A stretch of 64,000 nucleotides of DNA. Origin: Prolixibacteraceae bacterium (GTDB lineage: Bacteria > Bacteroidota > Bacteroidia > Bacteroidales > Prolixibacteraceae). How positions within the stretch are numbered: position 1 is the first letter of the stretch; each line of letters starts with the position of its first letter. Positions 1 through 64,000 of the stretch are shown here, piece by piece. A model generated the notes under the pieces. That model had not been told where the DNA came from. It made no database searches and worked only from the letters and a program-made list of their open reading frames with translations. The position numbers and the translations under genes were made by a program. The DNA lies in assembly GCA_030602265.1 (NCBI GenBank), contig JAUWAB010000003.1, forward strand, positions 1-64,000, read 5' to 3'.

Positions 1-133
1 CCCCTACGGGGCTCTTGCCGTGCATTCAACGTGGGCTTTTTAATCCATCCCTCGTCTGCTGTGCCGCAATCGCTTATATTCATGTCCTTTTGTCACTTTT
101 CCTTTAAAATCAGAACTCCTTAGTGGTGAGGCT
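1..133 (+). repeat. Dispersed palindromic intergenic repeat, copy A (5' end cut by window edge); terminal 16-mer at 139-154
   Basis: cccctacggggctcttgccg...tattcatgtccttttgtcacttttcctttaaaatcagaa...ggtgaggct aligns almost without gaps to the reverse complement of 30178-30311; GTGTATAAATTGTCTT at 139-154 is identical to 26495-26510. Confidence 0.85.
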
Positions 134-174
134 TTCATGTGTATAAATTGTCTTGTTTTTTAATGGTCACATGG

Positions 175-192
175 CCCCGATAGCTATCGGGG
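175..192. repeat. Perfect 18-bp palindrome ccccgatagctatcgggg
   Basis: Direct reading; intergenic. Confidence 0.8.
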
Positions 193-213
193 TTCCATGC
201 GCAAAGTTATTCC

Positions 214-235
214 TGCCCGAATGTTCAGGCGGGCA
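214..235. repeat. Hairpin tgcccg-N10-cgggca
   Basis: 6-bp perfect arms, intergenic. Confidence 0.6.
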
Positions 236-269
236 TAACGGTTTGTGTTTCTGCAATCATGGAAATTTC

Positions 270-360
270 ATCTGTGTTAATCTGTGTAATCTGTGGACCG
301 TAATCTGTGTAATCTGTGTAATCTGTGGACGGTAATCTGTGGACGGTAATCTGTGGACGT
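270..360. repeat. AATCTGTG-type tandem repeat with three perfect 14-bp units (GTAATCTGTGGACG at 318-331, 332-345, 346-359)
   Basis: Direct reading. Confidence 0.9.
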
Positions 361-419
361 TGCTAAATCCTTGTTTTCATGCACATTAACCAACCATCAT
401 AAATTATTTACGAAATTTT

Positions 420-453
420 CAGTTTAATAACTGTTTTTTCAGTTGTAAAACTG
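420..453. promoter_or_regulatory. Two CAGTT-N4-AACTG dyads 20 bp apart upstream of blaI-like gene (candidate operator)
   Basis: CAGTTTAATAACTG at 420-433 and CAGTTGTAAAACTG at 440-453. Confidence 0.55.
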
Positions 454-496
454 ATTTTTCCGTTTTATATTTGTGGTGTATAAAAATAACACCGTC

Positions 497-856
497 ATGA
501 AGAAACTTACCCGTAAAGAAGAGGAGCTGATGAAAATCCTCTGGAAGCTCGAGAAAGCTTTTGTCAAGGATATCATAGACCAGTACCCTGAACCCAAACC
601 GCACTACAATACTGTATCATCGCTGGTCAGGCTGCTTCAGGAGAAAGGCATCATAGGATATACCCAGTATGGAAATACATACGAGTACTATCCGCTGATT
701 TCAAGGGACGACTACCGGAAAACCTTTATGAACCAGGTCATCAGTGACTATTTCGATAACTCCTACTCGAGTGCGGTGGCTTTCTTTGTCAAAGAAAAGG
801 GCCTGCAGCCGGAAGAACTGGAAGAAATTCTTAAACTGATCAAAAACAGGCAATAA
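497..856 (+). CDS. BlaI/MecI/CopY family transcriptional regulator
   Basis: MKKLTRKEEELMKILWKLEKAFVKDIIDQYPEPKPHYNTVSSLVRLLQEKG is a typical BlaI winged helix; ATG at 497 preferred over the GTG at 473; overlaps next ORF (TAATG). Confidence 0.9.
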   Translation: MKKLTRKEEELMKILWKLEKAFVKDIIDQYPEPKPHYNTVSSLVRLLQEKGIIGYTQYGNTYEYYPLISRDDYRKTFMNQVISDYFDNSYSSAVAFFVKEKGLQPEELEEILKLIKNRQ

Positions 857-2688
857 TGGAAGACCTTCTGGTTTATCTGGCGAAGACCGCCATTGGCCTT
901 ACCGCCTTTTATGCTGCCTTCAGGCTATTGTTCCACAAAAGCAGCGATTTCAGGTATAACAGGATATACCTTTTACTGTCCCTGATAACCGGCTTTATTC
1001 TGCCTGCCATCACCTTTACGGTAACCCGGGAAGCGGCTGCCACGCTGGTATTCTTCAATGAATCAGTCACTCCTGCATCAGCCTCAGGAATGAGCAATTC
1101 AACGGATTTCGGCTGGATTAATCTTGCAGGGGCCATATATCTGGCCGGTGTCCTTCTGCTCACGGGAAGGTTGCTCAACGGGCATCTGAAAGCACTCAGT
1201 ATGGTAAAAAGAAGCAGAATTTCTGACGGTCCGATACCATTATATATATATCCGGGGATAATCCATCCTTTTGCGTTCTTCAACAAGATCGTAATCCCCG
1301 TTCATCTGGAAGGCTATAACGACCTTCCGTTGATTGTCCGGCACGAGCAGGTGCATGTCCGTGAACTGCACTGGCTGGATAACCTGGCAGCCGAACTGAT
1401 ATGCATAGTCCAGTGGTTCAATCCGGCCGCCTGGCTTCTGAAATCGGCGCTTAAAAGCAATCTCGAATATCTGGCCGATGAAGCAACCATCCGTAAACAT
1501 GACCCGGTTTCCTACCAGATGGCCTTGCTATCCCTGGCTAATACCCGGAGCCCGGGTACTTTTCTTACAGCCATTAACAGTTCAAATCTTAAAACCAGAA
1601 TTACCATGATGAACCAAAAACCAAAAACCAGATTCAGATGGCTCAGGCGGGGATTATTACTCCCGTTATTAGCCATACTTACCGTCAGTCTTTCAGGAAG
1701 GGAATACAAAACTGCCATTCCCTCAAGTCCGCTGACCCTTCAGGCACTATCCGCATACGTACCGGCAGATCAAAGGGTAAAACCGGCCAATGAAAGCGGA
1801 TCAATTTCGGCCGAAACTACGGAATCCGACCTGAAAGAGGCCGGACCGCAGTACCTTACCCATTCTGTCAGCCAGACCGATACCTTGTCGAACCGGAAGG
1901 AAAATACGACGGCCGAACCGGCTTCAGACCCAGTGTACATGCTTGACGGCAAGGAATTCAAGGGCAATATAGCCGATATAAAAGTGGAGGATATTGAAAG
2001 TGTAACCGTTCTGAAAGGCAAGTCAGCAACAGAACAATATGGAGAACGCTATACCGGAGGTGTGGTTGTCATTGAAACCAAAGCTTTTAAAACAGTGGAT
2101 AAAGATCCCCTGATAATGGTCAACGGAGAAATTTACAACCGGAATATAAATTCGATTGATCCGTCCACGATAGCCTCCATCGACGTACTGAAAAGTGAAT
2201 CGGCCACAGCCATATACGGAAACAAAGGCAAAAACGGGGTGATTCTCATTTCCCTGCATGAAGGTACTAACCTGTCGGCTGCGACGAATTCTTCAGGGGC
2301 ACATGAGGTGGGGATAACCTTGCGGAAAAACAACGTACAGGAAGTTACTTCCACTGGTGCTTTGCGTCAACATATCGCCAGGGAAATCAAATATCCGGTG
2401 GCTGCACAGGAAGCAGGTCAACAGGGCAGAATCAGCCTGTATATTGAACTCGACAAGGATGGAAAGATTATCAGAATAGCCGACACCGTACCGGATGCCC
2501 CCTATGAAACCATGGACGAGGTAGTGATCGTATCCTACCAGCCGGCTTCGACCAGACCATCAGGGAACGACGATTTAAAACTGTTAAGCGAAGAATCCAA
2601 AAGGGTTATGCGTACCTGTCCAAAAATGGACATTCCTGAATTGAACGGGAAATGGGTCAGGATGCAATTTAATTTCATTCTGCAATAA
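856..2688 (+). CDS. M56 (BlaR1-like) membrane metallopeptidase fused to two TonB-receptor plug-like segments and a TonB_C-like tail
   Basis: HEQVH zinc motif in VRHEQVHVRELHWLDNLAAELICIVQWFNP; repeats YMLDGKEFKG-NIADIKVEDIESVTVLKGKSATEQYGERYTGGVVVIETK and IMVNGEIYNRNINSIDPSTIASIDVLKSESATAIYGNKGKNGVILI; REIKYPVAAQEAGQQGRISLYIELDKDGKI. Confidence 0.85.
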   Translation: MEDLLVYLAKTAIGLTAFYAAFRLLFHKSSDFRYNRIYLLLSLITGFILPAITFTVTREAAATLVFFNESVTPASASGMSNSTDFGWINLAGAIYLAGVLLLTGRLLNGHLKALSMVKRSRISDGPIPLYIYPGIIHPFAFFNKIVIPVHLEGYNDLPLIVRHEQVHVRELHWLDNLAAELICIVQWFNPAAWLLKSALKSNLEYLADEATIRKHDPVSYQMALLSLANTRSPGTFLTAINSSNLKTRITMMNQKPKTRFRWLRRGLLLPLLAILTVSLSGREYKTAIPSSPLTLQALSAYVPADQRVKPANESGSISAETTESDLKEAGPQYLTHSVSQTDTLSNRKENTTAEPASDPVYMLDGKEFKGNIADIKVEDIESVTVLKGKSATEQYGERYTGGVVVIETKAFKTVDKDPLIMVNGEIYNRNINSIDPSTIASIDVLKSESATAIYGNKGKNGVILISLHEGTNLSAATNSSGAHEVGITLRKNNVQEVTSTGALRQHIAREIKYPVAAQEAGQQGRISLYIELDKDGKIIRIADTVPDAPYETMDEVVIVSYQPASTRPSGNDDLKLLSEESKRVMRTCPKMDIPELNGKWVRMQFNFILQ

Positions 2689-2870
2689 CTTCACTAAAAG
2701 GCAGTTAAATATTCAAAATTTCATGTGTTTTACTTCCGCCAGGTATTAAAATGATATTTAATCATTGTTAAAATATGCACAACATTTTATTTTATGACTA
2801 TCTTTAGCTGCGTTTAGAAAAAATTGATGTGTATATAGATTTAGTTTATTATTAATTCAATCTTCTGACT

Positions 2871-4388
2871 ATGAGTAATAACACAGAGAAAAGCAGTGTT
2901 TCCCGCAGGGCCTTCCTGGGAACGACTGCCGCAGCAGCTGCCGGAATTACCATTCTTCCCAGCAACGTAATTGCCGGATTAGGACATAAGGCACCCAGTG
3001 ACAAACTCAATATTGCCTGCGTTGGTGCGGGTGGTATGGGTGCTGCTAACCTTAGGAATGTAGCCAGTGAAAACATTGTAGGTCTTTGCGATGTTGACTG
3101 GAAGTACAGCAAAAAGGTATTTGACACTTATCCGAATGCCAAGGTTTACAAAGACTGGCGCAAGATGTACGATGAAATGGGTAAGAGCATCGATGCGGTG
3201 ATCATTGCTACCGCCGACCACACCCATGCCATCACAGCTGCTTATGCCATGGAAATGGGCAAGCACGCCTATGTTCAAAAACCGCTTACCCACACGGTTT
3301 ATGAATCACGTCTGCTTACCAGATTAGCTGAAAAGTACAAAGTGGCAACCTCCATGGGGAACCAGGGATCTTCAGGCGAAGGAGTTAACCTGGTTTGTGA
3401 ATGGCTGGCCAACGGAGAAATCGGTGAAGTAACTAAAGTTGAAGCCTTTACAGACCGTCCGATCTGGCCACAAGGCCTTAACCGTCCGGAACCCGGCATG
3501 TGGGTACCCGATACCCTTGACTGGGACCTCTTTATCGGACCTGCTCCGATGCGTCCGTACCACGAACTGTACACTCCATGGAACTGGCGTGGCTGGTGGG
3601 ATTTCGGTACCGGAGCCCTCGGCGACATGGCTTGCCACATCCTGCATCCTGTATTCGTAGGTCTTGAGCTGGGTTATCCGACAAAAGCACAGGGTAGCTC
3701 TACCCTTCTGCTCAACGACTGCGCACCCAATGCCGAAATGGTTAAACTCGTATTCCCGACCAGGACTCCGAAGAGACCATGGAAAGGCATGAAAAAAGGC
3801 GCTGCCCTGCCACAGGTAGAAGTTACCTGGTATGACGGCGGTCTGCAGCCCATGAAACCGGAAGGCTGGCCTGCCGGTAAAAACATGAACGATCAGGGTG
3901 GTGGTGTTATCTTCCACGGAACGAAAGACAAACTGATCTGCGGCTGTTATGGTGTTAATCCATGGTTACTTTCAGGACGCGTGCCGGATGCTCCGAAATT
4001 CCGCCGCCGCATTGAAAGGGCTACTCAGGGTGGCCACGAGATGGATTGGGTAAGGGCATGTAAAGAAAGTCCGGAAAACAGGGTACCCACTGCTTCCGAC
4101 TTCTCAGAAGCCGGACCATTCAATGAAATGGTAGTTATGGGTGTTCTTGCGGTTCGTCTGCAATCTCTTAACAAAGAGCTGGAATGGGATGGACAGAACA
4201 TGAGGTTCACCAATATCGGCGCCGACGAAAAGATCAGAACCGTTGTGAAAGATGGTTTCGAAATCAACGACGGCCACCCGACATTCAAGAAAGACTGGAC
4301 TGATCCGGTTTCTGCACAGGAATTTGCTGCAGAACTGATCAAGCATACTTACCGTAAGCCCTGGTCGCTGCCTCCGATGCCAGCCTAA
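2871..4388 (+). CDS. Gfo/Idh/MocA family oxidoreductase, Tat-type signal
   Basis: SRRAFLGTTAAAAAGITILPSNVIAG signal; GAGGMGAANLRN Rossmann motif; VQKPLTH; GGHEMDWVRACK. Confidence 0.9.
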   Translation: MSNNTEKSSVSRRAFLGTTAAAAAGITILPSNVIAGLGHKAPSDKLNIACVGAGGMGAANLRNVASENIVGLCDVDWKYSKKVFDTYPNAKVYKDWRKMYDEMGKSIDAVIIATADHTHAITAAYAMEMGKHAYVQKPLTHTVYESRLLTRLAEKYKVATSMGNQGSSGEGVNLVCEWLANGEIGEVTKVEAFTDRPIWPQGLNRPEPGMWVPDTLDWDLFIGPAPMRPYHELYTPWNWRGWWDFGTGALGDMACHILHPVFVGLELGYPTKAQGSSTLLLNDCAPNAEMVKLVFPTRTPKRPWKGMKKGAALPQVEVTWYDGGLQPMKPEGWPAGKNMNDQGGGVIFHGTKDKLICGCYGVNPWLLSGRVPDAPKFRRRIERATQGGHEMDWVRACKESPENRVPTASDFSEAGPFNEMVVMGVLAVRLQSLNKELEWDGQNMRFTNIGADEKIRTVVKDGFEINDGHPTFKKDWTDPVSAQEFAAELIKHTYRKPWSLPPMPA

Positions 4389-4440
4389 AAAGGCCATTGC
4401 TCAGGCAAGTTTAAATGCTCACTGACAAATCATTATAACA

Positions 4441-4473
4441 TAAGGCGTGGCCCAGGTCACGCCTTATTATTTT
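4441..4473 (+). terminator. Rho-independent-like terminator
   Basis: taaggcgtg/cacgcctta 9-bp stem followed by ttattttg downstream of the 4388 stop. Confidence 0.65.
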
Positions 4474-4602
4474 GGGATCCGCGACTGTCCGGTTACCTTA
4501 TTAATATGCACCACCGGCAGGTAAACAGCATACACTTGTACAACGTAATTTTTTTTCCTACATTCAACCCGCATTAAACTGAAAACAGAAACAACTGGTA
4601 CC

Positions 4603-6099
4603 ATGACAGATATAAATGAGCATACGGATAAAATTTCAAGACGCAGTTTTTTATCCGCTACCACCACTGCCGCTGCCGGCTTTACCATCCTGCCAAGCCA
4701 TGTGATCGCCGGACTGGGACACAAACCACCCAGCTCCAGGTTGAACATTGCGGGGATCGGAGTTGGCGGGATAGGCTACCGCAACCTGAAAAACATGGAA
4801 TCGGAGAATATCGTTGCCGTTTGTGATGTCGACTGGGATTATGCTGGAAGAAGTGCCTTCAAGGCTTGGTCAAGGGCCAGACAGTACAAGGACTACCGGG
4901 TTATGTTCGACCAGCAGAAAGATATTGATGCGGTAATGATCGCCACACCGGATCACTCTCATGCACTTCCCGCGGTAATGGCCATGAGGATGGGATATCA
5001 TGTGTATGTCCAGAAGCCACTGACCCACAGCATATATGAATCCAGGGTATTAGCCGAAACGGCCAAAACCTACGGAGTCGCTACCCAAATGGGGAACCAG
5101 GGCAGTTCTGATGAAGGGATCAGGCAGATCTGTGAATGGATCTGGGCCGGGACTATCGGCGAGGTAACCCGGGTAGATGCCTGGACCAACCGGCCGATCT
5201 GGCCGCAGGGATTGGAAAGACCGGCGCGAAGCATGCGTGAACCCAGGAACCTCGACTGGGATCTGTTTATCGGAACAGCTCCTTTCAGACCCTATCACGA
5301 AATTTATACACCCTGGAACTGGCGTGGCTGGTGGGATTTCGGAACCGGTGCCCTGGGAGATATGGCCTGCCATATCCTGGATGCCCCGTTTGCGGCCTTA
5401 AGACTTGAATATCCCATAGCCATATCGGGTTCTTCCACTCCTGTAAATTTGGAATCACCGCCCAATGCTGAGCTTGTGCGGTTCGAATTTCCAAGGCGCG
5501 ACAATCTGCCCAAAGTGGCCATGCCCGAGGTGACCGTCAACTGGTATGACGGGGGAATGATGCCCCCGCGGCCTGATGAACTGTTGCCTGGTGAAATGAT
5601 GGGGGATGCCGACGGTGGCTGCATATTCCACGGTACCAGGGGAAAAATCATGTGCGGGGCATATTCACGTAACCCAAGACTGCTGCCCACCCGGCTGATG
5701 GAAAGTTTTGAGCCACCTCAGCGCACCATCCGCAGGATCAGTAATGCCATGAACGGCGGACATGAACAGGACTGGATAAGAGCCTGCAAGGAAAGCAGGG
5801 AAACCCGGCTTGAGGCCTCATCCCACTTCGGAGTGGCAGGTCCGCTTAATGAAATGATACTGACCGGCGTCCTGGCCATCCGGATGCAGAGCCTGAACCG
5901 AAAACTCCTCTGGGACGGCAAGAATATGCGCATCACCAATATCGGATTTAATGATGAATTGAGGATCCTGACCCGCGACAGATTTGAAATCGTAAACGGT
6001 GACCCGAAATTCAACAGAGATTTTACTACCCTGCCGGCAGCACAGATGGCGGAGGAGTGGATCAGGCATAACTATCGCGAAGGTTGGGAACAGATTTGA
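4603..6099 (+). CDS. Gfo/Idh/MocA family oxidoreductase, Tat-type signal (paralog of upstream gene)
   Basis: SRRSFLSATTTAAAGFTILPSHVIAGLGHKPPS; GVGGIGYRNLKN; VQKPLTH; shared DLFIGxAPxRPYHExYTPWNWRGWWDFGTGALGDMACHI with the upstream paralog. Confidence 0.9.
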   Translation: MTDINEHTDKISRRSFLSATTTAAAGFTILPSHVIAGLGHKPPSSRLNIAGIGVGGIGYRNLKNMESENIVAVCDVDWDYAGRSAFKAWSRARQYKDYRVMFDQQKDIDAVMIATPDHSHALPAVMAMRMGYHVYVQKPLTHSIYESRVLAETAKTYGVATQMGNQGSSDEGIRQICEWIWAGTIGEVTRVDAWTNRPIWPQGLERPARSMREPRNLDWDLFIGTAPFRPYHEIYTPWNWRGWWDFGTGALGDMACHILDAPFAALRLEYPIAISGSSTPVNLESPPNAELVRFEFPRRDNLPKVAMPEVTVNWYDGGMMPPRPDELLPGEMMGDADGGCIFHGTRGKIMCGAYSRNPRLLPTRLMESFEPPQRTIRRISNAMNGGHEQDWIRACKESRETRLEASSHFGVAGPLNEMILTGVLAIRMQSLNRKLLWDGKNMRITNIGFNDELRILTRDRFEIVNGDPKFNRDFTTLPAAQMAEEWIRHNYREGWEQI

Positions 6100-6198
6100 T
6101 CAATATCAGGTAACTATAAACGACCGGTTAACGTATCAGGATAGAGGCGATAAATTACTTATTCCTCTGGTAAACCGGAATTTATAAAACCTGAATAT

Positions 6199-7404
6199 AT
6201 GAATAAAACGTGGTGGATTATTCTGCCGGCCTTGCTGCTATTGCCACAGATCAGCAAGGGTCAGGACATCGGGCCTGTTTGGGAAAAACAGATGAGCAGC
6301 CAGATGTTCACTTCTTTTAATGATGTAGCCGAAAACTCCGACGGTACATTTACAGTGCTTGGAACCATCGATAAAAAGGGCAGCAACGCGACAGATCCGT
6401 GGTTGATATTCTTTACTCCAGCCGGAGACACCATTAAATCGGTAATTTTCCCGAATGAAGGCGCAGATACGCCGATCAGACTGGCCAAATATGGTGACAA
6501 CGGGTATCTGATTGCCGTCCTGAACGGTCTACCCGGAGAGCAACAAACGGCGTGGGTGCTGAAAACCGGTACTGACGGGAAGGAGATCTGGAGAAAAAAC
6601 CATCCTGAACCCAATTTCACAGGACGGACAGATGTTGCGGTTAGCGAAGACGGCACATGGTGGTGGCTCAACACGATCCGGGAGGATAACGGCTATGAAG
6701 TGATCAACCTGTGTCATCTGAATGGCGAAGGCGATATCACCGGAAATTTTACTTTCACCGACAAACAGTCGATGCATGCACATTCCATCAGGATTCTGCC
6801 TGACCTGACGCTCGCTGTAACAGGACAAACCGACCAGGGAAAAGGGAGCTCTACGATGTGGGTTATGCGGATCAATCAGCAAGGAGAACAAATCTGGAAA
6901 TCGACTGTTCCCGGTGCAGGAAAAAAGATTTCTCCCGAATGTATCTGCTGTACCCCGGATAATAACCTGGTCATTGCAGGCTGGATCGGAAGTTGTATGA
7001 ATCCCGATGCTTTACCCGAAAATCAGATCTTTGATTTTGATCTGATACTGACCAAAATGGATGGTTCAGGAAAAATCCTGTGGACAAAAAATTATGACCG
7101 GGAAGGGTCCGAAGGAGGAAATGCCGTTGCCGTAATGCCAGATGGCAACATATTCATAGCCGGAAAATGTGAAACATCATTTACGGGCACCATCGGACCA
7201 TGGCTGCTAATGACCGATAAGGACGGAAAAAAAATCACCGACAGGGTCGAAAAATTCATGTTCAACGGAGACCAGGCATCCCGGGTCATCAATACCTCCG
7301 ACGGGGGATTACTGATGGTCGGGCCGGGAAAAACCCCGCCAGATTCCCGGAGAAGTATAGGATGGATAAGAAAATTCAAATCAGCAACCCAGGCTCAGCA
7401 GTGA
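6199..7404 (+). CDS. Secreted repeat protein, propeller-like, unknown function
   Basis: Signal peptide; repeated GDTIKSVIF.../GDGxxxVxG-like blades (e.g. DGGLLMVGPGK, PDGNIFIAGKC). Confidence 0.6.
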   Translation: MNKTWWIILPALLLLPQISKGQDIGPVWEKQMSSQMFTSFNDVAENSDGTFTVLGTIDKKGSNATDPWLIFFTPAGDTIKSVIFPNEGADTPIRLAKYGDNGYLIAVLNGLPGEQQTAWVLKTGTDGKEIWRKNHPEPNFTGRTDVAVSEDGTWWWLNTIREDNGYEVINLCHLNGEGDITGNFTFTDKQSMHAHSIRILPDLTLAVTGQTDQGKGSSTMWVMRINQQGEQIWKSTVPGAGKKISPECICCTPDNNLVIAGWIGSCMNPDALPENQIFDFDLILTKMDGSGKILWTKNYDREGSEGGNAVAVMPDGNIFIAGKCETSFTGTIGPWLLMTDKDGKKITDRVEKFMFNGDQASRVINTSDGGLLMVGPGKTPPDSRRSIGWIRKFKSATQAQQ

Positions 7405-7407
7405 GAA

Positions 7408-8076
7408 TCAGAATATTCGGTTAAAGTTTTCACGCAATAAAACCTTAAGCTCCTCCATATCAATTTCCTTTCCGGTTTCCTGCCGGATTGAGGTGACCGT
7501 TCCCGGGTCAAAACCGCAAGGATTGATATAATTGAAATAGCGCAGGTCGGTATTGACGTTAAATGCAAAACCGTGCATGGTCACATACCGGCTAACCCGG
7601 ACACCAATTGCACAGATTTTGCGGGCCCTGACCCGATGGCTGGCATCAAGCCAAACCCCGGTAGCCCCGTCCTTCCTGCTACCTTCCATACCAAAAGCGG
7701 CAAGCGTGGCTATTATGGCATCCTCCATTTTCTCAATATACTCCCTCACGCCAAGATGATGGTATTCCAGGTCGATAATAGGATAACCGACCAACTGTCC
7801 GGGGCCATGATAGGTAATATCGCCCCCGCGGTTTATCTTGTAAAAGGTTGCATCAATCTTCTTCAGAAAATCGGCATGGATCAGCATGTTGTGTTCGTCA
7901 CCACTCTTCCCTAAGGTATATACATGAGGATGTTCAACCAACAGGAAAAAATTCTTTGAAGAGGGTTTTCCACCCGACTTCTTATCCGCTATAACTTCAG
8001 CCAGCAATTCTTCCTGGTAATCCCAGCATTTCTTGTAATCGACAAAACCGGTATCAATAAAATTGAAATCTGCCAT
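7408..8076 (-). CDS. lipB: Lipoyl(octanoyl) transferase
   Basis: LVEHPHVYTLGKSGDEHNML, RGGDITYHGPGQLVGYPIIDL, RKICAIGVRVSRYVTMHGFAFNVN, NPCGFDPGTVTSI. Confidence 0.95.
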   Translation of the reverse strand: MADFNFIDTGFVDYKKCWDYQEELLAEVIADKKSGGKPSSKNFFLLVEHPHVYTLGKSGDEHNMLIHADFLKKIDATFYKINRGGDITYHGPGQLVGYPIIDLEYHHLGVREYIEKMEDAIIATLAAFGMEGSRKDGATGVWLDASHRVRARKICAIGVRVSRYVTMHGFAFNVNTDLRYFNYINPCGFDPGTVTSIRQETGKEIDMEELKVLLRENFNRIF

Positions 8077-8110
8077 AATTATCCTATATCCGGGGAGGAA
8101 TTCCCCGTCA

Positions 8111-8587
8111 TTATTTGTTTTTTCGTATCTCCTTCAGCAGGTCTTCCACCACTTTTTTGGCAGAATCACCAATCTCCCTGGCACCTTTCGACAAACGCTC
8201 CAGGTCACGATCGAGATTCTCATCCAGATATTTTCCCACATCATCGCCGATTTTATCAATATCCTTTGATAACTGCTCATCGATGAGCCGTTTAACGCCG
8301 GAACCCTGTTTCATAGCCTGGTAACGGAGCTTGTAACCAGCTATCCGGATTTGTTCCTGCAGCGTCAGTTCCGGCTTGAATCTCTGATACCACTCATCAC
8401 TGTATCTCCGGTAGCGCTTATCAGCCCAGCGCCAGTCGCGAGGCTTGAAATTCTCCGCATCGTTCTCCACGTTCTTTACAAAACGCTCAAAGTTGGCCAG
8501 ATACCGCTCTTTACTGGAAGGTATCAGACAGGAGCTGGTACCGACTGCCAGCACCATAATCAGAAAAAACTTAATAGCCAGTTTCAT
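8111..8587 (-). CDS. Hypothetical lipoprotein
   Basis: Signal with lipobox-like VGTSSC; charged helical C-terminus. Confidence 0.65.
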   Translation of the reverse strand: MKLAIKFFLIMVLAVGTSSCLIPSSKERYLANFERFVKNVENDAENFKPRDWRWADKRYRRYSDEWYQRFKPELTLQEQIRIAGYKLRYQAMKQGSGVKRLIDEQLSKDIDKIGDDVGKYLDENLDRDLERLSKGAREIGDSAKKVVEDLLKEIRKNK

Positions 8588-8598
8588 ATCTTAACAAA

Positions 8599-9606
8599 TT
8601 ATGGATCCAAATCTGAATATTTGTCCGAACCAGCCGGAGGTGCGACCTGACGCCTTAGCCGGGACAACAGCGATTCAGGCCTGTTGGAATCCTGCTGGGC
8701 TTCATAAATACTGGCATTCAGCTCGAACCCGATCAGCAGGATAAGGGAAAAAAAGTAGATCAGCAGCAATACTACCAGTAAGGTTCCTATAGAACCGTAC
8801 AATTTATTATACTGATTGAAATTATTGATATAAAAGGAAAAACCTATAAGCGTAATAATACTGAGAACGGTTGCCAGGGTTCCTCCTGCGGAGATGAACC
8901 GCCATTCCGATTTCTTGGCCGGTGCCAGATAATAGAGAAAGGAGAAAGCAAAGAAAAAAAGTGCAATAATAATCAGCCATTTGCCGACCGACAGCATATA
9001 ATAGGTTATCCTGTCAAAAAAGACATAATGGTCTACCAGGTAATTTAATGCCAGTTGTCCGAAGGTAATCAGGGCAATAGCGACCGTAAGCAAGAGTGTA
9101 AGGATGAACAGCAGCAGAATGGCAGTAATCCGCTGACTGATCCATGACCGCCCCTGGATGCTGTGCACAGTGGCATCAAACGCGGCCATCATGGATACAA
9201 TGCCATTGGTGGAAAAAACCAGAGCAAAAACAAAACCTATCGACAGTAAGGTCCCGCGGGGCTGCATAATAATATCCGACACGGTGTCTTCGATTGCTTC
9301 GAAAGCCCCGCCCGGCAGCAGGGACTCAATCAATTCAAACAACTCTTCCTGAAAATTATGGATAGGAACATAGGGTATCAGGGTAAACAAAAAAATTATC
9401 GCCGGAAAAAGGGCAATGAAGAAGTTGAAAGCTACGGCCGATGCCCGGGTAGTTAGGGAACCGTCAATAATACTTCTCCAGAAAAACATACTCACATTAT
9501 ATACCGGGACACCGTCCAGAAAAGGCAGTGAGACCTTTTTGGCCCAGGCAGCGATTTTTTCGGCATGTCGTTGGCTGTAGGCAAGAAGTTGTTCCGTAGG
9601 AGACAT
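8599..9606 (-). CDS. YihY/BrkB family membrane protein
   Basis: RASAVAFNFFIALFPAIIFLFTLIPYVPI... multi-TM, YKLYGSIGTLLVVLLLIYFFSLILLIGFELNA. Confidence 0.9.
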   Translation of the reverse strand: MSPTEQLLAYSQRHAEKIAAWAKKVSLPFLDGVPVYNVSMFFWRSIIDGSLTTRASAVAFNFFIALFPAIIFLFTLIPYVPIHNFQEELFELIESLLPGGAFEAIEDTVSDIIMQPRGTLLSIGFVFALVFSTNGIVSMMAAFDATVHSIQGRSWISQRITAILLLFILTLLLTVAIALITFGQLALNYLVDHYVFFDRITYYMLSVGKWLIIIALFFFAFSFLYYLAPAKKSEWRFISAGGTLATVLSIITLIGFSFYINNFNQYNKLYGSIGTLLVVLLLIYFFSLILLIGFELNASIYEAQQDSNRPESLLSRLRRQVAPPAGSDKYSDLDP

Positions 9607-9609
9607 TGC

Positions 9610-10014
9610 CTATTCCTGCTTTTCAATACGCAACTGGTGAATAATATCCTTCCCTCCTGTTTTCTTCATCAGGAAATATACCCGGAAGGTTTCCTGCCTG
9701 GTTACCAGATCACCTATCACATAATGAACGCCCTCTTTACCTCGGTTGTGCTTTTCGGTAAACCTCGTGGGCGGATAACGGCTGAAGAAATTACTGACAA
9801 TCTGCTCGGCCTGGGCCTTGCTGTATATATTGTCATTGTCGAGAATCACCAGTTCGACATTCTGGTTGAAATAGCTGGCCAACACTTTTGCATTTCCTGT
9901 CTGAAGACTGAGCACCACCTCATCGGGAATCTGGGATAAAGCCCGGCCGGATGTAACGGATATCAGGAATATTGTCAGAATCGGCAGCAAAACATACTTT
10001 TTAACTGGCTTCAT
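9610..10014 (-). CDS. DUF4783-like secreted protein
   Basis: Signal peptide from M14 of the ORF; IPDEVVLSLQTGNAKVLASYFNQNVELVILDNDNIYSKAQAEQIVSNFFSRYPP. Confidence 0.75.
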   Translation of the reverse strand: MKPVKKYVLLPILTIFLISVTSGRALSQIPDEVVLSLQTGNAKVLASYFNQNVELVILDNDNIYSKAQAEQIVSNFFSRYPPTRFTEKHNRGKEGVHYVIGDLVTRQETFRVYFLMKKTGGKDIIHQLRIEKQE

Positions 10015-10123
10015 TATTATCTCATTTTCTATTTTTGTACTATCAGTTATCAAAAACTGTGCAAAAGCTTAAAACTACCTGTATTTTAGCGTAAATTTAA
10101 ACATTTTCTGATAGATCCGACAA

Positions 10124-10597
10124 ATGAAGATAACTCTGGTGGTAACCGGCAAAACGGATTCCGAATGGCTGAAGAAGGGAATCGACGTGTACTGGAACAG
10201 GCTCAGGCACTATGCCTCCATCGAAATGAAAGTGCTGCCCGACCTGAAGAACACCCGCAATATGCCTGAGGATCTGCAGAGGGAGAAAGAAGGGCAACAA
10301 ATAATTGCCTGTCTCGACGGCAAAAATGATACCTATCTGCTGGATGAAGGAGGCCAGCATTTCAGCTCACGGGAATTTTCGCGGTTCATTGAACGAAAAA
10401 TGATTGCAGGCAGCCGTGAACTGACATTTGTAATCGGAGGGCCCTTTGGCTTTTCCGAACAGGTCACCAGAATGGCTACCGGTAAAATTTCACTGTCTCG
10501 CCTCACATTTTCACACCAAATGGTGCGGTTATTGTTCGCGGAACAACTTTACAGAGCTTTTACCATTATCAGGGGAGAATCCTATCACAACGACTGA
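10124..10597 (+). CDS. rlmH: 23S rRNA (pseudouridine1915-N3)-methyltransferase RlmH
   Basis: YLLDEGGQHFSSREFSRFI, FVIGGPFGFSEQV, SLSRLTFSHQMVRLLFAEQLYRAFTIIRGESYHND. Confidence 0.95.
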   Translation: MKITLVVTGKTDSEWLKKGIDVYWNRLRHYASIEMKVLPDLKNTRNMPEDLQREKEGQQIIACLDGKNDTYLLDEGGQHFSSREFSRFIERKMIAGSRELTFVIGGPFGFSEQVTRMATGKISLSRLTFSHQMVRLLFAEQLYRAFTIIRGESYHND

Positions 10598-10600
10598 AAA

Positions 10601-13600
10601 ATGACTGCACACAGGCTCAGGAAATATATGTATCTGGCACTGGCGTTAATCCTTACGCTGGTCGCCCTGCTTGTGGAAAACGGAATATTACTTAAAAATC
10701 CAGAAACCAGGCTGGTTTCCCGCTTTCAGAAGAACCTTCTTCAAAAAGAGGCAGAATTGGATGCCGACTTACAACATATCAGCCAGTTATCCAAAAATCC
10801 GGGATTTACCTTTAATTATCTCAGCGACCTGTCGCCTTTCAATGAAAAAATGGAATCCAACGGAAAAGGTTATCTGATTTACAGGCATGGCAAGCTGTTT
10901 TACTGGTCCGACCGAAGTATCTCCTTCAGGGATAACCTGCCGCTTTCAACGGAACACAATACCCCTGCCGTACATTTTCAGAACGGATTTTACCTTACCC
11001 GGAGCCTCGGATCCGACAGCCTCACCATTATCGGACTGATCCTGATCAAATACGACTTCCCCCACGAAAACCAGTTCCTGGTCAACGAATTTCATCAGGA
11101 CCTAAAACTACCTGCCTCATTTGACTTGTTAATGGCCGGTTCAAAAAATGGGATCCCCATTTATAATATAGACCGCGAAAACGTCTTCAATATTCTCCCC
11201 CGGGGGAAAATCCTCTGTCCGGCAACCCAACTTTACATTCCCGGTATTTTATATATGGCAGGGCTGATCTTCTTCATTCTCTTTTTCAGGATCATCATCT
11301 CGGAAATCAATCCTGCAATCGGATCCAGAATGCTCTATATGGCCGGTTTTCTATTCTTTCTGTATTGGATCCATATCCTGTTCAGGTTCCCTGCCGTATT
11401 TTACAACCTTGATTTTTTCTCTCCGGCACAGTTTGCCTATAGTTTCTGGCTTCCATCGTTAGGTGACTTTTTTATCCTGTCGGCATTTTTCTTTTATCTG
11501 ATGCTGAATATTTACAAAGACCTGAGGATTTCCCACCTGGAAAGAAGCCTCCAGGTTCCCGGTATATACCTGTCGGCAGGCCTGCTGTTTCTTGCCGCCA
11601 TGACCTACCTGCTTATCGATTTCTTCATAAGGAAACTGATTTACAATTCAAGTTTCTCCTTTACCCTGAACCAGATCAACGAAATTACCCTGGAGACCGT
11701 GTTGGGAATGGCCTCGGTCATGTTCCTCCTTTTCGGGCTGCTTCTGCTTACCATACGGATAATCGACGAAACCAGGAGGTTCTGCTCCGTAAGCAAAACC
11801 CTGCAGCAGACCGTTTGGGTTGCATTGACCGCCGGAATCCTGCACTGGATATTTACCGGAATAATTTTGTCTGAACCTCTGATACTTTTCATGGTCCTTG
11901 GTATCCTGTCGGCTGCTTTCTCCCCCTCAAGTTCAAGAAAATTCGGAATGAGTTACCTGATCCTGTTTGTTTCCATCATTACTATATTTTCTATTGAAGT
12001 AATCTACCGGGTAACCGTACAGAAAGAACGGGAGGTACAGCAATTGCTTGCCATAACCCTCGTTGCCGAACATGATCCTGCTGCTGAAGTCTTTCTTGCA
12101 GAGATACAAAAAGAAATAAACATCGATCCGAATATCCCCGGATATCTCCTGCAAACTTATGATCATCTTGAGGAATATCTTGCCCTGACCTATTTCAGCG
12201 GATATTTCAGGCAGTATGACCTGCAGATAACCATCTGCAGCGGAAGTGACAGCCTGATTATACAACCCCAGAACATATTGGTCCCCTGCTTCCCCTTCTT
12301 TGATGAAATGATCGAAAAAGAGGGTAATCCCCTTCCGGGAACCAGTTTTTATTACATGGAGAATATGAACGGCAGAATCTCCTACTTTGGCAAGATCCAC
12401 TATCCCCTCACTTCCGACTCCATCGGTATATCCATATTCGTGGAACTCAACTCAAAGATTCTTTCCGAAGGAATCGGTTTTCCGGAACTGCTGATTGACA
12501 AATCCATGCAAAAACCCTCCTCTTACAACAGGTTTGAGTATGCCAAATATTACGGTGGTGAATTGGTTGACCGGCATGGAGACTACCTGTATAACTATTA
12601 TATCTATTCATACAACTTTGCCGATGACGAGTTTACCTTCTCTGAATGGGACGGATACGAACATCTGATTTACGGAACCCGGGGAGACAACTACATTATT
12701 GTCAGCCGGAGCCTGTACACATTTGTCGATTATCTTATTTCATTTCCTTACCTCTTCGTATTCTATTTTGTGTTTTCCCTGGTCACCCTGTTGTTTATCC
12801 GACCAGGATTCAGAAAAATGAGGCTGCAGATCGATCTGAAAGTCAGGATTCAGGCAGCCATTATCTCCATTGTGTTTGTTTCACTGCTGTTGGTAGCCAT
12901 TGGCACCATATTGTACAACGTGGAAGAATACAGATCAAGGCTTCAGGAAGACCTGGACGACAAAATGAATTCCATATCGGCAGAAATCGACATGAGGCTT
13001 GAAAACCTGGATCAGATCACTCCCGACCTGGAGGAGTGGTTCACGCGTGAGCTGGTAAAATTATCCAACATTTTCCGGACCGACATCAACATTTACGGGA
13101 TCGATGGAAACATTATTGTATCCTCCCGCCCTGAATTATTCAACAAAGGACTGATTTCCAGAAAGATTAATGCGCAGGCCTATTTTGAACTGTTTGAAAA
13201 CTTCCAGACGAACTATTTCCAGCCCGAAAAAATCGGTAACCTGAGATTTTTGTCGGCCTATTCACCGATAATCAATAACTCGGGCGACTACCTGGGTTTT
13301 ATCAATCTGCCCTATTTTACCCATCAGGACAAATACAGCCAGGAAATATCCACCTTTATTGTTGCCTTTATCAACCTCTATGTCCTGTTGTTCCTGGCCA
13401 GTATCCTGGTAGCCCTGTTTATTGCCAACCAGATAACCCGTCCCCTGGTCGCCATCAGGGAAAATCTGAGAAAAATCGAATTGGGTAAAAGAAATGAACC
13501 TATCGACTACAGGAAGGATGACGAAATCGGTAAACTGGTAAAAGAGTACAATAAAAAAGTGGATGAACTGGCCATAAGTGCCGAACTGTTAGCCAGATCG

Positions 13601-14299
13601 GAAAGGGAGAGTGCATGGAGGGAAATGGCCAAACAGATTGCCCATGAGATCAAGAATCCGCTGACACCCATGAAGCTGAACATTCAGCATCTGCTCAGAT
13701 TTACCGGCGATGGTCCTGAGTACCGGGAAACAGTCAACCGCATAGCCAAGATTCTGATCAGCCAGATTGAAACCCTATCAGACATTGCCACCGAGTTTTC
13801 GAATTTTGCCAAAATCCCAACTGCCCGTAAACAGGAATTTAACCTCGCCGCCCAGATCTCCAAGGTTATTGAACTGTATGAAAACGACAACCGCGTGCAT
13901 ATCCATTTTGAACGGGGAAATTGCGGGAACCTGATGGTCAGTGCCGACCGGGAACAGTTGTCGAGGGCATTCATCAACCTGATCAAAAACGGGATTCAGG
14001 CGATTCCTCAGGAGCGACGTGGACTTATAGAAATCAGCCTGAAAAGACGCGACCACATGGTGGTTATATCGGTAAAAGATAATGGCACCGGCATTCCTGA
14101 ACACCTCAGGGAAAAAATGTTCAGTCCCAATTTTACAACAAAAACCAGTGGCATGGGCCTGGGCCTGGCCATTGTTAAAAATATTGTGGAAAATTTCAAC
14201 GGCAGGATCTGGTTTGATACCGAAACCGACCAAGGCACTACTTTTTATCTGGAGATTCCGGTCCTTGAGGAATCCGGTTCAGATCCGGAAGAGTCGTGA
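10601..14299 (+). CDS. Large multi-TM sensor histidine kinase, NtrY-like (HAMP-HisKA-HATPase)
   Basis: REMAKQIAHEIKNPLTPMKLNIQHLLRF H-box; NLIKNGIQAIP N-box; VKDNGTGIPEHLREKMFSPNFTTKTSGMGLGLAIVKNIVENFNG; many N-terminal TM segments. Confidence 0.9.
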   Translation: MTAHRLRKYMYLALALILTLVALLVENGILLKNPETRLVSRFQKNLLQKEAELDADLQHISQLSKNPGFTFNYLSDLSPFNEKMESNGKGYLIYRHGKLFYWSDRSISFRDNLPLSTEHNTPAVHFQNGFYLTRSLGSDSLTIIGLILIKYDFPHENQFLVNEFHQDLKLPASFDLLMAGSKNGIPIYNIDRENVFNILPRGKILCPATQLYIPGILYMAGLIFFILFFRIIISEINPAIGSRMLYMAGFLFFLYWIHILFRFPAVFYNLDFFSPAQFAYSFWLPSLGDFFILSAFFFYLMLNIYKDLRISHLERSLQVPGIYLSAGLLFLAAMTYLLIDFFIRKLIYNSSFSFTLNQINEITLETVLGMASVMFLLFGLLLLTIRIIDETRRFCSVSKTLQQTVWVALTAGILHWIFTGIILSEPLILFMVLGILSAAFSPSSSRKFGMSYLILFVSIITIFSIEVIYRVTVQKEREVQQLLAITLVAEHDPAAEVFLAEIQKEINIDPNIPGYLLQTYDHLEEYLALTYFSGYFRQYDLQITICSGSDSLIIQPQNILVPCFPFFDEMIEKEGNPLPGTSFYYMENMNGRISYFGKIHYPLTSDSIGISIFVELNSKILSEGIGFPELLIDKSMQKPSSYNRFEYAKYYGGELVDRHGDYLYNYYIYSYNFADDEFTFSEWDGYEHLIYGTRGDNYIIVSRSLYTFVDYLISFPYLFVFYFVFSLVTLLFIRPGFRKMRLQIDLKVRIQAAIISIVFVSLLLVAIGTILYNVEEYRSRLQEDLDDKMNSISAEIDMRLENLDQITPDLEEWFTRELVKLSNIFRTDINIYGIDGNIIVSSRPELFNKGLISRKINAQAYFELFENFQTNYFQPEKIGNLRFLSAYSPIINNSGDYLGFINLPYFTHQDKYSQEISTFIVAFINLYVLLFLASILVALFIANQITRPLVAIRENLRKIELGKRNEPIDYRKDDEIGKLVKEYNKKVDELAISAELLARSERESAWREMAKQIAHEIKNPLTPMKLNIQHLLRFTGDGPEYRETVNRIAKILISQIETLSDIATEFSNFAKIPTARKQEFNLAAQISKVIELYENDNRVHIHFERGNCGNLMVSADREQLSRAFINLIKNGIQAIPQERRGLIEISLKRRDHMVVISVKDNGTGIPEHLREKMFSPNFTTKTSGMGLGLAIVKNIVENFNGRIWFDTETDQGTTFYLEIPVLEESGSDPEES

Positions 14300-14760
14300 A
14301 GAAACCAATCCTGATAATAGACATCAGTAAACAGGCAAATCATCTTAAACAGAAATTTATGGTACCCATATCATTTAAAGAAATAACCCGGCGCATAAGT
14401 ATCGTTGAACTGCCCGAAACGGACCTGGTCATCGGCATTGGCACAGGGGGTATTGTTCCGGCTGCCCTGACCGCTTACAGACTCGGTGTGGAACTTCGCG
14501 TAATGACATTGAATTACCGGGATGAGAATAACCAACCCAGGCATGAAAGCCCTGTTGTCCTGCAGCTTCCTGAAGATCCTGAACTGAGTGGCAAAAAGAT
14601 CCTGCTGGTGGATGATGTTTCAGTATCGGGGAAAACCCTGGATGCTGCCCGAGAACTGTTGAAAGGACTGGAGGTTAAGACCCTGACCATGAAAGGGAAG
14701 GCCGACTATGTTTTATTTCCTGAAGTGAAGGATTGCGTAAAATGGCCATGGAAACCCTGA
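14296..14760 (+). CDS. Phosphoribosyltransferase domain protein (GTG start)
   Basis: KILLVDDVSVSGKTLDAA PRPP-binding motif; 4-nt overlap with upstream gene. Confidence 0.85.
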   Translation: MKKPILIIDISKQANHLKQKFMVPISFKEITRRISIVELPETDLVIGIGTGGIVPAALTAYRLGVELRVMTLNYRDENNQPRHESPVVLQLPEDPELSGKKILLVDDVSVSGKTLDAARELLKGLEVKTLTMKGKADYVLFPEVKDCVKWPWKP

Positions 14761-14765
14761 TACCA

Positions 14766-15638
14766 TCATTTGCCATGCCTGAAGAGGGTCTCCTTTTCTG
14801 ATCTGCTCAGGCTTTCGTAGCCTTCCTGTGCAATTTTATCCAGAATGCGGTTCAGCTCCTCATGGTCGGCTGCACGTTGCCGGTTGTATTCATAGTCGTC
14901 GCGGGGCGGCCTTTTGTGTACAATACGGAAATTTTTCCGGGGCCTGGCCATACCTTCCACCCGGTCTATCAACCTGGTCACCCCGGAGGAAATATCCCTG
15001 CCCTTCCGATGGAAGGCAACAAACCAGTATCCCGCTAACACACCGCCCAAATGGGCAATGTTACCACCCGCATTGGAGGTGGAGATTCCGATGATATAAC
15101 TGAAAACCATAAATAAAGCCACATACTTAAGAGGTACCCTGCCGATCAGGAAAAGATGGACCTCCCGGTTGGGATCCCGCACGGCAGCTGCGATCAGGAT
15201 GGCTATAATTGAGGCCGAAGCCCCTAAGAGATATGAGCTGGAAACGACCTGCTGAAAAGCCGGAAAAACATTATAAGCCAGAATATACAGAAGACCGCCC
15301 GATAAACCGCCGATAAAATACAGTCCAAGCAATTGCTTCTGGTCATAGTAATCCAGGAATATCCTCCCGAACCAGTATAGGACAAGCAGGTTGAACAGGA
15401 TATGGATAAAATCAAAATGTAAAAACATATAGGTCAGCAATGACCAGGGTTGCTTCAACAGCATACCTATCCCGGAGGGAAGTTCAAACCATTCGATGAA
15501 CGGGACCGATTTACCTGCCAGGAAAAACACCACGTAAATTACCCTGAACGCCAAAAATACAGCAAGGTTCACGTAAATGAGACGGGTAATGACCGACCCC
15601 TCCCGGAAAGACGCTTTTATTTCATCGAAGATTTCCAT
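14766..15638 (-). CDS. Rhomboid family intramembrane serine protease (GASA variant)
   Basis: FLHFDFIHILFNLLVLYWFG, YLLGASASIIAILIAA, GGNIAHLGGVLAGY. Confidence 0.85.
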   Translation of the reverse strand: MEIFDEIKASFREGSVITRLIYVNLAVFLAFRVIYVVFFLAGKSVPFIEWFELPSGIGMLLKQPWSLLTYMFLHFDFIHILFNLLVLYWFGRIFLDYYDQKQLLGLYFIGGLSGGLLYILAYNVFPAFQQVVSSSYLLGASASIIAILIAAAVRDPNREVHLFLIGRVPLKYVALFMVFSYIIGISTSNAGGNIAHLGGVLAGYWFVAFHRKGRDISSGVTRLIDRVEGMARPRKNFRIVHKRPPRDDYEYNRQRAADHEELNRILDKIAQEGYESLSRSEKETLFRHGK

Positions 15639-15645
15639 TTACCCG

Positions 15646-16458
15646 TCAATAAAACGTGTTAGTGGTTTTAGCCCAGTATTTGATGAGCAGAAATCCGAAC
15701 AGCATACCACCCAAATGGGCAAAGTGGGCAATACTGCCCCCCGAGTTGGTCAATCCAAGGTAGAGTTCGATCGCCCCATAACCGATTACAAAATATTTCG
15801 CTTTGATCGGAATGGGAGGGAAGATCAGCATCAGCTGGGTATTGGGGAAAATCATTCCGAAGGCCAGCAGGATACCAAACACGGCACCGGAAGCACCAAC
15901 GGTGGGGATATCCATTTTCATCTTCAGGATTCTCTCCATAAGCTTTTCCCCTTCGGCAGCGTAGCTCACCGATCCCGGATTATCGTACCATGACTGGATA
16001 AAATCGATCAGCTGGGGCGAGGGTCTGCCTAAATGTTTGTTGGCAAATTTCTCTAATAACTCCGGGGCCGGAGTATTGGAAAAAGCCACGATTGCATTTT
16101 TAATTGAGTTGATTTCCAGATGATTTACAAACATATGCAAGGCTACAGCGCCCAGACCGGTTACAAAATAGTAAATGAGAAACCTGCGCGGCCCCCAGAT
16201 GCTTTCCAGGACTCGCCCGAACATCCAGAGGGCGAACATATTGAAAAACAGGTGCATAAATCCACCGTGCATGAACATATGCGTAACGACCTGATACAAC
16301 CTGAATTTCTCGGAAGCAGGATAGTGCATACCGAACATATCGGTAAAATTAAACCCTGAAGCTTCCATGGCGTAGGTAGCCAGGAGCATTAGCACATTGA
16401 TAATGATCAGGTTCTTGACCACTACCGGGGTATTCTGAAATATTGGTCTGTATTGCAT
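15646..16458 (-). CDS. Rhomboid family intramembrane serine protease
   Basis: FMHGGFMHLFFNMFALWMFG, VGASGAVFGILLAFG, IAHFAHLGGMLFGFLLIKYW; start taken as MQYRP. Confidence 0.92.
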   Translation of the reverse strand: MQYRPIFQNTPVVVKNLIIINVLMLLATYAMEASGFNFTDMFGMHYPASEKFRLYQVVTHMFMHGGFMHLFFNMFALWMFGRVLESIWGPRRFLIYYFVTGLGAVALHMFVNHLEINSIKNAIVAFSNTPAPELLEKFANKHLGRPSPQLIDFIQSWYDNPGSVSYAAEGEKLMERILKMKMDIPTVGASGAVFGILLAFGMIFPNTQLMLIFPPIPIKAKYFVIGYGAIELYLGLTNSGGSIAHFAHLGGMLFGFLLIKYWAKTTNTFY

Positions 16459-16485
16459 TCTAAAAATATTTTTCAATTACAGGAA

Positions 16486-18333
16486 TCATCTTCCGAACAT
16501 CTTTTCGATATCACCGATCGGGACAATCGTAAGTACCGGTTTACCATCGGGAGCAAAATTTGGCGATTTGCAGGCGAACAGCTGGTCGACCAGGTGATCC
16601 ATTTCTTCAGGCTGTAAATCGACCCCGTAACTGAGGGCTGAAGCCTTCGCCAACGAGGTGGCCACCTGCTCCCTGACACGACTTTTCGCTTCAAGCGGTG
16701 AATTCTTAAACTCCTCCAGAAGCTTCTCTACCAGGTCAGCAGGTGAGGAAGAAGCCAGAACTCCGGGTACTCCGTTGATGATAAAGGTATCTTTACCGAA
16801 CTCCCTGATATCAAAACCCAATGCGGTAACATCAGGAAGTATCTCCATTAACAACGCAGCGTCAAGAGGGTTCAATTCGAAGGTATGCGGAAAAAGTATC
16901 TGCTGGGTGGGAACCCGCTCACTGGCCATTATCTCCATGAACTTTTCGAACAGGATCCTCTCCTGGGCTCTTTTCTGGTCGATCAGCATCATACCGGATT
17001 TCACCGGCAGGATCAGGTATTTTTGTTTCAGCTGAAGAACCTTTTTCCCTGAATAACCTAATGGCGGATCCGTAAAAATGCCCCTTTCAGGATTGCGGTC
17101 GACCGAAACGGTATCAGGTCTGGCATTCTCCATACCGGTATAAAGTGACTCCCAATGCCTGAGGTTCTGACCCTGGCTGACATTTCCGGACGATCTTGAA
17201 CCCGCTGATTGTCCGTGTGATTCACTGAAAGGATTGTAAGCCGGATTAAATTCTATAAAAGGAGTTGTAACCGTTTGTCCGGGCCTTGGAGGTAATGGTA
17301 TATCAACACTTCCTTCCTGGTCAAAATCAATCGATGGGACGACATTATGCTTGCCCAGGGTTTCCCTGACGGCTGCATTCAGGATTTGCCAGATGGCAGT
17401 CTCGCTCTCAAATTTAATTTCAGTCTTGGTGGGATGTACATTGATGTCAATGTTTGCAGGATCAATTTCCAGAAAAATAAAGTACGATGGAAAGGCGTCC
17501 TGCGGGAGCAGTTTTTCATAGGCCTGCATCACGGCTTTATGAAACCAGGGATGACGCATGTAGCGCCGGTTGACAAAGAAAAACTGTTCTCCCATGGTTT
17601 TCCGGGCGTATTTGGGCAGCCCGGCATATCCCGAAACCGATAGTATGGAAGTGGAGGTTTCCATTGGCACGAGAGCCTGATTAATGGATTTTCCAAACAA
17701 TCCGGCAATTCGCTTTCGGGGGTGACCTGCAGGGAGTTCATACAAAGACGTCCCGTTATGGAAAAGAGAAATGGCTACTTCAGGATTGGGAATGGCAACA
17801 CGTTGGATCTCACTGATAATCAGCTTCAGCTCTGTAGCATCCGTTTTCAGGAATTTCCGGCGGGCAGGAACATTAAAAAAGAGATTCTTGACCTGAATGG
17901 TGGTGCCATTGCTGCAGGCAGCGGGTTCCTGTGTGATGATCCTGGTCGCATTGATGTGCAGGTACGTTCCTGTCTCATCCTCGTGTCTTTTCGTTCGCAT
18001 TTCCACATCGGCGATGGCAGCAACCGATGCCAGGGCTTCACCCCTGAAACCCATGGTTCGGATAGCAAAAAGATCGTTGGCTGAAGAAATTTTCGAGGTT
18101 GCATGCCTCTCAAAGGCCATTCGGGCATCAGAAGGCGACATACCGCAACCGTTGTCGGTAATCTGGATGAGTGTTTTACCGGCATCCTTAATATGAACCA
18201 CGATATCTGTAGCACCGGCATCAAGTGCATTCTCCACCAATTCCTTGACCACGGAAGCAGGGCGCTGGATTACCTCACCTGCAGCAATCTGGTTGGCAAC
18301 CGAGTCGGGTAAAAGTCGGATAATGTCACTCAC
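16486..18333 (-). CDS. mutL: DNA mismatch repair protein MutL
   Basis: IIRLLPDSVANQIAAGEVIQRPASVVKELVENALDAGAT; TMGFRGEALASVA; NVHPTKTEIKF. Confidence 0.97.
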   Translation of the reverse strand: MSDIIRLLPDSVANQIAAGEVIQRPASVVKELVENALDAGATDIVVHIKDAGKTLIQITDNGCGMSPSDARMAFERHATSKISSANDLFAIRTMGFRGEALASVAAIADVEMRTKRHEDETGTYLHINATRIITQEPAACSNGTTIQVKNLFFNVPARRKFLKTDATELKLIISEIQRVAIPNPEVAISLFHNGTSLYELPAGHPRKRIAGLFGKSINQALVPMETSTSILSVSGYAGLPKYARKTMGEQFFFVNRRYMRHPWFHKAVMQAYEKLLPQDAFPSYFIFLEIDPANIDINVHPTKTEIKFESETAIWQILNAAVRETLGKHNVVPSIDFDQEGSVDIPLPPRPGQTVTTPFIEFNPAYNPFSESHGQSAGSRSSGNVSQGQNLRHWESLYTGMENARPDTVSVDRNPERGIFTDPPLGYSGKKVLQLKQKYLILPVKSGMMLIDQKRAQERILFEKFMEIMASERVPTQQILFPHTFELNPLDAALLMEILPDVTALGFDIREFGKDTFIINGVPGVLASSSPADLVEKLLEEFKNSPLEAKSRVREQVATSLAKASALSYGVDLQPEEMDHLVDQLFACKSPNFAPDGKPVLTIVPIGDIEKMFGR

Positions 18334-18344
18334 TCCAGGCGGGT

Positions 18345-18641
18345 TTACCGGTAAAAGAAAAAGTAGACTACAAAAGAAAGGATCAGAATAAGGATAATCA
18401 GGCGCAAATTGCTGTTCCTGCGAGAATCCTCAGCAGATTTTGACGACCGGCCCATAGCCTGCCGGAACTGACCCTTAAGGGTAGGCCGGTACGGTTTATC
18501 CGGATCAACCTCTATCTTAATGCCAAGCTCATGCTTCATCCTCATCTCCCGGTCATCCCGGTCTTCTTTGTCGGGATCATAAAACCGGTACGGAACATGA
18601 AACTTCTTGGCTTTCTGCAAATGAAAAAACTTTAATGCCAT
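18345..18641 (-). CDS. Small membrane protein, unknown function
   Basis: MALKFFHLQKAKKFHVPYRFYDPDKEDRDDRE..., C-terminal TM LRLIILILILSFVVYFFFYR. Confidence 0.75.
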   Translation of the reverse strand: MALKFFHLQKAKKFHVPYRFYDPDKEDRDDREMRMKHELGIKIEVDPDKPYRPTLKGQFRQAMGRSSKSAEDSRRNSNLRLIILILILSFVVYFFFYR

Positions 18642-19229
18642 AATTTTCTTCCTTAACTCTACGCACAAAGATAATGGTATTTTACGGAATGTTACCGTAG
18701 AGCAGAAACCTTAAATTAAGAATAACTTTTCACAAAAATATTCGACATTACGATCATTTGTTTACACTTTATAAAATTGCTGCAATTTTTTTTTCACTCT
18801 CAAACACCTTTAAAATGGGATATTCTGGATCTTTTTAACTATATCTGTCTAAATAAGATATAAATATATTTGTATTTTTTTATATTTTTTTTGTAACTTG
18901 TTTAAGATTTTAAATTGCAAAAATTAAAATTTTTACAAAATGAAAAACATCTACTCAGGTCTTAAAGAAAAAGTTCCACCTTAAGAAAGCTGATTCTAAC
19001 TTCAATTAAGGAGAAGCCGGCACTTTATTGAATAATCCCATACACCCTGAATATCTGTATTTCAAACAGATACCACTTGTGAAAGGTCACAAAATTACAT
19101 TCTTTCTAACGTCCCAACATTCTCAAAACAAACAAACCCTTAGGCCTGGAAGGAGCAGAAAACAACGTCATACAGCCAGGCATAAACTACTATTGTCAAT
19201 ATCAGAAAACATTATGTAAAACATTTACC

Positions 19230-21926
19230 ATGAAAAAGAACAATCAAAAACAGACAAACATTGAAGCATTAGTTCATTTTGCATCAAACAACCAGCACAA
19301 ATTTCACCAAATTATCAATCGTATCCGAGATCTTCCAAAACCCCTACCCTTACTTTTGATCCTATTATTTATGACATTAGCCGTTATTGCCCAGCCTCCG
19401 AAGATTAATCTGGAGCAGGGCAGAAACGGGTCCTATACAAGTCCTTTGTCTGAAGTTGCCTGGGTCAATGGCAACCTGAATCCACAGCAGGCTCATTATC
19501 TTGAAAATTACTCCGTCCCTTACAGGGTGGTGATGGAAAACATTCCGTGGGAGAGCCTTCAGGCCAGTAACCAGACAGTGAAAGTTACCATTGGTTACGA
19601 TACGAAGCACAGCAACAGGCATGCACTTGACTTCCTGACCACATACCAGCATATGTTGCCCCACATTCCGGCGTTCGGGCATGATCAGGAAGTGGTGAAA
19701 CCATGGGCGGGGTACTATACCGACGCCCAGGTAGTTGGGAATGAGTACTTCTTCCCCATACCGGCACCTTCGAGCAACGGCTCACCGGTTGCCAACCAAC
19801 CGACAATGGAATTTCAGGATCATCAAACCCATTTCGGTGGGCATACACAAATGTCGATGTTCTTTGGCGAGATTGTTGGTATAAGCTATGTGAGCGAAGA
19901 TCCGCTGAACCTTGCGCAGGCAGAAACCCAGATGGAAATTGAATTCATACCCAAGGCCAGCACAATCATCCTTGCGTATGGCGGCCATATTGCCTCTGTC
20001 CACTACTGGGGAAGAGATCCAAATGGTGTACCTTATTCTGCAGGCGGAATTTCGGGATCACCTTACCACATGAGACTTAAAGCCTGGTCATTTGGGACTG
20101 TGGGCAACCAGGACCGGTCCCTGGCAGGAGCAGCAGTATTCCAGGAGCCCGACTGTGAATTCAGTACTGAAACAACATCTCCGGTCTGCACGGATACTCA
20201 AATCACCTTTACCGTCGACAATATTGATCAGGAAACAACTTATGCCTGGTCGGTAGTACAGAACGGGACGAATGCCTCACCCGTCAATGGCAGCGGGACT
20301 TCCTTTATCGTCAATTCAGGCACCCAGGCGGGCAGTTTTACAGTTAAACTCAGTGCATCACGCCCATTCCAGAACGGTACCATTACGGCTGACCATTGCG
20401 AAATAACCATCACAGTCAATAAGTTAGAACTGTCAGCACAGGTTACGCATGTCTCCTGTTTTGGGGAAGAAGACGGTGCTATTGATCTCACGGTAACGGG
20501 AGGAACTGGTCCTTTTACATATGACTGGAGCAATGGCGACGACACTGAAGACCTTTCGGGATTGGAACCCGGCACCTACAGTGTAACGGTTACAGATGCA
20601 GCAGGATGCTCAGCCACTCTTACGAATATCGTTGTAGGCGAACCTGATGAAGTAACCGTTTCGGCGGATGCCACCGATGTATCCTGCTTCGGAGAAGCAG
20701 ACGGATCAATAGCTGGAACCTCATCTGGGGCTGACATGATCGAACTCTGGGAAGCCGGACCTGGTGGGGTTAAACTCGATGAAACTGCTCCGGATGTCAA
20801 TGGCGACTTCGAATTCTCCGGACTCGAACCGGGCGACTACATAGTCAAGGCTTCCGCTGACGGAAATCAGGGCGCAACCTGTGAAGCAGAAACCAGCGTT
20901 ATTACCGTTGATGAGCCTGAAGAAGTAACCGTTTCGGCGGATGGCAGCAATGAAACCTGCGTCGGGGACAACGACGGATCGATCTCGGGAACCTCTTCCG
21001 GAGCCGACATGATCGAGCTTTGGGAAGCCGGACAGGGTGGAGCCAAGATTGACGAGACCGCACCTGCAGGTGATGGCAGCTTCTCATTCACCGGACTAAG
21101 CTCCGGAAGTTATATTGTGAAAGCTGTCGCCGCCGGATACCATGCAAATGTTGTTTGTTCTGCCGAGACTGAGGCTATTCATATTGGTGGCCAGATATGC
21201 GACGGCTGCACCCTCACCCCGGGTTACTGGATGACCCACTCCCATGCAGGGGGTGCACCATACGACGAAACCTGGGATTTGCTGGCCAACGGTGAAAATA
21301 CCATATTCTTCATGAGTGGAAAGAGTTACATTGAAGTATTATCCACCTCACCGGGAGGAAATGCCTACTTCATCCTAACGTTTGCCTACATTGCCACAGA
21401 ACTCAACTTCCTGAACAATGCAGGATCTACTCCTGAGGTTGATGCCGCATTTGATGCAGCAACCTTGTTGTTACAGACTTATACACCAGCCCAGATCGCC
21501 GCACTCAGAGGAAACCACCCAATACGCAAGCAGTTTGTAAACATCGCCAAAATCCTTGATGACTATAACAACGGCCTGACAGGTCCGGGACATTGCGGTG
21601 ACACAGTAACAGAAACAGAAGAGCTGGCACCGGAACTGAAGTCGGCAGGAATTGGCAGCCTTGATGTATCAGTTTTAAAAGTATACCCGAATCCGTTTAG
21701 TACCAGGGTTACATTCGAGTTTGTTGCAGAGAAAGATGCACATGCACGTCTTGATATTTATACACTCACCGGGCAGGTTATTGGAACCCTATTGAACCGT
21801 CGTGTCGAAGCAGGCGCTTTGATGCGGATTGAATACCAACCAGATGAAGAGACTTCAAGGGTTCTCTTCTACCGGCTTATGCTGGATAGCGAGACCCAGG
21901 TTGGGAAACTCCTTTATACAAAGTAG
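19230..21926 (+). CDS. Secreted SprB-repeat adhesin-like protein with T9SS C-terminal sorting domain
   Basis: [66 protein letters not shown]-terminal [42 protein letters not shown]. Confidence 0.9.
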
Positions 21927-22020
21927 AAAACAGAAACAATCATTGCATGCTTTCAGAAAGCAGAATGTCGGTTTATTGTGTAAAAGGAGGTTCATGAAAA
22001 GTAAGCCGACTTAATAACAG

Positions 22021-22053
22021 AAACCGTTCCAGAGTCCCGGAACGGTTTCTTTT
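22021..22053 (+). terminator. Rho-independent terminator of adhesin gene
   Basis: aaaccgttcc-agagtccc-ggaacggttt, 10-bp stem followed by cttttt. Confidence 0.85.
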
Positions 22054-22065
22054 TAAAAATAACTC

Positions 22066-22692
22066 CTACTCACCGGAATTACCCTTGTCTTTTCGGATTA
22101 TCGTTACTTTTTCACGGCCTCCACTAAGCTTTTTCTTTTTATAGGAGATAATGTCCGGATCAGAAAGATTGATAACATTCCCGGAACGGTGCTGAAGTAC
22201 CCTGAGCTGCCGATCACCCAAGTCAAATGGCACTGCTGGAATACCAGGTCTGGCGATCATTCCCGGCCTCCCCCTCCGGATAACCCGGATGTCTTCCTCG
22301 CCGGCTTTTCCTCTTTCAATGCGAAAGATTTCCGTGCTTACAGAGTCAGCGGCCCCACCAAAACGATGCATCATAAACGGCCGGTCGCCTGAGAATCTGC
22401 GCCGGAATACAAAAGTCCCCGCTGAATCATTCTCAGCAAACTGCTCCCAATCAATCGTACCCAGGCTATCCTGTAAAAAGACAAAACCCTGATTTCCCTT
22501 CTTAAGGCGGGCAGGAATACCATCGACAATTACGGTATCGGTAACCGTGGTCACTCCATCCTTAACTGTAACCATCCGGATGTGGGACCTTTTACCCGGT
22601 TGTTCAACCTGCTGAGTCTGTGCTAATACCGGCAAACTTATTGCCAGGCATAAAAGACCTGATAATAAAATGTTTTTCTTCATGGCGTTCAT
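22066..22692 (-). CDS. Secreted protein of unknown function divergent from two-component operon
   Basis: Signal peptide MKKNILLSGLLCLAISLPVLAQTQQ; intact 208-aa ORF. Confidence 0.7.
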   Translation of the reverse strand: MNAMKKNILLSGLLCLAISLPVLAQTQQVEQPGKRSHIRMVTVKDGVTTVTDTVIVDGIPARLKKGNQGFVFLQDSLGTIDWEQFAENDSAGTFVFRRRFSGDRPFMMHRFGGAADSVSTEIFRIERGKAGEEDIRVIRRGRPGMIARPGIPAVPFDLGDRQLRVLQHRSGNVINLSDPDIISYKKKKLSGGREKVTIIRKDKGNSGE

Positions 22693-22728
22693 TTTTCAGC
22701 AAAGATATCCATGACCAGAGCTCAATCG

Positions 22729-22767
22729 GGTTAAAGCCTGGTTAAATTTGGTTAAGGAAACGTTAAA
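22729..22767. promoter_or_regulatory. Four phased direct repeats GGTTAAA (starts 22729, 22740, 22750, 22761), candidate response-regulator site
   Basis: GGTTAAAGCCTGGTTAAATTTGGTTAAGGAAACGTTAAA in the divergent intergenic region. Confidence 0.55.
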
Positions 22768-22805
22768 ACCTGCTAATCAGCAATATAAACCTCTATATTT
22801 GAAGC

Positions 22806-24473
22806 ATGAAACGAAAATTGATCACTATACTCATTGGTCTGCTAAGCCTCTCGATGGCCGGGATTATCGCAGTTCAGCTGATCTGGATCAACAACGCCAT
22901 CCGCATTAGAGATGAGCTTTTTAAAAGAAATGCCTCCGAAGCGCTGCATACTACGGTAAAACGACTGGAAGATCTGCATGACGTAATGATTATCAACAGG
23001 ATGGCATTCCCGGACTCCTCCTTCTGGATCAACCACCGCCGGATCCTGCCCCCACCTTCTCCCTCCGGGATACAGGGAGAGAGTTTAAGACAACGTTTCG
23101 TATTCAGCAGGAACAGGCCGGCTGCTGAGGTTGAGATCAGGTTAAACGGCGACAGCCTGAGGAATTTCAATTACGAAATCATTGCCCGCGGTGACTCTCC
23201 CGGAACATTAACCGGCAGAAATACGCCTGTCAGGAGGGAAGAGGTAATTGTACTGCGCAAAGATTCCCGGGAGGACCATGACTCCCTGATTGTCAGCGGG
23301 ATTGAACGCCTGCACACTCTGTCGGAGGTATTCGACACCATTGCAATGCGCCCACAGTCGACACCAAGGATACATATGCGGGCTGCAAACCTTAAGGATT
23401 TGACCCGCAGGGCAGTAGACGAAATTATTGCCCTCGATAAGCCCGATATCGATCCGCAGAACCTGGAAAACATATTAAAAGAAGAACTGGAAAACCGGAA
23501 TATCCCCATTGAATTTGATTTTGGTGTTTTCAGGGATTCTACCCTGTTGCTGGGCTCAACTGGTCCGGATACAATATCACTGATCAATAGCTCCCTTAAA
23601 ACGGAACTATATCCCAACTCACTCTTCCGCAGAAGCCAGTATCTGTCGATCCATTTCCCCGGCCGGGAGCGTTTCATTTACCGGTCCATGAGCTGGCTGC
23701 TGGCCGCATCCTTTATCTTTTCTTCGGTCATGCTGATTACTTTCCTGATGAGTATCCTTTTTCTGCTCCGGCAAAAAAAGATATCTGAGATGAAATCTGA
23801 CTTTATCAACAACATGACCCATGAATTCAAGACGCCTATTGCCACCATAGCCGTTGCAGCGGATTCATTGTTGAATGAAAAAGTGTATGCCGATCCGGAA
23901 AAGGTCAGGTATTTTTCAGGAATGATCCGGAAAGAGAATCTGCGCATGGACAGGCAGGTAGAAGATATCCTGACCATTGCAAGACTGGAGAAGAAAGAAC
24001 TGGAATTCAGCTGGGAGACCTTTGACATCCATGAAATCTTAACCGAAGCGATCGACAGCATTAACGTGCAGGTTTCAGCGCGTGGCGGACAAACCCTGGC
24101 CATTTTTGAAGCCACACAGCCCATGGTGGTCGCAGACAGGAAACACCTGATGCACGCAGTGTTTAACCTGCTCGACAATGCCAACAAATATTCGCCCGAC
24201 ACACCCCGGATTGTGGTTAAAACCCAGAACAATGACCAGGGAGTGGTGGTCTCGGTTACCGATAACGGAAGCGGAATGAGCAGACAGGTGCAGGCCAGGA
24301 TATTTGAAAGATTCTACCGGCAAAGCAGTGGAAACATCCACAATATTAAAGGCTTTGGACTGGGACTCAGCTATGCCAGGGCAGTTGTGGAATCCTGCAG
24401 GGGGACCATCAGTGTAAATAGTGAACAGGGAAAAGGCAGCACTTTTGAAATAATATTGCCGGGTAATCCGTAA
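22806..24473 (+). CDS. Sensor histidine kinase
   Basis: SDFINNMTHEFKTPIATIAVAADSLL; NLLDNANKYSPDTPRI; VTDNGSGMSRQVQARIFERFYR; GFGLGLSYARAVVESCRG. Confidence 0.95.
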   Translation: MKRKLITILIGLLSLSMAGIIAVQLIWINNAIRIRDELFKRNASEALHTTVKRLEDLHDVMIINRMAFPDSSFWINHRRILPPPSPSGIQGESLRQRFVFSRNRPAAEVEIRLNGDSLRNFNYEIIARGDSPGTLTGRNTPVRREEVIVLRKDSREDHDSLIVSGIERLHTLSEVFDTIAMRPQSTPRIHMRAANLKDLTRRAVDEIIALDKPDIDPQNLENILKEELENRNIPIEFDFGVFRDSTLLLGSTGPDTISLINSSLKTELYPNSLFRRSQYLSIHFPGRERFIYRSMSWLLAASFIFSSVMLITFLMSILFLLRQKKISEMKSDFINNMTHEFKTPIATIAVAADSLLNEKVYADPEKVRYFSGMIRKENLRMDRQVEDILTIARLEKKELEFSWETFDIHEILTEAIDSINVQVSARGGQTLAIFEATQPMVVADRKHLMHAVFNLLDNANKYSPDTPRIVVKTQNNDQGVVVSVTDNGSGMSRQVQARIFERFYRQSSGNIHNIKGFGLGLSYARAVVESCRGTISVNSEQGKGSTFEIILPGNP

Positions 24474-24507
24474 TTTCGGGCATCCGTTGTTTAAGAACTA
24501 CACAACT

Positions 24508-25203
24508 ATGCATAAAAAGGTTTCTCTCTTGCTGGTCGAAGATGACCAGAGTTTTGGGTCGGTGCTTAAATCCTATCTCGAAATCAACGACTTCCAGGTA
24601 ACCTGGGTCGATGACGGGAAATATGCATCGGAAAGATTCCGGAACGGACACTTCGACCTCTGTATCCTGGATGTTATGCTCCCGCATACCGACGGTTTCA
24701 CCATTGCCGGGCAGATCCGGACCATTGACCCGGCTGTACCGTTTATATTTCTGACTGCAAAAACACTGAGGGAAGATATTCTCCGGGGATATAATTTAGG
24801 GGCAGATGATTATATAACCAAACCCTTTGATACAGAAGTACTGATCATGAAAATACGGGCTATTCTGAAAAGGAGTGGCCTGGATACAGTTCAGGATAAT
24901 GCGGTTTTTGAGCTGGGCAGTTACCGGTTTGACTTTCATCTCAGGGAAATCTCAGGCGTTGGAGAAACCAGGAAGCTTTCTCCTAAGGAGGCTGAACTTC
25001 TCAGACTGCTGTGCGAGCATAAAAACTTATTACTTCCCAGGGAGGTTGCCCTACAGCGGATCTGGGGCGACGACGGCTATTTCACCACCCGCAGTATGGA
25101 TGTCTTTGTTACGCGCCTCCGGAAATACTTGTCGGGAGATCCCCGCATCGAAATCAGAAACCTGCATGGGAGCGGGTTTATTCTTTCAGTCTCTAAAGTG
25201 TAG
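24508..25203 (+). CDS. OmpR-family response regulator
   Basis: VSLLLVEDDQSFGSVLKSYLEINDF; LCILDVMLPHTDGF; FLTAKTLREDILRGYNLGADDYITKPFD; winged-helix C-terminus. Confidence 0.95.
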   Translation: MHKKVSLLLVEDDQSFGSVLKSYLEINDFQVTWVDDGKYASERFRNGHFDLCILDVMLPHTDGFTIAGQIRTIDPAVPFIFLTAKTLREDILRGYNLGADDYITKPFDTEVLIMKIRAILKRSGLDTVQDNAVFELGSYRFDFHLREISGVGETRKLSPKEAELLRLLCEHKNLLLPREVALQRIWGDDGYFTTRSMDVFVTRLRKYLSGDPRIEIRNLHGSGFILSVSKV

Positions 25204-25249
25204 CTGATTTTATTCCTACCTTTATACACCTAACCAAATCAGAAAAAGC

Positions 25250-26191
25250 ATGAAGTCATCGTCTTCCCGGCGGAAGTTCATCCGGCACCTCAGTATGGCG
25301 CCCCTTGCCACCACCACGGCCTTCCCCTTGCTTGCATCTACTGCCTATTCCCCGGTTATTTACCCTTCATTCCCTGCAAACACAAGGCTCAGCCTCAACT
25401 GCTATTCATTCAACACCCCCTTGCGTACAGGTAGCATCAACCTGTTTGATGTGCTTGAATTTTGTGCCAAATATGATATAGACGCCATCGATCCGACCGG
25501 ATACTACTTCCCGGGTTATCCGGAGGTCCCTGACAATGAATACATCAGCCGGTTTAAACGTCAGGCATTCCTGATGGGTATAGATATCAGCGGGACGGGG
25601 GTACGCAACGACTTTACCCTGACCGATCCGGATATAAGGAAACAAGAGGTCCTTCTTGTGAAGAAATGGATCGAAGCGGCTGCCAGAATGGGAGCACCAA
25701 CGCTCAGAATTTTTATTGGCGTTACACAACCAGAATCCGAAGGTTTTACCAGGGACCAGGTATTTGAATGGATGGCTTCAGACATCAGGGAATGTTGCGA
25801 ATATGCCGGGAAATACGGCATAGTTCTGGGGCTCCAGAATCACTGGGATTACATCAAAACATCGGACGATATTCTGAGAATTTTCCGGATGGTGGATTCA
25901 GAATGGCTCGGACTGAACCTGGATATTGGCAGCTTCCGCGCAGATCCGTACGAAGAGGTTAAAAAAACCATCCATCTGGCTGTGACCTGGCAGATAAAGG
26001 AAAATGTGTTTGTAAATGAGCAGCAGCAAAAAACCGACTATCATAAACTTTTCAGGATAATTCATGAATCGGGATACAGGGGATACCTTCCGCTGGAAAC
26101 CCTTGGCCCGGGCGATCCCTATGAAAAACTTCCCATAATGATCGGAGAAGTAAAGAAAGCTTTGGCTGAAACTGTAACAAGCAACAGATAA
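25250..26191 (+). CDS. Exported sugar phosphate isomerase/epimerase-like TIM-barrel protein
   Basis: SSRRKFIRHLSMAPLATTTAFPLLAS signal; LEFCAKYDIDAIDPTGYYF; VLGLQNHWDYIKTSDDILRI; LGLNLDIGSFR; YRGYLPLETLG. Confidence 0.85.
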   Translation: MKSSSSRRKFIRHLSMAPLATTTAFPLLASTAYSPVIYPSFPANTRLSLNCYSFNTPLRTGSINLFDVLEFCAKYDIDAIDPTGYYFPGYPEVPDNEYISRFKRQAFLMGIDISGTGVRNDFTLTDPDIRKQEVLLVKKWIEAAARMGAPTLRIFIGVTQPESEGFTRDQVFEWMASDIRECCEYAGKYGIVLGLQNHWDYIKTSDDILRIFRMVDSEWLGLNLDIGSFRADPYEEVKKTIHLAVTWQIKENVFVNEQQQKTDYHKLFRIIHESGYRGYLPLETLGPGDPYEKLPIMIGEVKKALAETVTSNR

Positions 26192-26310
26192 ATCAGGAGT
26201 GCCCTCCCGGATTTACTATCAGGAATTCCGGTCTTCCGGTAAAAAGGTGAATTATTTTCACTTAAATACATTACATCTTAGTTGATTATTTTAAATTCGT
26301 TACCGGCAAG

Positions 26311-26510
26311 GGTTCAATCCCGGAGGGATTGCATGTGGGTAGCAAAAAGGGTGCGGGAAGAACTGGAAACCCCGGCCAGGGGTCTAACCATTTATTGATA
26401 GCTATTTTATACCATGTGTTACCCCTGGAGGGTTCTTGCCGTGGATCCACTGCGGGTCTCTTGCTGTCCCGCAATTCAATTGCGAAACAGCAGAGTGTAT
26501 AAATTGTCTT
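26311..26510 (+). repeat. Dispersed palindromic intergenic repeat, copy B
   Basis: gttcaatcccggagggattgcatgtgggtagcaaaaa, ccccggccaggggtctaaccatttattgata, acccctggagggttcttgccgtgg, ending GTGTATAAATTGTCTT; shared with copies A and C. Confidence 0.88.
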
Positions 26511-26530
26511 ATCTCTTTTTGCAGTTAGTT

Positions 26531-27553
26531 ATGAAAGATTCTGAAAGTGGTATAATCCATGTTCCCTTTGAGGTGATGGTTCGGGTTTTCAGACAGGTCC
26601 TGGAAAGAAACGGTTTCAGCCGGGAAAAGGCAGAAATTTGTGCGTCCATATTCGCCAGGAACAGTCTGGAAGGAACCAACTCGCACGGGGTAAACCGTTT
26701 CCCGAGGTTCGTCAGGTATATCAGGGCAGGATATGTGAAGCCACAGGCCGAACCTGAGCTGGTACATGCATCGGGGGCGGTCGAGCAATGGAACGGGTGT
26801 CTTGGTCCGGGGCCACTGAATGCCGTTTTTGCCACCCGGCGGTCAACGGAGCTGGCATCGTTAAACGGCATCGGATTGGTTGGATTGGCCAATACCAACC
26901 ACTGGATGCGTGGCGGCACCTATGGCTGGCAGGCTGCGAAGGCGGGATTTATTTTCATGGGCTGGACTAACACAACGCCCAATATGCCGGCCTGGGGAGG
27001 TAAAAACCCAAAACTCGGCAACAATCCGCTCGTGGTAGCCATACCATTTGAAAATGAGGCCGTTGTCCTTGATATGGCTATGTCGCAATACTCTTTCGGA
27101 TCGATGGAGAACAAAAAACTGTCGGGCCGGAAACTGCCCACTCCCGGTGGATACGACCCCAAGGGCAATCTTACCGATGATCCCGGACTGATTCTTGAAT
27201 CATGGAGGCCCCTTCCTTCCGGCTACTGGAAGGGTGCATCCCTGTCACTGGTACTCGACATGCTTGCAGCAATTCTGTCAGGAGGTCTCGCTACCCGGGA
27301 AATTGGTACTAAAGAGGAGGAATACGGTGTATCACAGGTTTTTATTGCAATAAGCCCCTCCCATCTGACCAATTTCTCTTCTCTTGATAAAATCCTTCGA
27401 GATATCATTGATGATCTGAAAACTTCAGAACCTGTTCCTGGTGCCGGGGCGATCCGCTATCCGGGGGAAAGGACCCAGGTTGCGCGGCGGGAAAATCTTA
27501 AAAACGGAATCGAAGTGAACAGGCTTATTTGGGAAGAAATACTGACGTTTTGA
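26531..27553 (+). CDS. Ldh family (malate/L-lactate/ureidoglycolate-type) oxidoreductase
   Basis: FRQVLERNGFSREKAEICASIFARNSLEGTNSHGVNRFPRFV; NTNHWMRGGTYGWQAAKAGFIFMGWTNT; PNMPAWGGKNPKLGNNPLVVAIPF; ATG 26531 chosen. Confidence 0.9.
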   Translation: MKDSESGIIHVPFEVMVRVFRQVLERNGFSREKAEICASIFARNSLEGTNSHGVNRFPRFVRYIRAGYVKPQAEPELVHASGAVEQWNGCLGPGPLNAVFATRRSTELASLNGIGLVGLANTNHWMRGGTYGWQAAKAGFIFMGWTNTTPNMPAWGGKNPKLGNNPLVVAIPFENEAVVLDMAMSQYSFGSMENKKLSGRKLPTPGGYDPKGNLTDDPGLILESWRPLPSGYWKGASLSLVLDMLAAILSGGLATREIGTKEEEYGVSQVFIAISPSHLTNFSSLDKILRDIIDDLKTSEPVPGAGAIRYPGERTQVARRENLKNGIEVNRLIWEEILTF

Positions 27554-27559
27554 TCAAAT

Positions 27560-27873
27560 TACTGAAAAGACTCGCGCAGGGAACGCAGAGAATGACTCAC
27601 GCAGAGAACGCAAAGAAAACGCAGAGATTTTTTTTCCCTTGCGGTTCCGCGGCTCTGCATAAATCAAATTTTTCTCTGCGAAACTCAGCGTACCCTGCGT
27701 GAAATGATTTTCTCACGCAGAGAACGCAAAGAAAACGCAGAGATTTTTTTTCCCTTGCGGTTCCGCGGCTCTGCATAAATCAAATTTTTCTCTGCGCAAC
27801 TCTGCGTTCTCTGCGTGAATCAAATTTTTCTCTGCGGCTCCGCGGCTCTGCGTGAGTCAAATTTTCCTCTGCC
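27560..27873. repeat. CTCTGCG/CGCAGAG repeat block with an exact 85-bp direct repeat (27596-27680 and 27712-27796)
   Basis: ctcacgcagagaacgcaaagaaaacgcagagattttttttcccttgcggttccgcggctctgcataaatcaaatttttctctgcg occurs twice, period 116 bp, plus degenerate flanking units. Confidence 0.95.
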
Positions 27874-27877
27874 AGCT

Positions 27878-29485
27878 CTAAAACCTCACCGGGAGTGTGA
27901 AATTCGCCGGGACAGCCTTACCTCTCTGCATCCCCGGCGTCCAGACGGCCATACCTCTGACAAGCTCTACCGCAGCAGTGGCTACCGCTTGGTTATCAGA
28001 CTCCAGCACTTTGATACCGGAGACTTTCCCATCGGCGGCTACCGTAAAACCAATCAGGGCATTCCCTTTAAGATCCTTACCATCAAAGAAAGCCTTTTCC
28101 TTCAGCTCCTTCACCCTTTTGTCGACATACTGACCGAGTTTACCAAATCCACCAGGATACTGCGGCATCTGTTCCACAATCACAAAAACCTCATCCTCAC
28201 CGGTACCGGGTGCCTTCACTCCGGAAGGGACAGGCGGGGGGGGCGGCGGAGGAGGTGTAACAAAGTGCTTGTCCGGGTCAATATGGAAAACGCCTTCCTT
28301 CATATTCACGGTTACGTTTAACTCCTTATCCGGTCCATCTGTACGGATCTGCGCGGTTTCATAGCCAACAAAGGAGATATGGAGCACATTACCCGTTCCG
28401 GACGGAACCTGCAGGGAGAACCGACCGTTCACATCGGTAATGGTACCGGTGGAAGTTCCAGCCAGGACAACAGCGGCTCCCGGCAACGGATTTCCGCCAG
28501 GTGCATATACCACACCCGAGATTTTCCGGTCGCCCTGAAGTCCGGAGACCAGCAGGGATTCAGGATCAGAATTGGCTTCAGGCATTTGCCGGTACACAGG
28601 TTCGGCAAAAGCCACCAGCAGCGCAGCAACAACGGGCAGAGCCCACACCATGCGGATCGCACGGAATTTTGATTCTTTGTTTTTTGTCATCATTTTGAGT
28701 CTTGTTTCGTTGAGGGAAAAATTCAGATGGTTGGTCACTCCAACAACCTGAACGCCCAGCAACTGGTTGATTAATAGGGCCTGATACCTCCCAAGACTGC
28801 GTCCCTGCGCAAGAACGCCCTCATCGGCCAGGTATTCGTGATTTTGCCTGATAGACCGCCCAAACCACCAGACAAAGGGATTGAACCAAAACAGTGCGGT
28901 CACTATTTCGGCAATCACCAGGTCAATCCAATGATGCTCACGAATGTGCACTTCCTCGTGGGCAATTATGTCGTTCAGGTCGGAACCTGACTGGATTGCA
29001 GGATTAATAAAAATGTACCTGAAAAACGAAAAAGGCACCGGATAACGTGAATTCTCCACCAGTCCGGATTTACCTTCTGCTGGTCTTCCCTGAGCCTCTG
29101 CCCCGGAACCGAGGATCATCCTCACCAGAACCAGGGTTTGGAAAAACAGCCGTCCCAGCAGGAATAAGGCACCTGCCAGATAGACCAACAGCCACCAGGG
29201 AACAGAGGCTGTTTCACTTTCCGGATGCCCCGGTTGTTCGGCCACCGGCCGGATCAGGTGAAATGCTTCCGACAAGGCTTCGAAAACGGTGGGTTCTCCG
29301 GGAGCTACCCATATCGTGTAGCGAAGGGGAAACAGAGGAAGAAGTACCGACAGAATTAATGCCCCGGTAAGGTAAAACCGGTTCGCACGAAAACAGGTCT
29401 CCTTCCGGAGAAAGAACCAGTAAACCAGGTAAAACAAGGCCATAGCTACCGATGCTTCCGTCAATAAAAAAAGAAAAGTATTCAT
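27878..29485 (-). CDS. M56 (BlaR1-like) metallopeptidase with carboxypeptidase-regulatory-like domain and TonB_C domain
   Basis: IAHEEVHIREHHWIDLVIAEIVTALFWFNPFVWW; ISGVVYAPGGNPLPGAAVVLAGTSTGTITDVNGRFSLQVP; FTVAADGKVSGIKVLESDNQAVATAAVELVRGMAVWTPGMQRGKAVPANFTLPVRF. Confidence 0.92.
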   Translation of the reverse strand: MNTFLFLLTEASVAMALFYLVYWFFLRKETCFRANRFYLTGALILSVLLPLFPLRYTIWVAPGEPTVFEALSEAFHLIRPVAEQPGHPESETASVPWWLLVYLAGALFLLGRLFFQTLVLVRMILGSGAEAQGRPAEGKSGLVENSRYPVPFSFFRYIFINPAIQSGSDLNDIIAHEEVHIREHHWIDLVIAEIVTALFWFNPFVWWFGRSIRQNHEYLADEGVLAQGRSLGRYQALLINQLLGVQVVGVTNHLNFSLNETRLKMMTKNKESKFRAIRMVWALPVVAALLVAFAEPVYRQMPEANSDPESLLVSGLQGDRKISGVVYAPGGNPLPGAAVVLAGTSTGTITDVNGRFSLQVPSGTGNVLHISFVGYETAQIRTDGPDKELNVTVNMKEGVFHIDPDKHFVTPPPPPPPPVPSGVKAPGTGEDEVFVIVEQMPQYPGGFGKLGQYVDKRVKELKEKAFFDGKDLKGNALIGFTVAADGKVSGIKVLESDNQAVATAAVELVRGMAVWTPGMQRGKAVPANFTLPVRF

Positions 29486-29862
29486 GACTCCGGATTTTCA
29501 GGGTTAAGCTCCGATTCGGCGGACTTCAGCATCTCTTCCAGCTCGGAAATGGTGAGGTTGTTCTCGCGGGCAAAGAAAGTGGCCAGTTTGGGGAAAGATC
29601 CCTGAAAGTAATCTTCCAGCAGGGTCCTGAATTGTAGCCGGGTGTATTCCTTTTTGGATACCAGCGGAAAAAAAAGATGCGTGTTACCAATGGTTTTGTG
29701 ATCCGCGAAACCCTTCTTCTCCAGCACTTTCAAGACGGTGGCGACGGTAGTGTAGGCAGGCTTCGGCTCATCGAACCGGTCGACAATATCCTTTACAACG
29801 GCCTCACTCAGGCTCCAGAGATATTGCATGACCTGCTCCTCGGCTTTTGTCAGTTGTTTCAT
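29482..29862 (-). CDS. BlaI/MecI/CopY family transcriptional regulator
   Basis: MKQLTKAEEQVMQYLWSLSEAVVKDIVDRFDEPKPAYTTVATVLKVLEKKGF; 4-nt overlap with the M56 gene. Confidence 0.93.
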   Translation of the reverse strand: MKQLTKAEEQVMQYLWSLSEAVVKDIVDRFDEPKPAYTTVATVLKVLEKKGFADHKTIGNTHLFFPLVSKKEYTRLQFRTLLEDYFQGSFPKLATFFARENNLTISELEEMLKSAESELNPENPES

Positions 29863-29877
29863 AAAGATCAATTTTTC

Positions 29878-29946
29878 TACTACAAATATAGTAGATTTTT
29901 CAATACTGACAACTATTTTTATAATATTTCTACTATATCTTTAGTA
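29878..29946. promoter_or_regulatory. Two TACTA-N6-TAGTA dyads (29878-29893, 29931-29946) upstream of blaI-like gene
   Basis: TACTACAAATATAGTA and TACTATATCTTTAGTA. Confidence 0.6.
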
Positions 29947-30177
29947 TTTTCTGAATCACAATACTATTCCTTGAAACTATACAGAATCTGATAAATTTCT
30001 TAACGGAAATCTCCTTGTATAGCAAACCGCAAATCAGGTGGCCCGTCAGACCGGATGGCAGGAATAATTTTACATATGGTGATTCCCCGTCAGAACGAGT
30101 CTTTCTGTTTGGCACTCAAGTATGGCTCTGTCGGGCTGACATCTAAACAGTAAAAAAATAACAATTATTCAGATTAT

Positions 30178-30422
30178 AGCCTCACCATTAAAGGATTTCT
30201 GATTTTAAAGGAAAATTGACAAAAGGACATGAATAAATGCGATTGCGACTCAGCCAATGCGGGATGGATTGAAAGACCCACATTGGAAGCCCGGCAAGAG
30301 CCCTATAGGGGTGACATGTGGGTAGAACAGAGGTATCAATAATTGGTTTGACCCCTGGCCGGGGTCATATGTTCTTCCCACATCGTTTTTGCTACCCACA
30401 TGCAATCCCTCCGGGATTGAAC
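30178..30422 (-). repeat. Dispersed palindromic intergenic repeat, copy C (inverted relative to A and B)
   Basis: Reverse complement matches copy A over 30178-30311 and the 5' part of copy B over about 30300-30422. Confidence 0.88.
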
Positions 30423-30501
30423 GCATAACGGTATCAATCTGGTAATTAAACAATTAAAATATAATATATTCTAGTGAATAAAAAGGTAGTCCTTGCTCTG
30501 C

Positions 30502-33500
30502 TCAGGACAACGAATCTATATCCTTAAGCAAACCGACGGCCTCTCCGATCGACAGGATGGCTTCGAAAGTAAGGGTAAGCTTGCCTTCCTCTTTCATCCG
30601 GCATTTACGGGGGTGTGTCTGGACGTACCGCAGTATTTTCCCGAAGGCATCCGACTGGTAATAGGGGGAGCGCTGGTCTGAGGGGAAGTAGCAGATCATT
30701 TTTTGGTTTTTCAGGACGATCCGCTCAATCCCCAGGTTCATGGCGGCCCAGCGTAAGCGCACCACTTCGAGCAGTTCGGCGCTGGGGGCAGGTAATTTTC
30801 CGAACCGGTCGGCCAGGCTGGCTTCGAATTTCTGGAGCTGACTTTCATTTTCCTGGTTGTCAAGCTCCCGGTAAAGCATCATACGCTCTGCAGTCCCGGG
30901 AATATAGCTGTCGGGGAACAGCAGCTCCATATCGGTATCAATCTGGCAATCGTTTACATATTGAATCTTCAGGAAGGCCTGGGCACCATCGGGCTGCTGA
31001 TCGCGGAACAAATCGCCGAATTCTTCCGATTTCAGCTCCTGAACGGCTTCATTAAGGATCCGGTGGTAGGTTTCGAAACCGATATCGGCAATAAACCCAC
31101 TCTGTTCGGCTCCTAAAAGGTTTCCGGCGCCGCGGATGTCAAGGTCCTGCATCGAGATATTGAATCCGCTGCCCAAATCAGAGAATTCCTCAATAGCTTT
31201 GAGTCTTCGCCGGGCCTCGTTGGTAAGGGTTACCGGAGGTGGGGTTATCAGATAGCAGAATGCCTTCTTATTAGATCGCCCTACCCTGCCACGCAGCTGG
31301 TGCAGGTCACTCAGTCCGAAGTTCTGGGCCTGGTTGATGATCATGGTATTCGCATTGGGAATATCCAGTCCTGACTCAATGATGGTGGTGGCAACCAGCA
31401 CATCGTAATGGCCGTTAATAAAAGCGAGCATGACCCTTTCGAGTTCGTGTCCCTCCATCTGACCATGCCCCACAATCGTTTTCACACCCGGAACGATCCG
31501 TTTGATCGTATCCTCCACTTCATGGATGTTCTGCACACGGTTATGGATAAAGAACACCTGCCCGTTTCGGCCCACTTCATATAATATGGCGTCCCGGATC
31601 AGCTTTTCGTTGAAACCGTGTACCTCGGTAATAATCGGATAGCGGTTGGGGGGTGGTGTCTGGATGATCGAAAGGTCTCTGGCACCCATCAATGAAAATT
31701 GCAAGGTTCTCGGGATCGGGGTAGCCGTGAGTGTTAGTGTGTCCACATTCAGCTTCAGCTTCTTCAGTTTATCTTTAACACCTACCCCAAACTTTTGCTC
31801 CTCATCCACGATAAGTAAACCAAGGTCCTTAAATTTCACATCATTACTGACCAATCTGTGGGTTCCGATAATAATATCCACCTTTCCATCCTTTACTTCC
31901 GTCAGTGCCTCCTTTATCTCCGCAGTCGAACGCAAACGGCTTATATAGGATACTTTCACCGGAAAATCGGCAAGCCGTTCGGAGAAAGTTTTATAATGCT
32001 GCAACGCCAGGATGGTAGTGGGAACGAGCACAGCAACCTGTTTCCCGTCGGTTACGGCCTTGAATGCAGCCCTAATGGCCACCTCCGTTTTCCCAAACCC
32101 CACGTCCCCGCACACCAGGCGGTCCATTGGAATGGGTTTTTCCATGTCGTCCTTGATCGCCTGGGTAGTCTTAACCTGATCCGGCGTATCTTCATAGATA
32201 AACGAAGCCTCCAACTCGGTTTGAAGGTAACTGTCGGGAGAAAAGGCAAAACCATGCTCCTCCCGCCTGCGGGCATAGAGGGCGATCAGCTCTCTGGCGA
32301 TATCCTTGACCTTGCTCTTGGTCCGGTTTTTCAGGTTCTGCCAGGCAGCAGTTCCCAATTTGTTCAGCGATGGCTCGGTTCCATCCTTTCCTTTATATTT
32401 TGAAATCCGGTGAAGTGAATGAATGCTAACCAGAAGGGAATCGTTATCGCGGTAAACCAACCTGATCGCCTCCTGCAATTTACCGTTGACCTCGGTTTTT
32501 ACCAGCCCGGCAAACTTGCCGATACCATGGTCGGTATGTACCACATAATCGCCCGGGTGGAGCATGTTGAGTTCCTTCAAGGTAATCGCCTCACGCTGCG
32601 GTTTCCGGGTGCGAAGCCTGAAGCGGTGATACCGCTCAAAAATCTGGTGGTCGGTATAACAGCAAAGTTGAAGGTCGTGGTCGGTAAAACCCTCGTGCAG
32701 CGTAAACATCACCGGTTCAAAAGCCACCTTCTGGCGGATTTCACGGAAGATATCCTTCAACCGGTCTGCCTGTTTTTCCTGATTGGTAAGCAACAGTATC
32801 CGGTATCCGGTATCGGTCATTTCCTGCAGGTTCCCGGCAAGCAGGTTGAAGTTCTTGTTAAAAACCGGTTGCTTTGAAGTCCTGAAACCGATCCTGGTGC
32901 CGGCTTTGAATAATTCACCACTCCCCGACTCAATACAGGTAAAATCCTGAATGCCCTGCTTAAGCTCCCTGCCATCGAGCAAATCATCGCGGCTTACGGA
33001 AACCTCCGCTACCTCCCGGTCAAGCGCATGTTGCACGATCTGGTCCAGCTGATCGGCAATCAATTTCCCTCCACACATCATACAAATGGTATCGGGTGGC
33101 ATAAACCCGGGCAATCCGGTGCGTTTCCCGGCAAAGAGGTCCCGCTGGACATCGGGTACCAGCGTAATGCGCTCATACGACTTCCGCGAAACCTGGTCGC
33201 TGATATCGAAACTTCGTATCGAATCCACCTCATTGCCGAAGAAATCGAGGCGATAGGGATCTTCGTTGGCATAGGAGAAAATATCGACAATACTCCCCCG
33301 GATGGAAAACTGCCCCGGATCGGTCACAAAATCCACCCGCTCAAAACCATATTCAAACAAGAATTCATTGATGAATTCTATCGAGATTTTCTCCCCCTTT
33401 GAGATCGTCAGGGTATTGATGGCCAGGTTCTCCCGGGAGACCACTTTCTCAACAAGGCCCTCGGGATAAGTAATGAGGATATAATTCTGGCCGTTGCTGC

Positions 33501-33840
33501 TCAGTTTATTCAGTGCTTCGGTGCGGAGCACCAGGCTTTCCTGGTCCGACTGTCCGAACTGCACCGATTTTTTATAGGAAGCCGGAAAAAAAAGAGTCTG
33601 TTCTTCTAATCCGAGACTAACCAGGTCATCATAAAAATAGGCCGCTTCCTCCCGTTCGGGCAACACAACAAGAAGATTCCGGGAAGTCCGGAGATGGAGA
33701 TTGGCAGCAATTATGGAACGGGCAGAGCCAATGACGCCCTGCAGGTGAATCTTTTCACCCGGGGGGGCACCGCTCTTTTCTATAAGGTTGTCAATCTGCG
33801 GGTGCCCTTCGAATAATTTCAGAAATGATGCTGCTTCCAA
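30502..33840 (-). CDS. mfd: Transcription-repair coupling factor Mfd
   Basis: DRLVCGDVGFGKTEVAIRAAFKAV; LLIVDEEQKFGV; LTLTATPIPRTLQFSLMGARDLSII; GDYVVHTDHGIGKFAGL. Confidence 0.97.
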   Translation of the reverse strand: MEAASFLKLFEGHPQIDNLIEKSGAPPGEKIHLQGVIGSARSIIAANLHLRTSRNLLVVLPEREEAAYFYDDLVSLGLEEQTLFFPASYKKSVQFGQSDQESLVLRTEALNKLSSNGQNYILITYPEGLVEKVVSRENLAINTLTISKGEKISIEFINEFLFEYGFERVDFVTDPGQFSIRGSIVDIFSYANEDPYRLDFFGNEVDSIRSFDISDQVSRKSYERITLVPDVQRDLFAGKRTGLPGFMPPDTICMMCGGKLIADQLDQIVQHALDREVAEVSVSRDDLLDGRELKQGIQDFTCIESGSGELFKAGTRIGFRTSKQPVFNKNFNLLAGNLQEMTDTGYRILLLTNQEKQADRLKDIFREIRQKVAFEPVMFTLHEGFTDHDLQLCCYTDHQIFERYHRFRLRTRKPQREAITLKELNMLHPGDYVVHTDHGIGKFAGLVKTEVNGKLQEAIRLVYRDNDSLLVSIHSLHRISKYKGKDGTEPSLNKLGTAAWQNLKNRTKSKVKDIARELIALYARRREEHGFAFSPDSYLQTELEASFIYEDTPDQVKTTQAIKDDMEKPIPMDRLVCGDVGFGKTEVAIRAAFKAVTDGKQVAVLVPTTILALQHYKTFSERLADFPVKVSYISRLRSTAEIKEALTEVKDGKVDIIIGTHRLVSNDVKFKDLGLLIVDEEQKFGVGVKDKLKKLKLNVDTLTLTATPIPRTLQFSLMGARDLSIIQTPPPNRYPIITEVHGFNEKLIRDAILYEVGRNGQVFFIHNRVQNIHEVEDTIKRIVPGVKTIVGHGQMEGHELERVMLAFINGHYDVLVATTIIESGLDIPNANTMIINQAQNFGLSDLHQLRGRVGRSNKKAFCYLITPPPVTLTNEARRRLKAIEEFSDLGSGFNISMQDLDIRGAGNLLGAEQSGFIADIGFETYHRILNEAVQELKSEEFGDLFRDQQPDGAQAFLKIQYVNDCQIDTDMELLFPDSYIPGTAERMMLYRELDNQENESQLQKFEASLADRFGKLPAPSAELLEVVRLRWAAMNLGIERIVLKNQKMICYFPSDQRSPYYQSDAFGKILRYVQTHPRKCRMKEEGKLTLTFEAILSIGEAVGLLKDIDSLS

Positions 33841-33887
33841 AAAAATGAGCAGTTAAAAATTTTTCGCAAAGATAGAATTTTTAGGGA

Positions 33888-34562
33888 TCAGAATTCGTAG
33901 CCCCGCTTTCTGGCCCAGCCTTCCACATCAAATTCACGATTGAACTGGTAAAGGACATGGGTATCACCATAATAGGGCTGGACAATTCCCAACACGATAA
34001 AATCGGCAAGCAACTGTTCCGCCTGCCGGTATGGAAGACTTGCCTTTCTTGCAAAACCTGAAACCGAAATAAACTGGTTCTCGTCGAGATATTTCAGGAG
34101 AAATTTCTCGGCATCTGAGAGCCTGATGGTAATTCCGACTTTACTTTTCTGTTTGTTCCACACTTCGATCATGACCTTGCCTGCCAGGCGGTTTTCATCC
34201 TTGTGGCGTACAAAGGCCATCCATTTTCCGCTTTCATCCTTGGCATAATGGGGTTTCTGGGTACTGGGCTCCACCGTTACCTGAAGTACGGTCTTCCCTT
34301 CCAGGTGCCATTGCCGGGTGGAAAAAGGCACCGGAGGTTTGCTGTAAATCCGGGCAGCCGACTCAACCATATAATACTCCTCGTCCGACTGTACCCCAAC
34401 AATGTTGCCGTTATCCTTCACCCCGATCAGGAGACTCCCTCCTTCGGAATTGGCAAATGCGACCAGCGATTTGGCGATTTTCCGTGAATCAGTAATACAG
34501 AACTTGAAATCCTGTTTCTGATGCTCTCCCTCACGGATCATTCTTATCAGTTGATTGTTCAC
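33888..34562 (-). CDS. AlbA_2/Schlafen-type ATP-binding domain protein
   Basis: GEHQKQDFKFCITDSRKIAKSLVAFANSEGGSLLIGVKDNGNIVGV. Confidence 0.85.
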   Translation of the reverse strand: MNNQLIRMIREGEHQKQDFKFCITDSRKIAKSLVAFANSEGGSLLIGVKDNGNIVGVQSDEEYYMVESAARIYSKPPVPFSTRQWHLEGKTVLQVTVEPSTQKPHYAKDESGKWMAFVRHKDENRLAGKVMIEVWNKQKSKVGITIRLSDAEKFLLKYLDENQFISVSGFARKASLPYRQAEQLLADFIVLGIVQPYYGDTHVLYQFNREFDVEGWARKRGYEF

Positions 34563-34704
34563 TTTAAACTTTTCTAAGGTCTGTTCTCAGTTATGCCTGA
34601 TTAAAACTCTCTTAACCGTTCAGCCGGTTAATGACCTGTAAAAATAAATCATATTCTTTTCTTTCGGGAATATCCTCCAGCATAAAATTTCTCCTGAAAC
34701 TGCC

Positions 34705-36540
34705 TTAATCCTGGTACAGGTTCATACGGCAGGACTGGCAATCGAACTCCAGCCTGAACCTGCGCCTTCCGTCGACAAGGTACAGAGGTTCCCTGAATTC
34801 CCCCTTGTTATGCCCCTTTTCCCTCGGGCAGTATCCCAGCTGATACTTCAGGCAATGCTTCATGGTCATCAGCTTTTTCCCGGAGTAATCCCGGCTGATT
34901 TCCACGGCAGGTTCAATCTTTCCTGCACCGTGCTCCCGGTAAAAATCCTCCGAAAGGCGGTTCGACACATTCCAGGTGTAATCGACCGATGAGAAATATT
35001 TACCATCTGGAACAACAGGCGTGAAAGGAATTCCCGGTTCAAAGCAGCTCAGCCGGTACTCCAGAAATTTATCCAGAAATTCCCTTCGGATCCGGTTAAT
35101 TACAGAAACCGGAAAGAAAAGAGGATTGTCCAACTTAAGCTCCACCTCTGTCACATCAAATATAGTATCACCGGACTTTGACAGCTGTTCGCGAAGCATA
35201 GCCAGGGCCTTATCCCGGTCCCGGGCAACCGTTTTCTCAGTCTTAAACTGCAAACTGAAAAGGTTACAGTCTTCATCCTCAGCTACGATAACCAATCTAT
35301 CTTCAAATTCTGATACCTCAAGCCTGATTTCTACTTTTCTGGAAGTCTGGCTTCTTCTGAGAGTCTCACTGAATTCATGATCATAATTCCGGTAAATGCG
35401 CGTACCGGGTAACAATTCGACCTTCCTGGCAAACTCCACTTTCCTGCCATCTGCGATATTCACCTTGACACCCTCCAGTACGCCGCCGGCGTTAAAAAAA
35501 CAGAGCCCATCGTTGTTTGCCAGGGAAATTCCGGTATCAATCTCAGCTGAATTACCGACCGACTGTATAACCTTGCCAATATATTCACCCGCCGACTTTG
35601 GGGTATCAAAACTGACCATATCAGGAGTTCGCCCGAAAAGAAAATAATTCCCTGTTCCCCTGGAAAACGTTTTTCCGGGATCGGGAATAAAATCAAACCA
35701 GACATTTCCTGAAGAGGCTTTCCTGAAATCCGGACGGCCTTCCATGAATGCATCGATCTTTTTACGATAGTAAGCGGTGATGTTTTTCAGGTAGTTGTCG
35801 TCCTTTAACCTTCCCTCTATCTTGAAACTGGAGACACCGGCCAGTGCCATTTCGGCAAGATGGTCTCCCAGGTTAAGGTCTTTGAGAGAAAGGAGATGTT
35901 TCTGTTTTTCCAGTATCCTGCCATCGGCATCCACCAGGTCGTAGAGTTTCCTGCATGGCTGGGCACACACGCCGCGGTTACCGCTTCTTCCCCCCTGGGC
36001 CTCGCTCATGTAGCACTGTCCGCTCAAACTGACGCAAAGAGCACCATGAACAAAACATTCCAGTTCGAGCGTGGTGGCAGCCCTGATTTCCCGGATCTGC
36101 TCCAGGGTCAGTTCCCTTGCCAGCACCACCCTGCGAAATCCAGCTTTCTCTAAAAACTGTATCCTGGAAAGTTCATAATTGTTTGTCTGGGTGCTGGCAT
36201 GAAGTTCAACCGGAGGAAGGTCCATTCTGAGGATGCCCATATCCTGAATGATCAAAGCATCTACGCCGGCCTCATGCAACTGGCCAATCAGCGTCCTTGC
36301 CGGTTCCAGCTCATGGTCATAAAGAATGGTATTGAATGCCACAAAAACCCGGGCGTAATATTTTCGGGCATAGGATACCAGCCGGGCAATATCGCCGACT
36401 TCATTTCCGGCTGCAGCACGGGCACTGAAAACCGGAGCACCGATATAAACTGCATCGGCCCCGAAATTAATGGCCATAATACCGGAGTCGGCCGTTCTTG
36501 CAGGTGAAAGCAGCTCTATTCTCTGAATACCGGATTTCAA
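34705..36540 (-). CDS. U32 family peptidase (start uncertain)
   Basis: IELLSPARTADSGIMAINFGADAVYIGAPVFSARAAAGNEV; ELECFVHGALCVSLSGQCYMSEAQGGRSGNRGVCAQPCRKLY; the longer ORF to 36630 overlaps the neighbouring CDS. Confidence 0.88.
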   Translation of the reverse strand: MKSGIQRIELLSPARTADSGIMAINFGADAVYIGAPVFSARAAAGNEVGDIARLVSYARKYYARVFVAFNTILYDHELEPARTLIGQLHEAGVDALIIQDMGILRMDLPPVELHASTQTNNYELSRIQFLEKAGFRRVVLARELTLEQIREIRAATTLELECFVHGALCVSLSGQCYMSEAQGGRSGNRGVCAQPCRKLYDLVDADGRILEKQKHLLSLKDLNLGDHLAEMALAGVSSFKIEGRLKDDNYLKNITAYYRKKIDAFMEGRPDFRKASSGNVWFDFIPDPGKTFSRGTGNYFLFGRTPDMVSFDTPKSAGEYIGKVIQSVGNSAEIDTGISLANNDGLCFFNAGGVLEGVKVNIADGRKVEFARKVELLPGTRIYRNYDHEFSETLRRSQTSRKVEIRLEVSEFEDRLVIVAEDEDCNLFSLQFKTEKTVARDRDKALAMLREQLSKSGDTIFDVTEVELKLDNPLFFPVSVINRIRREFLDKFLEYRLSCFEPGIPFTPVVPDGKYFSSVDYTWNVSNRLSEDFYREHGAGKIEPAVEISRDYSGKKLMTMKHCLKYQLGYCPREKGHNKGEFREPLYLVDGRRRFRLEFDCQSCRMNLYQD

Positions 36541-36592
36541 GTTATATGACAAATAATTTACGTAAACATGAATAATACCAACCTGATCCCGA

Positions 36593-37477
36593 TCAGAATC
36601 CGGGAAGCATCCGAAGCAACCACCCGGCAACCCCGATTACCGCCACCACTGTAACAAGGGCAGTCAGTACCCTGATCAAACGCTGGAACAGCTTTTGATC
36701 GCTGATAATGCTGGTATAGAAGTTAACCGACAGGCTGAGGATCACAATAAGAGCCAATGATATGGCTGCTGCAGCCATATAACTGCCGGAAAAAAAATAA
36801 GGCAGGGCGGCCAATACTGAAATCATTAATCCGCTGATCAACCGGAAAACCGCCCGTTGAAACTGTTCTCCCCTGATTTTTCCGGGATTTTTAAGCAAAA
36901 GGGTAAAAATTGTATCCGATAAAGTGACCAGTAATCCTGTCAGGACGAGTATTATCCCTGATTCAAATAAAATTCCTGAAAACTGCCATAAAATGGCGAC
37001 CATACCGGCAAGGGAGAAAAAAACCAGGTTCATGGCTGTCTGCCATGTACCGAAAGATTTCAGGCGAAGGTCACTCAGCATATTTACCAAAGCCTTTTCG
37101 TGGTTGAACTCATCCTGGGCAAGTTTTGCCACTTCGGGAATCACCACGGCAAGTTTGTTATATCTCCTGAAGGCGGCAGATTCAGAATGTTCCAATAGTT
37201 TCATCGCAAACACCAGACCCAAAAAGCCGGCAATGAAGGTATATAAACGAACCTGCCACCAGCGGGGTTCTACTTCATCATTGTAATTCATCCAAAAGCG
37301 GTAGTGTTCGAGCTCCTCCTCGGCGATACGGTTCAGAACACCCTTATTTGCCGCCGACTTTGCCACCCTTGACAGATGTTTATAAATGTGATATTCGGTC
37401 ACTTCATTCACCTGGGCATTTCTGATTTCAGCCTGCAAGTCAGCACTTAACGATGTATGTGTTTTATTATTCTCCAT
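36593..37477 (-). CDS. VIT1/CCC1-type membrane protein with N-terminal ferritin-like domain
   Basis: EYHIYKHLSRVAKSAANKGVLNRIAEEELEHYRFW ferritin-like motif; multi-TM C-terminus. Confidence 0.82.
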   Translation of the reverse strand: MENNKTHTSLSADLQAEIRNAQVNEVTEYHIYKHLSRVAKSAANKGVLNRIAEEELEHYRFWMNYNDEVEPRWWQVRLYTFIAGFLGLVFAMKLLEHSESAAFRRYNKLAVVIPEVAKLAQDEFNHEKALVNMLSDLRLKSFGTWQTAMNLVFFSLAGMVAILWQFSGILFESGIILVLTGLLVTLSDTIFTLLLKNPGKIRGEQFQRAVFRLISGLMISVLAALPYFFSGSYMAAAAISLALIVILSLSVNFYTSIISDQKLFQRLIRVLTALVTVVAVIGVAGWLLRMLPGF

Positions 37478-37564
37478 AAATTGCAATTTTTGATTAGGCC
37501 CCCATTACCTGACATGTACCGGATCTTATCAGAACAATTTATCAGGGGATATGTTCCGGCCCGA

Positions 37565-38062
37565 TCAGGGCTTCATCCATTCAAAGGTCAGGTAATGGTC
37601 CTTTTTCATTCCCAGACTTTCATATACAAGATGTGCAGTGGTATTGGACACATCAGCATAAAGGCGGATTCCGAACAAGCCAGGATCGGCATTCACCAAT
37701 TCCCGGATATGTTTGTACATAGCCCTGTAGATCCCTTTACGGCGGTATCCGGGCAGTACATATACCGATTGAATCCACAAAACCGTCCCGTTCCGCCAGT
37801 CACTCCATTCATAGGTGGTGAGCAGTGAACCCACAACCCTGCCATCCGATTCTGCCACATAGTACCTGCCACGCTCAGGCTTTTCGAAAACTGCGGATAC
37901 GCCCTGCCCCACAGTTTCCCTGTTCAGTTCTATATGCTCTGTTTCAGAAGCCATAGCTGTCTGAAATCCGGCAATTACCGGGACATCCTCAACAGTCGCT
38001 GATCTGACAATCATTTCACTTGACATTAAATTATTCATACTGGTTGTAAGCATGCCCGGCAA
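37565..38062 (-). CDS. GNAT family N-acetyltransferase (start uncertain)
   Basis: IQSVYVLPGYRRKGIYRAMYKHI; YADVSNTTAHLVYESLGMK. Confidence 0.88.
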   Translation of the reverse strand: MPGMLTTSMNNLMSSEMIVRSATVEDVPVIAGFQTAMASETEHIELNRETVGQGVSAVFEKPERGRYYVAESDGRVVGSLLTTYEWSDWRNGTVLWIQSVYVLPGYRRKGIYRAMYKHIRELVNADPGLFGIRLYADVSNTTAHLVYESLGMKKDHYLTFEWMKP

Positions 38063-38274
38063 AATAACCGGGGAGGTAAGTCACCCTGAACAACGTTAGC
38101 CTGGCTGGCATGACCAGCTGCCGGGCCTTCTGTCCATATCGGATCAAAGTGACTCCATCAGAGCCCGAAGGTAAAAAAAGTTTCAGTTTTTGAAAGCGTC
38201 AACCGTCTCAACAATTGTATATCTCATACAAAAGAATTAGTTTTGATAGATATCTGATCCTATAAACGATTTTT

Positions 38275-38754
38275 ATGAATATCCTTACTGCCATCAAGTA
38301 TATTGAGAAAGTAATCATAGGCACCCTGGTCATCATTTTAGCGATGATTTTATTGTTATCCACTGCCGATGTCGCTTTTTCGATTGGCACAGAAGTGCTG
38401 AAATCACCCACCTTCCTGGTTGAGGCCGATAATCTGATGAACATATTCAGCTCCATCCTCATTGTAATTATAGGCCTTGAGCTTCTCGAAACCATTAAAG
38501 CCTATCTGAAAGAGGATGTTGTTCATGTCGAACTGGTCGTACTGGTTGCCATCATTGCATTAGGCAGGAAAGTAATCATCTGGGATTTCAATAAATACAC
38601 GATCAATGAGATGATGGGCCTTTCACTGCTTCTGGTCTCACTGGCGATCGTGTATTTCCTGATACGGAAAACCGATGCACAGCACAATGCCAACCGGAAA
38701 AGAGGGCGTACTTTTTTTCGAACAAAAACCCAGGTAAAAGAGAACCATGAATAG
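38275..38754 (+). CDS. PsiE-like four-TM membrane protein
   Basis: YIEKVIIGTLVIILAMILLLSTADVAFSI; LVVLVAIIALGRKVIIWDFNKY. Confidence 0.75.
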   Translation: MNILTAIKYIEKVIIGTLVIILAMILLLSTADVAFSIGTEVLKSPTFLVEADNLMNIFSSILIVIIGLELLETIKAYLKEDVVHVELVVLVAIIALGRKVIIWDFNKYTINEMMGLSLLLVSLAIVYFLIRKTDAQHNANRKRGRTFFRTKTQVKENHE

Positions 38755-38769
38755 GAATTCCTTTCAGAC

Positions 38770-39087
38770 TTAACCAAGCCTTGTCAGAATATCCTCGATT
38801 TTGATTTTTTCTTCGTCCATCAGGATGAGTTGCATCTTGTGCTTCGACAGGTAATTGCATACCTCCTGTCCTACACCTCCGGTAATAATGGATGTTACCT
38901 GATTTTCCCTCAGGAATTCAGCTAATTGCATATCAGCATCCACTTCTTCGGCAAACGGGTTCTCAACAAGTTTAGAGATTTCAGCCCCTGGCTTATGTAC
39001 AACCAGATATTTGCAGCGGCCGAACCGGAGGTCATGAAAAGATCGGAGGGTTTTACCACTTGAGGTGATGGCAAATTGTTTTTCCAT
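38770..39087 (-). CDS. NifX/NifB-type iron-molybdenum cofactor binding family protein
   Basis: LRFGRCKYLVVHKPGAEISKLVENPFAEEVDADMQLAEFLRENQVTSIITGGVGQEVCNYLSKHKMQLIL. Confidence 0.85.
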   Translation of the reverse strand: MEKQFAITSSGKTLRSFHDLRFGRCKYLVVHKPGAEISKLVENPFAEEVDADMQLAEFLRENQVTSIITGGVGQEVCNYLSKHKMQLILMDEEKIKIEDILTRLG

Positions 39088-39109
39088 TGGTAATTTTAAT
39101 GATTATTGT

Positions 39110-39472
39110 TTAAGTTTCGGATGTTTGATTTTCACCGGTAAGTTCTTCCCAATACTCTACTGCCCGTCTGGTATGCGGAATAACGATGGTACCGCCGACC
39201 AGGTTGGCTACTGAAAAGATTTCAAAAATCTCAGGAGTAGTCACACCCAGTTCATAACATTTGCCGAGATGGTACCTGATACAGTCATCACACCTGAGGA
39301 CCATGGAAGTAGCCAGTCCAAGCATCTCCTTTACCTTTGCGGAAAGCGCGCCGTCCTGATAGGTGAGTGCATCCAGACTGTAAATCCTTTTCATCACCTT
39401 ATTGTCGGCTGCCAGTATCCGCTCATTCATTTTCCCGCGGTAGGCATTAAATTCATCTGCAAGCTTTCCCAT
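39110..39472 (-). CDS. Carboxymuconolactone decarboxylase/AhpD-like protein
   Basis: VKEMLGLATSMVLRCDDCIRYHLGKCYELG (CxxC...H). Confidence 0.9.
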   Translation of the reverse strand: MGKLADEFNAYRGKMNERILAADNKVMKRIYSLDALTYQDGALSAKVKEMLGLATSMVLRCDDCIRYHLGKCYELGVTTPEIFEIFSVANLVGGTIVIPHTRRAVEYWEELTGENQTSET

Positions 39473-39512
39473 ATCTTTTCAATAAAATTATTGTCTTTTT
39501 GAATTAATGTTT

Positions 39513-40847
39513 TCAGACACCATGGAACACCTCTCCTATCAGGGTAGTCTGCGTGCAATCCTTAATTTTCACGTGAACGGAATCTCCCTTCAGATAACCG
39601 TGGTCGGGAAAAACCACCACTTTATTCTGGGAGGATCTTCCAAAAACCATCTCTTTTGATTTTTTAGACACACCTTCCACGAGTACCTCAAAAACTTTAC
39701 CAACATCGTTCCGGTTGCTTTTCAGCGAAAGCCTGTTTTGTAGTTTGATCACCTCATTGAGACGCCTGAGTTTGGTCTCCTCAGGTACATCATCCGCAAG
39801 ATGTTTGTGGGCATAAGTTCCAGGCCGCTCTGAATACTTGAACATGAAAGCCATGTCAAAACGCACAAGCTCCATGAGTTCAAGCGTTTGGCGATGATCT
39901 TCCTCGGTTTCCGTACAAAAACCGGTAAAGATATCGGTCGACAAACCGCAACCGGGAATAATTTCCCTGATCGCCCTTATTCTGTCTAAATACCATTCAC
40001 GGTCGTATTTACGGTTCATCAGTTTCAGAATCCTGGAACTGCCTGACTGCACCGGGAGGTGAATATGCCTGCACACATTCGGATGCGCAGCAATGGTCTG
40101 CAAAATTTTGTCAGACATGTCCCTTGGATGCGAAGTCGTAAACCTTATCCTCATCTGCAGGTCCGATTTGGCGCAATCTTCAAGCAGATCTGCGAAGCGG
40201 TATGGTTTTCGCTGTCCTTCGGGGTGCCATTTGTAAGAGTTCACGTTTTGTCCGAGAAGGGTTACTTCACGGTACCCTTTCCTGGAGAGATCGTTTACCT
40301 CTGATAAAATATCCTGCGGATCACGGCTTCTTTCACGACCCCTGGTATATGGAACAATGCAATAAGTACAAAAATTGTTACAGCCGCGGGTAATGCTGAC
40401 ATAGCCCGAAATGGCTGCATCCCCGATTCTCACCGGCGTTATCCGGTCATAGGTTTCCACTTCGCTCAGCTGCACATTTACCGCCTTCTCCCCCATAACG
40501 GCTTTATCAAAGAGAAACGGCAGGTCGCGGTATGCATCCGGACCGGCGACCAGGTCGACAGCACCATGATTAAGGAATTCATCCCCAAGCCTCTCAGCCA
40601 TACATCCGATTACTCCGACTATAAGGTCCTTTCTTTTCTTTTTGTAACTTTTATAAAGGTCAAGTCTCCCCCAAATTCTCTGCTCTGCATTATCCCTTAC
40701 CGAGCAGGTGTTAATCAGAATGGCATCAGCCTCTTCATCTGACGAAGCAAGGGTAAATCCTTTATCACGCATAACGGCCGCAACCACTTCACTGTCGGCA
40801 ACATTCATCTGGCAACCGTAGGTTTCAATAAAAAGTTTCTTTTGCAT
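39513..40847 (-). CDS. miaB: tRNA-2-methylthio-N6-dimethylallyladenosine synthase MiaB
   Basis: FIETYGCQMNVADSEVV; YVSITRGCNNFCTYCIVPYTRGRERSR; C-terminal TRAM-like region. Confidence 0.96.
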   Translation of the reverse strand: MQKKLFIETYGCQMNVADSEVVAAVMRDKGFTLASSDEEADAILINTCSVRDNAEQRIWGRLDLYKSYKKKRKDLIVGVIGCMAERLGDEFLNHGAVDLVAGPDAYRDLPFLFDKAVMGEKAVNVQLSEVETYDRITPVRIGDAAISGYVSITRGCNNFCTYCIVPYTRGRERSRDPQDILSEVNDLSRKGYREVTLLGQNVNSYKWHPEGQRKPYRFADLLEDCAKSDLQMRIRFTTSHPRDMSDKILQTIAAHPNVCRHIHLPVQSGSSRILKLMNRKYDREWYLDRIRAIREIIPGCGLSTDIFTGFCTETEEDHRQTLELMELVRFDMAFMFKYSERPGTYAHKHLADDVPEETKLRRLNEVIKLQNRLSLKSNRNDVGKVFEVLVEGVSKKSKEMVFGRSSQNKVVVFPDHGYLKGDSVHVKIKDCTQTTLIGEVFHGV

Positions 40848-41078
40848 CCTTTTCGCTATGGAGGAACAAAAATAAGAGATTTTTAATGGGACGGAAAAAA
40901 TATTCCGGAATTGGTCTGTAAATTGAGAAGAGTAAGCAAAATGGCAGATTAATTCAGCCCTTAATTAAATGAAAGATGCAGGCAGCCGGAGGCCTAATAT
41001 TAAGGAACCGTTTCCACGAATATTAAACCGGTAAGTATTTATTTAATGTATGTATATTTGCATACTAATTACAGGAAG

Positions 41079-41528
41079 ATGAAAAAGGCAGTTGTATGGT
41101 TTATTCTGGTATTAGCCGGGATTATGGCAGGAGCCCAGCCTCTGCTACCCGAAGAGACCGGGCAGCAAAACTCCAGGCCGGAGATTTTTCAAAGACTGAA
41201 TATATCCCAGGACCCACAGATCGAAAGGCTTGTCGGGATGCATATCCGTAAGAATGAATCCAGCAGGGGGATACAGGGATACAGGGTGGAAATCTTTTTT
41301 AGCTCAGCCCTCGATGCCCGGCAGAAGGCACTCAGCACAAAAACTGCTTTCCTCAGGGATTTTCCCGATATAAATGTCTATGTAATCTATATCTCACCCG
41401 ATTTCAAGGTTCGCGTGGGAGATTTCCGTACGAAAAATGAAGCGCTTGCATTGATGAAAAAGGTTCAGGACCGGTTTCCAAAAGCCTTCATTGTCCCGGA
41501 CAACATTGAATATCCCAGTCTAAATTAA
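41079..41528 (+). CDS. Secreted SPOR-like domain protein
   Basis: Signal peptide from MKKAVVWF; GYRVEIFFSSALDARQKALSTKTAFLRDFPDINVYVIYISPDFKVRVGDFRTKNEAL. Confidence 0.75.
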   Translation: MKKAVVWFILVLAGIMAGAQPLLPEETGQQNSRPEIFQRLNISQDPQIERLVGMHIRKNESSRGIQGYRVEIFFSSALDARQKALSTKTAFLRDFPDINVYVIYISPDFKVRVGDFRTKNEALALMKKVQDRFPKAFIVPDNIEYPSLN

Positions 41529-41545
41529 AAAATATCCATAGCTGA

Positions 41546-43447
41546 ATGAGTGAGTTGATAAAACACGAATGTGGGATTGCCCTTATAAGACTCCTTAAAC
41601 CCCTTTCATTTTACCAGGAAAAATACGGAACCTGGCAGTACGGCCTCAACAAACTTTACCTGCTCATGGAAAAACAGCATAACCGCGGACAAGACGGGGC
41701 AGGTATGGTTAATATCAAGATCAGCCTGGATCCGGGACAGGAATATATCTCACGTTACCGGTCGGTGGAGCAGAATCCGATCAGTGATGTTTTCAGGAAG
41801 GTTCAGAAAGCATGGAAAAAAGCAAGTGTAAAAAAACCGGAAGATTTGGACCCGCAATGGGTATACGAACATCTGCCATTTACGGGTGAATTATTCCTGG
41901 GACATCTCAGGTATGGGACCTTTGGCCGGAACAGTATTGAATTTGTACATCCGGTACTGAGGCAAAACAACTGGAAATCAAGAAATCTTGCTCTGGCCGG
42001 GAATTTTAACATGACCAATACAAACGAGCTTTTCATGAAGCTCATTGAGCTCGGACAGCACCCCAAAGCTTATACCGACACCGTAACGGTATTGGAAAAA
42101 GTGGGGCATTTCCTGGATGAAGAAAACCAGCTCCGGTTCAGGCAATACAAGAATGAAGGCTATACCAACCGTGAAATATCCCCGCTGATTGAACTGAACC
42201 TTGATGTCCAGAAAGTTCTTGAACGGGCCTCCAAAGACTGGGACGGAGGTTATGCCATAGCCGGTCTGCTGGGACACGGTGATGCTTTCGTGATGCGTGA
42301 TCCGTGGGGAATCAGGCCGGCACATTATTACTATGACGACGAAATCGTGGTAGTTGCTTCGGAAAGGCCGGTCATTCAAACGGTTATGGATATTCACTAT
42401 GATCAGGTCAGGGAGATAAAGCCCGGGGAAGCACTCATCATCAAAAAAGATGGCAGAATCTCGAATGAACTCATCCGCGTGCCACACAAAAGAACGTCAT
42501 GTTCCTTTGAAAGGATCTATTTTTCACGGGGATCCGACAAGGATATTTACCTGGAAAGAAAAAAACTGGGATTGCTGCTGGCACCGAAAATCCTTCATAC
42601 TATCGGCTACGATTTTGCCAACACCATCTTTTCTTATATCCCCAACACCTCAGAAACCGCATTCTATGGTATGATACAGGGGATCAGAGAATATCTGGTG
42701 GAATGGAAGATTCAGGAAATCAGGGAGAAAAATGGTTCACTGACCAACGACCAGATCAAGGAAATCATTTCGGTTGAACCAAGGGTGGAGAAAATTGCGG
42801 TGAAGGACGTCAAGCTGCGTACATTCATTGCCGACGAAGGCAGCCGGCACGATCTCGTGGCCCACGTTTACGACGTCACCTACGGCCTGATCAGAAACAA
42901 CCGGGACACCCTGGTAATCATCGATGATTCCATTGTTCGGGGGACTACGCTCCGCGACAGCATTATCCGTATCCTCGACCGGCTTCATCCGAAAAAAATC
43001 ATTGTCGTCTCTTCTGCCCCTCAGATCAGGTATCCTGATTGTTATGGCATTGATATGACGCGCCTCGACAGCTTTGTGGCCTTCAATGCAGCCATTGCCC
43101 TGCTCAGGGAGACTGGCAGGGGGGAGCTTATTGATTCCGTTTATCAGAAATGCAAGGAACAGGAATATCTGCCCAAAGAAGAGGTGGTCAACTACGTAAA
43201 AGAGATATACCGTCCGTTTACAGATGAGCAGATTTCAGGCAAAATCGCTCAGTTGCTGAAGCCCGACGATTGTGATGCGGAGGTGGAAATCGTTTATCAG
43301 ACGGTCGATAACCTGCACCAGGCATGTCCGGATGACACCGGAGACTGGTACTTTACCGGCAATTACCCGACCCCCGGAGGGAACCGGGTGGTCAATGCTT
43401 CATACATCAACTATATTGAAGGTCGCCACGGCAGGGCATACAGTTAG
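41546..43447 (+). CDS. Amidophosphoribosyltransferase (PurF-like, long Bacteroidota form)
   Basis: HECGIALI...MEKQHNRGQDGAGMV; GHLRYGTFG; RDTLVIIDDSIVRGTTLRDSIIRIL. Confidence 0.9.
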   Translation: MSELIKHECGIALIRLLKPLSFYQEKYGTWQYGLNKLYLLMEKQHNRGQDGAGMVNIKISLDPGQEYISRYRSVEQNPISDVFRKVQKAWKKASVKKPEDLDPQWVYEHLPFTGELFLGHLRYGTFGRNSIEFVHPVLRQNNWKSRNLALAGNFNMTNTNELFMKLIELGQHPKAYTDTVTVLEKVGHFLDEENQLRFRQYKNEGYTNREISPLIELNLDVQKVLERASKDWDGGYAIAGLLGHGDAFVMRDPWGIRPAHYYYDDEIVVVASERPVIQTVMDIHYDQVREIKPGEALIIKKDGRISNELIRVPHKRTSCSFERIYFSRGSDKDIYLERKKLGLLLAPKILHTIGYDFANTIFSYIPNTSETAFYGMIQGIREYLVEWKIQEIREKNGSLTNDQIKEIISVEPRVEKIAVKDVKLRTFIADEGSRHDLVAHVYDVTYGLIRNNRDTLVIIDDSIVRGTTLRDSIIRILDRLHPKKIIVVSSAPQIRYPDCYGIDMTRLDSFVAFNAAIALLRETGRGELIDSVYQKCKEQEYLPKEEVVNYVKEIYRPFTDEQISGKIAQLLKPDDCDAEVEIVYQTVDNLHQACPDDTGDWYFTGNYPTPGGNRVVNASYINYIEGRHGRAYS

Positions 43448-43459
43448 TGGCCCAGCCGC

Positions 43460-44419
43460 CTATTCAGGTAAAAGCCACGATTCGGTCTCTTTTCCCCGGA
43501 TATAGGTTTCAATGTGCCGTCCTACCTTAGCTTCATACAAATCACTTACTGTAAGTATAATGCCGGTCTCAAGCACATCCCCGAAACTGTCGTTGACTAC
43601 CGTACCGAAAGTCTTCATAGACGGGGAGAGGTTCATGTAAGCATTAAAGAGCGGAGGGATATTTTCTCCAAATTGTCTGACGCTATGTGACAGAATCTTG
43701 TAGTCTTCCTTGTAATCACCGCCGTTGAACAACTCATCCATTTTTTCCATATCAATTCCGAAATCAACCGGTTTTTTGGGATATACCAGATTCTCGCGGT
43801 CGCGGAAATACTTCAGGAAAAAGTATTGTATCAGATTACGGGCCTCATTATGAAAATGGGAATACATGGTAACCTTGCCGAAGAAATACTTGATTTCGGG
43901 ATGGTCGACCGTAAGCGCACCCAGGCCATCCCAAAGGTTGTCAAGCGCAAACAGTGCTTTGGCCCCGGTTTTGCTCGACTGGTAGTCGGGCTGTACAAAG
44001 GAACGCCCAAGCTCAAGTGTATGAGGGATATATTCCCTGCAAAATTTTTCGGAAAAGTGGAACAAATGCGCCGTCGCCAGCATAATTTCACCATTCTCGT
44101 CGCGACTGGCTTCACTGCAAAGCATATATCTGTATCCGCCCAGGATTTCTTCAGCGTCGGGATCCCAAACAATAAGCTGACGGTAAGGATTGTCAGAAAT
44201 ATCAAGTTCATCAATATCAATGGCCTTACCGGTGCCACCCCCGGCATCCCTGAAGGATAACTCCCTGAGACGACCGATCTCCTGCATAATCGCGGGTGAA
44301 TCCTTATGGGTGATTATGTAGATCTCATTGCCTCCCTTGTTGGTCTTACGCATAAACTTATCCGGCTTCAACTCCGCCTTAATTACCTCCCTGGGAACCG
44401 GTGCAAGCAATTCTTCCAT
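43460..44419 (-). CDS. GNAT/OlsB-like N-acyltransferase (GlsB-like candidate)
   Basis: YIITHKDSPAIMQEIGRLRELSFRDAGGGTGKAIDIDELD; EILGGYRYMLC; LELGRSFVQPDYQ. Confidence 0.75.
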   Translation of the reverse strand: MEELLAPVPREVIKAELKPDKFMRKTNKGGNEIYIITHKDSPAIMQEIGRLRELSFRDAGGGTGKAIDIDELDISDNPYRQLIVWDPDAEEILGGYRYMLCSEASRDENGEIMLATAHLFHFSEKFCREYIPHTLELGRSFVQPDYQSSKTGAKALFALDNLWDGLGALTVDHPEIKYFFGKVTMYSHFHNEARNLIQYFFLKYFRDRENLVYPKKPVDFGIDMEKMDELFNGGDYKEDYKILSHSVRQFGENIPPLFNAYMNLSPSMKTFGTVVNDSFGDVLETGIILTVSDLYEAKVGRHIETYIRGKETESWLLPE

Positions 44420-44497
44420 TTTTATTCCAGTAAAATAAATGAATGCAAAATTAATTATTATATGACCTTATTGAAAATTGTACAGTAATTATTTTAA

Positions 44498-45337
44498 TTA
44501 CATGGTTTCGGGCAACCTGTAAACCTGGTCCTTCACAATAGCAGCCCATTGCTGCGGACTCTTTGACCTGTCGAAGGTCTGCCAGGGTATAGGCTTGCCA
44601 AAATAAAGACTGACCCTTTTCTTACGGTGGCGATAAGTTTCATCCGGCAACAAAAACATCTCCAGGTTCCAACCTACCCTGAGCATGGTCCGGATTCTGG
44701 CCAACCAGTAAAAACGGCCAGAATTCCGGCCAGAAATAAATACCGGCACTACGTCCCTTTTGTATTGTACCGCCTTAACAATAAAATGCTTCTGCCACTC
44801 CAGGTCCATCACCTTCCCCCTGATCAGCCGGGAGGCGTAACCCGATGGAAATATCAGAATCTGTTCTCCCGACTCATAGGTTTGTGCCAAAAGCTTTGCA
44901 GCATCCCGCGAATTGCCGCCATGCTTGTTCACCGGAACAAAAACCGGCCGCAGGTTGGGAATGGTCATCAAAACATCGTTCACTAAAAATTTAAAAAAAC
45001 CGAAACGGTTGTATACACTCTTCATCAGAAGAAGGGAATCAAAACCGCCTAAAGGATGGTTGCTGGCAAAAATGTAACTCTTTCCAGCAGGAATGGCGTC
45101 AAGCCCGTAAACCGTTTCAGTCACTTCAAAATCCTTAATGGCTGCCTGAACAAAATCAATACCCGACAAATGTCCATATTTAAGCATGAAGCCATTCATG
45201 AAATCAAGTCGCATAATCCTGTGAATCAACCTGTAGACAAAACCCGGGATCAAACGCGCCAGTGATGGATTCTTTTCTCTCATTACCCGGCGTATGTCAA
45301 CAGGTTCAAAATCCCCCTGCCCTTCTTTTTCTTCCAT
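44498..45337 (-). CDS. OlsA/PlsC-like O-acyltransferase (GlsA-like candidate)
   Basis: YIFASNHPLGGFDSLLLM (HxxxxD variant); FVPVNKHGGN; LIFPSGYASRL. Confidence 0.8.
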   Translation of the reverse strand: MEEKEGQGDFEPVDIRRVMREKNPSLARLIPGFVYRLIHRIMRLDFMNGFMLKYGHLSGIDFVQAAIKDFEVTETVYGLDAIPAGKSYIFASNHPLGGFDSLLLMKSVYNRFGFFKFLVNDVLMTIPNLRPVFVPVNKHGGNSRDAAKLLAQTYESGEQILIFPSGYASRLIRGKVMDLEWQKHFIVKAVQYKRDVVPVFISGRNSGRFYWLARIRTMLRVGWNLEMFLLPDETYRHRKKRVSLYFGKPIPWQTFDRSKSPQQWAAIVKDQVYRLPETM

Positions 45338-45477
45338 AAGCGCTCTGCTTTTCCTTTAGTTTCGGAAAACAAAAATAACATCGAAATCAAATATTCAAAT
45401 TTTAACGCAAAAAAAACAGAAGAATAGTTTTTAATGAGATCAATGCCAGATTGAATTTCAAGTTATCAACCGAAAAC

Positions 45478-45486
45478 TTATCCACA
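45478..45486 (+). promoter_or_regulatory. DnaA-box-like TTATCCACA
   Basis: Exact match to the E. coli consensus TTATNCACA in the AT-rich mraZ upstream region. Confidence 0.35.
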
Positions 45487-45554
45487 ACATTTATAAACAC
45501 AAAACACTTATATACAGCTATATAAATAAATATCAAATAGGCTTTATCCATCTT

Positions 45555-45587
45555 TTTCAACAATATTTCAACAATATTTCAACAAAC
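45555..45587. repeat. 11-bp tandem repeat TTTCAACAATA x3 (last unit TTTCAACAAAC)
   Basis: 45555-45565, 45566-45576, 45577-45587. Confidence 0.9.
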
Positions 45588-45594
45588 CCGAAGA

Positions 45595-45644
45595 TGAACA
45601 CTGGTGGAATAAATTGGAACAATGTGTAATAGTTTGGAATAAAA
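45595..45644 (+). promoter_or_regulatory. Candidate MraZ operator: five 10-bp units
   Basis: TGAACACTGG TGGAATAAAT TGGAACAATG TGTAATAGTT TGGAATAAAA, contiguous, 36 bp before the mraZ ATG. Confidence 0.65.
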
Positions 45645-45680
45645 GTTATAATTTTATCTCTTGAAATTGAGCACCAGCCG

Positions 45681-46148
45681 ATGATACGATTCTCAGCCAG
45701 ATATAATGCACTGATTGATGACAAGGGAAGGGTCGTCCTTCCTTCGTCATTCAAGAAAGCCATGGGCGATCTGGCCGAGGAACCCCTGGTCATTGAGAAG
45801 GATATTTTTAAGGAATGTCTCAACATCTTTCCGGAACGTTACTGGAACCAACGCCTCGAATCCATTGAAAGGCAACTGAACCAGTTCGATGAGGAGGACG
45901 ATGACCTGCTGGCCGATTTGTATGAGAATTACACCACGGTAACCATGGCTCCTAACGGCAGGATCAACATTCCTTCCGATTTCATGGAACATGCAGGTAT
46001 CAACAGGGATGTGGTGTTTATTGGCAAAGGGAAGTCGATCAGACTCTGGGATGAAAAGAAATACCAGGGAAGCAAGGCCAACCGGCGCCCGCTGCGCGAT
46101 ATGTTCAGGGAAAGATTGGGGAATAACCCGGAAAACAGTGAAGGATGA
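45681..46148 (+). CDS. mraZ: Division/cell wall cluster regulator MraZ
   Basis: YNALIDDKGRVVLPSSFKKAM; MAPNGRINIPSDFMEHAGINRDVVFIGKGKSIRLWDEKKY. Confidence 0.96.
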   Translation: MIRFSARYNALIDDKGRVVLPSSFKKAMGDLAEEPLVIEKDIFKECLNIFPERYWNQRLESIERQLNQFDEEDDDLLADLYENYTTVTMAPNGRINIPSDFMEHAGINRDVVFIGKGKSIRLWDEKKYQGSKANRRPLRDMFRERLGNNPENSEG

Positions 46149-47062
46149 ACACATACCATATACCAGTGATGCCAGGTCTGAGTATCGAAGCAATGAAAAT
46201 CAGACCGGACGGCAATTACGTAGACGCTACTTTCGGAGGCGGCGGTCACGCCCGTGCCATTGTCAGCCAGCTGACCACCGGCAGATTGTTTGCTTTTGAC
46301 CAGGATGCCGATGCGGAAAGGAATGTGTTCAATGATGAAAGGCTGGTATTTATCCGATCCAACTTCCGCTATCTGAAAAATTTCCTCCGTTACAACCAGG
46401 TGGAGTCGGTTGACGGGATATTAGCCGACCTGGGGGTTTCCTCACACGATTTTGATGAAGCTGAACGCGGGTTCTCATTCCGATTTGAAGCCCCGCTGGA
46501 TATGCGCATGAACCGGGAAGCAACCCTTTCTGCGAACACCATATTAAACCAATATACCCGGGAACAGCTGACATCAGTCTTCCGGAACTATGGAGAAATC
46601 CGAAATGCTGGCAAACTGGCCGATACCATTATTTCTTCCCGGGAATCGGCTCCCATCGCTACCACCGGCCACTTTCTGGAGACCATAAAAAACCTGATCC
46701 CCAGGGCCATAGAAAAAAAATACCTGGCACAGGTATTTCAGGCCCTTCGGATGGAGGTGAACGATGAAACCGGGGCACTGAGGGATTTCCTCGTTTCTGC
46801 CCTCGAAATTTTACGGCCGGGGGGCAGACTGGTCATCCTGACCTATCACAGCATTGAGGACCGGATCGTAAAGAATTTTATGAAATCCGGAAATTTTGAG
46901 GGTAAAGTCGAACAGGATTTCTACGGAAATTTCATAACTCCCTTTGAGCTCATCAGCCGCAAGGCCATAGTGCCCGATGAGGAGGAAATCACAAATAACC
47001 CGCGTTCCAGAAGCGCAAAACTGAGAATCGCCGAAAAAAAGGAGGTGAACCATGGCAAATAA
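46145..47062 (+). CDS. rsmH: 16S rRNA (cytosine1402-N4)-methyltransferase RsmH
   Basis: YHIPVMPGLSIEAMKIRPDGNYVDATFGGGGHARAI; GILADLGVSSHDFDEAERGFSFRFEAPLDMRMN; TYHSIEDRIVKNFMK. Confidence 0.97.
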   Translation: MNTYHIPVMPGLSIEAMKIRPDGNYVDATFGGGGHARAIVSQLTTGRLFAFDQDADAERNVFNDERLVFIRSNFRYLKNFLRYNQVESVDGILADLGVSSHDFDEAERGFSFRFEAPLDMRMNREATLSANTILNQYTREQLTSVFRNYGEIRNAGKLADTIISSRESAPIATTGHFLETIKNLIPRAIEKKYLAQVFQALRMEVNDETGALRDFLVSALEILRPGGRLVILTYHSIEDRIVKNFMKSGNFEGKVEQDFYGNFITPFELISRKAIVPDEEEITNNPRSRSAKLRIAEKKEVNHGK

Positions 47063-47414
47063 TACGGAATCCGGAACCAAAAAGAAACCCGGAGTCAGTT
47101 CGTTTCTCCGGGGTACTATCCTGACCGACGACAGGGTCACTCGGCAGTTCCCATTTCTGATCTTCCTGGTCGTTCTGGGTTTACTGATGATCACCAACCG
47201 GTACCGTTCAGAGAAAGTAATCCGCCAGATCGAAATCCTGCAGGGTACTATTGATGATCTGCGCTCCCAGTCGGTAACCAACTCCGCAAGACTCATGCAT
47301 ATGAGCAAACCTTCGGATGTGGCCAACCGTGTCAGGAATGCCGGTCTCGGACTGGAGGAACCCATAAGGCCTCCAAGAACTATTGAAGTCAGGAAAATAA
47401 AGGAAAGAAAATGA
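47052..47414 (+). CDS. ftsL: FtsL-like division protein
   Basis: Single TM followed by coiled-coil; dcw position between rsmH and ftsI. Confidence 0.75.
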   Translation: MANNTESGTKKKPGVSSFLRGTILTDDRVTRQFPFLIFLVVLGLLMITNRYRSEKVIRQIEILQGTIDDLRSQSVTNSARLMHMSKPSDVANRVRNAGLGLEEPIRPPRTIEVRKIKERK

Positions 47415-49528
47415 ACATTCGCAACACCATCATATCACGACTGGCCATTATTTATTTCCTGATGCTGTTATTTGGAATAGCAGTAGTGGTAAAGCTGATT
47501 ACCGTTCAGAATATCAGGAATGAAAAATGGGAGAACATTGCCAAAAACCTGAAGAACAATACGGTGGTTATCGAGGCGAACCGAGGCAACATTTGTGCAG
47601 CCGACGGCAACGTACTGGCCACTTCTGTTCCGGGGTACTTTATCCGTATGGATATGGCTGCCCAGGGGGTAAAACGGGTGTACAAGCAGGAAAGTGATTC
47701 TCTGGCCTATTACCTTTCCAGATTCTTCCGCGACAAACCGGCCTCTGAATATAAACGCATAATGGACGCAGGCTATCGCAACCAAAACCGTGGACTGATG
47801 CTTACCCCCAGAAAGATTGACTACAACGAACTCCAGGAGATCAAACAGTTTCCTATCCTTCGACGGGGTACTTTCGGCGGAGGCAGGATTATCGAACAGG
47901 AAAACCGGCGGGTCCTGCCCTTAGGTAAACTGGCATCGAGGACCATTGGTACACTGAATAAGGGTGTCTATGGGGGCATACACGGAAATATCGGCTATAC
48001 CGGCATCGAAGGGGCGTTCGAAACCTACCTGAAAGGAAAGGAAGGTGTGGGATACCGGCAGAATTTATCCGGAAGATGGGTAAGCCGAACCGAAATTGAA
48101 CCCCGCGACGGGATGGACGTCATCACAACCATCGACATCCGGTACCAGGACATTACGGAAAGTGCCCTGGAACGCCAGCTGATGGCCAGTAACGCCGAAT
48201 GGGGCACCGCCATACTCATGGAGGTGAAAACCGGTGAAGTGAAGGCCATAGCAAACCTCGGCAGGGTATCGTCCGGTTATTACGATGAAATATACAACTA
48301 CGCACTCGGGCACGCCGGTAACTATGAACCCGGATCTACCTTCAAACTGGTTTCCCTTATGGCAGCCCTCGATCATGGCGTTGTTGACACCAGCGACGTG
48401 TTTGACACAGGCAACGGAGTCTGGAAATACCGCGGCAGGACCATTTACGACAGCGACTACAAGTACGGTGGCCATGGAACCATCACCGTCAGGGAGATTT
48501 TTGAGAAATCCTCCAACGTAGGGTTTGCCAAAATGATAACAACTCACTATGATAAAAACCCGCGGGAATTTATCGACAGGATCAACAACATGGGTATTAC
48601 CAAACCGCTTAACCTGGAGGTACAAGGTGAGGGTATTCCATACTTCAAATATCCCGGCGACAAGGACTGGTGGGGAACTACCCTCGCCTGGATGTCGTAT
48701 GGTTATGAAAGCAAAATGACTCCACTCCAGATACTGACCTTTTATAATGCAGTCGCCAACGACGGAAAGATGGTGAAACCCAGGTTTATCCGGGAAATTC
48801 AGGACAGGGGCGACGTAGTGAAAAAAATGAAAACGGAGGTAATTAACCCTATGGTCGCCTCCCGGTCAACCATTAAAAAAGCACAAGTGCTTTTGCAGGG
48901 AGTTTGCGAAAACGGAACGGGCAAGTCAATTCAGGGGACTATGTTCAAGGTTGCCGGAAAAACAGGCACTGCACAGATTGCCTCCAGTCAGGGTGGTTAT
49001 GCAAAAGGACTCTACCTGGCCTCCTTTGCCGGCTACTTTCCGGCCGATAATCCGAAATACTCCATGATCGTCGTGGTTAACAGGCCCCAGGGTGCCTATT
49101 ACGGGGGAGCTGTTGCCGGGCCGGTCTTCAAGGAAGTGTCTGAAAAGGTCTTTGCCCTTTACACCAAAGCGGAGGACATCCCGGAGGACAACACAGCCTA
49201 TGCAGCCATACCGGAAGTAAAAAACGGCCTGTCGCGCGACCTGGTCAGGGTTTTAAACTCCCTGGACGTGGATACCGACGGCAGGCGGCCGTCATCATTG
49301 GTAGCAAAGGCCATTAAAGCTGATGATGCCATCATTCTGGAAGAATTTGAAATCTCTGGCGAAAAAGTACCTGACGTCCGAGGAATGGCGCCGTCCGATG
49401 CGGTCTACCTGCTCGAAAATGCAGGACTGCATGTCAGGATAAGCGGAGTAGGCAAGGTCAGGAGCCAGTCAATGACTCCCGGGTCGAATTTTAAACAAGG
49501 ACAATCTATAACGCTGATATTGGGCTAA
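47411..49528 (+). CDS. ftsI: FtsI-type penicillin-binding transpeptidase with C-terminal PASTA domain
   Basis: EPGSTFKLVSLMAALDHG; EKSSNVGFAKM; VAGKTGTAQIA; C-terminal VPDVRGMAPSDAVYLLENAGLHVRI. Confidence 0.94.
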   Translation: MNIRNTIISRLAIIYFLMLLFGIAVVVKLITVQNIRNEKWENIAKNLKNNTVVIEANRGNICAADGNVLATSVPGYFIRMDMAAQGVKRVYKQESDSLAYYLSRFFRDKPASEYKRIMDAGYRNQNRGLMLTPRKIDYNELQEIKQFPILRRGTFGGGRIIEQENRRVLPLGKLASRTIGTLNKGVYGGIHGNIGYTGIEGAFETYLKGKEGVGYRQNLSGRWVSRTEIEPRDGMDVITTIDIRYQDITESALERQLMASNAEWGTAILMEVKTGEVKAIANLGRVSSGYYDEIYNYALGHAGNYEPGSTFKLVSLMAALDHGVVDTSDVFDTGNGVWKYRGRTIYDSDYKYGGHGTITVREIFEKSSNVGFAKMITTHYDKNPREFIDRINNMGITKPLNLEVQGEGIPYFKYPGDKDWWGTTLAWMSYGYESKMTPLQILTFYNAVANDGKMVKPRFIREIQDRGDVVKKMKTEVINPMVASRSTIKKAQVLLQGVCENGTGKSIQGTMFKVAGKTGTAQIASSQGGYAKGLYLASFAGYFPADNPKYSMIVVVNRPQGAYYGGAVAGPVFKEVSEKVFALYTKAEDIPEDNTAYAAIPEVKNGLSRDLVRVLNSLDVDTDGRRPSSLVAKAIKADDAIILEEFEISGEKVPDVRGMAPSDAVYLLENAGLHVRISGVGKVRSQSMTPGSNFKQGQSITLILG

Positions 49529-49529
49529 A

Positions 49530-50984
49530 ATGAAACACTGGGCTGAACTCATACCTGAAACCGGAATGGTGGAGACCATCGGAAATCCGGATATATATAT
49601 TGCGGGCATGGCTTTCGATTCAAGAAAAGTGCTCCGGGATTTCCTTTTTATCGCACAGAGGGGGACCCATTCTGACGGACATGATTTTATAGCCCTCGCC
49701 ATTGAAAAAGGTGCTGTTGCAGTGGTTTGCGAAGAGTTCCCCGAAACCATCGATCCCGGTATTCTTTATGTGAAAGTGGACAATTCAGGTACCGCATTAG
49801 GACAAATCGCCTCAGCATGGTACGGATTTCCTTCCCGAAAACTCAAAGTTACCGGAGTTACGGGAACCAATGGCAAAACCAGCATTGCCACTCTGTTGTA
49901 CCGGCTCTTCACAAAACTGGGGTATAAAGCGGGATTGATCTCCACCATCTCCACCATTGTGGGAGATCAAGAGGAGACCGCCACCCATACCACACCCGAC
50001 GCCCTGCGCATCCAGGCTCTGATGGCGGAAATGGCAGAGGCCGGCTGTGACTACTGTTTTATGGAAGTAAGTTCCCATGCGGTAGTGCAGAAAAGGATCT
50101 CGGGAATTGAATTTTCTGGGGGTATTTTTACCAACCTGACCCATGACCACCTCGATTACCACAAAACATTCGCCGAATACCTGAAGGCCAAGAAGGGATT
50201 TTTCGACATCCTGCCTGCATCGGCATTTGCCATTATAAATACCGACGACAAGAACGGCAAGGTGATGGTCCAGAACTGCAAAGCCCGGCAGGTTACTTTC
50301 TCTACCCGGTCGCTGGCCGATCATCACTGCAAGGTATTGGAAAGCCATTTCGACGGGATGCTGCTGAATATTGACGGGCAGGAAGTGTGGACCCATTTCG
50401 TGGGCAGGTTTAATGCCTCAAACCTGCTGGCAGTGTACGCAGCGTCCCTGGCATTAGGCCAGAAAAAGGAAGAAGTGCTGCCTGTGATCAGCCAGCTGAC
50501 TCCGGTGGCCGGAAGGTTTGAAACCATAAGGAGCAGTGACGGGAAAATGGCAATTGTTGACTACGCCCATACCCCCGATGCCCTGAAAAATGTCCTGTCG
50601 GCCATCGACGGGATCAGGTCCGGGAACGAAAAGGTAATTACAGTCGTCGGGGCAGGCGGAGACCGCGACAAGACCAAACGGCCCGAAATGGCAAAAGAGG
50701 CCCTGACTGGAAGTGACCTCGTCATACTGACTTCCGACAATCCGCGCACCGAAGATCCCGAGGCCATCATCCGGGATATGGAAGCGGGAGTCAGGAACGC
50801 CGGCAAAAAAGTCATCTCCATTACCAACCGCAGAGAAGCCATTAAAACGGCCATTTTCATGGCTATGCCCGGCGACATCATCCTGATCGCCGGGAAGGGA
50901 CATGAGAATTACCAGGAGATACACGGAGTTAAACACCATTTCGATGACAAGGAAGTGGTCAGGGAGTTTTTTCAAACCATTTAA
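49530..50984 (+). CDS. murE: UDP-MurNAc-tripeptide synthetase MurE
   Basis: [57 protein letters not shown]. Confidence 0.96.
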
Positions 50985-50995
50985 CCAAAGGAGAA

Positions 50996-52246
50996 ATGAT
51001 TTACTATCTGTATGAGTGGCTGAAAGACATGAACATTCCGGGAATCGGAATGCTGCAGTATATCTCGTTCCGGTCTGGTGCCGCAATAATCCTGTCCCTG
51101 TTCATTACCACCGCATTCGGAAGGAAACTGATCCGCTATCTTCAAAAGAAACAGATAGGGGAAGAAGTAAGAGATCTTGGGCTTGAAGGACAAATGCAAA
51201 AGAAAGGAACACCTACCATGGGCGGTATCATAATCCTTGCAGCCATCCTGATCCCAACCCTGCTCTTTGCCCAGCTATCCAACATCTATATCCTCCTTAT
51301 GCTCCTGACCACTGTATGGCTGGGCCTGATCGGGTTTATGGACGACTATATCAAAGTATTCAGGAAAAATAAAAAAGGTCTGGCAGGCAGGTTTAAGATC
51401 CTGGGGCAGGTAAGCCTTGGTATCATGGTGGTGACCGCACTGATGCTCAGCGATGACGTACTGGTCAGGGAAAATGTGAAATCAAGGAGTGGCGAAGACC
51501 TCCGCGAACTGGTAATCGATCCGGAATCCGGACAGCAGCAGGTCAGGGTCGTTACGCAGGAAATCAAATCCACCAAAACCACCATCCCATTTGTCAAGCA
51601 AAATGAATTTGACTACGCATGGCTGGTTGGCTTTGCAGGGAAACACGCCAGCTGGCTTCGATGGCTGGTTTACGCTGTCGCTGTGATCCTGATCATTACC
51701 GCAGTCTCCAATGCCGCCAACCTTACCGACGGATTAGACGGTCTGGCCACAGGAACCTCGGCCATCAGCGGTGCCACACTGGGCATACTTGCCTATGTGA
51801 GCGGAAACGTAATTTACGCCAACTACCTGAACATCATGTATATACCATATGTCGGGGAGCTTACTGTATTCATCGCGGCCTTTATTGGTGCCACCGTCGG
51901 GTTCCTTTGGTACAATTCCTACCCGGCACAGGTATTCATGGGCGACACCGGCAGCCTGGCTTTAGGTGGAATTTTAGCCGTATTCTCGGTAATCATCCGC
52001 AAGGAAATCCTGATTCCGTTGCTTTGCGGGATTTTCCTGATCGAAAACCTGAGCGTGGTCATGCAGGTTACCTGGTTTAAATATACCAAACGCAAGTATG
52101 GTGAAGGCAGACGGATATTCCTGATGAGCCCGATCCATCACCATTTTCAGCTGAAGGGAATTCCTGAGGCAAAGATCGTAACCAGATTCTGGATAGTGGG
52201 CATCATTCTGGCCGTATTGACAATCGTAACCCTGAAGATCAGATAA
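50996..52246 (+). CDS. mraY: Phospho-MurNAc-pentapeptide transferase MraY
   Basis: [70 protein letters not shown]. Confidence 0.97.
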
Positions 52247-52248
52247 TT

Positions 52249-53586
52249 ATGAAACCACTTGCAGTTATACTCGGAGCAGGCGAAAGCGGGACCGGAGCAG
52301 CCATTCTGGCCCGGAAGCAGGGGTATGCTGTATGGGTGTCCGACTCCGGCCTTATAAAAGAAAAGTACAAGACTGAGCTTGACCGCCACCAGATAGAATG
52401 GGAGGAATCGGGCCATACCATGGAAAGGATCCTGAAAGCAGCCCTGGTGGTCAAGAGCCCCGGAATCCCGGAAAAAGCCCAGGTTATCAGGGAAATCAGA
52501 AAACATAATATACCCGTAATTGCCGAAATCGAATTCGCTGGCAGATATACGCAGGCAAAGAAAATATGTATTACCGGCTCCAACGGGAAAACAACCACTA
52601 CCCTGCTGACTTATGAAATCCTGAAAAGGGCCGGAATCAGGACTGGACTGGCAGGAAATGTCGGCAACAGCCTGGCCAGGCAGGTGGCAGAAAACGATGC
52701 AGAGGTGTATGTCATTGAACTCAGCAGCTTTCAGCTTGATGACATGTTTGAATTCAGGGCAGACGTCTCTGTTTTACTGAATATTACACCTGACCATCTG
52801 GACAGGTACAATTATGAAATGCAGAACTATGTAAATTCCAAATTCAGGATTTTGCAGAACCAAAGCGAAAGCGACTATTTCATCTATTGTGCCGATGATC
52901 CGGTAATCTGCAATGAACTGACAAAGAGAAAAATCAGACCGGCCATGCTTCCATTTTCACTTCTTCAGGCCAGGGGAAACGGGGCATGGGTCACAGACAA
53001 TACGATTCATATACAAATTAACGAAAAACAATTCAGCATGTCAATTCTGGATTTAGCCTTACAGGGCAAACACAACACCTACAACTCGATGGCCGCAGCT
53101 GTCTCCAGTATGGTACTTGAAATCCGGAACGACCGGATAAGGGAAGTTCTCAGTGATTTTCAGGGCGTAGAACACCGGCTGGAAAGGTTTCTGAAAGTCC
53201 ACGGAATCGAGTTTATCAACGACTCGAAAGCGACCAACGTGAATTCAACCTGGTATGCCCTGGAAACGATGGACAAACCGGTGGTCTGGATTGCAGGCGG
53301 CGTGGATAAGGGTAACGACTATACCATGCTCTTCGATCTGGTGAAACACAAGGTAAAGGCGATCGTCTGCCTGGGCACCGATAATTCAAAGCTTCATACC
53401 GCTTTCGGCAGCATGGTCAATAATATCATCGACACACGGAGTATGGCCGAAGCCGTGAAATCAGCCTACTACCTGGCCCGTAACGGTGATGCGGTGCTGC
53501 TTTCACCGGCCTGTGCAAGCTTCGATCTCTTCGAAAATTACGAAGACCGCGGAAACCAGTTTAAGCAGGAAGTAAGAAACCTATAA
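52249..53586 (+). CDS. murD: UDP-MurNAc-alanine--D-glutamate ligase MurD
   Basis: ITGSNGKTTTTLLTYEILK; NDSKATNVNSTWYALE; LLSPACASFDLFENYEDRGNQFK. Confidence 0.96.
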   Translation: MKPLAVILGAGESGTGAAILARKQGYAVWVSDSGLIKEKYKTELDRHQIEWEESGHTMERILKAALVVKSPGIPEKAQVIREIRKHNIPVIAEIEFAGRYTQAKKICITGSNGKTTTTLLTYEILKRAGIRTGLAGNVGNSLARQVAENDAEVYVIELSSFQLDDMFEFRADVSVLLNITPDHLDRYNYEMQNYVNSKFRILQNQSESDYFIYCADDPVICNELTKRKIRPAMLPFSLLQARGNGAWVTDNTIHIQINEKQFSMSILDLALQGKHNTYNSMAAAVSSMVLEIRNDRIREVLSDFQGVEHRLERFLKVHGIEFINDSKATNVNSTWYALETMDKPVVWIAGGVDKGNDYTMLFDLVKHKVKAIVCLGTDNSKLHTAFGSMVNNIIDTRSMAEAVKSAYYLARNGDAVLLSPACASFDLFENYEDRGNQFKQEVRNL

Positions 53587-53595
53587 TATCTGACG

Positions 53596-54804
53596 ATGGA
53601 AACCAGTCTGAAAAACATGATCAAGGGAGACAGGGTAATCTGGACCATCCTGCTGCTCCTATCCATGCTCTCGATGCTTATCGTTTACAGTGCCACTGGT
53701 GCACTGGCATTCAGACAGGCTGACGGGAACACCTTTTATTTCCTGGTCAGGCAGATGGTTTTCCTGGGATTAGGCTTTGGCCTTATCCTGATCATGGTCA
53801 ATGTCATACCGGTAAAATTCTACTCGATCATTTCCAGGGTGGTGGTCATTGCCAGCATACTGCTTCTGGCATTAGCCATCGGAATGAAAATCACCGGATT
53901 GGCCGGCGATTCTACCGGCCGTACCCTGAACCTGGGTTTTCTGTCCTTTCAGCCTGCAGAAGTAGCCAAACTTGGACTGATCATGTTTACTGCCAAAATG
54001 CTTGGTATTGAACAAAATTCAAGAGAAGGACTGAAAAACGCCTTCTGGAAAGTATTGGTTTTTACGGTAATAATATGCGCCATGATTGCCTACTCCAATG
54101 TATCAACTGCCATGTTGCTCTTCGCCACCATCATGACCATGATGTTTATCGGGCGGGTACCTCTCAGGTATTTGCTGTTGCTGGCAGTCGCAGGAATAGG
54201 TCTTATTGCGGTGATTTACCTTTACGGTGACAGAATGGGAAAAATCTCCCTGCGGTTTCCTACAGCGCAGGCAAGGCTCGAAAGATTTGTAAAAGGGGAT
54301 CCGGCTGAAGAGAAAGGGATTACCCAGGCGGATTATGCCAAACTCGCCATCTATGAGGGTGGCATTGTCGGTAAAGGCCCGGGCAACTCTGATGTGGCCA
54401 ACTATATGGCTGCCGCATACAACGATTTTATATATGCCATAATCATTGAAGAATATGGACTGATCATAGGCGGAGCGGGGGTACTGATGCTTTACCTGAT
54501 CTTCTTTTTCAGGGGGGTAACCATTGTGCGGCGGGCCAACCGGACATTTCCGGCATTTCTGGTTACCGGACTAACGCTGCTGCTTACCTTTCAGGCGATG
54601 ATCAACATGGGCGTTTCAGCGGGAGTCATCCCGGTAACCGGTCAGCCACTGCCATGGGTCAGTATGGGCGGCACATCCCTGCTCTTCACATCTGTGGCAT
54701 TTGGTTGTATTCTCAGCGTAAGCTACCAGAACCAAAAGGATAAAAAAGTGGAGGCCCCTGCAGTGCAGGTAATCGTACCCGACGAGGATCAGGAAATGAA
54801 ATAA
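53596..54804 (+). CDS. ftsW: FtsW/RodA/SpoVE family division protein
   Basis: Multi-TM; FQPAEVAKLGLIMF; EYGLIIGGAGVLMLYLI; GQPLPWVSMGGTSLLFTSVAFG. Confidence 0.95.
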   Translation: METSLKNMIKGDRVIWTILLLLSMLSMLIVYSATGALAFRQADGNTFYFLVRQMVFLGLGFGLILIMVNVIPVKFYSIISRVVVIASILLLALAIGMKITGLAGDSTGRTLNLGFLSFQPAEVAKLGLIMFTAKMLGIEQNSREGLKNAFWKVLVFTVIICAMIAYSNVSTAMLLFATIMTMMFIGRVPLRYLLLLAVAGIGLIAVIYLYGDRMGKISLRFPTAQARLERFVKGDPAEEKGITQADYAKLAIYEGGIVGKGPGNSDVANYMAAAYNDFIYAIIIEEYGLIIGGAGVLMLYLIFFFRGVTIVRRANRTFPAFLVTGLTLLLTFQAMINMGVSAGVIPVTGQPLPWVSMGGTSLLFTSVAFGCILSVSYQNQKDKKVEAPAVQVIVPDEDQEMK

Positions 54805-54827
54805 ACAGGTGACAATGTATATCTTGA

Positions 54828-55931
54828 ATGGATAATTTAAAAATAATCATAAGCGGAGGAGGTACCGGAGGGCATATATTCCCTGCCCTGTCGATTGCCG
54901 GTGAAATCAAAGCGAGATTTCCCGAAAGCGAGATCTTGTTTGTTGGGGCGACCGGCAGAATGGAAATGGAGAAGGTTCCTGCTGCCGGTTTTCGCATAAC
55001 CGGGCTGCCGGTAATAGGAATGCCCAGGAAACCCGGACTCTCTACCGTGAGATTTCTTTACAGGCTGGCCAAGAGTATGGTAATGGCCAGGCAGATTATC
55101 CGCGAATTCAAACCCGACCTGGCCATCGGTGTGGGTGGCTATGCCAGCGGACCCTTACTGAGGGCTGCCGTGGCCAGGAATGTCCCGGCCCTCATCCAGG
55201 AACAGAACTCCTACGCTGGCGTAACCAATAAACTCTTAGGTAAAAAGGTACAGAGCATCTGCGTGGCCTACGAAGGCATGGAACGGTTCTTTCCCGCAGA
55301 AAAGATCATTCTCACCGGAAACCCTGTCAGGCAGGCTATGCTGAATATTACAGCTACCCGGGAAGAAGCAGCAAAACATTACCGCCTGAACCCGGGAAAC
55401 AAGACCCTGCTGATCACGGGAGGAAGTCTCGGTGCACGGTCGCTTAACAATGCAGTACTGGCAAACCTTGAACTGATAAAAGAATCGGACTTACAGGTGA
55501 TCTGGCAGACCGGATCGTACTATTACGATGAAATGATTGAGCGTACCAGGGGAACCCTCCCGGAGAACCTGCATATCCATAAATTCCTGAACAACATGGA
55601 ACTGGCCTATACGGCTGCCGATGTAGTTGTTTCCAGGGCTGGAGCCGGAACCATCAGTGAATTGTGCCTGGTCGGGAAACCATGCATCCTGGTGCCGTCT
55701 CCCAATGTGGCCGAAGACCATCAGACCCGAAACGCCATGGCCCTGGTAGAAAAAGATGCAGCATTACTCATCAGGGACGACCAGATCGGACAAAATCTTT
55801 TCAGGGAAACGCTGTCACTGATTGGCGACACCGACAGAATGAACCGGCTGACCCGGAATATTAAAAAACTGGCGCTACCCGACGCAACCGTCCGGATAGT
55901 GGATGAAGCCATACGATTAATTAAAAAATGA
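54828..55931 (+). CDS. murG: UDP-GlcNAc transferase MurG
   Basis: IISGGGTGGHIFPALSIAGEIK; GVGGYASGPLLRAA; IQEQNSYAGVTNKLLGK; VVSRAGAGTISELCLVGKPCILVPSP. Confidence 0.97.
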   Translation: MDNLKIIISGGGTGGHIFPALSIAGEIKARFPESEILFVGATGRMEMEKVPAAGFRITGLPVIGMPRKPGLSTVRFLYRLAKSMVMARQIIREFKPDLAIGVGGYASGPLLRAAVARNVPALIQEQNSYAGVTNKLLGKKVQSICVAYEGMERFFPAEKIILTGNPVRQAMLNITATREEAAKHYRLNPGNKTLLITGGSLGARSLNNAVLANLELIKESDLQVIWQTGSYYYDEMIERTRGTLPENLHIHKFLNNMELAYTAADVVVSRAGAGTISELCLVGKPCILVPSPNVAEDHQTRNAMALVEKDAALLIRDDQIGQNLFRETLSLIGDTDRMNRLTRNIKKLALPDATVRIVDEAIRLIKK

Positions 55932-57325
55932 AAGGTTTCGAAAATATAACACATGTCTATTTTATAGGTATCGGGGGCATTGGAATGAGTGCCCTGGCCC
56001 GGCTGTTCAACCACCACAAACTGGAGGTTGCAGGATATGACAGGACCCCATCTTCATTAACCACAAGGCTTCAGAAGGAGGGAATTAAAGTCCACTTTGA
56101 AGACTTCGGGGATTCTGTTTCCACACTTACCGGACCAGTAGACCAAACCCTTGTTGTGGTTACCCCGGCTGTACCGGAAAGTCATGGAGAACTGCAGTGG
56201 TTCCATAAAAACAAGTTCAGTATCTGGAAAAGATCCAGGTTATTGGGCCATATTTGCAGGCAGTATTCCTGTCTGGCAGTCGCCGGCACGCACGGAAAAA
56301 CGACGGTCTCCACCATGGCAGCGGTAATTCTGAACCATACTGCCACCGGTTGCGGCGCCGTTCTGGGGGGAATATCCAAGAACTTTGAAACCAACCTCAT
56401 CATCCCAGCCTCAGACGATCAATGGTTGGTAACGGAAGCCGATGAATTTGACCGTTCATTTCTCCAGCTCGATCCCGATGTGGCAGTGATCACCTCAATG
56501 GACGCCGACCATCTGGACGTGTATGGAAAACATGAGGAATTCATTGCCTCCTTTAAGGAATTTGCCCGGAAAGTAAGACCAGGTGGTAAACTACTTGTCA
56601 AAAAACCTATACGGGGATATTTCCCGGGAAACGGACAATCCGGAATATATACCTATGCGCTGTCGGGGGATGCCGATTTCACGGCCGAGTCACTGAGGCT
56701 GGATGAGAACAGCCGGAACTATGTTTTCAGGCTTTCGACGCCGGAAGGCCTCTCTCCGGAAATCCGGATGACTTACCCCGGCCTGCTGAATGTTGAAAAC
56801 GCAGTCGCCGCAGGAGCTGCGGCTTTTCTGGCAGGCGCCGGACTGAGCGATATTTGCGACGGGCTATCCATTTACACCGGGGTAAAACGCCGCTTTGACA
56901 TCCTTTTAAGGACGTCAGAAACCGTATATATCGATGACTATGCCCATCATCCGGAGGAACTCAGGGCATTTATCACCTCAGTAAGGGCACTCTACCCCGG
57001 AAGGCATATCACCGGAATTTTTCAGCCTCATCTTTATACCAGAACCAGGGACTTCGCCAACGAATTTGCCGTAAGTCTCGATCTGCTCGATACGGCCGTA
57101 CTGATACCGGTGTATCCGGCAAGGGAACTGCCCATCCCGGGTGTAGACTCCCACATGCTGCTGCAGAAAATGAACATTCGCGAGAAATATTCCATCAGCA
57201 AGGAAGAAATTCCTGAATTCCTGAAAAAACATCCCCCACAGGTTCTACTTACCATGGGGGCAGGCGACATAGAACTGCTTTCCGGAGTAATTATTCAAAT
57301 ACTGAAAGATGAAGCGGAAAATTAA
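55928..57325 (+). CDS. murC: UDP-MurNAc--L-alanine ligase MurC
   Basis: YFIGIGGIGMSALARLF; AVAGTHGKTTVSTMAAVIL; YIDDYAHHPEELRAFI. Confidence 0.97.
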   Translation: MKGFENITHVYFIGIGGIGMSALARLFNHHKLEVAGYDRTPSSLTTRLQKEGIKVHFEDFGDSVSTLTGPVDQTLVVVTPAVPESHGELQWFHKNKFSIWKRSRLLGHICRQYSCLAVAGTHGKTTVSTMAAVILNHTATGCGAVLGGISKNFETNLIIPASDDQWLVTEADEFDRSFLQLDPDVAVITSMDADHLDVYGKHEEFIASFKEFARKVRPGGKLLVKKPIRGYFPGNGQSGIYTYALSGDADFTAESLRLDENSRNYVFRLSTPEGLSPEIRMTYPGLLNVENAVAAGAAAFLAGAGLSDICDGLSIYTGVKRRFDILLRTSETVYIDDYAHHPEELRAFITSVRALYPGRHITGIFQPHLYTRTRDFANEFAVSLDLLDTAVLIPVYPARELPIPGVDSHMLLQKMNIREKYSISKEEIPEFLKKHPPQVLLTMGAGDIELLSGVIIQILKDEAEN

Positions 57326-58070
57326 AATACTGGCACATATAACGGCATGGATACTGTTTGTCGCGATAGTGACCGTAACACTTGCCTTCACCTGGGCTGA
57401 AACAGCTTCGGTGAAATGTGATGCCATCGAAGTGAATTTTTACGGCGACGAAACCATTCGACTGAGCAGACAGGAGATTACCAGGATGGTAAAAGCTGCC
57501 GACAAGGAGCTTATCGGTAAAAAACTCAGGGAGATCAATGCAGAAGAGATTGAGAAAGAGGTCGGAAAGCACAATACCATACTAAAGGCAGATGCCTACA
57601 AGATGGTTGTAAGGGATACGACAGGTTACAAAGGCGTACTTGCCGTAAAGGTAAGGCACCGGACACCCGTAATGAGGGTCATAACTCCGGATGTAAGTTA
57701 TTACATGGATGCAGAGGGTGCCAGGTTTCCGACCTCCACCCGTTATTCAGCCAATGTGGTGCTGGTTACCGGAAATGTAAGCGAAGAATTAGCCAGAGAG
57801 TCATTGCTCCCCCTGGTCAGATTTGTGAGCGGGCATGATTTCTGGCAGGCACAGATCAAACAGATCCATGTTGACCGGAATGAAGAACTGCTGATGACTC
57901 CGCTTGTCGGCAATCAGCTGATAGAGTTCGGAACCGCCGAAGATTACCGGAAAAAACTCAGAAACCTGATGGCCTTCTATGAGCAGGTACTGGCCAGCAA
58001 AAACTGGGACAGATATGAAAGGATAAGCTTAAAATACAGGAATCAGATAATTGCTAAAAAAAGAGATTGA
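57309..58070 (+). CDS. ftsQ: FtsQ-like division protein
   Basis: Single N-terminal TM, dcw position; overlaps murC by 17 nt. Confidence 0.8.
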   Translation: MKRKIKILAHITAWILFVAIVTVTLAFTWAETASVKCDAIEVNFYGDETIRLSRQEITRMVKAADKELIGKKLREINAEEIEKEVGKHNTILKADAYKMVVRDTTGYKGVLAVKVRHRTPVMRVITPDVSYYMDAEGARFPTSTRYSANVVLVTGNVSEELARESLLPLVRFVSGHDFWQAQIKQIHVDRNEELLMTPLVGNQLIEFGTAEDYRKKLRNLMAFYEQVLASKNWDRYERISLKYRNQIIAKKRD

Positions 58071-58071
58071 T

Positions 58072-59358
58072 ATGGCGTCAAAACAGGAAATCACGGTCGT
58101 TGTCGACATAGGCTCCTCCAGGATCAGAGGACTGGCAGGGATCAAAACCACCAATGGCAGAATCGAGATACTTGGACATGCAACGGTGCCGGCGAAGGGC
58201 ATTAAAAGGGGTGTGGTAATGAATATCGAAGAGTTTTCAGAAACCCTGGCTCAATTGGTTGAACAGCTCGAAGAACAGTCTGAGATAAACATCAGGCTTG
58301 TCGATGTGGCCATGGCAGGCCAGGCGATACAGACCATAGCCTTCGACGGGATCAGGTATACAAGCGGAAATGGCATCGTGAGCAAGAGCGACATAGATTA
58401 CCTGCTGAATGAAGCCAGGAACATGCCCCTTGAACCGGGATACAAAATCTATCACATTGAGCCGCAAAGCTATACCATCGACGACGAACCCAACATCACC
58501 AATCCGGTCGGCCATGCAGGAAGAAAAGTTCATGCCCGGTATAAACTGATAACGGGTCCAAAATCCTATCAGGATAACGTCAGGCTTGCGCTTTCAAGAA
58601 TCAGCATTCAGACAGGCAGGTTTATCCTGACGCCCCTGGCGACCGCCGAAGCGGTTATGACCGAGGACGAGAAAGATGCCGGTGTGGTGATGGTAGACAT
58701 TGGATCTGGGAATACCAAGCTGGCGGTTTATACCGACGGGCACCTGTCGCATGCAGCGGTAATACCCTTCGCCGGAGATGTCATTACCCGGGATATCAAG
58801 GAAGGTTGCAACATACTCCTGAAATTTGCCGAACAGCTTAAAACCCAGTACGGACAGGCTATGGGCGACTTTGCCGATGAGGACAAGGTGGTTACCATTG
58901 CCGGTGGAAAAGGATGGGAGTCGAAGGAGATCTCGTTCAGGAGCCTGGCCTACATTATCCAGGCCAGACTGGAAGAAATCATCGACAGTGTTTACTTCCA
59001 GATCGAGAAATCGGGACTGCTGGAACATCCCCACCAGGGAATCATCCTGACAGGCGGAACAGCTTCCCTGAAAAATATCCTGCAGATCCTGAAGTTCAGG
59101 ACCGGAATGGATGCCAGGATGGGCAAACCTGAGCTGAGACTTGTGGCAGGTGCCGATTTTAACAAAACGGAGTATGTTACTGCACTTGGACTCCTGAAAA
59201 TTGCCCTGTCGGATAAGGCTCCTTCAAAAAAACCTGAAAAAACAACCTCATCGGGTAAAAGTACATCCCAGGGAAAAGGTATATTTGGAGCATTGGGAGA
59301 TAAAGTTGCGCAGCAGTTAGGCATTTTGTTTTCCGATGACGACGAAGTAATGCAATAA
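58072..59358 (+). CDS. ftsA: Cell division protein FtsA
   Basis: VVVDIGSSRIRGLAGIKTTNG; VGHAGRKVHARYKLITG; VMVDIGSGNTKLAVYTDGHLSHAAVIPFAGDVITRDI; IILTGGTASLKNIL. Confidence 0.95.
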   Translation: MASKQEITVVVDIGSSRIRGLAGIKTTNGRIEILGHATVPAKGIKRGVVMNIEEFSETLAQLVEQLEEQSEINIRLVDVAMAGQAIQTIAFDGIRYTSGNGIVSKSDIDYLLNEARNMPLEPGYKIYHIEPQSYTIDDEPNITNPVGHAGRKVHARYKLITGPKSYQDNVRLALSRISIQTGRFILTPLATAEAVMTEDEKDAGVVMVDIGSGNTKLAVYTDGHLSHAAVIPFAGDVITRDIKEGCNILLKFAEQLKTQYGQAMGDFADEDKVVTIAGGKGWESKEISFRSLAYIIQARLEEIIDSVYFQIEKSGLLEHPHQGIILTGGTASLKNILQILKFRTGMDARMGKPELRLVAGADFNKTEYVTALGLLKIALSDKAPSKKPEKTTSSGKSTSQGKGIFGALGDKVAQQLGILFSDDDEVMQ

Positions 59359-59373
59359 TTAAAACAGATTCCG

Positions 59374-60660
59374 ATGGCCGAAGATTTAATCAGATTCAAT
59401 TTTTCAAAATCCACGGCTTCCATCATCAAAGTGATAGGCGTGGGCGGAGGAGGCTGCAACGCAGTGAACCACATGTTTGAAGAAGGTATCAGAGATGTGG
59501 ATTACATTGTATGCAATACCGACGGGCAAGCGCTGGAAAACAGTCCTGTACCCACCAGAATTCAGTTAGGCGTCACGCTGACCGAAGGCCGCGGTGCCGG
59601 CAACCGGCCGGAAATGGGCGAAGAGGCTGCCCTTGAAAATTTCGATGATCTCCGGACGGTTCTGGAAGACAACACCAAAATGTTGTTTATTACAGCCGGT
59701 ATGGGCGGAGGAACAGGAACGGGCGCCGCTCCGGTAATCGCCAGATTAGCCAGGGAGCTCGACATTCTGACCATAGCCGTGGTAACTGTCCCTTCTCCCG
59801 CGGAAGGCCATAAACGGCACAATCAGGCCATCGAAGGAATCAGGAAACTGAGTGAACATGTCGACAGCATGCTGGTGGTCAGTAACCAGCGACTCCACAG
59901 CATATACGGGGAGTTGCCCGCAAGGCAGGCCTTCAAGCTGGCAGACACTGTAGTTATGACCGCCGTTAAAGGCGTGGCTGAAATCATTACCCTTCACGGA
60001 AACATTAACATCGACTTTGCCGATGTGTACACCGTGATGCACGACAGCAAGGTATTCATAATGGGAACGGGGATTGCAGACGGTGAAAACCGGGCAATGG
60101 ATGCGGTACGTATGGCCCTTCGTTCGCCATTGCTTGATAACCAGGAGATCAAAGGAACCAAAAACATTCTGCTGAACATTATTTCCGGCAACGAGGAAAT
60201 TACCATAGGCGAAATCGGTGAAATCATCGAGTATCTTCAGATGGAAGCCGGTCAGGAGGCAGATATCATCTGGGGTAACGGATACGATGTGGCTTTGGGT
60301 AACCAGATCAGCGTAACCATCCTTTGCACAGGCTTCAGAAATGCGGCATCCTATCTCCCCCAACCTGAAAAGCCCAGGGAACAGTTTACCCTGCAGCAAG
60401 AAATTCCGTCAGAAGAACCAGAAGAAGTTAAACCCGAAAGAAAAGAAGAGGAACCTTTCGTTCTTGAACTCGACCTCGAACCGATTTATCCGGAAGAGAA
60501 AGAACCTGTTGTAAAAAAGGCCAGGAAACAGGAAGAACAAAGGCCAAAGAAAAAGAAATCAAAATCATCATCCGGCGAAGAGGAAACAGATGGCAACATT
60601 GACAACTGGTTTGTCAGAAAGTTTTCACGTTTTTTTGATGATGATGATCAAAATATGTAA
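59374..60660 (+). CDS. ftsZ: FtsZ paralog 1, divergent, with noncanonical C-terminus
   Basis: GVGGGGCNAVNHM; GMGGGTGTGAAPVIARLA; NIDFADVYTVM (T7 loop); C-terminus DNWFVRKFSRFFDDDDQNM. Confidence 0.95.
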   Translation: MAEDLIRFNFSKSTASIIKVIGVGGGGCNAVNHMFEEGIRDVDYIVCNTDGQALENSPVPTRIQLGVTLTEGRGAGNRPEMGEEAALENFDDLRTVLEDNTKMLFITAGMGGGTGTGAAPVIARLARELDILTIAVVTVPSPAEGHKRHNQAIEGIRKLSEHVDSMLVVSNQRLHSIYGELPARQAFKLADTVVMTAVKGVAEIITLHGNINIDFADVYTVMHDSKVFIMGTGIADGENRAMDAVRMALRSPLLDNQEIKGTKNILLNIISGNEEITIGEIGEIIEYLQMEAGQEADIIWGNGYDVALGNQISVTILCTGFRNAASYLPQPEKPREQFTLQQEIPSEEPEEVKPERKEEEPFVLELDLEPIYPEEKEPVVKKARKQEEQRPKKKKSKSSSGEEETDGNIDNWFVRKFSRFFDDDDQNM

Positions 60661-60681
60661 TAACCCGTTAATCGAAAGAGT

Positions 60682-62106
60682 ATGACCAAAGATATTGTAA
60701 ATTTTCAGTTCGAAAAGAAAACAGGCTCCATCATAAAAGTAATTGGTGTTGGCGGTGGAGGCGGAAATGCGGTAAACCATATGTATAAATTAGGGATCCG
60801 TGATGTGGATTTCGTGATTTGCAATACCGATTCACAGGCATTGGCCAACAGTCCGATACCATCAAAAGTGCATCTGGGGTCATCCCTGACCGAAGGCCGT
60901 GGTGCGGGTAACAAACCTGAAGTAGGCAGGCAGGCTGCCACAGAAAACATTGAAGATGTGCGGAATGCCCTGGAATCCAACACACGGATGGTGTTTATCA
61001 CGGCAGGCATGGGTGGCGGAACCGGTACCGGCGGAGCTCCGGTTATTGCCGGATTGTGCCGGGAACTCGGCTACCTCACCATCGGTATTGTAACCATACC
61101 TTTCCGTAACGAAGGCAAGAGAAGGATCAGCCAGGCCATAGAGGGCATCCAGGAGATGGAACAGTATGTAGACTCATTGCTGGTTATCAACAATGAGCGT
61201 ATCCGGGAAATGTACGGCGACTTCGCCATATCCCAGGCATTTGCCAAGGCCGATGATGTGCTTGCCACGGCAGCAAAGGGGATCGCTGAGATCATTACCG
61301 TGCCTGGCTATATAAACGTCGACTTCGCCGATGTGGAAACGGTCATGCGCGAAAGCGGGGTTGCCGTCATGGGTACCGGTCTTGCCGAAGGGGAAGGCCG
61401 GGCCATCAAAGCAGTCGAACAGGCGCTGAATTCGCCCCTGCTCAACAACAACGACATCAGGGGAGCCCGGAATATCCTGCTCAATGTCACTTCCGGCGAA
61501 ACAGAAGTCACCATGGACGAAATCGGGGCAGTTACCGATTATATACAAACCAAGGCCGGATTTGAGGCAGACCTGATCTGGGGTAACGGCATTGATGAAA
61601 ATCTTGGGAATCAGATATCAGTAACGGTGATTGCCACCGGGTTCAGCACCAGCAGCATCCCCGAAATCCTCAGTGCCAAGAAAACCGACAAACAAAAATT
61701 TGAACTGACAGCTACCTCTCCCGCAAGAAATAATCCTACACCACAGGCACCACCGAAACCCGTGGAAAAGATACCAACACCTGCACCTAATCAGAGAATA
61801 AGTGAAGTAAAAGTCAAGTCGCAGCAACCAGAAAAAGCCGGGTGGGAAACGCTCTACGAAAACAGGAAAAATATTGTTGAAGAACCAGCTCCCAAACAAC
61901 GGGTGGATGTCGACTATGCCCGGATGAGCGAGGATGACGTCGAAAACCTGGAGAGTGTTCCTGCCTACATCCGCAAACAGATGCTGGCCAATCAGCAGGG
62001 CAACCTGAAATCGTCGGAGTATTCCAAATATTCGGTATCGCCCGACCCCAACAAAAAAGTGATCTTCAGGGATAACAATCCCTATCTGCATAAAAATATC
62101 GACTAA
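60682..62106 (+). CDS. ftsZ: FtsZ paralog 2, canonical-looking
   Basis: GVGGGGGNAVNHM; GMGGGTGTGGAPVIAGLC; TIPFRNEGKRRISQA; NVDFADVETVM; CTP-like VENLESVPAYIRKQML. Confidence 0.97.
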   Translation: MTKDIVNFQFEKKTGSIIKVIGVGGGGGNAVNHMYKLGIRDVDFVICNTDSQALANSPIPSKVHLGSSLTEGRGAGNKPEVGRQAATENIEDVRNALESNTRMVFITAGMGGGTGTGGAPVIAGLCRELGYLTIGIVTIPFRNEGKRRISQAIEGIQEMEQYVDSLLVINNERIREMYGDFAISQAFAKADDVLATAAKGIAEIITVPGYINVDFADVETVMRESGVAVMGTGLAEGEGRAIKAVEQALNSPLLNNNDIRGARNILLNVTSGETEVTMDEIGAVTDYIQTKAGFEADLIWGNGIDENLGNQISVTVIATGFSTSSIPEILSAKKTDKQKFELTATSPARNNPTPQAPPKPVEKIPTPAPNQRISEVKVKSQQPEKAGWETLYENRKNIVEEPAPKQRVDVDYARMSEDDVENLESVPAYIRKQMLANQQGNLKSSEYSKYSVSPDPNKKVIFRDNNPYLHKNID

Positions 62107-62118
62107 AAAGATCTGGCT

Positions 62119-62571
62119 ATGACACTGTTTGAACAAATCAATGAGGACATAAAAGCGGCCATGAAGGCCAGGGAAAAGGAGAAACTCGAAGCATTGCGCA
62201 ACCTAAAGAAACTGATGCTGGAAGAACGTGCGGCAAAAGGCGCCGGCACAGAACTTTCTGATTCAGAAAGTTTAAAACTGATTCAGAAACTGGTTAAGCA
62301 AGGTAAAGATTCTGCCGATATTTATACCAGGCAAGACCGGCCGGAGCTGGCTGAACAGGAATTGGCCCAGGTGGCGGCTCTTGAGGTGTACCTTCCCCGG
62401 CAGATGAGTGATGCCGAACTAACTGCCGCCGTTAGGGAAATAGTCGAATCCACGGGGGCAACAAGCGTTAAGGATATGGGCCGGGTTATGGGCATCGCAT
62501 CCAAAACGCTGGCAGGCAAGGCCGACGGCAAGGATATTGCCGCCAAGGTGAAAGAGCTGTTAAACGGCTGA
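62119..62571 (+). CDS. GatB/YqeY domain protein
   Basis: TLFEQINEDIKAAMKAREKEKLEALRNLKKLMLEE; MGRVMGIASKTLAGKADGKDIAAKVKELL. Confidence 0.94.
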   Translation: MTLFEQINEDIKAAMKAREKEKLEALRNLKKLMLEERAAKGAGTELSDSESLKLIQKLVKQGKDSADIYTRQDRPELAEQELAQVAALEVYLPRQMSDAELTAAVREIVESTGATSVKDMGRVMGIASKTLAGKADGKDIAAKVKELLNG

Positions 62572-62572
62572 T

Positions 62573-63736
62573 TCAAGGAAGAAATTCCTTCCAGTCACGA
62601 CCTCCTGTGACCCAGTCCAGATTGAACCGGGCAATCTTGGCACCTTGACCCGATTCATAAAAGAGATATATCAGGCCCTCACTGGCTGTACCATTCCTTC
62701 CGGCGGCCATTGATGAATAAGCAAACGGACCTTCATCGACCAGCCTTTTAACAGGCCAGGTTTTTCCTCCGTCGAAACTGGCCCAAACGGTACCACGAAT
62801 CCTTCTTGATGTGCGATATTCAAATGGGACTGTTTCATCCTCCGTTTCAGCGGGAACATCTATATTACTATATAGCAATATATCGTATCCTTCAAGCGGC
62901 AATCTGACCAGCCCGGCCATTAGTCCGTAATCTGTATGTTGTGCGCCATCAGGCAAATCGTTGCATACCGATAAATTCTCCCAGGTCTCGCCACCATCAA
63001 AACTCCTTGCAATATGCCTTTTCCTGGGATTTAGTCCATCAGTTGACATATGCCGGCGAGAATTGTAGTAAATACTACCATCCTCCAATTCCTCCAAAGC
63101 AGCCTCTCCTGTACCGGTTGCCGGAAATGGAGCACTGGTATTCCAGGTCTTGCCATGGTCATCACTGTATATGGCATTGGTATAATGATCAGCCCAGAAC
63201 TCCCGGTTATTTCCACCTGCATAAAATCTGGAAGGTCGGATCAGTCTGCCCGGATAATGGCCATATCTCAAAGTTATGCCTCTTTCATTCATATGCATTG
63301 AAGGAGTATTGCCCTTCTCGTCAGGATAAATGATGACATTTTCCGAAAGCCAGTTCTTCCCATGATCTTTACTTCGATAAACCATAAGCGGGGATATAGG
63401 ATGACTTTCTTCAATGAAAAAGAGAATATCTCCTGTCGTTTCGTCGACAGTTGTGCCTCCTCCCTGAAAACCAGGACTGGCAACCAGAATTTCCGGTTCC
63501 CAGTTCTGACCTCCGTCATGACTCCTCCTGACTCTCATGTTTTTATTTCCCCAGGTGGCAACTACACACCCATCCATGGCGACAACCACATTAGGGAATC
63601 TTTCATCCTCAAATATCTGCTGAATTTCAATAAATTCTATTCCTCCATCCCAAAAAGGATTAATTGTGGAACAGTTACAGCTTTGAATTACCATAGCGGC
63701 ACCAATCAGAAGTTTTAGCATAGTCATTTGCATCAT
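62573..63736 (-). CDS. Exo-sialidase/BNR-repeat family secreted protein
   Basis: Asp-box motifs SHDGGQNW, SKDHGKNW, SDDHGKTW, SFDGGETW, SFDGGKTW; N-terminal signal with VIQSCNC (start could be internal Met at 63721). Confidence 0.9.
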   Translation of the reverse strand: MMQMTMLKLLIGAAMVIQSCNCSTINPFWDGGIEFIEIQQIFEDERFPNVVVAMDGCVVATWGNKNMRVRRSHDGGQNWEPEILVASPGFQGGGTTVDETTGDILFFIEESHPISPLMVYRSKDHGKNWLSENVIIYPDEKGNTPSMHMNERGITLRYGHYPGRLIRPSRFYAGGNNREFWADHYTNAIYSDDHGKTWNTSAPFPATGTGEAALEELEDGSIYYNSRRHMSTDGLNPRKRHIARSFDGGETWENLSVCNDLPDGAQHTDYGLMAGLVRLPLEGYDILLYSNIDVPAETEDETVPFEYRTSRRIRGTVWASFDGGKTWPVKRLVDEGPFAYSSMAAGRNGTASEGLIYLFYESGQGAKIARFNLDWVTGGRDWKEFLP

Positions 63737-63843
63737 ACCAGGAACTTTTTTAAATTTTTATCAGCTTAAAATAAGACAAATTTCTGTAACAATTACTCAA
63801 AATCCTTACCCCCGGAATAAAATACCTATGACCAAATGACCAT

Positions 63844-63877
63844 AAAAAAAAGAGCTGTACCAATTCTGATACAGCTC
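63844..63877 (-). terminator. Rho-independent terminator for the minus-strand gene ending at 63902
   Basis: GAGCTGTA/TACAGCTC 8-bp stem; followed on the minus strand by a run of T. Confidence 0.85.
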
Positions 63878-63901
63878 CCTTATTCTTAAGTAGATTATGT
63901 C

Positions 63902-64000
63902 CTAGAAAAACTTATTCCTCTTGTCTACAACTTCTACGGCGTCTCTCAGTGCCTGATAAGCCTGAAAAGAAGCCCTGAAGCCCATTGCCTGAAGCATTCT
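63902..64000 (-). CDS. 3' end of a CDS running off the window, product not identified
   Basis: Open frame ...RMLQAMGFRASFQAYQALRDAVEVVDKRNKFF* followed by a strong terminator. Confidence 0.65.
   Translation of the reverse strand, partial: RMLQAMGFRASFQAYQALRDAVEVVDKRNKFF

Follow-up and report, generated by a model that had tools for sequence, protein, structure and literature searches.

Among the Mollicutes, the MraZ site is (AAAGTGKN3)3 (PMC5282649). The chromosome of M. genitalium has a single MraZ site, located at mraZ, and expression of the downstream genes goes up when MraZ is lost (PMC8475190). In E. coli K-12, GTGGGAAATT-GTGGGGCAAA-GTGGGAATAA lie in the 50 bp before mraZ with the same 10-bp layout as the array described below. 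For Bacteroidota MraZ proteins, a literature search turned up neither binding nor expression data. No paper on MraZ operators or DnaA boxes at a Bacteroidota dcw (division and cell wall) promoter was recognised either, which is weak evidence as few subscription papers were covered.

The window analysed here is a 64-kb stretch of DNA from a Prolixibacteraceae genome (Bacteroidota), whose nearest named relatives belong to the Prolixibacteraceae and to other Bacteroidales. Within it, mraZ (45681..46148, forward strand) encodes a 155-aa protein that matches NCBIfam MraZ models down to E 1e-28 as well as PDB MraZ chains. The protein carries the DxxGR motif as DDKGR and has PNGR as its second motif. 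The second gene of the cluster is rsmH (mraW; 46145..47062, forward strand), a 16S rRNA methyltransferase gene (TIGR00006, E 3.5e-92). It is followed by a small ftsL-like ORF, a division transpeptidase, a murE-like gene, and a mraY-like gene; the ftsL-like, murE-like, and mraY-like assignments are our reading of translations and gene order.

A predicted MraZ operator upstream of mraZ

The original prediction described five contiguous decamers, TGAACACTGG-TGGAATAAAT-TGGAACAATG-TGTAATAGTT-TGGAATAAAA, at 45595–45644. They are present exactly as written and end 36 bp 5' of the mraZ ATG at 45681. Both strands of the 64-kb window were scanned for six-base TGGAAT cores at 10-bp spacing, and these decamers were the best such array, with a score of 22/24 for the four-unit stretch from 45605 and 17/24 for the next unrelated place. 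When the full assembly of 168 contigs was searched for four TGKAAY units, allowing ≤3 mismatches, the sole match was the mraZ array, twice in neighbouring registers. The backward control of the same pattern gave 0 matches across the 168 contigs.

The mraZ upstream regions that were compared came from the family (34, own genome included), other families of the order (53), the class outside the order (13), and the phylum outside the class (23). Significance was assigned to a four-unit GTG-type array at p ≤ 0.02 against 100 dinucleotide shuffles of each sequence, for which the minimum possible p is 0.01. A 10-bp array was significant in 33/34 family and 47/53 order sequences, counts that are partly circular because the scoring scheme was written after the family and some order sequences had been seen. 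Among sequences unseen when the scheme was written, it was significant in 10 of the 13 from the class and 12 of the 23 from elsewhere in the phylum. Ten was the best period among 7–13 in 33 family, 49 order, 12 class, and 15 other phylum sequences. Conservation of the decamer phase in relatives had been set as a test of the original prediction, and the 10-bp phase is kept throughout Bacteroidales and beyond. In the phylum outside the class, the four-unit test was not significant for about half of the genomes, several of which have no more than two or three units. Some nearly complete phylum genomes (G016, G035, G065, G087, and G119) yielded no MraZ match.

The number of units was predicted to be five, and this did not hold. 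In 33 family members, TG is present in 94%–100% at registers 1–4, in only 15% at the register of the predicted first unit (45595), and in 9% one register downstream. These frequencies indicate that the conserved operator has four units, TGGAATAAAT TGGAACAATG TGTAATAGTT TGGAATAAAA (45605..45644, forward strand), starting at 45605, 45615, 45625, and 45635. The remaining decamer, TGAACACTGG (45595..45604, forward strand), is a degenerate extra whose register is not kept in relatives. One relative (L004) has five good TG units, so the number of units varies. Of the TGGAA core that had been proposed, TG is invariant, and the remainder is better described by the family core (A/T)GTG(G/T)AA; the unit in the genus of the window is (A/T/G)TG(G/T)AA(T/C).

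Departures from the common unit were seen in several lineages. One subclade (L027, L028, L030) has GTGACTGAAA in the two middle operator positions and GTGGA units on the flanks. The middle step of the operator upstream of mraZ is 11 bp, not 10, in L018 and L022, and L020 seems alike. Unit sequences drift between genera, as with the GTGACT units of the subclade and the 11-bp central step of L018 and L022, so some arrays may bind less well.

The array lies just 5' of mraZ, the first gene of the dcw cluster. It consists of direct repeats with a GTG/TGG core and a 10-bp period in three or more units, and its position and phase are kept in relatives. The AAAGTGG-type unit, which appears as AAAGTGGAATAAAGTGGAAT in relatives and as AAAGTGGTAAAAAGTGGTAA in other families, agrees with the Mollicutes MraZ site. 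The Mollicutes boxes and this array share a 10-bp direct repeat, a GTG core, an A-rich spacer, and a location only upstream of mraZ, and the uniqueness of the array in its genome at ≤3 mismatches resembles M. genitalium, where the sole site is at mraZ. The Mollicutes boxes have three units, whereas four are conserved here and DnaA-like 9-mers adjoin them. The E. coli operator likewise has GTGGG units 10 bp apart directly 5' of mraZ, but with three clear units less than 50 bp from the ATG and without an abutting TTATCAACA-type 9-mer. With mraZ downstream, a phase kept across Bacteroidales, and a unit that matches both the Mollicutes site and the E. coli K-12 layout, we identify the array, with about 90% confidence, as the dcw cluster's MraZ operator. 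MraZ binding and repression are extrapolated here from E. coli and the Mollicutes.

Two other origins of the decamers were weighed. Another protein with 10-bp periodic contacts could bind the array in place of MraZ, as the Mollicutes regulator HsdC binds GTG repeats like those of MraZ with a spacing that differs by 1 nt (PMC5282649). This is improbable: almost all of the family and order genomes tested that have mraZ carry the array 5' of it, and the MraZ sites known from two unrelated phyla match it. A chance pattern in AT-rich intergenic DNA, without any regulator, might account for short units of which the first is degenerate, but it is very hard to reconcile with the uniqueness of the array in the genome, or with a phase that families, order, and class all keep at a single position with respect to the gene and the promoter.

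The operator also has a fairly constant distance to a putative promoter. Bacteroidota promoters have a −7 element of the type TAnnTTT[A/G], and a putative element of this type, TAATTTTA, occurs at 45649..45656 on the forward strand, 14 bp after the last operator TG. This distance is 12–15 bp in most relatives. A sigma-70 promoter scan found 1 promoter where 2.0 were expected, with a model that is ill-suited to Bacteroidota promoters. The four decamers cover the DNA just 5' of the −7 element, the −33 region included, so bound MraZ should block the promoter. MraZ forms rings, and one subunit could contact each GTG-centred decamer, all on one helix face. MraZ bound to the four decamers would then exclude RNA polymerase, lowering transcription of mraZ itself and of the genes that follow (autorepression). 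With M. genitalium as precedent, repression by covering the promoter is the action we would expect of MraZ here.

DnaA-box-like elements beside the operator

An array of DnaA-box type that the original prediction had missed is present upstream of the MraZ operator. It comprises three 9-mers, TTTTCAACA, ATTTCAACA, and ATTTCAACA, at 11-bp spacing (45554..45584, forward strand). The 11-bp triple pattern with ≤2 mismatches occurs at a single place in the genome of the window, and such an array is also found upstream of mraZ in relatives. Further DnaA-box-like 9-mers, TTATCAACC (45463), TTATCCACA (45478, canonical), and TTATAAACA (45491), occupy 45463..45499 on the forward strand, about 55–90 bp 5' of the 11-bp array, and a TTATYAACC/TTATYMACC pair like them recurs in the genus.

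The 9-mer class, TTWTNAACA, is strongly enriched at this position. Within the 70 bp 5' of the first MraZ unit, family members carry 48 forward-strand copies where shuffles predict 1.0; for other Bacteroidales families the corresponding numbers, observed and expected, are 34 and 1.1. Three 9-mers in a row, head-to-tail at 11 bp with ≤2 mismatches each, were found in 12/34 family members and in 0 of the reversed controls of the family sequences. In 21 of 50 order sequences, TTWTNAACA stands exactly 11 bp before the first GTG, as TTATCAACAAAGTGG; the typical copy is TTATCAACA, directly adjoining the first MraZ box. Of 60 order genomes, 15 contain the joined 15-mer TTATYAACAAWGTGG, each a single time, and in 14 it lies at independently found mraZ coordinates.

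The canonical DnaA box is TTATNCACA, and the array copies have A, not C, at position 6. The same 9-mer class is found at the putative origin of the lineage. In a closed relative (G034), the intergenic region at the GC-skew minimum holds TTTTCAACA twice, TTTTTAACA, TTATTAACA, TTATCCACA, and TTATTCACA; another TTATTAACA lies a short way into the gene next to the putative origin. Across 10 putative origins (G034 and nine family members), 27 copies of TTWTNAACA were counted upstream of the origin-neighbour gene against 4.1 expected; the skew minimum ties only the G034 region directly to an origin, and the other nine rest on the common gene neighbourhood. In G031, the origin-neighbour gene is a few kb from the skew minimum and is without such boxes upstream. 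The A-form copies at these putative origins suggest that the lineage uses the A form at its origin. No clean covariation was detected between the DnaA recognition residues (DHAT vs DHTT/DHST) and position 6 of the box, the exceptions being a DHAT genome with a C6 box (G105) and a DHST genome with an A6 box (G072). DnaA boxes upstream of dnaA amount to only a few sites, too few to serve as an independent check.

The putative oriC of G034 (G034:C1:2396371–2396808; L094:371–808) lies at the GC-skew minimum, ~2 Mb from dnaA. It adjoins a gene for a 1095-aa protein, and this neighbourhood recurs in relatives.

We consider it fairly probable, from the form and placement of the 9-mers, that DnaA binds the array and adjusts dcw transcription to the replication cycle. 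A less probable but serious alternative is that the TTWTNAACA elements bind a protein other than DnaA, or offer RNA polymerase an AT-rich stretch that works like an UP element. The A in place of the canonical C at position 6 in nearly all copies would suit this alternative. In the order, the element also precedes the first MraZ box by about one helical turn, as expected of an activator or an UP element. It accounts less well for a strict 9-mer in fixed orientation (only 5 copies on the reverse strand upstream of the array in the family, against the 48 forward) with 11-bp head-to-tail spacing, for the presence of these 9-mers at the putative oriC in a closed relative, and for two class members in which the −11 position is taken by a canonical TTATCCACA or TTTTCCACA.

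That the mraZ intergenic region is itself oriC, with both arrays as origin parts, would fit its perfect DnaA box TTATCCACA, several DnaA-like 9-mers, and 11-bp array, but was rejected as highly implausible because the GC-skew minimum is elsewhere in two closed relatives (3.15 Mb vs mraZ at 2.80 Mb in G031; about 2.395–2.396 Mb vs mraZ at 3.43 Mb in G034). The dnaA gene also lies elsewhere in both genomes.

A candidate link between replication and division

The DnaA-type sites lie 5' of the operator, spaced as is usual for upstream activators that contact RNA polymerase, and DnaA bound there might act in this way. Alternatively, a DnaA filament might help MraZ or compete with it; either sign of effect is compatible with the sequence. 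The dcw promoter would in either case read the MraZ level and the state of DnaA side by side. We lean slightly toward an ancient composite site at the dcw promoter of Bacteroidales, made of DnaA boxes and a four-unit MraZ operator, at which DnaA would directly set division-gene transcription against MraZ repression. The same slight preference extends, jointly, to its proposed layout, with one box abutting the operator in many families and the 11-bp array in Prolixibacteraceae.

DnaA sites upstream of division genes are known at the ftsL promoter region of B. subtilis, where DnaA was located by ChIP (PMC8203912), and at ftsZ of C. crescentus. Unlike in those cases, putative DnaA-type boxes are fixed here beside a MraZ operator across an order, and they form 11-bp arrays in Prolixibacteraceae; the DnaA sites of the present locus are candidates from sequence. 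According to a review, a major effect of DnaA transcription on the timing of cytokinesis has been demonstrated in no species (PMC8203912). A 2024 study found the proteins of the B. subtilis ftsL operon unchanged on replication arrest (PMC11019786), a result that calls for caution on coupling between DnaA and division.

The MraZ operator, if correctly assigned, carries a known switch into the Bacteroidota, where its grammar is clearly one of four units. Of greater weight is the DnaA-type element next to it: a site of this type, fixed beside the division-cluster operator across an order, points to a link of replication with division that can be tested.

The intergenic region upstream of mraZ is shared with a divergent gene, glsA (44498..45337, reverse strand), which encodes a lyso-glycine lipid O-acyltransferase (NF053697, over cut-off). 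Together, glsB and glsA (43460–45337), for glycine lipid synthesis, adjoin the dcw cluster divergently.
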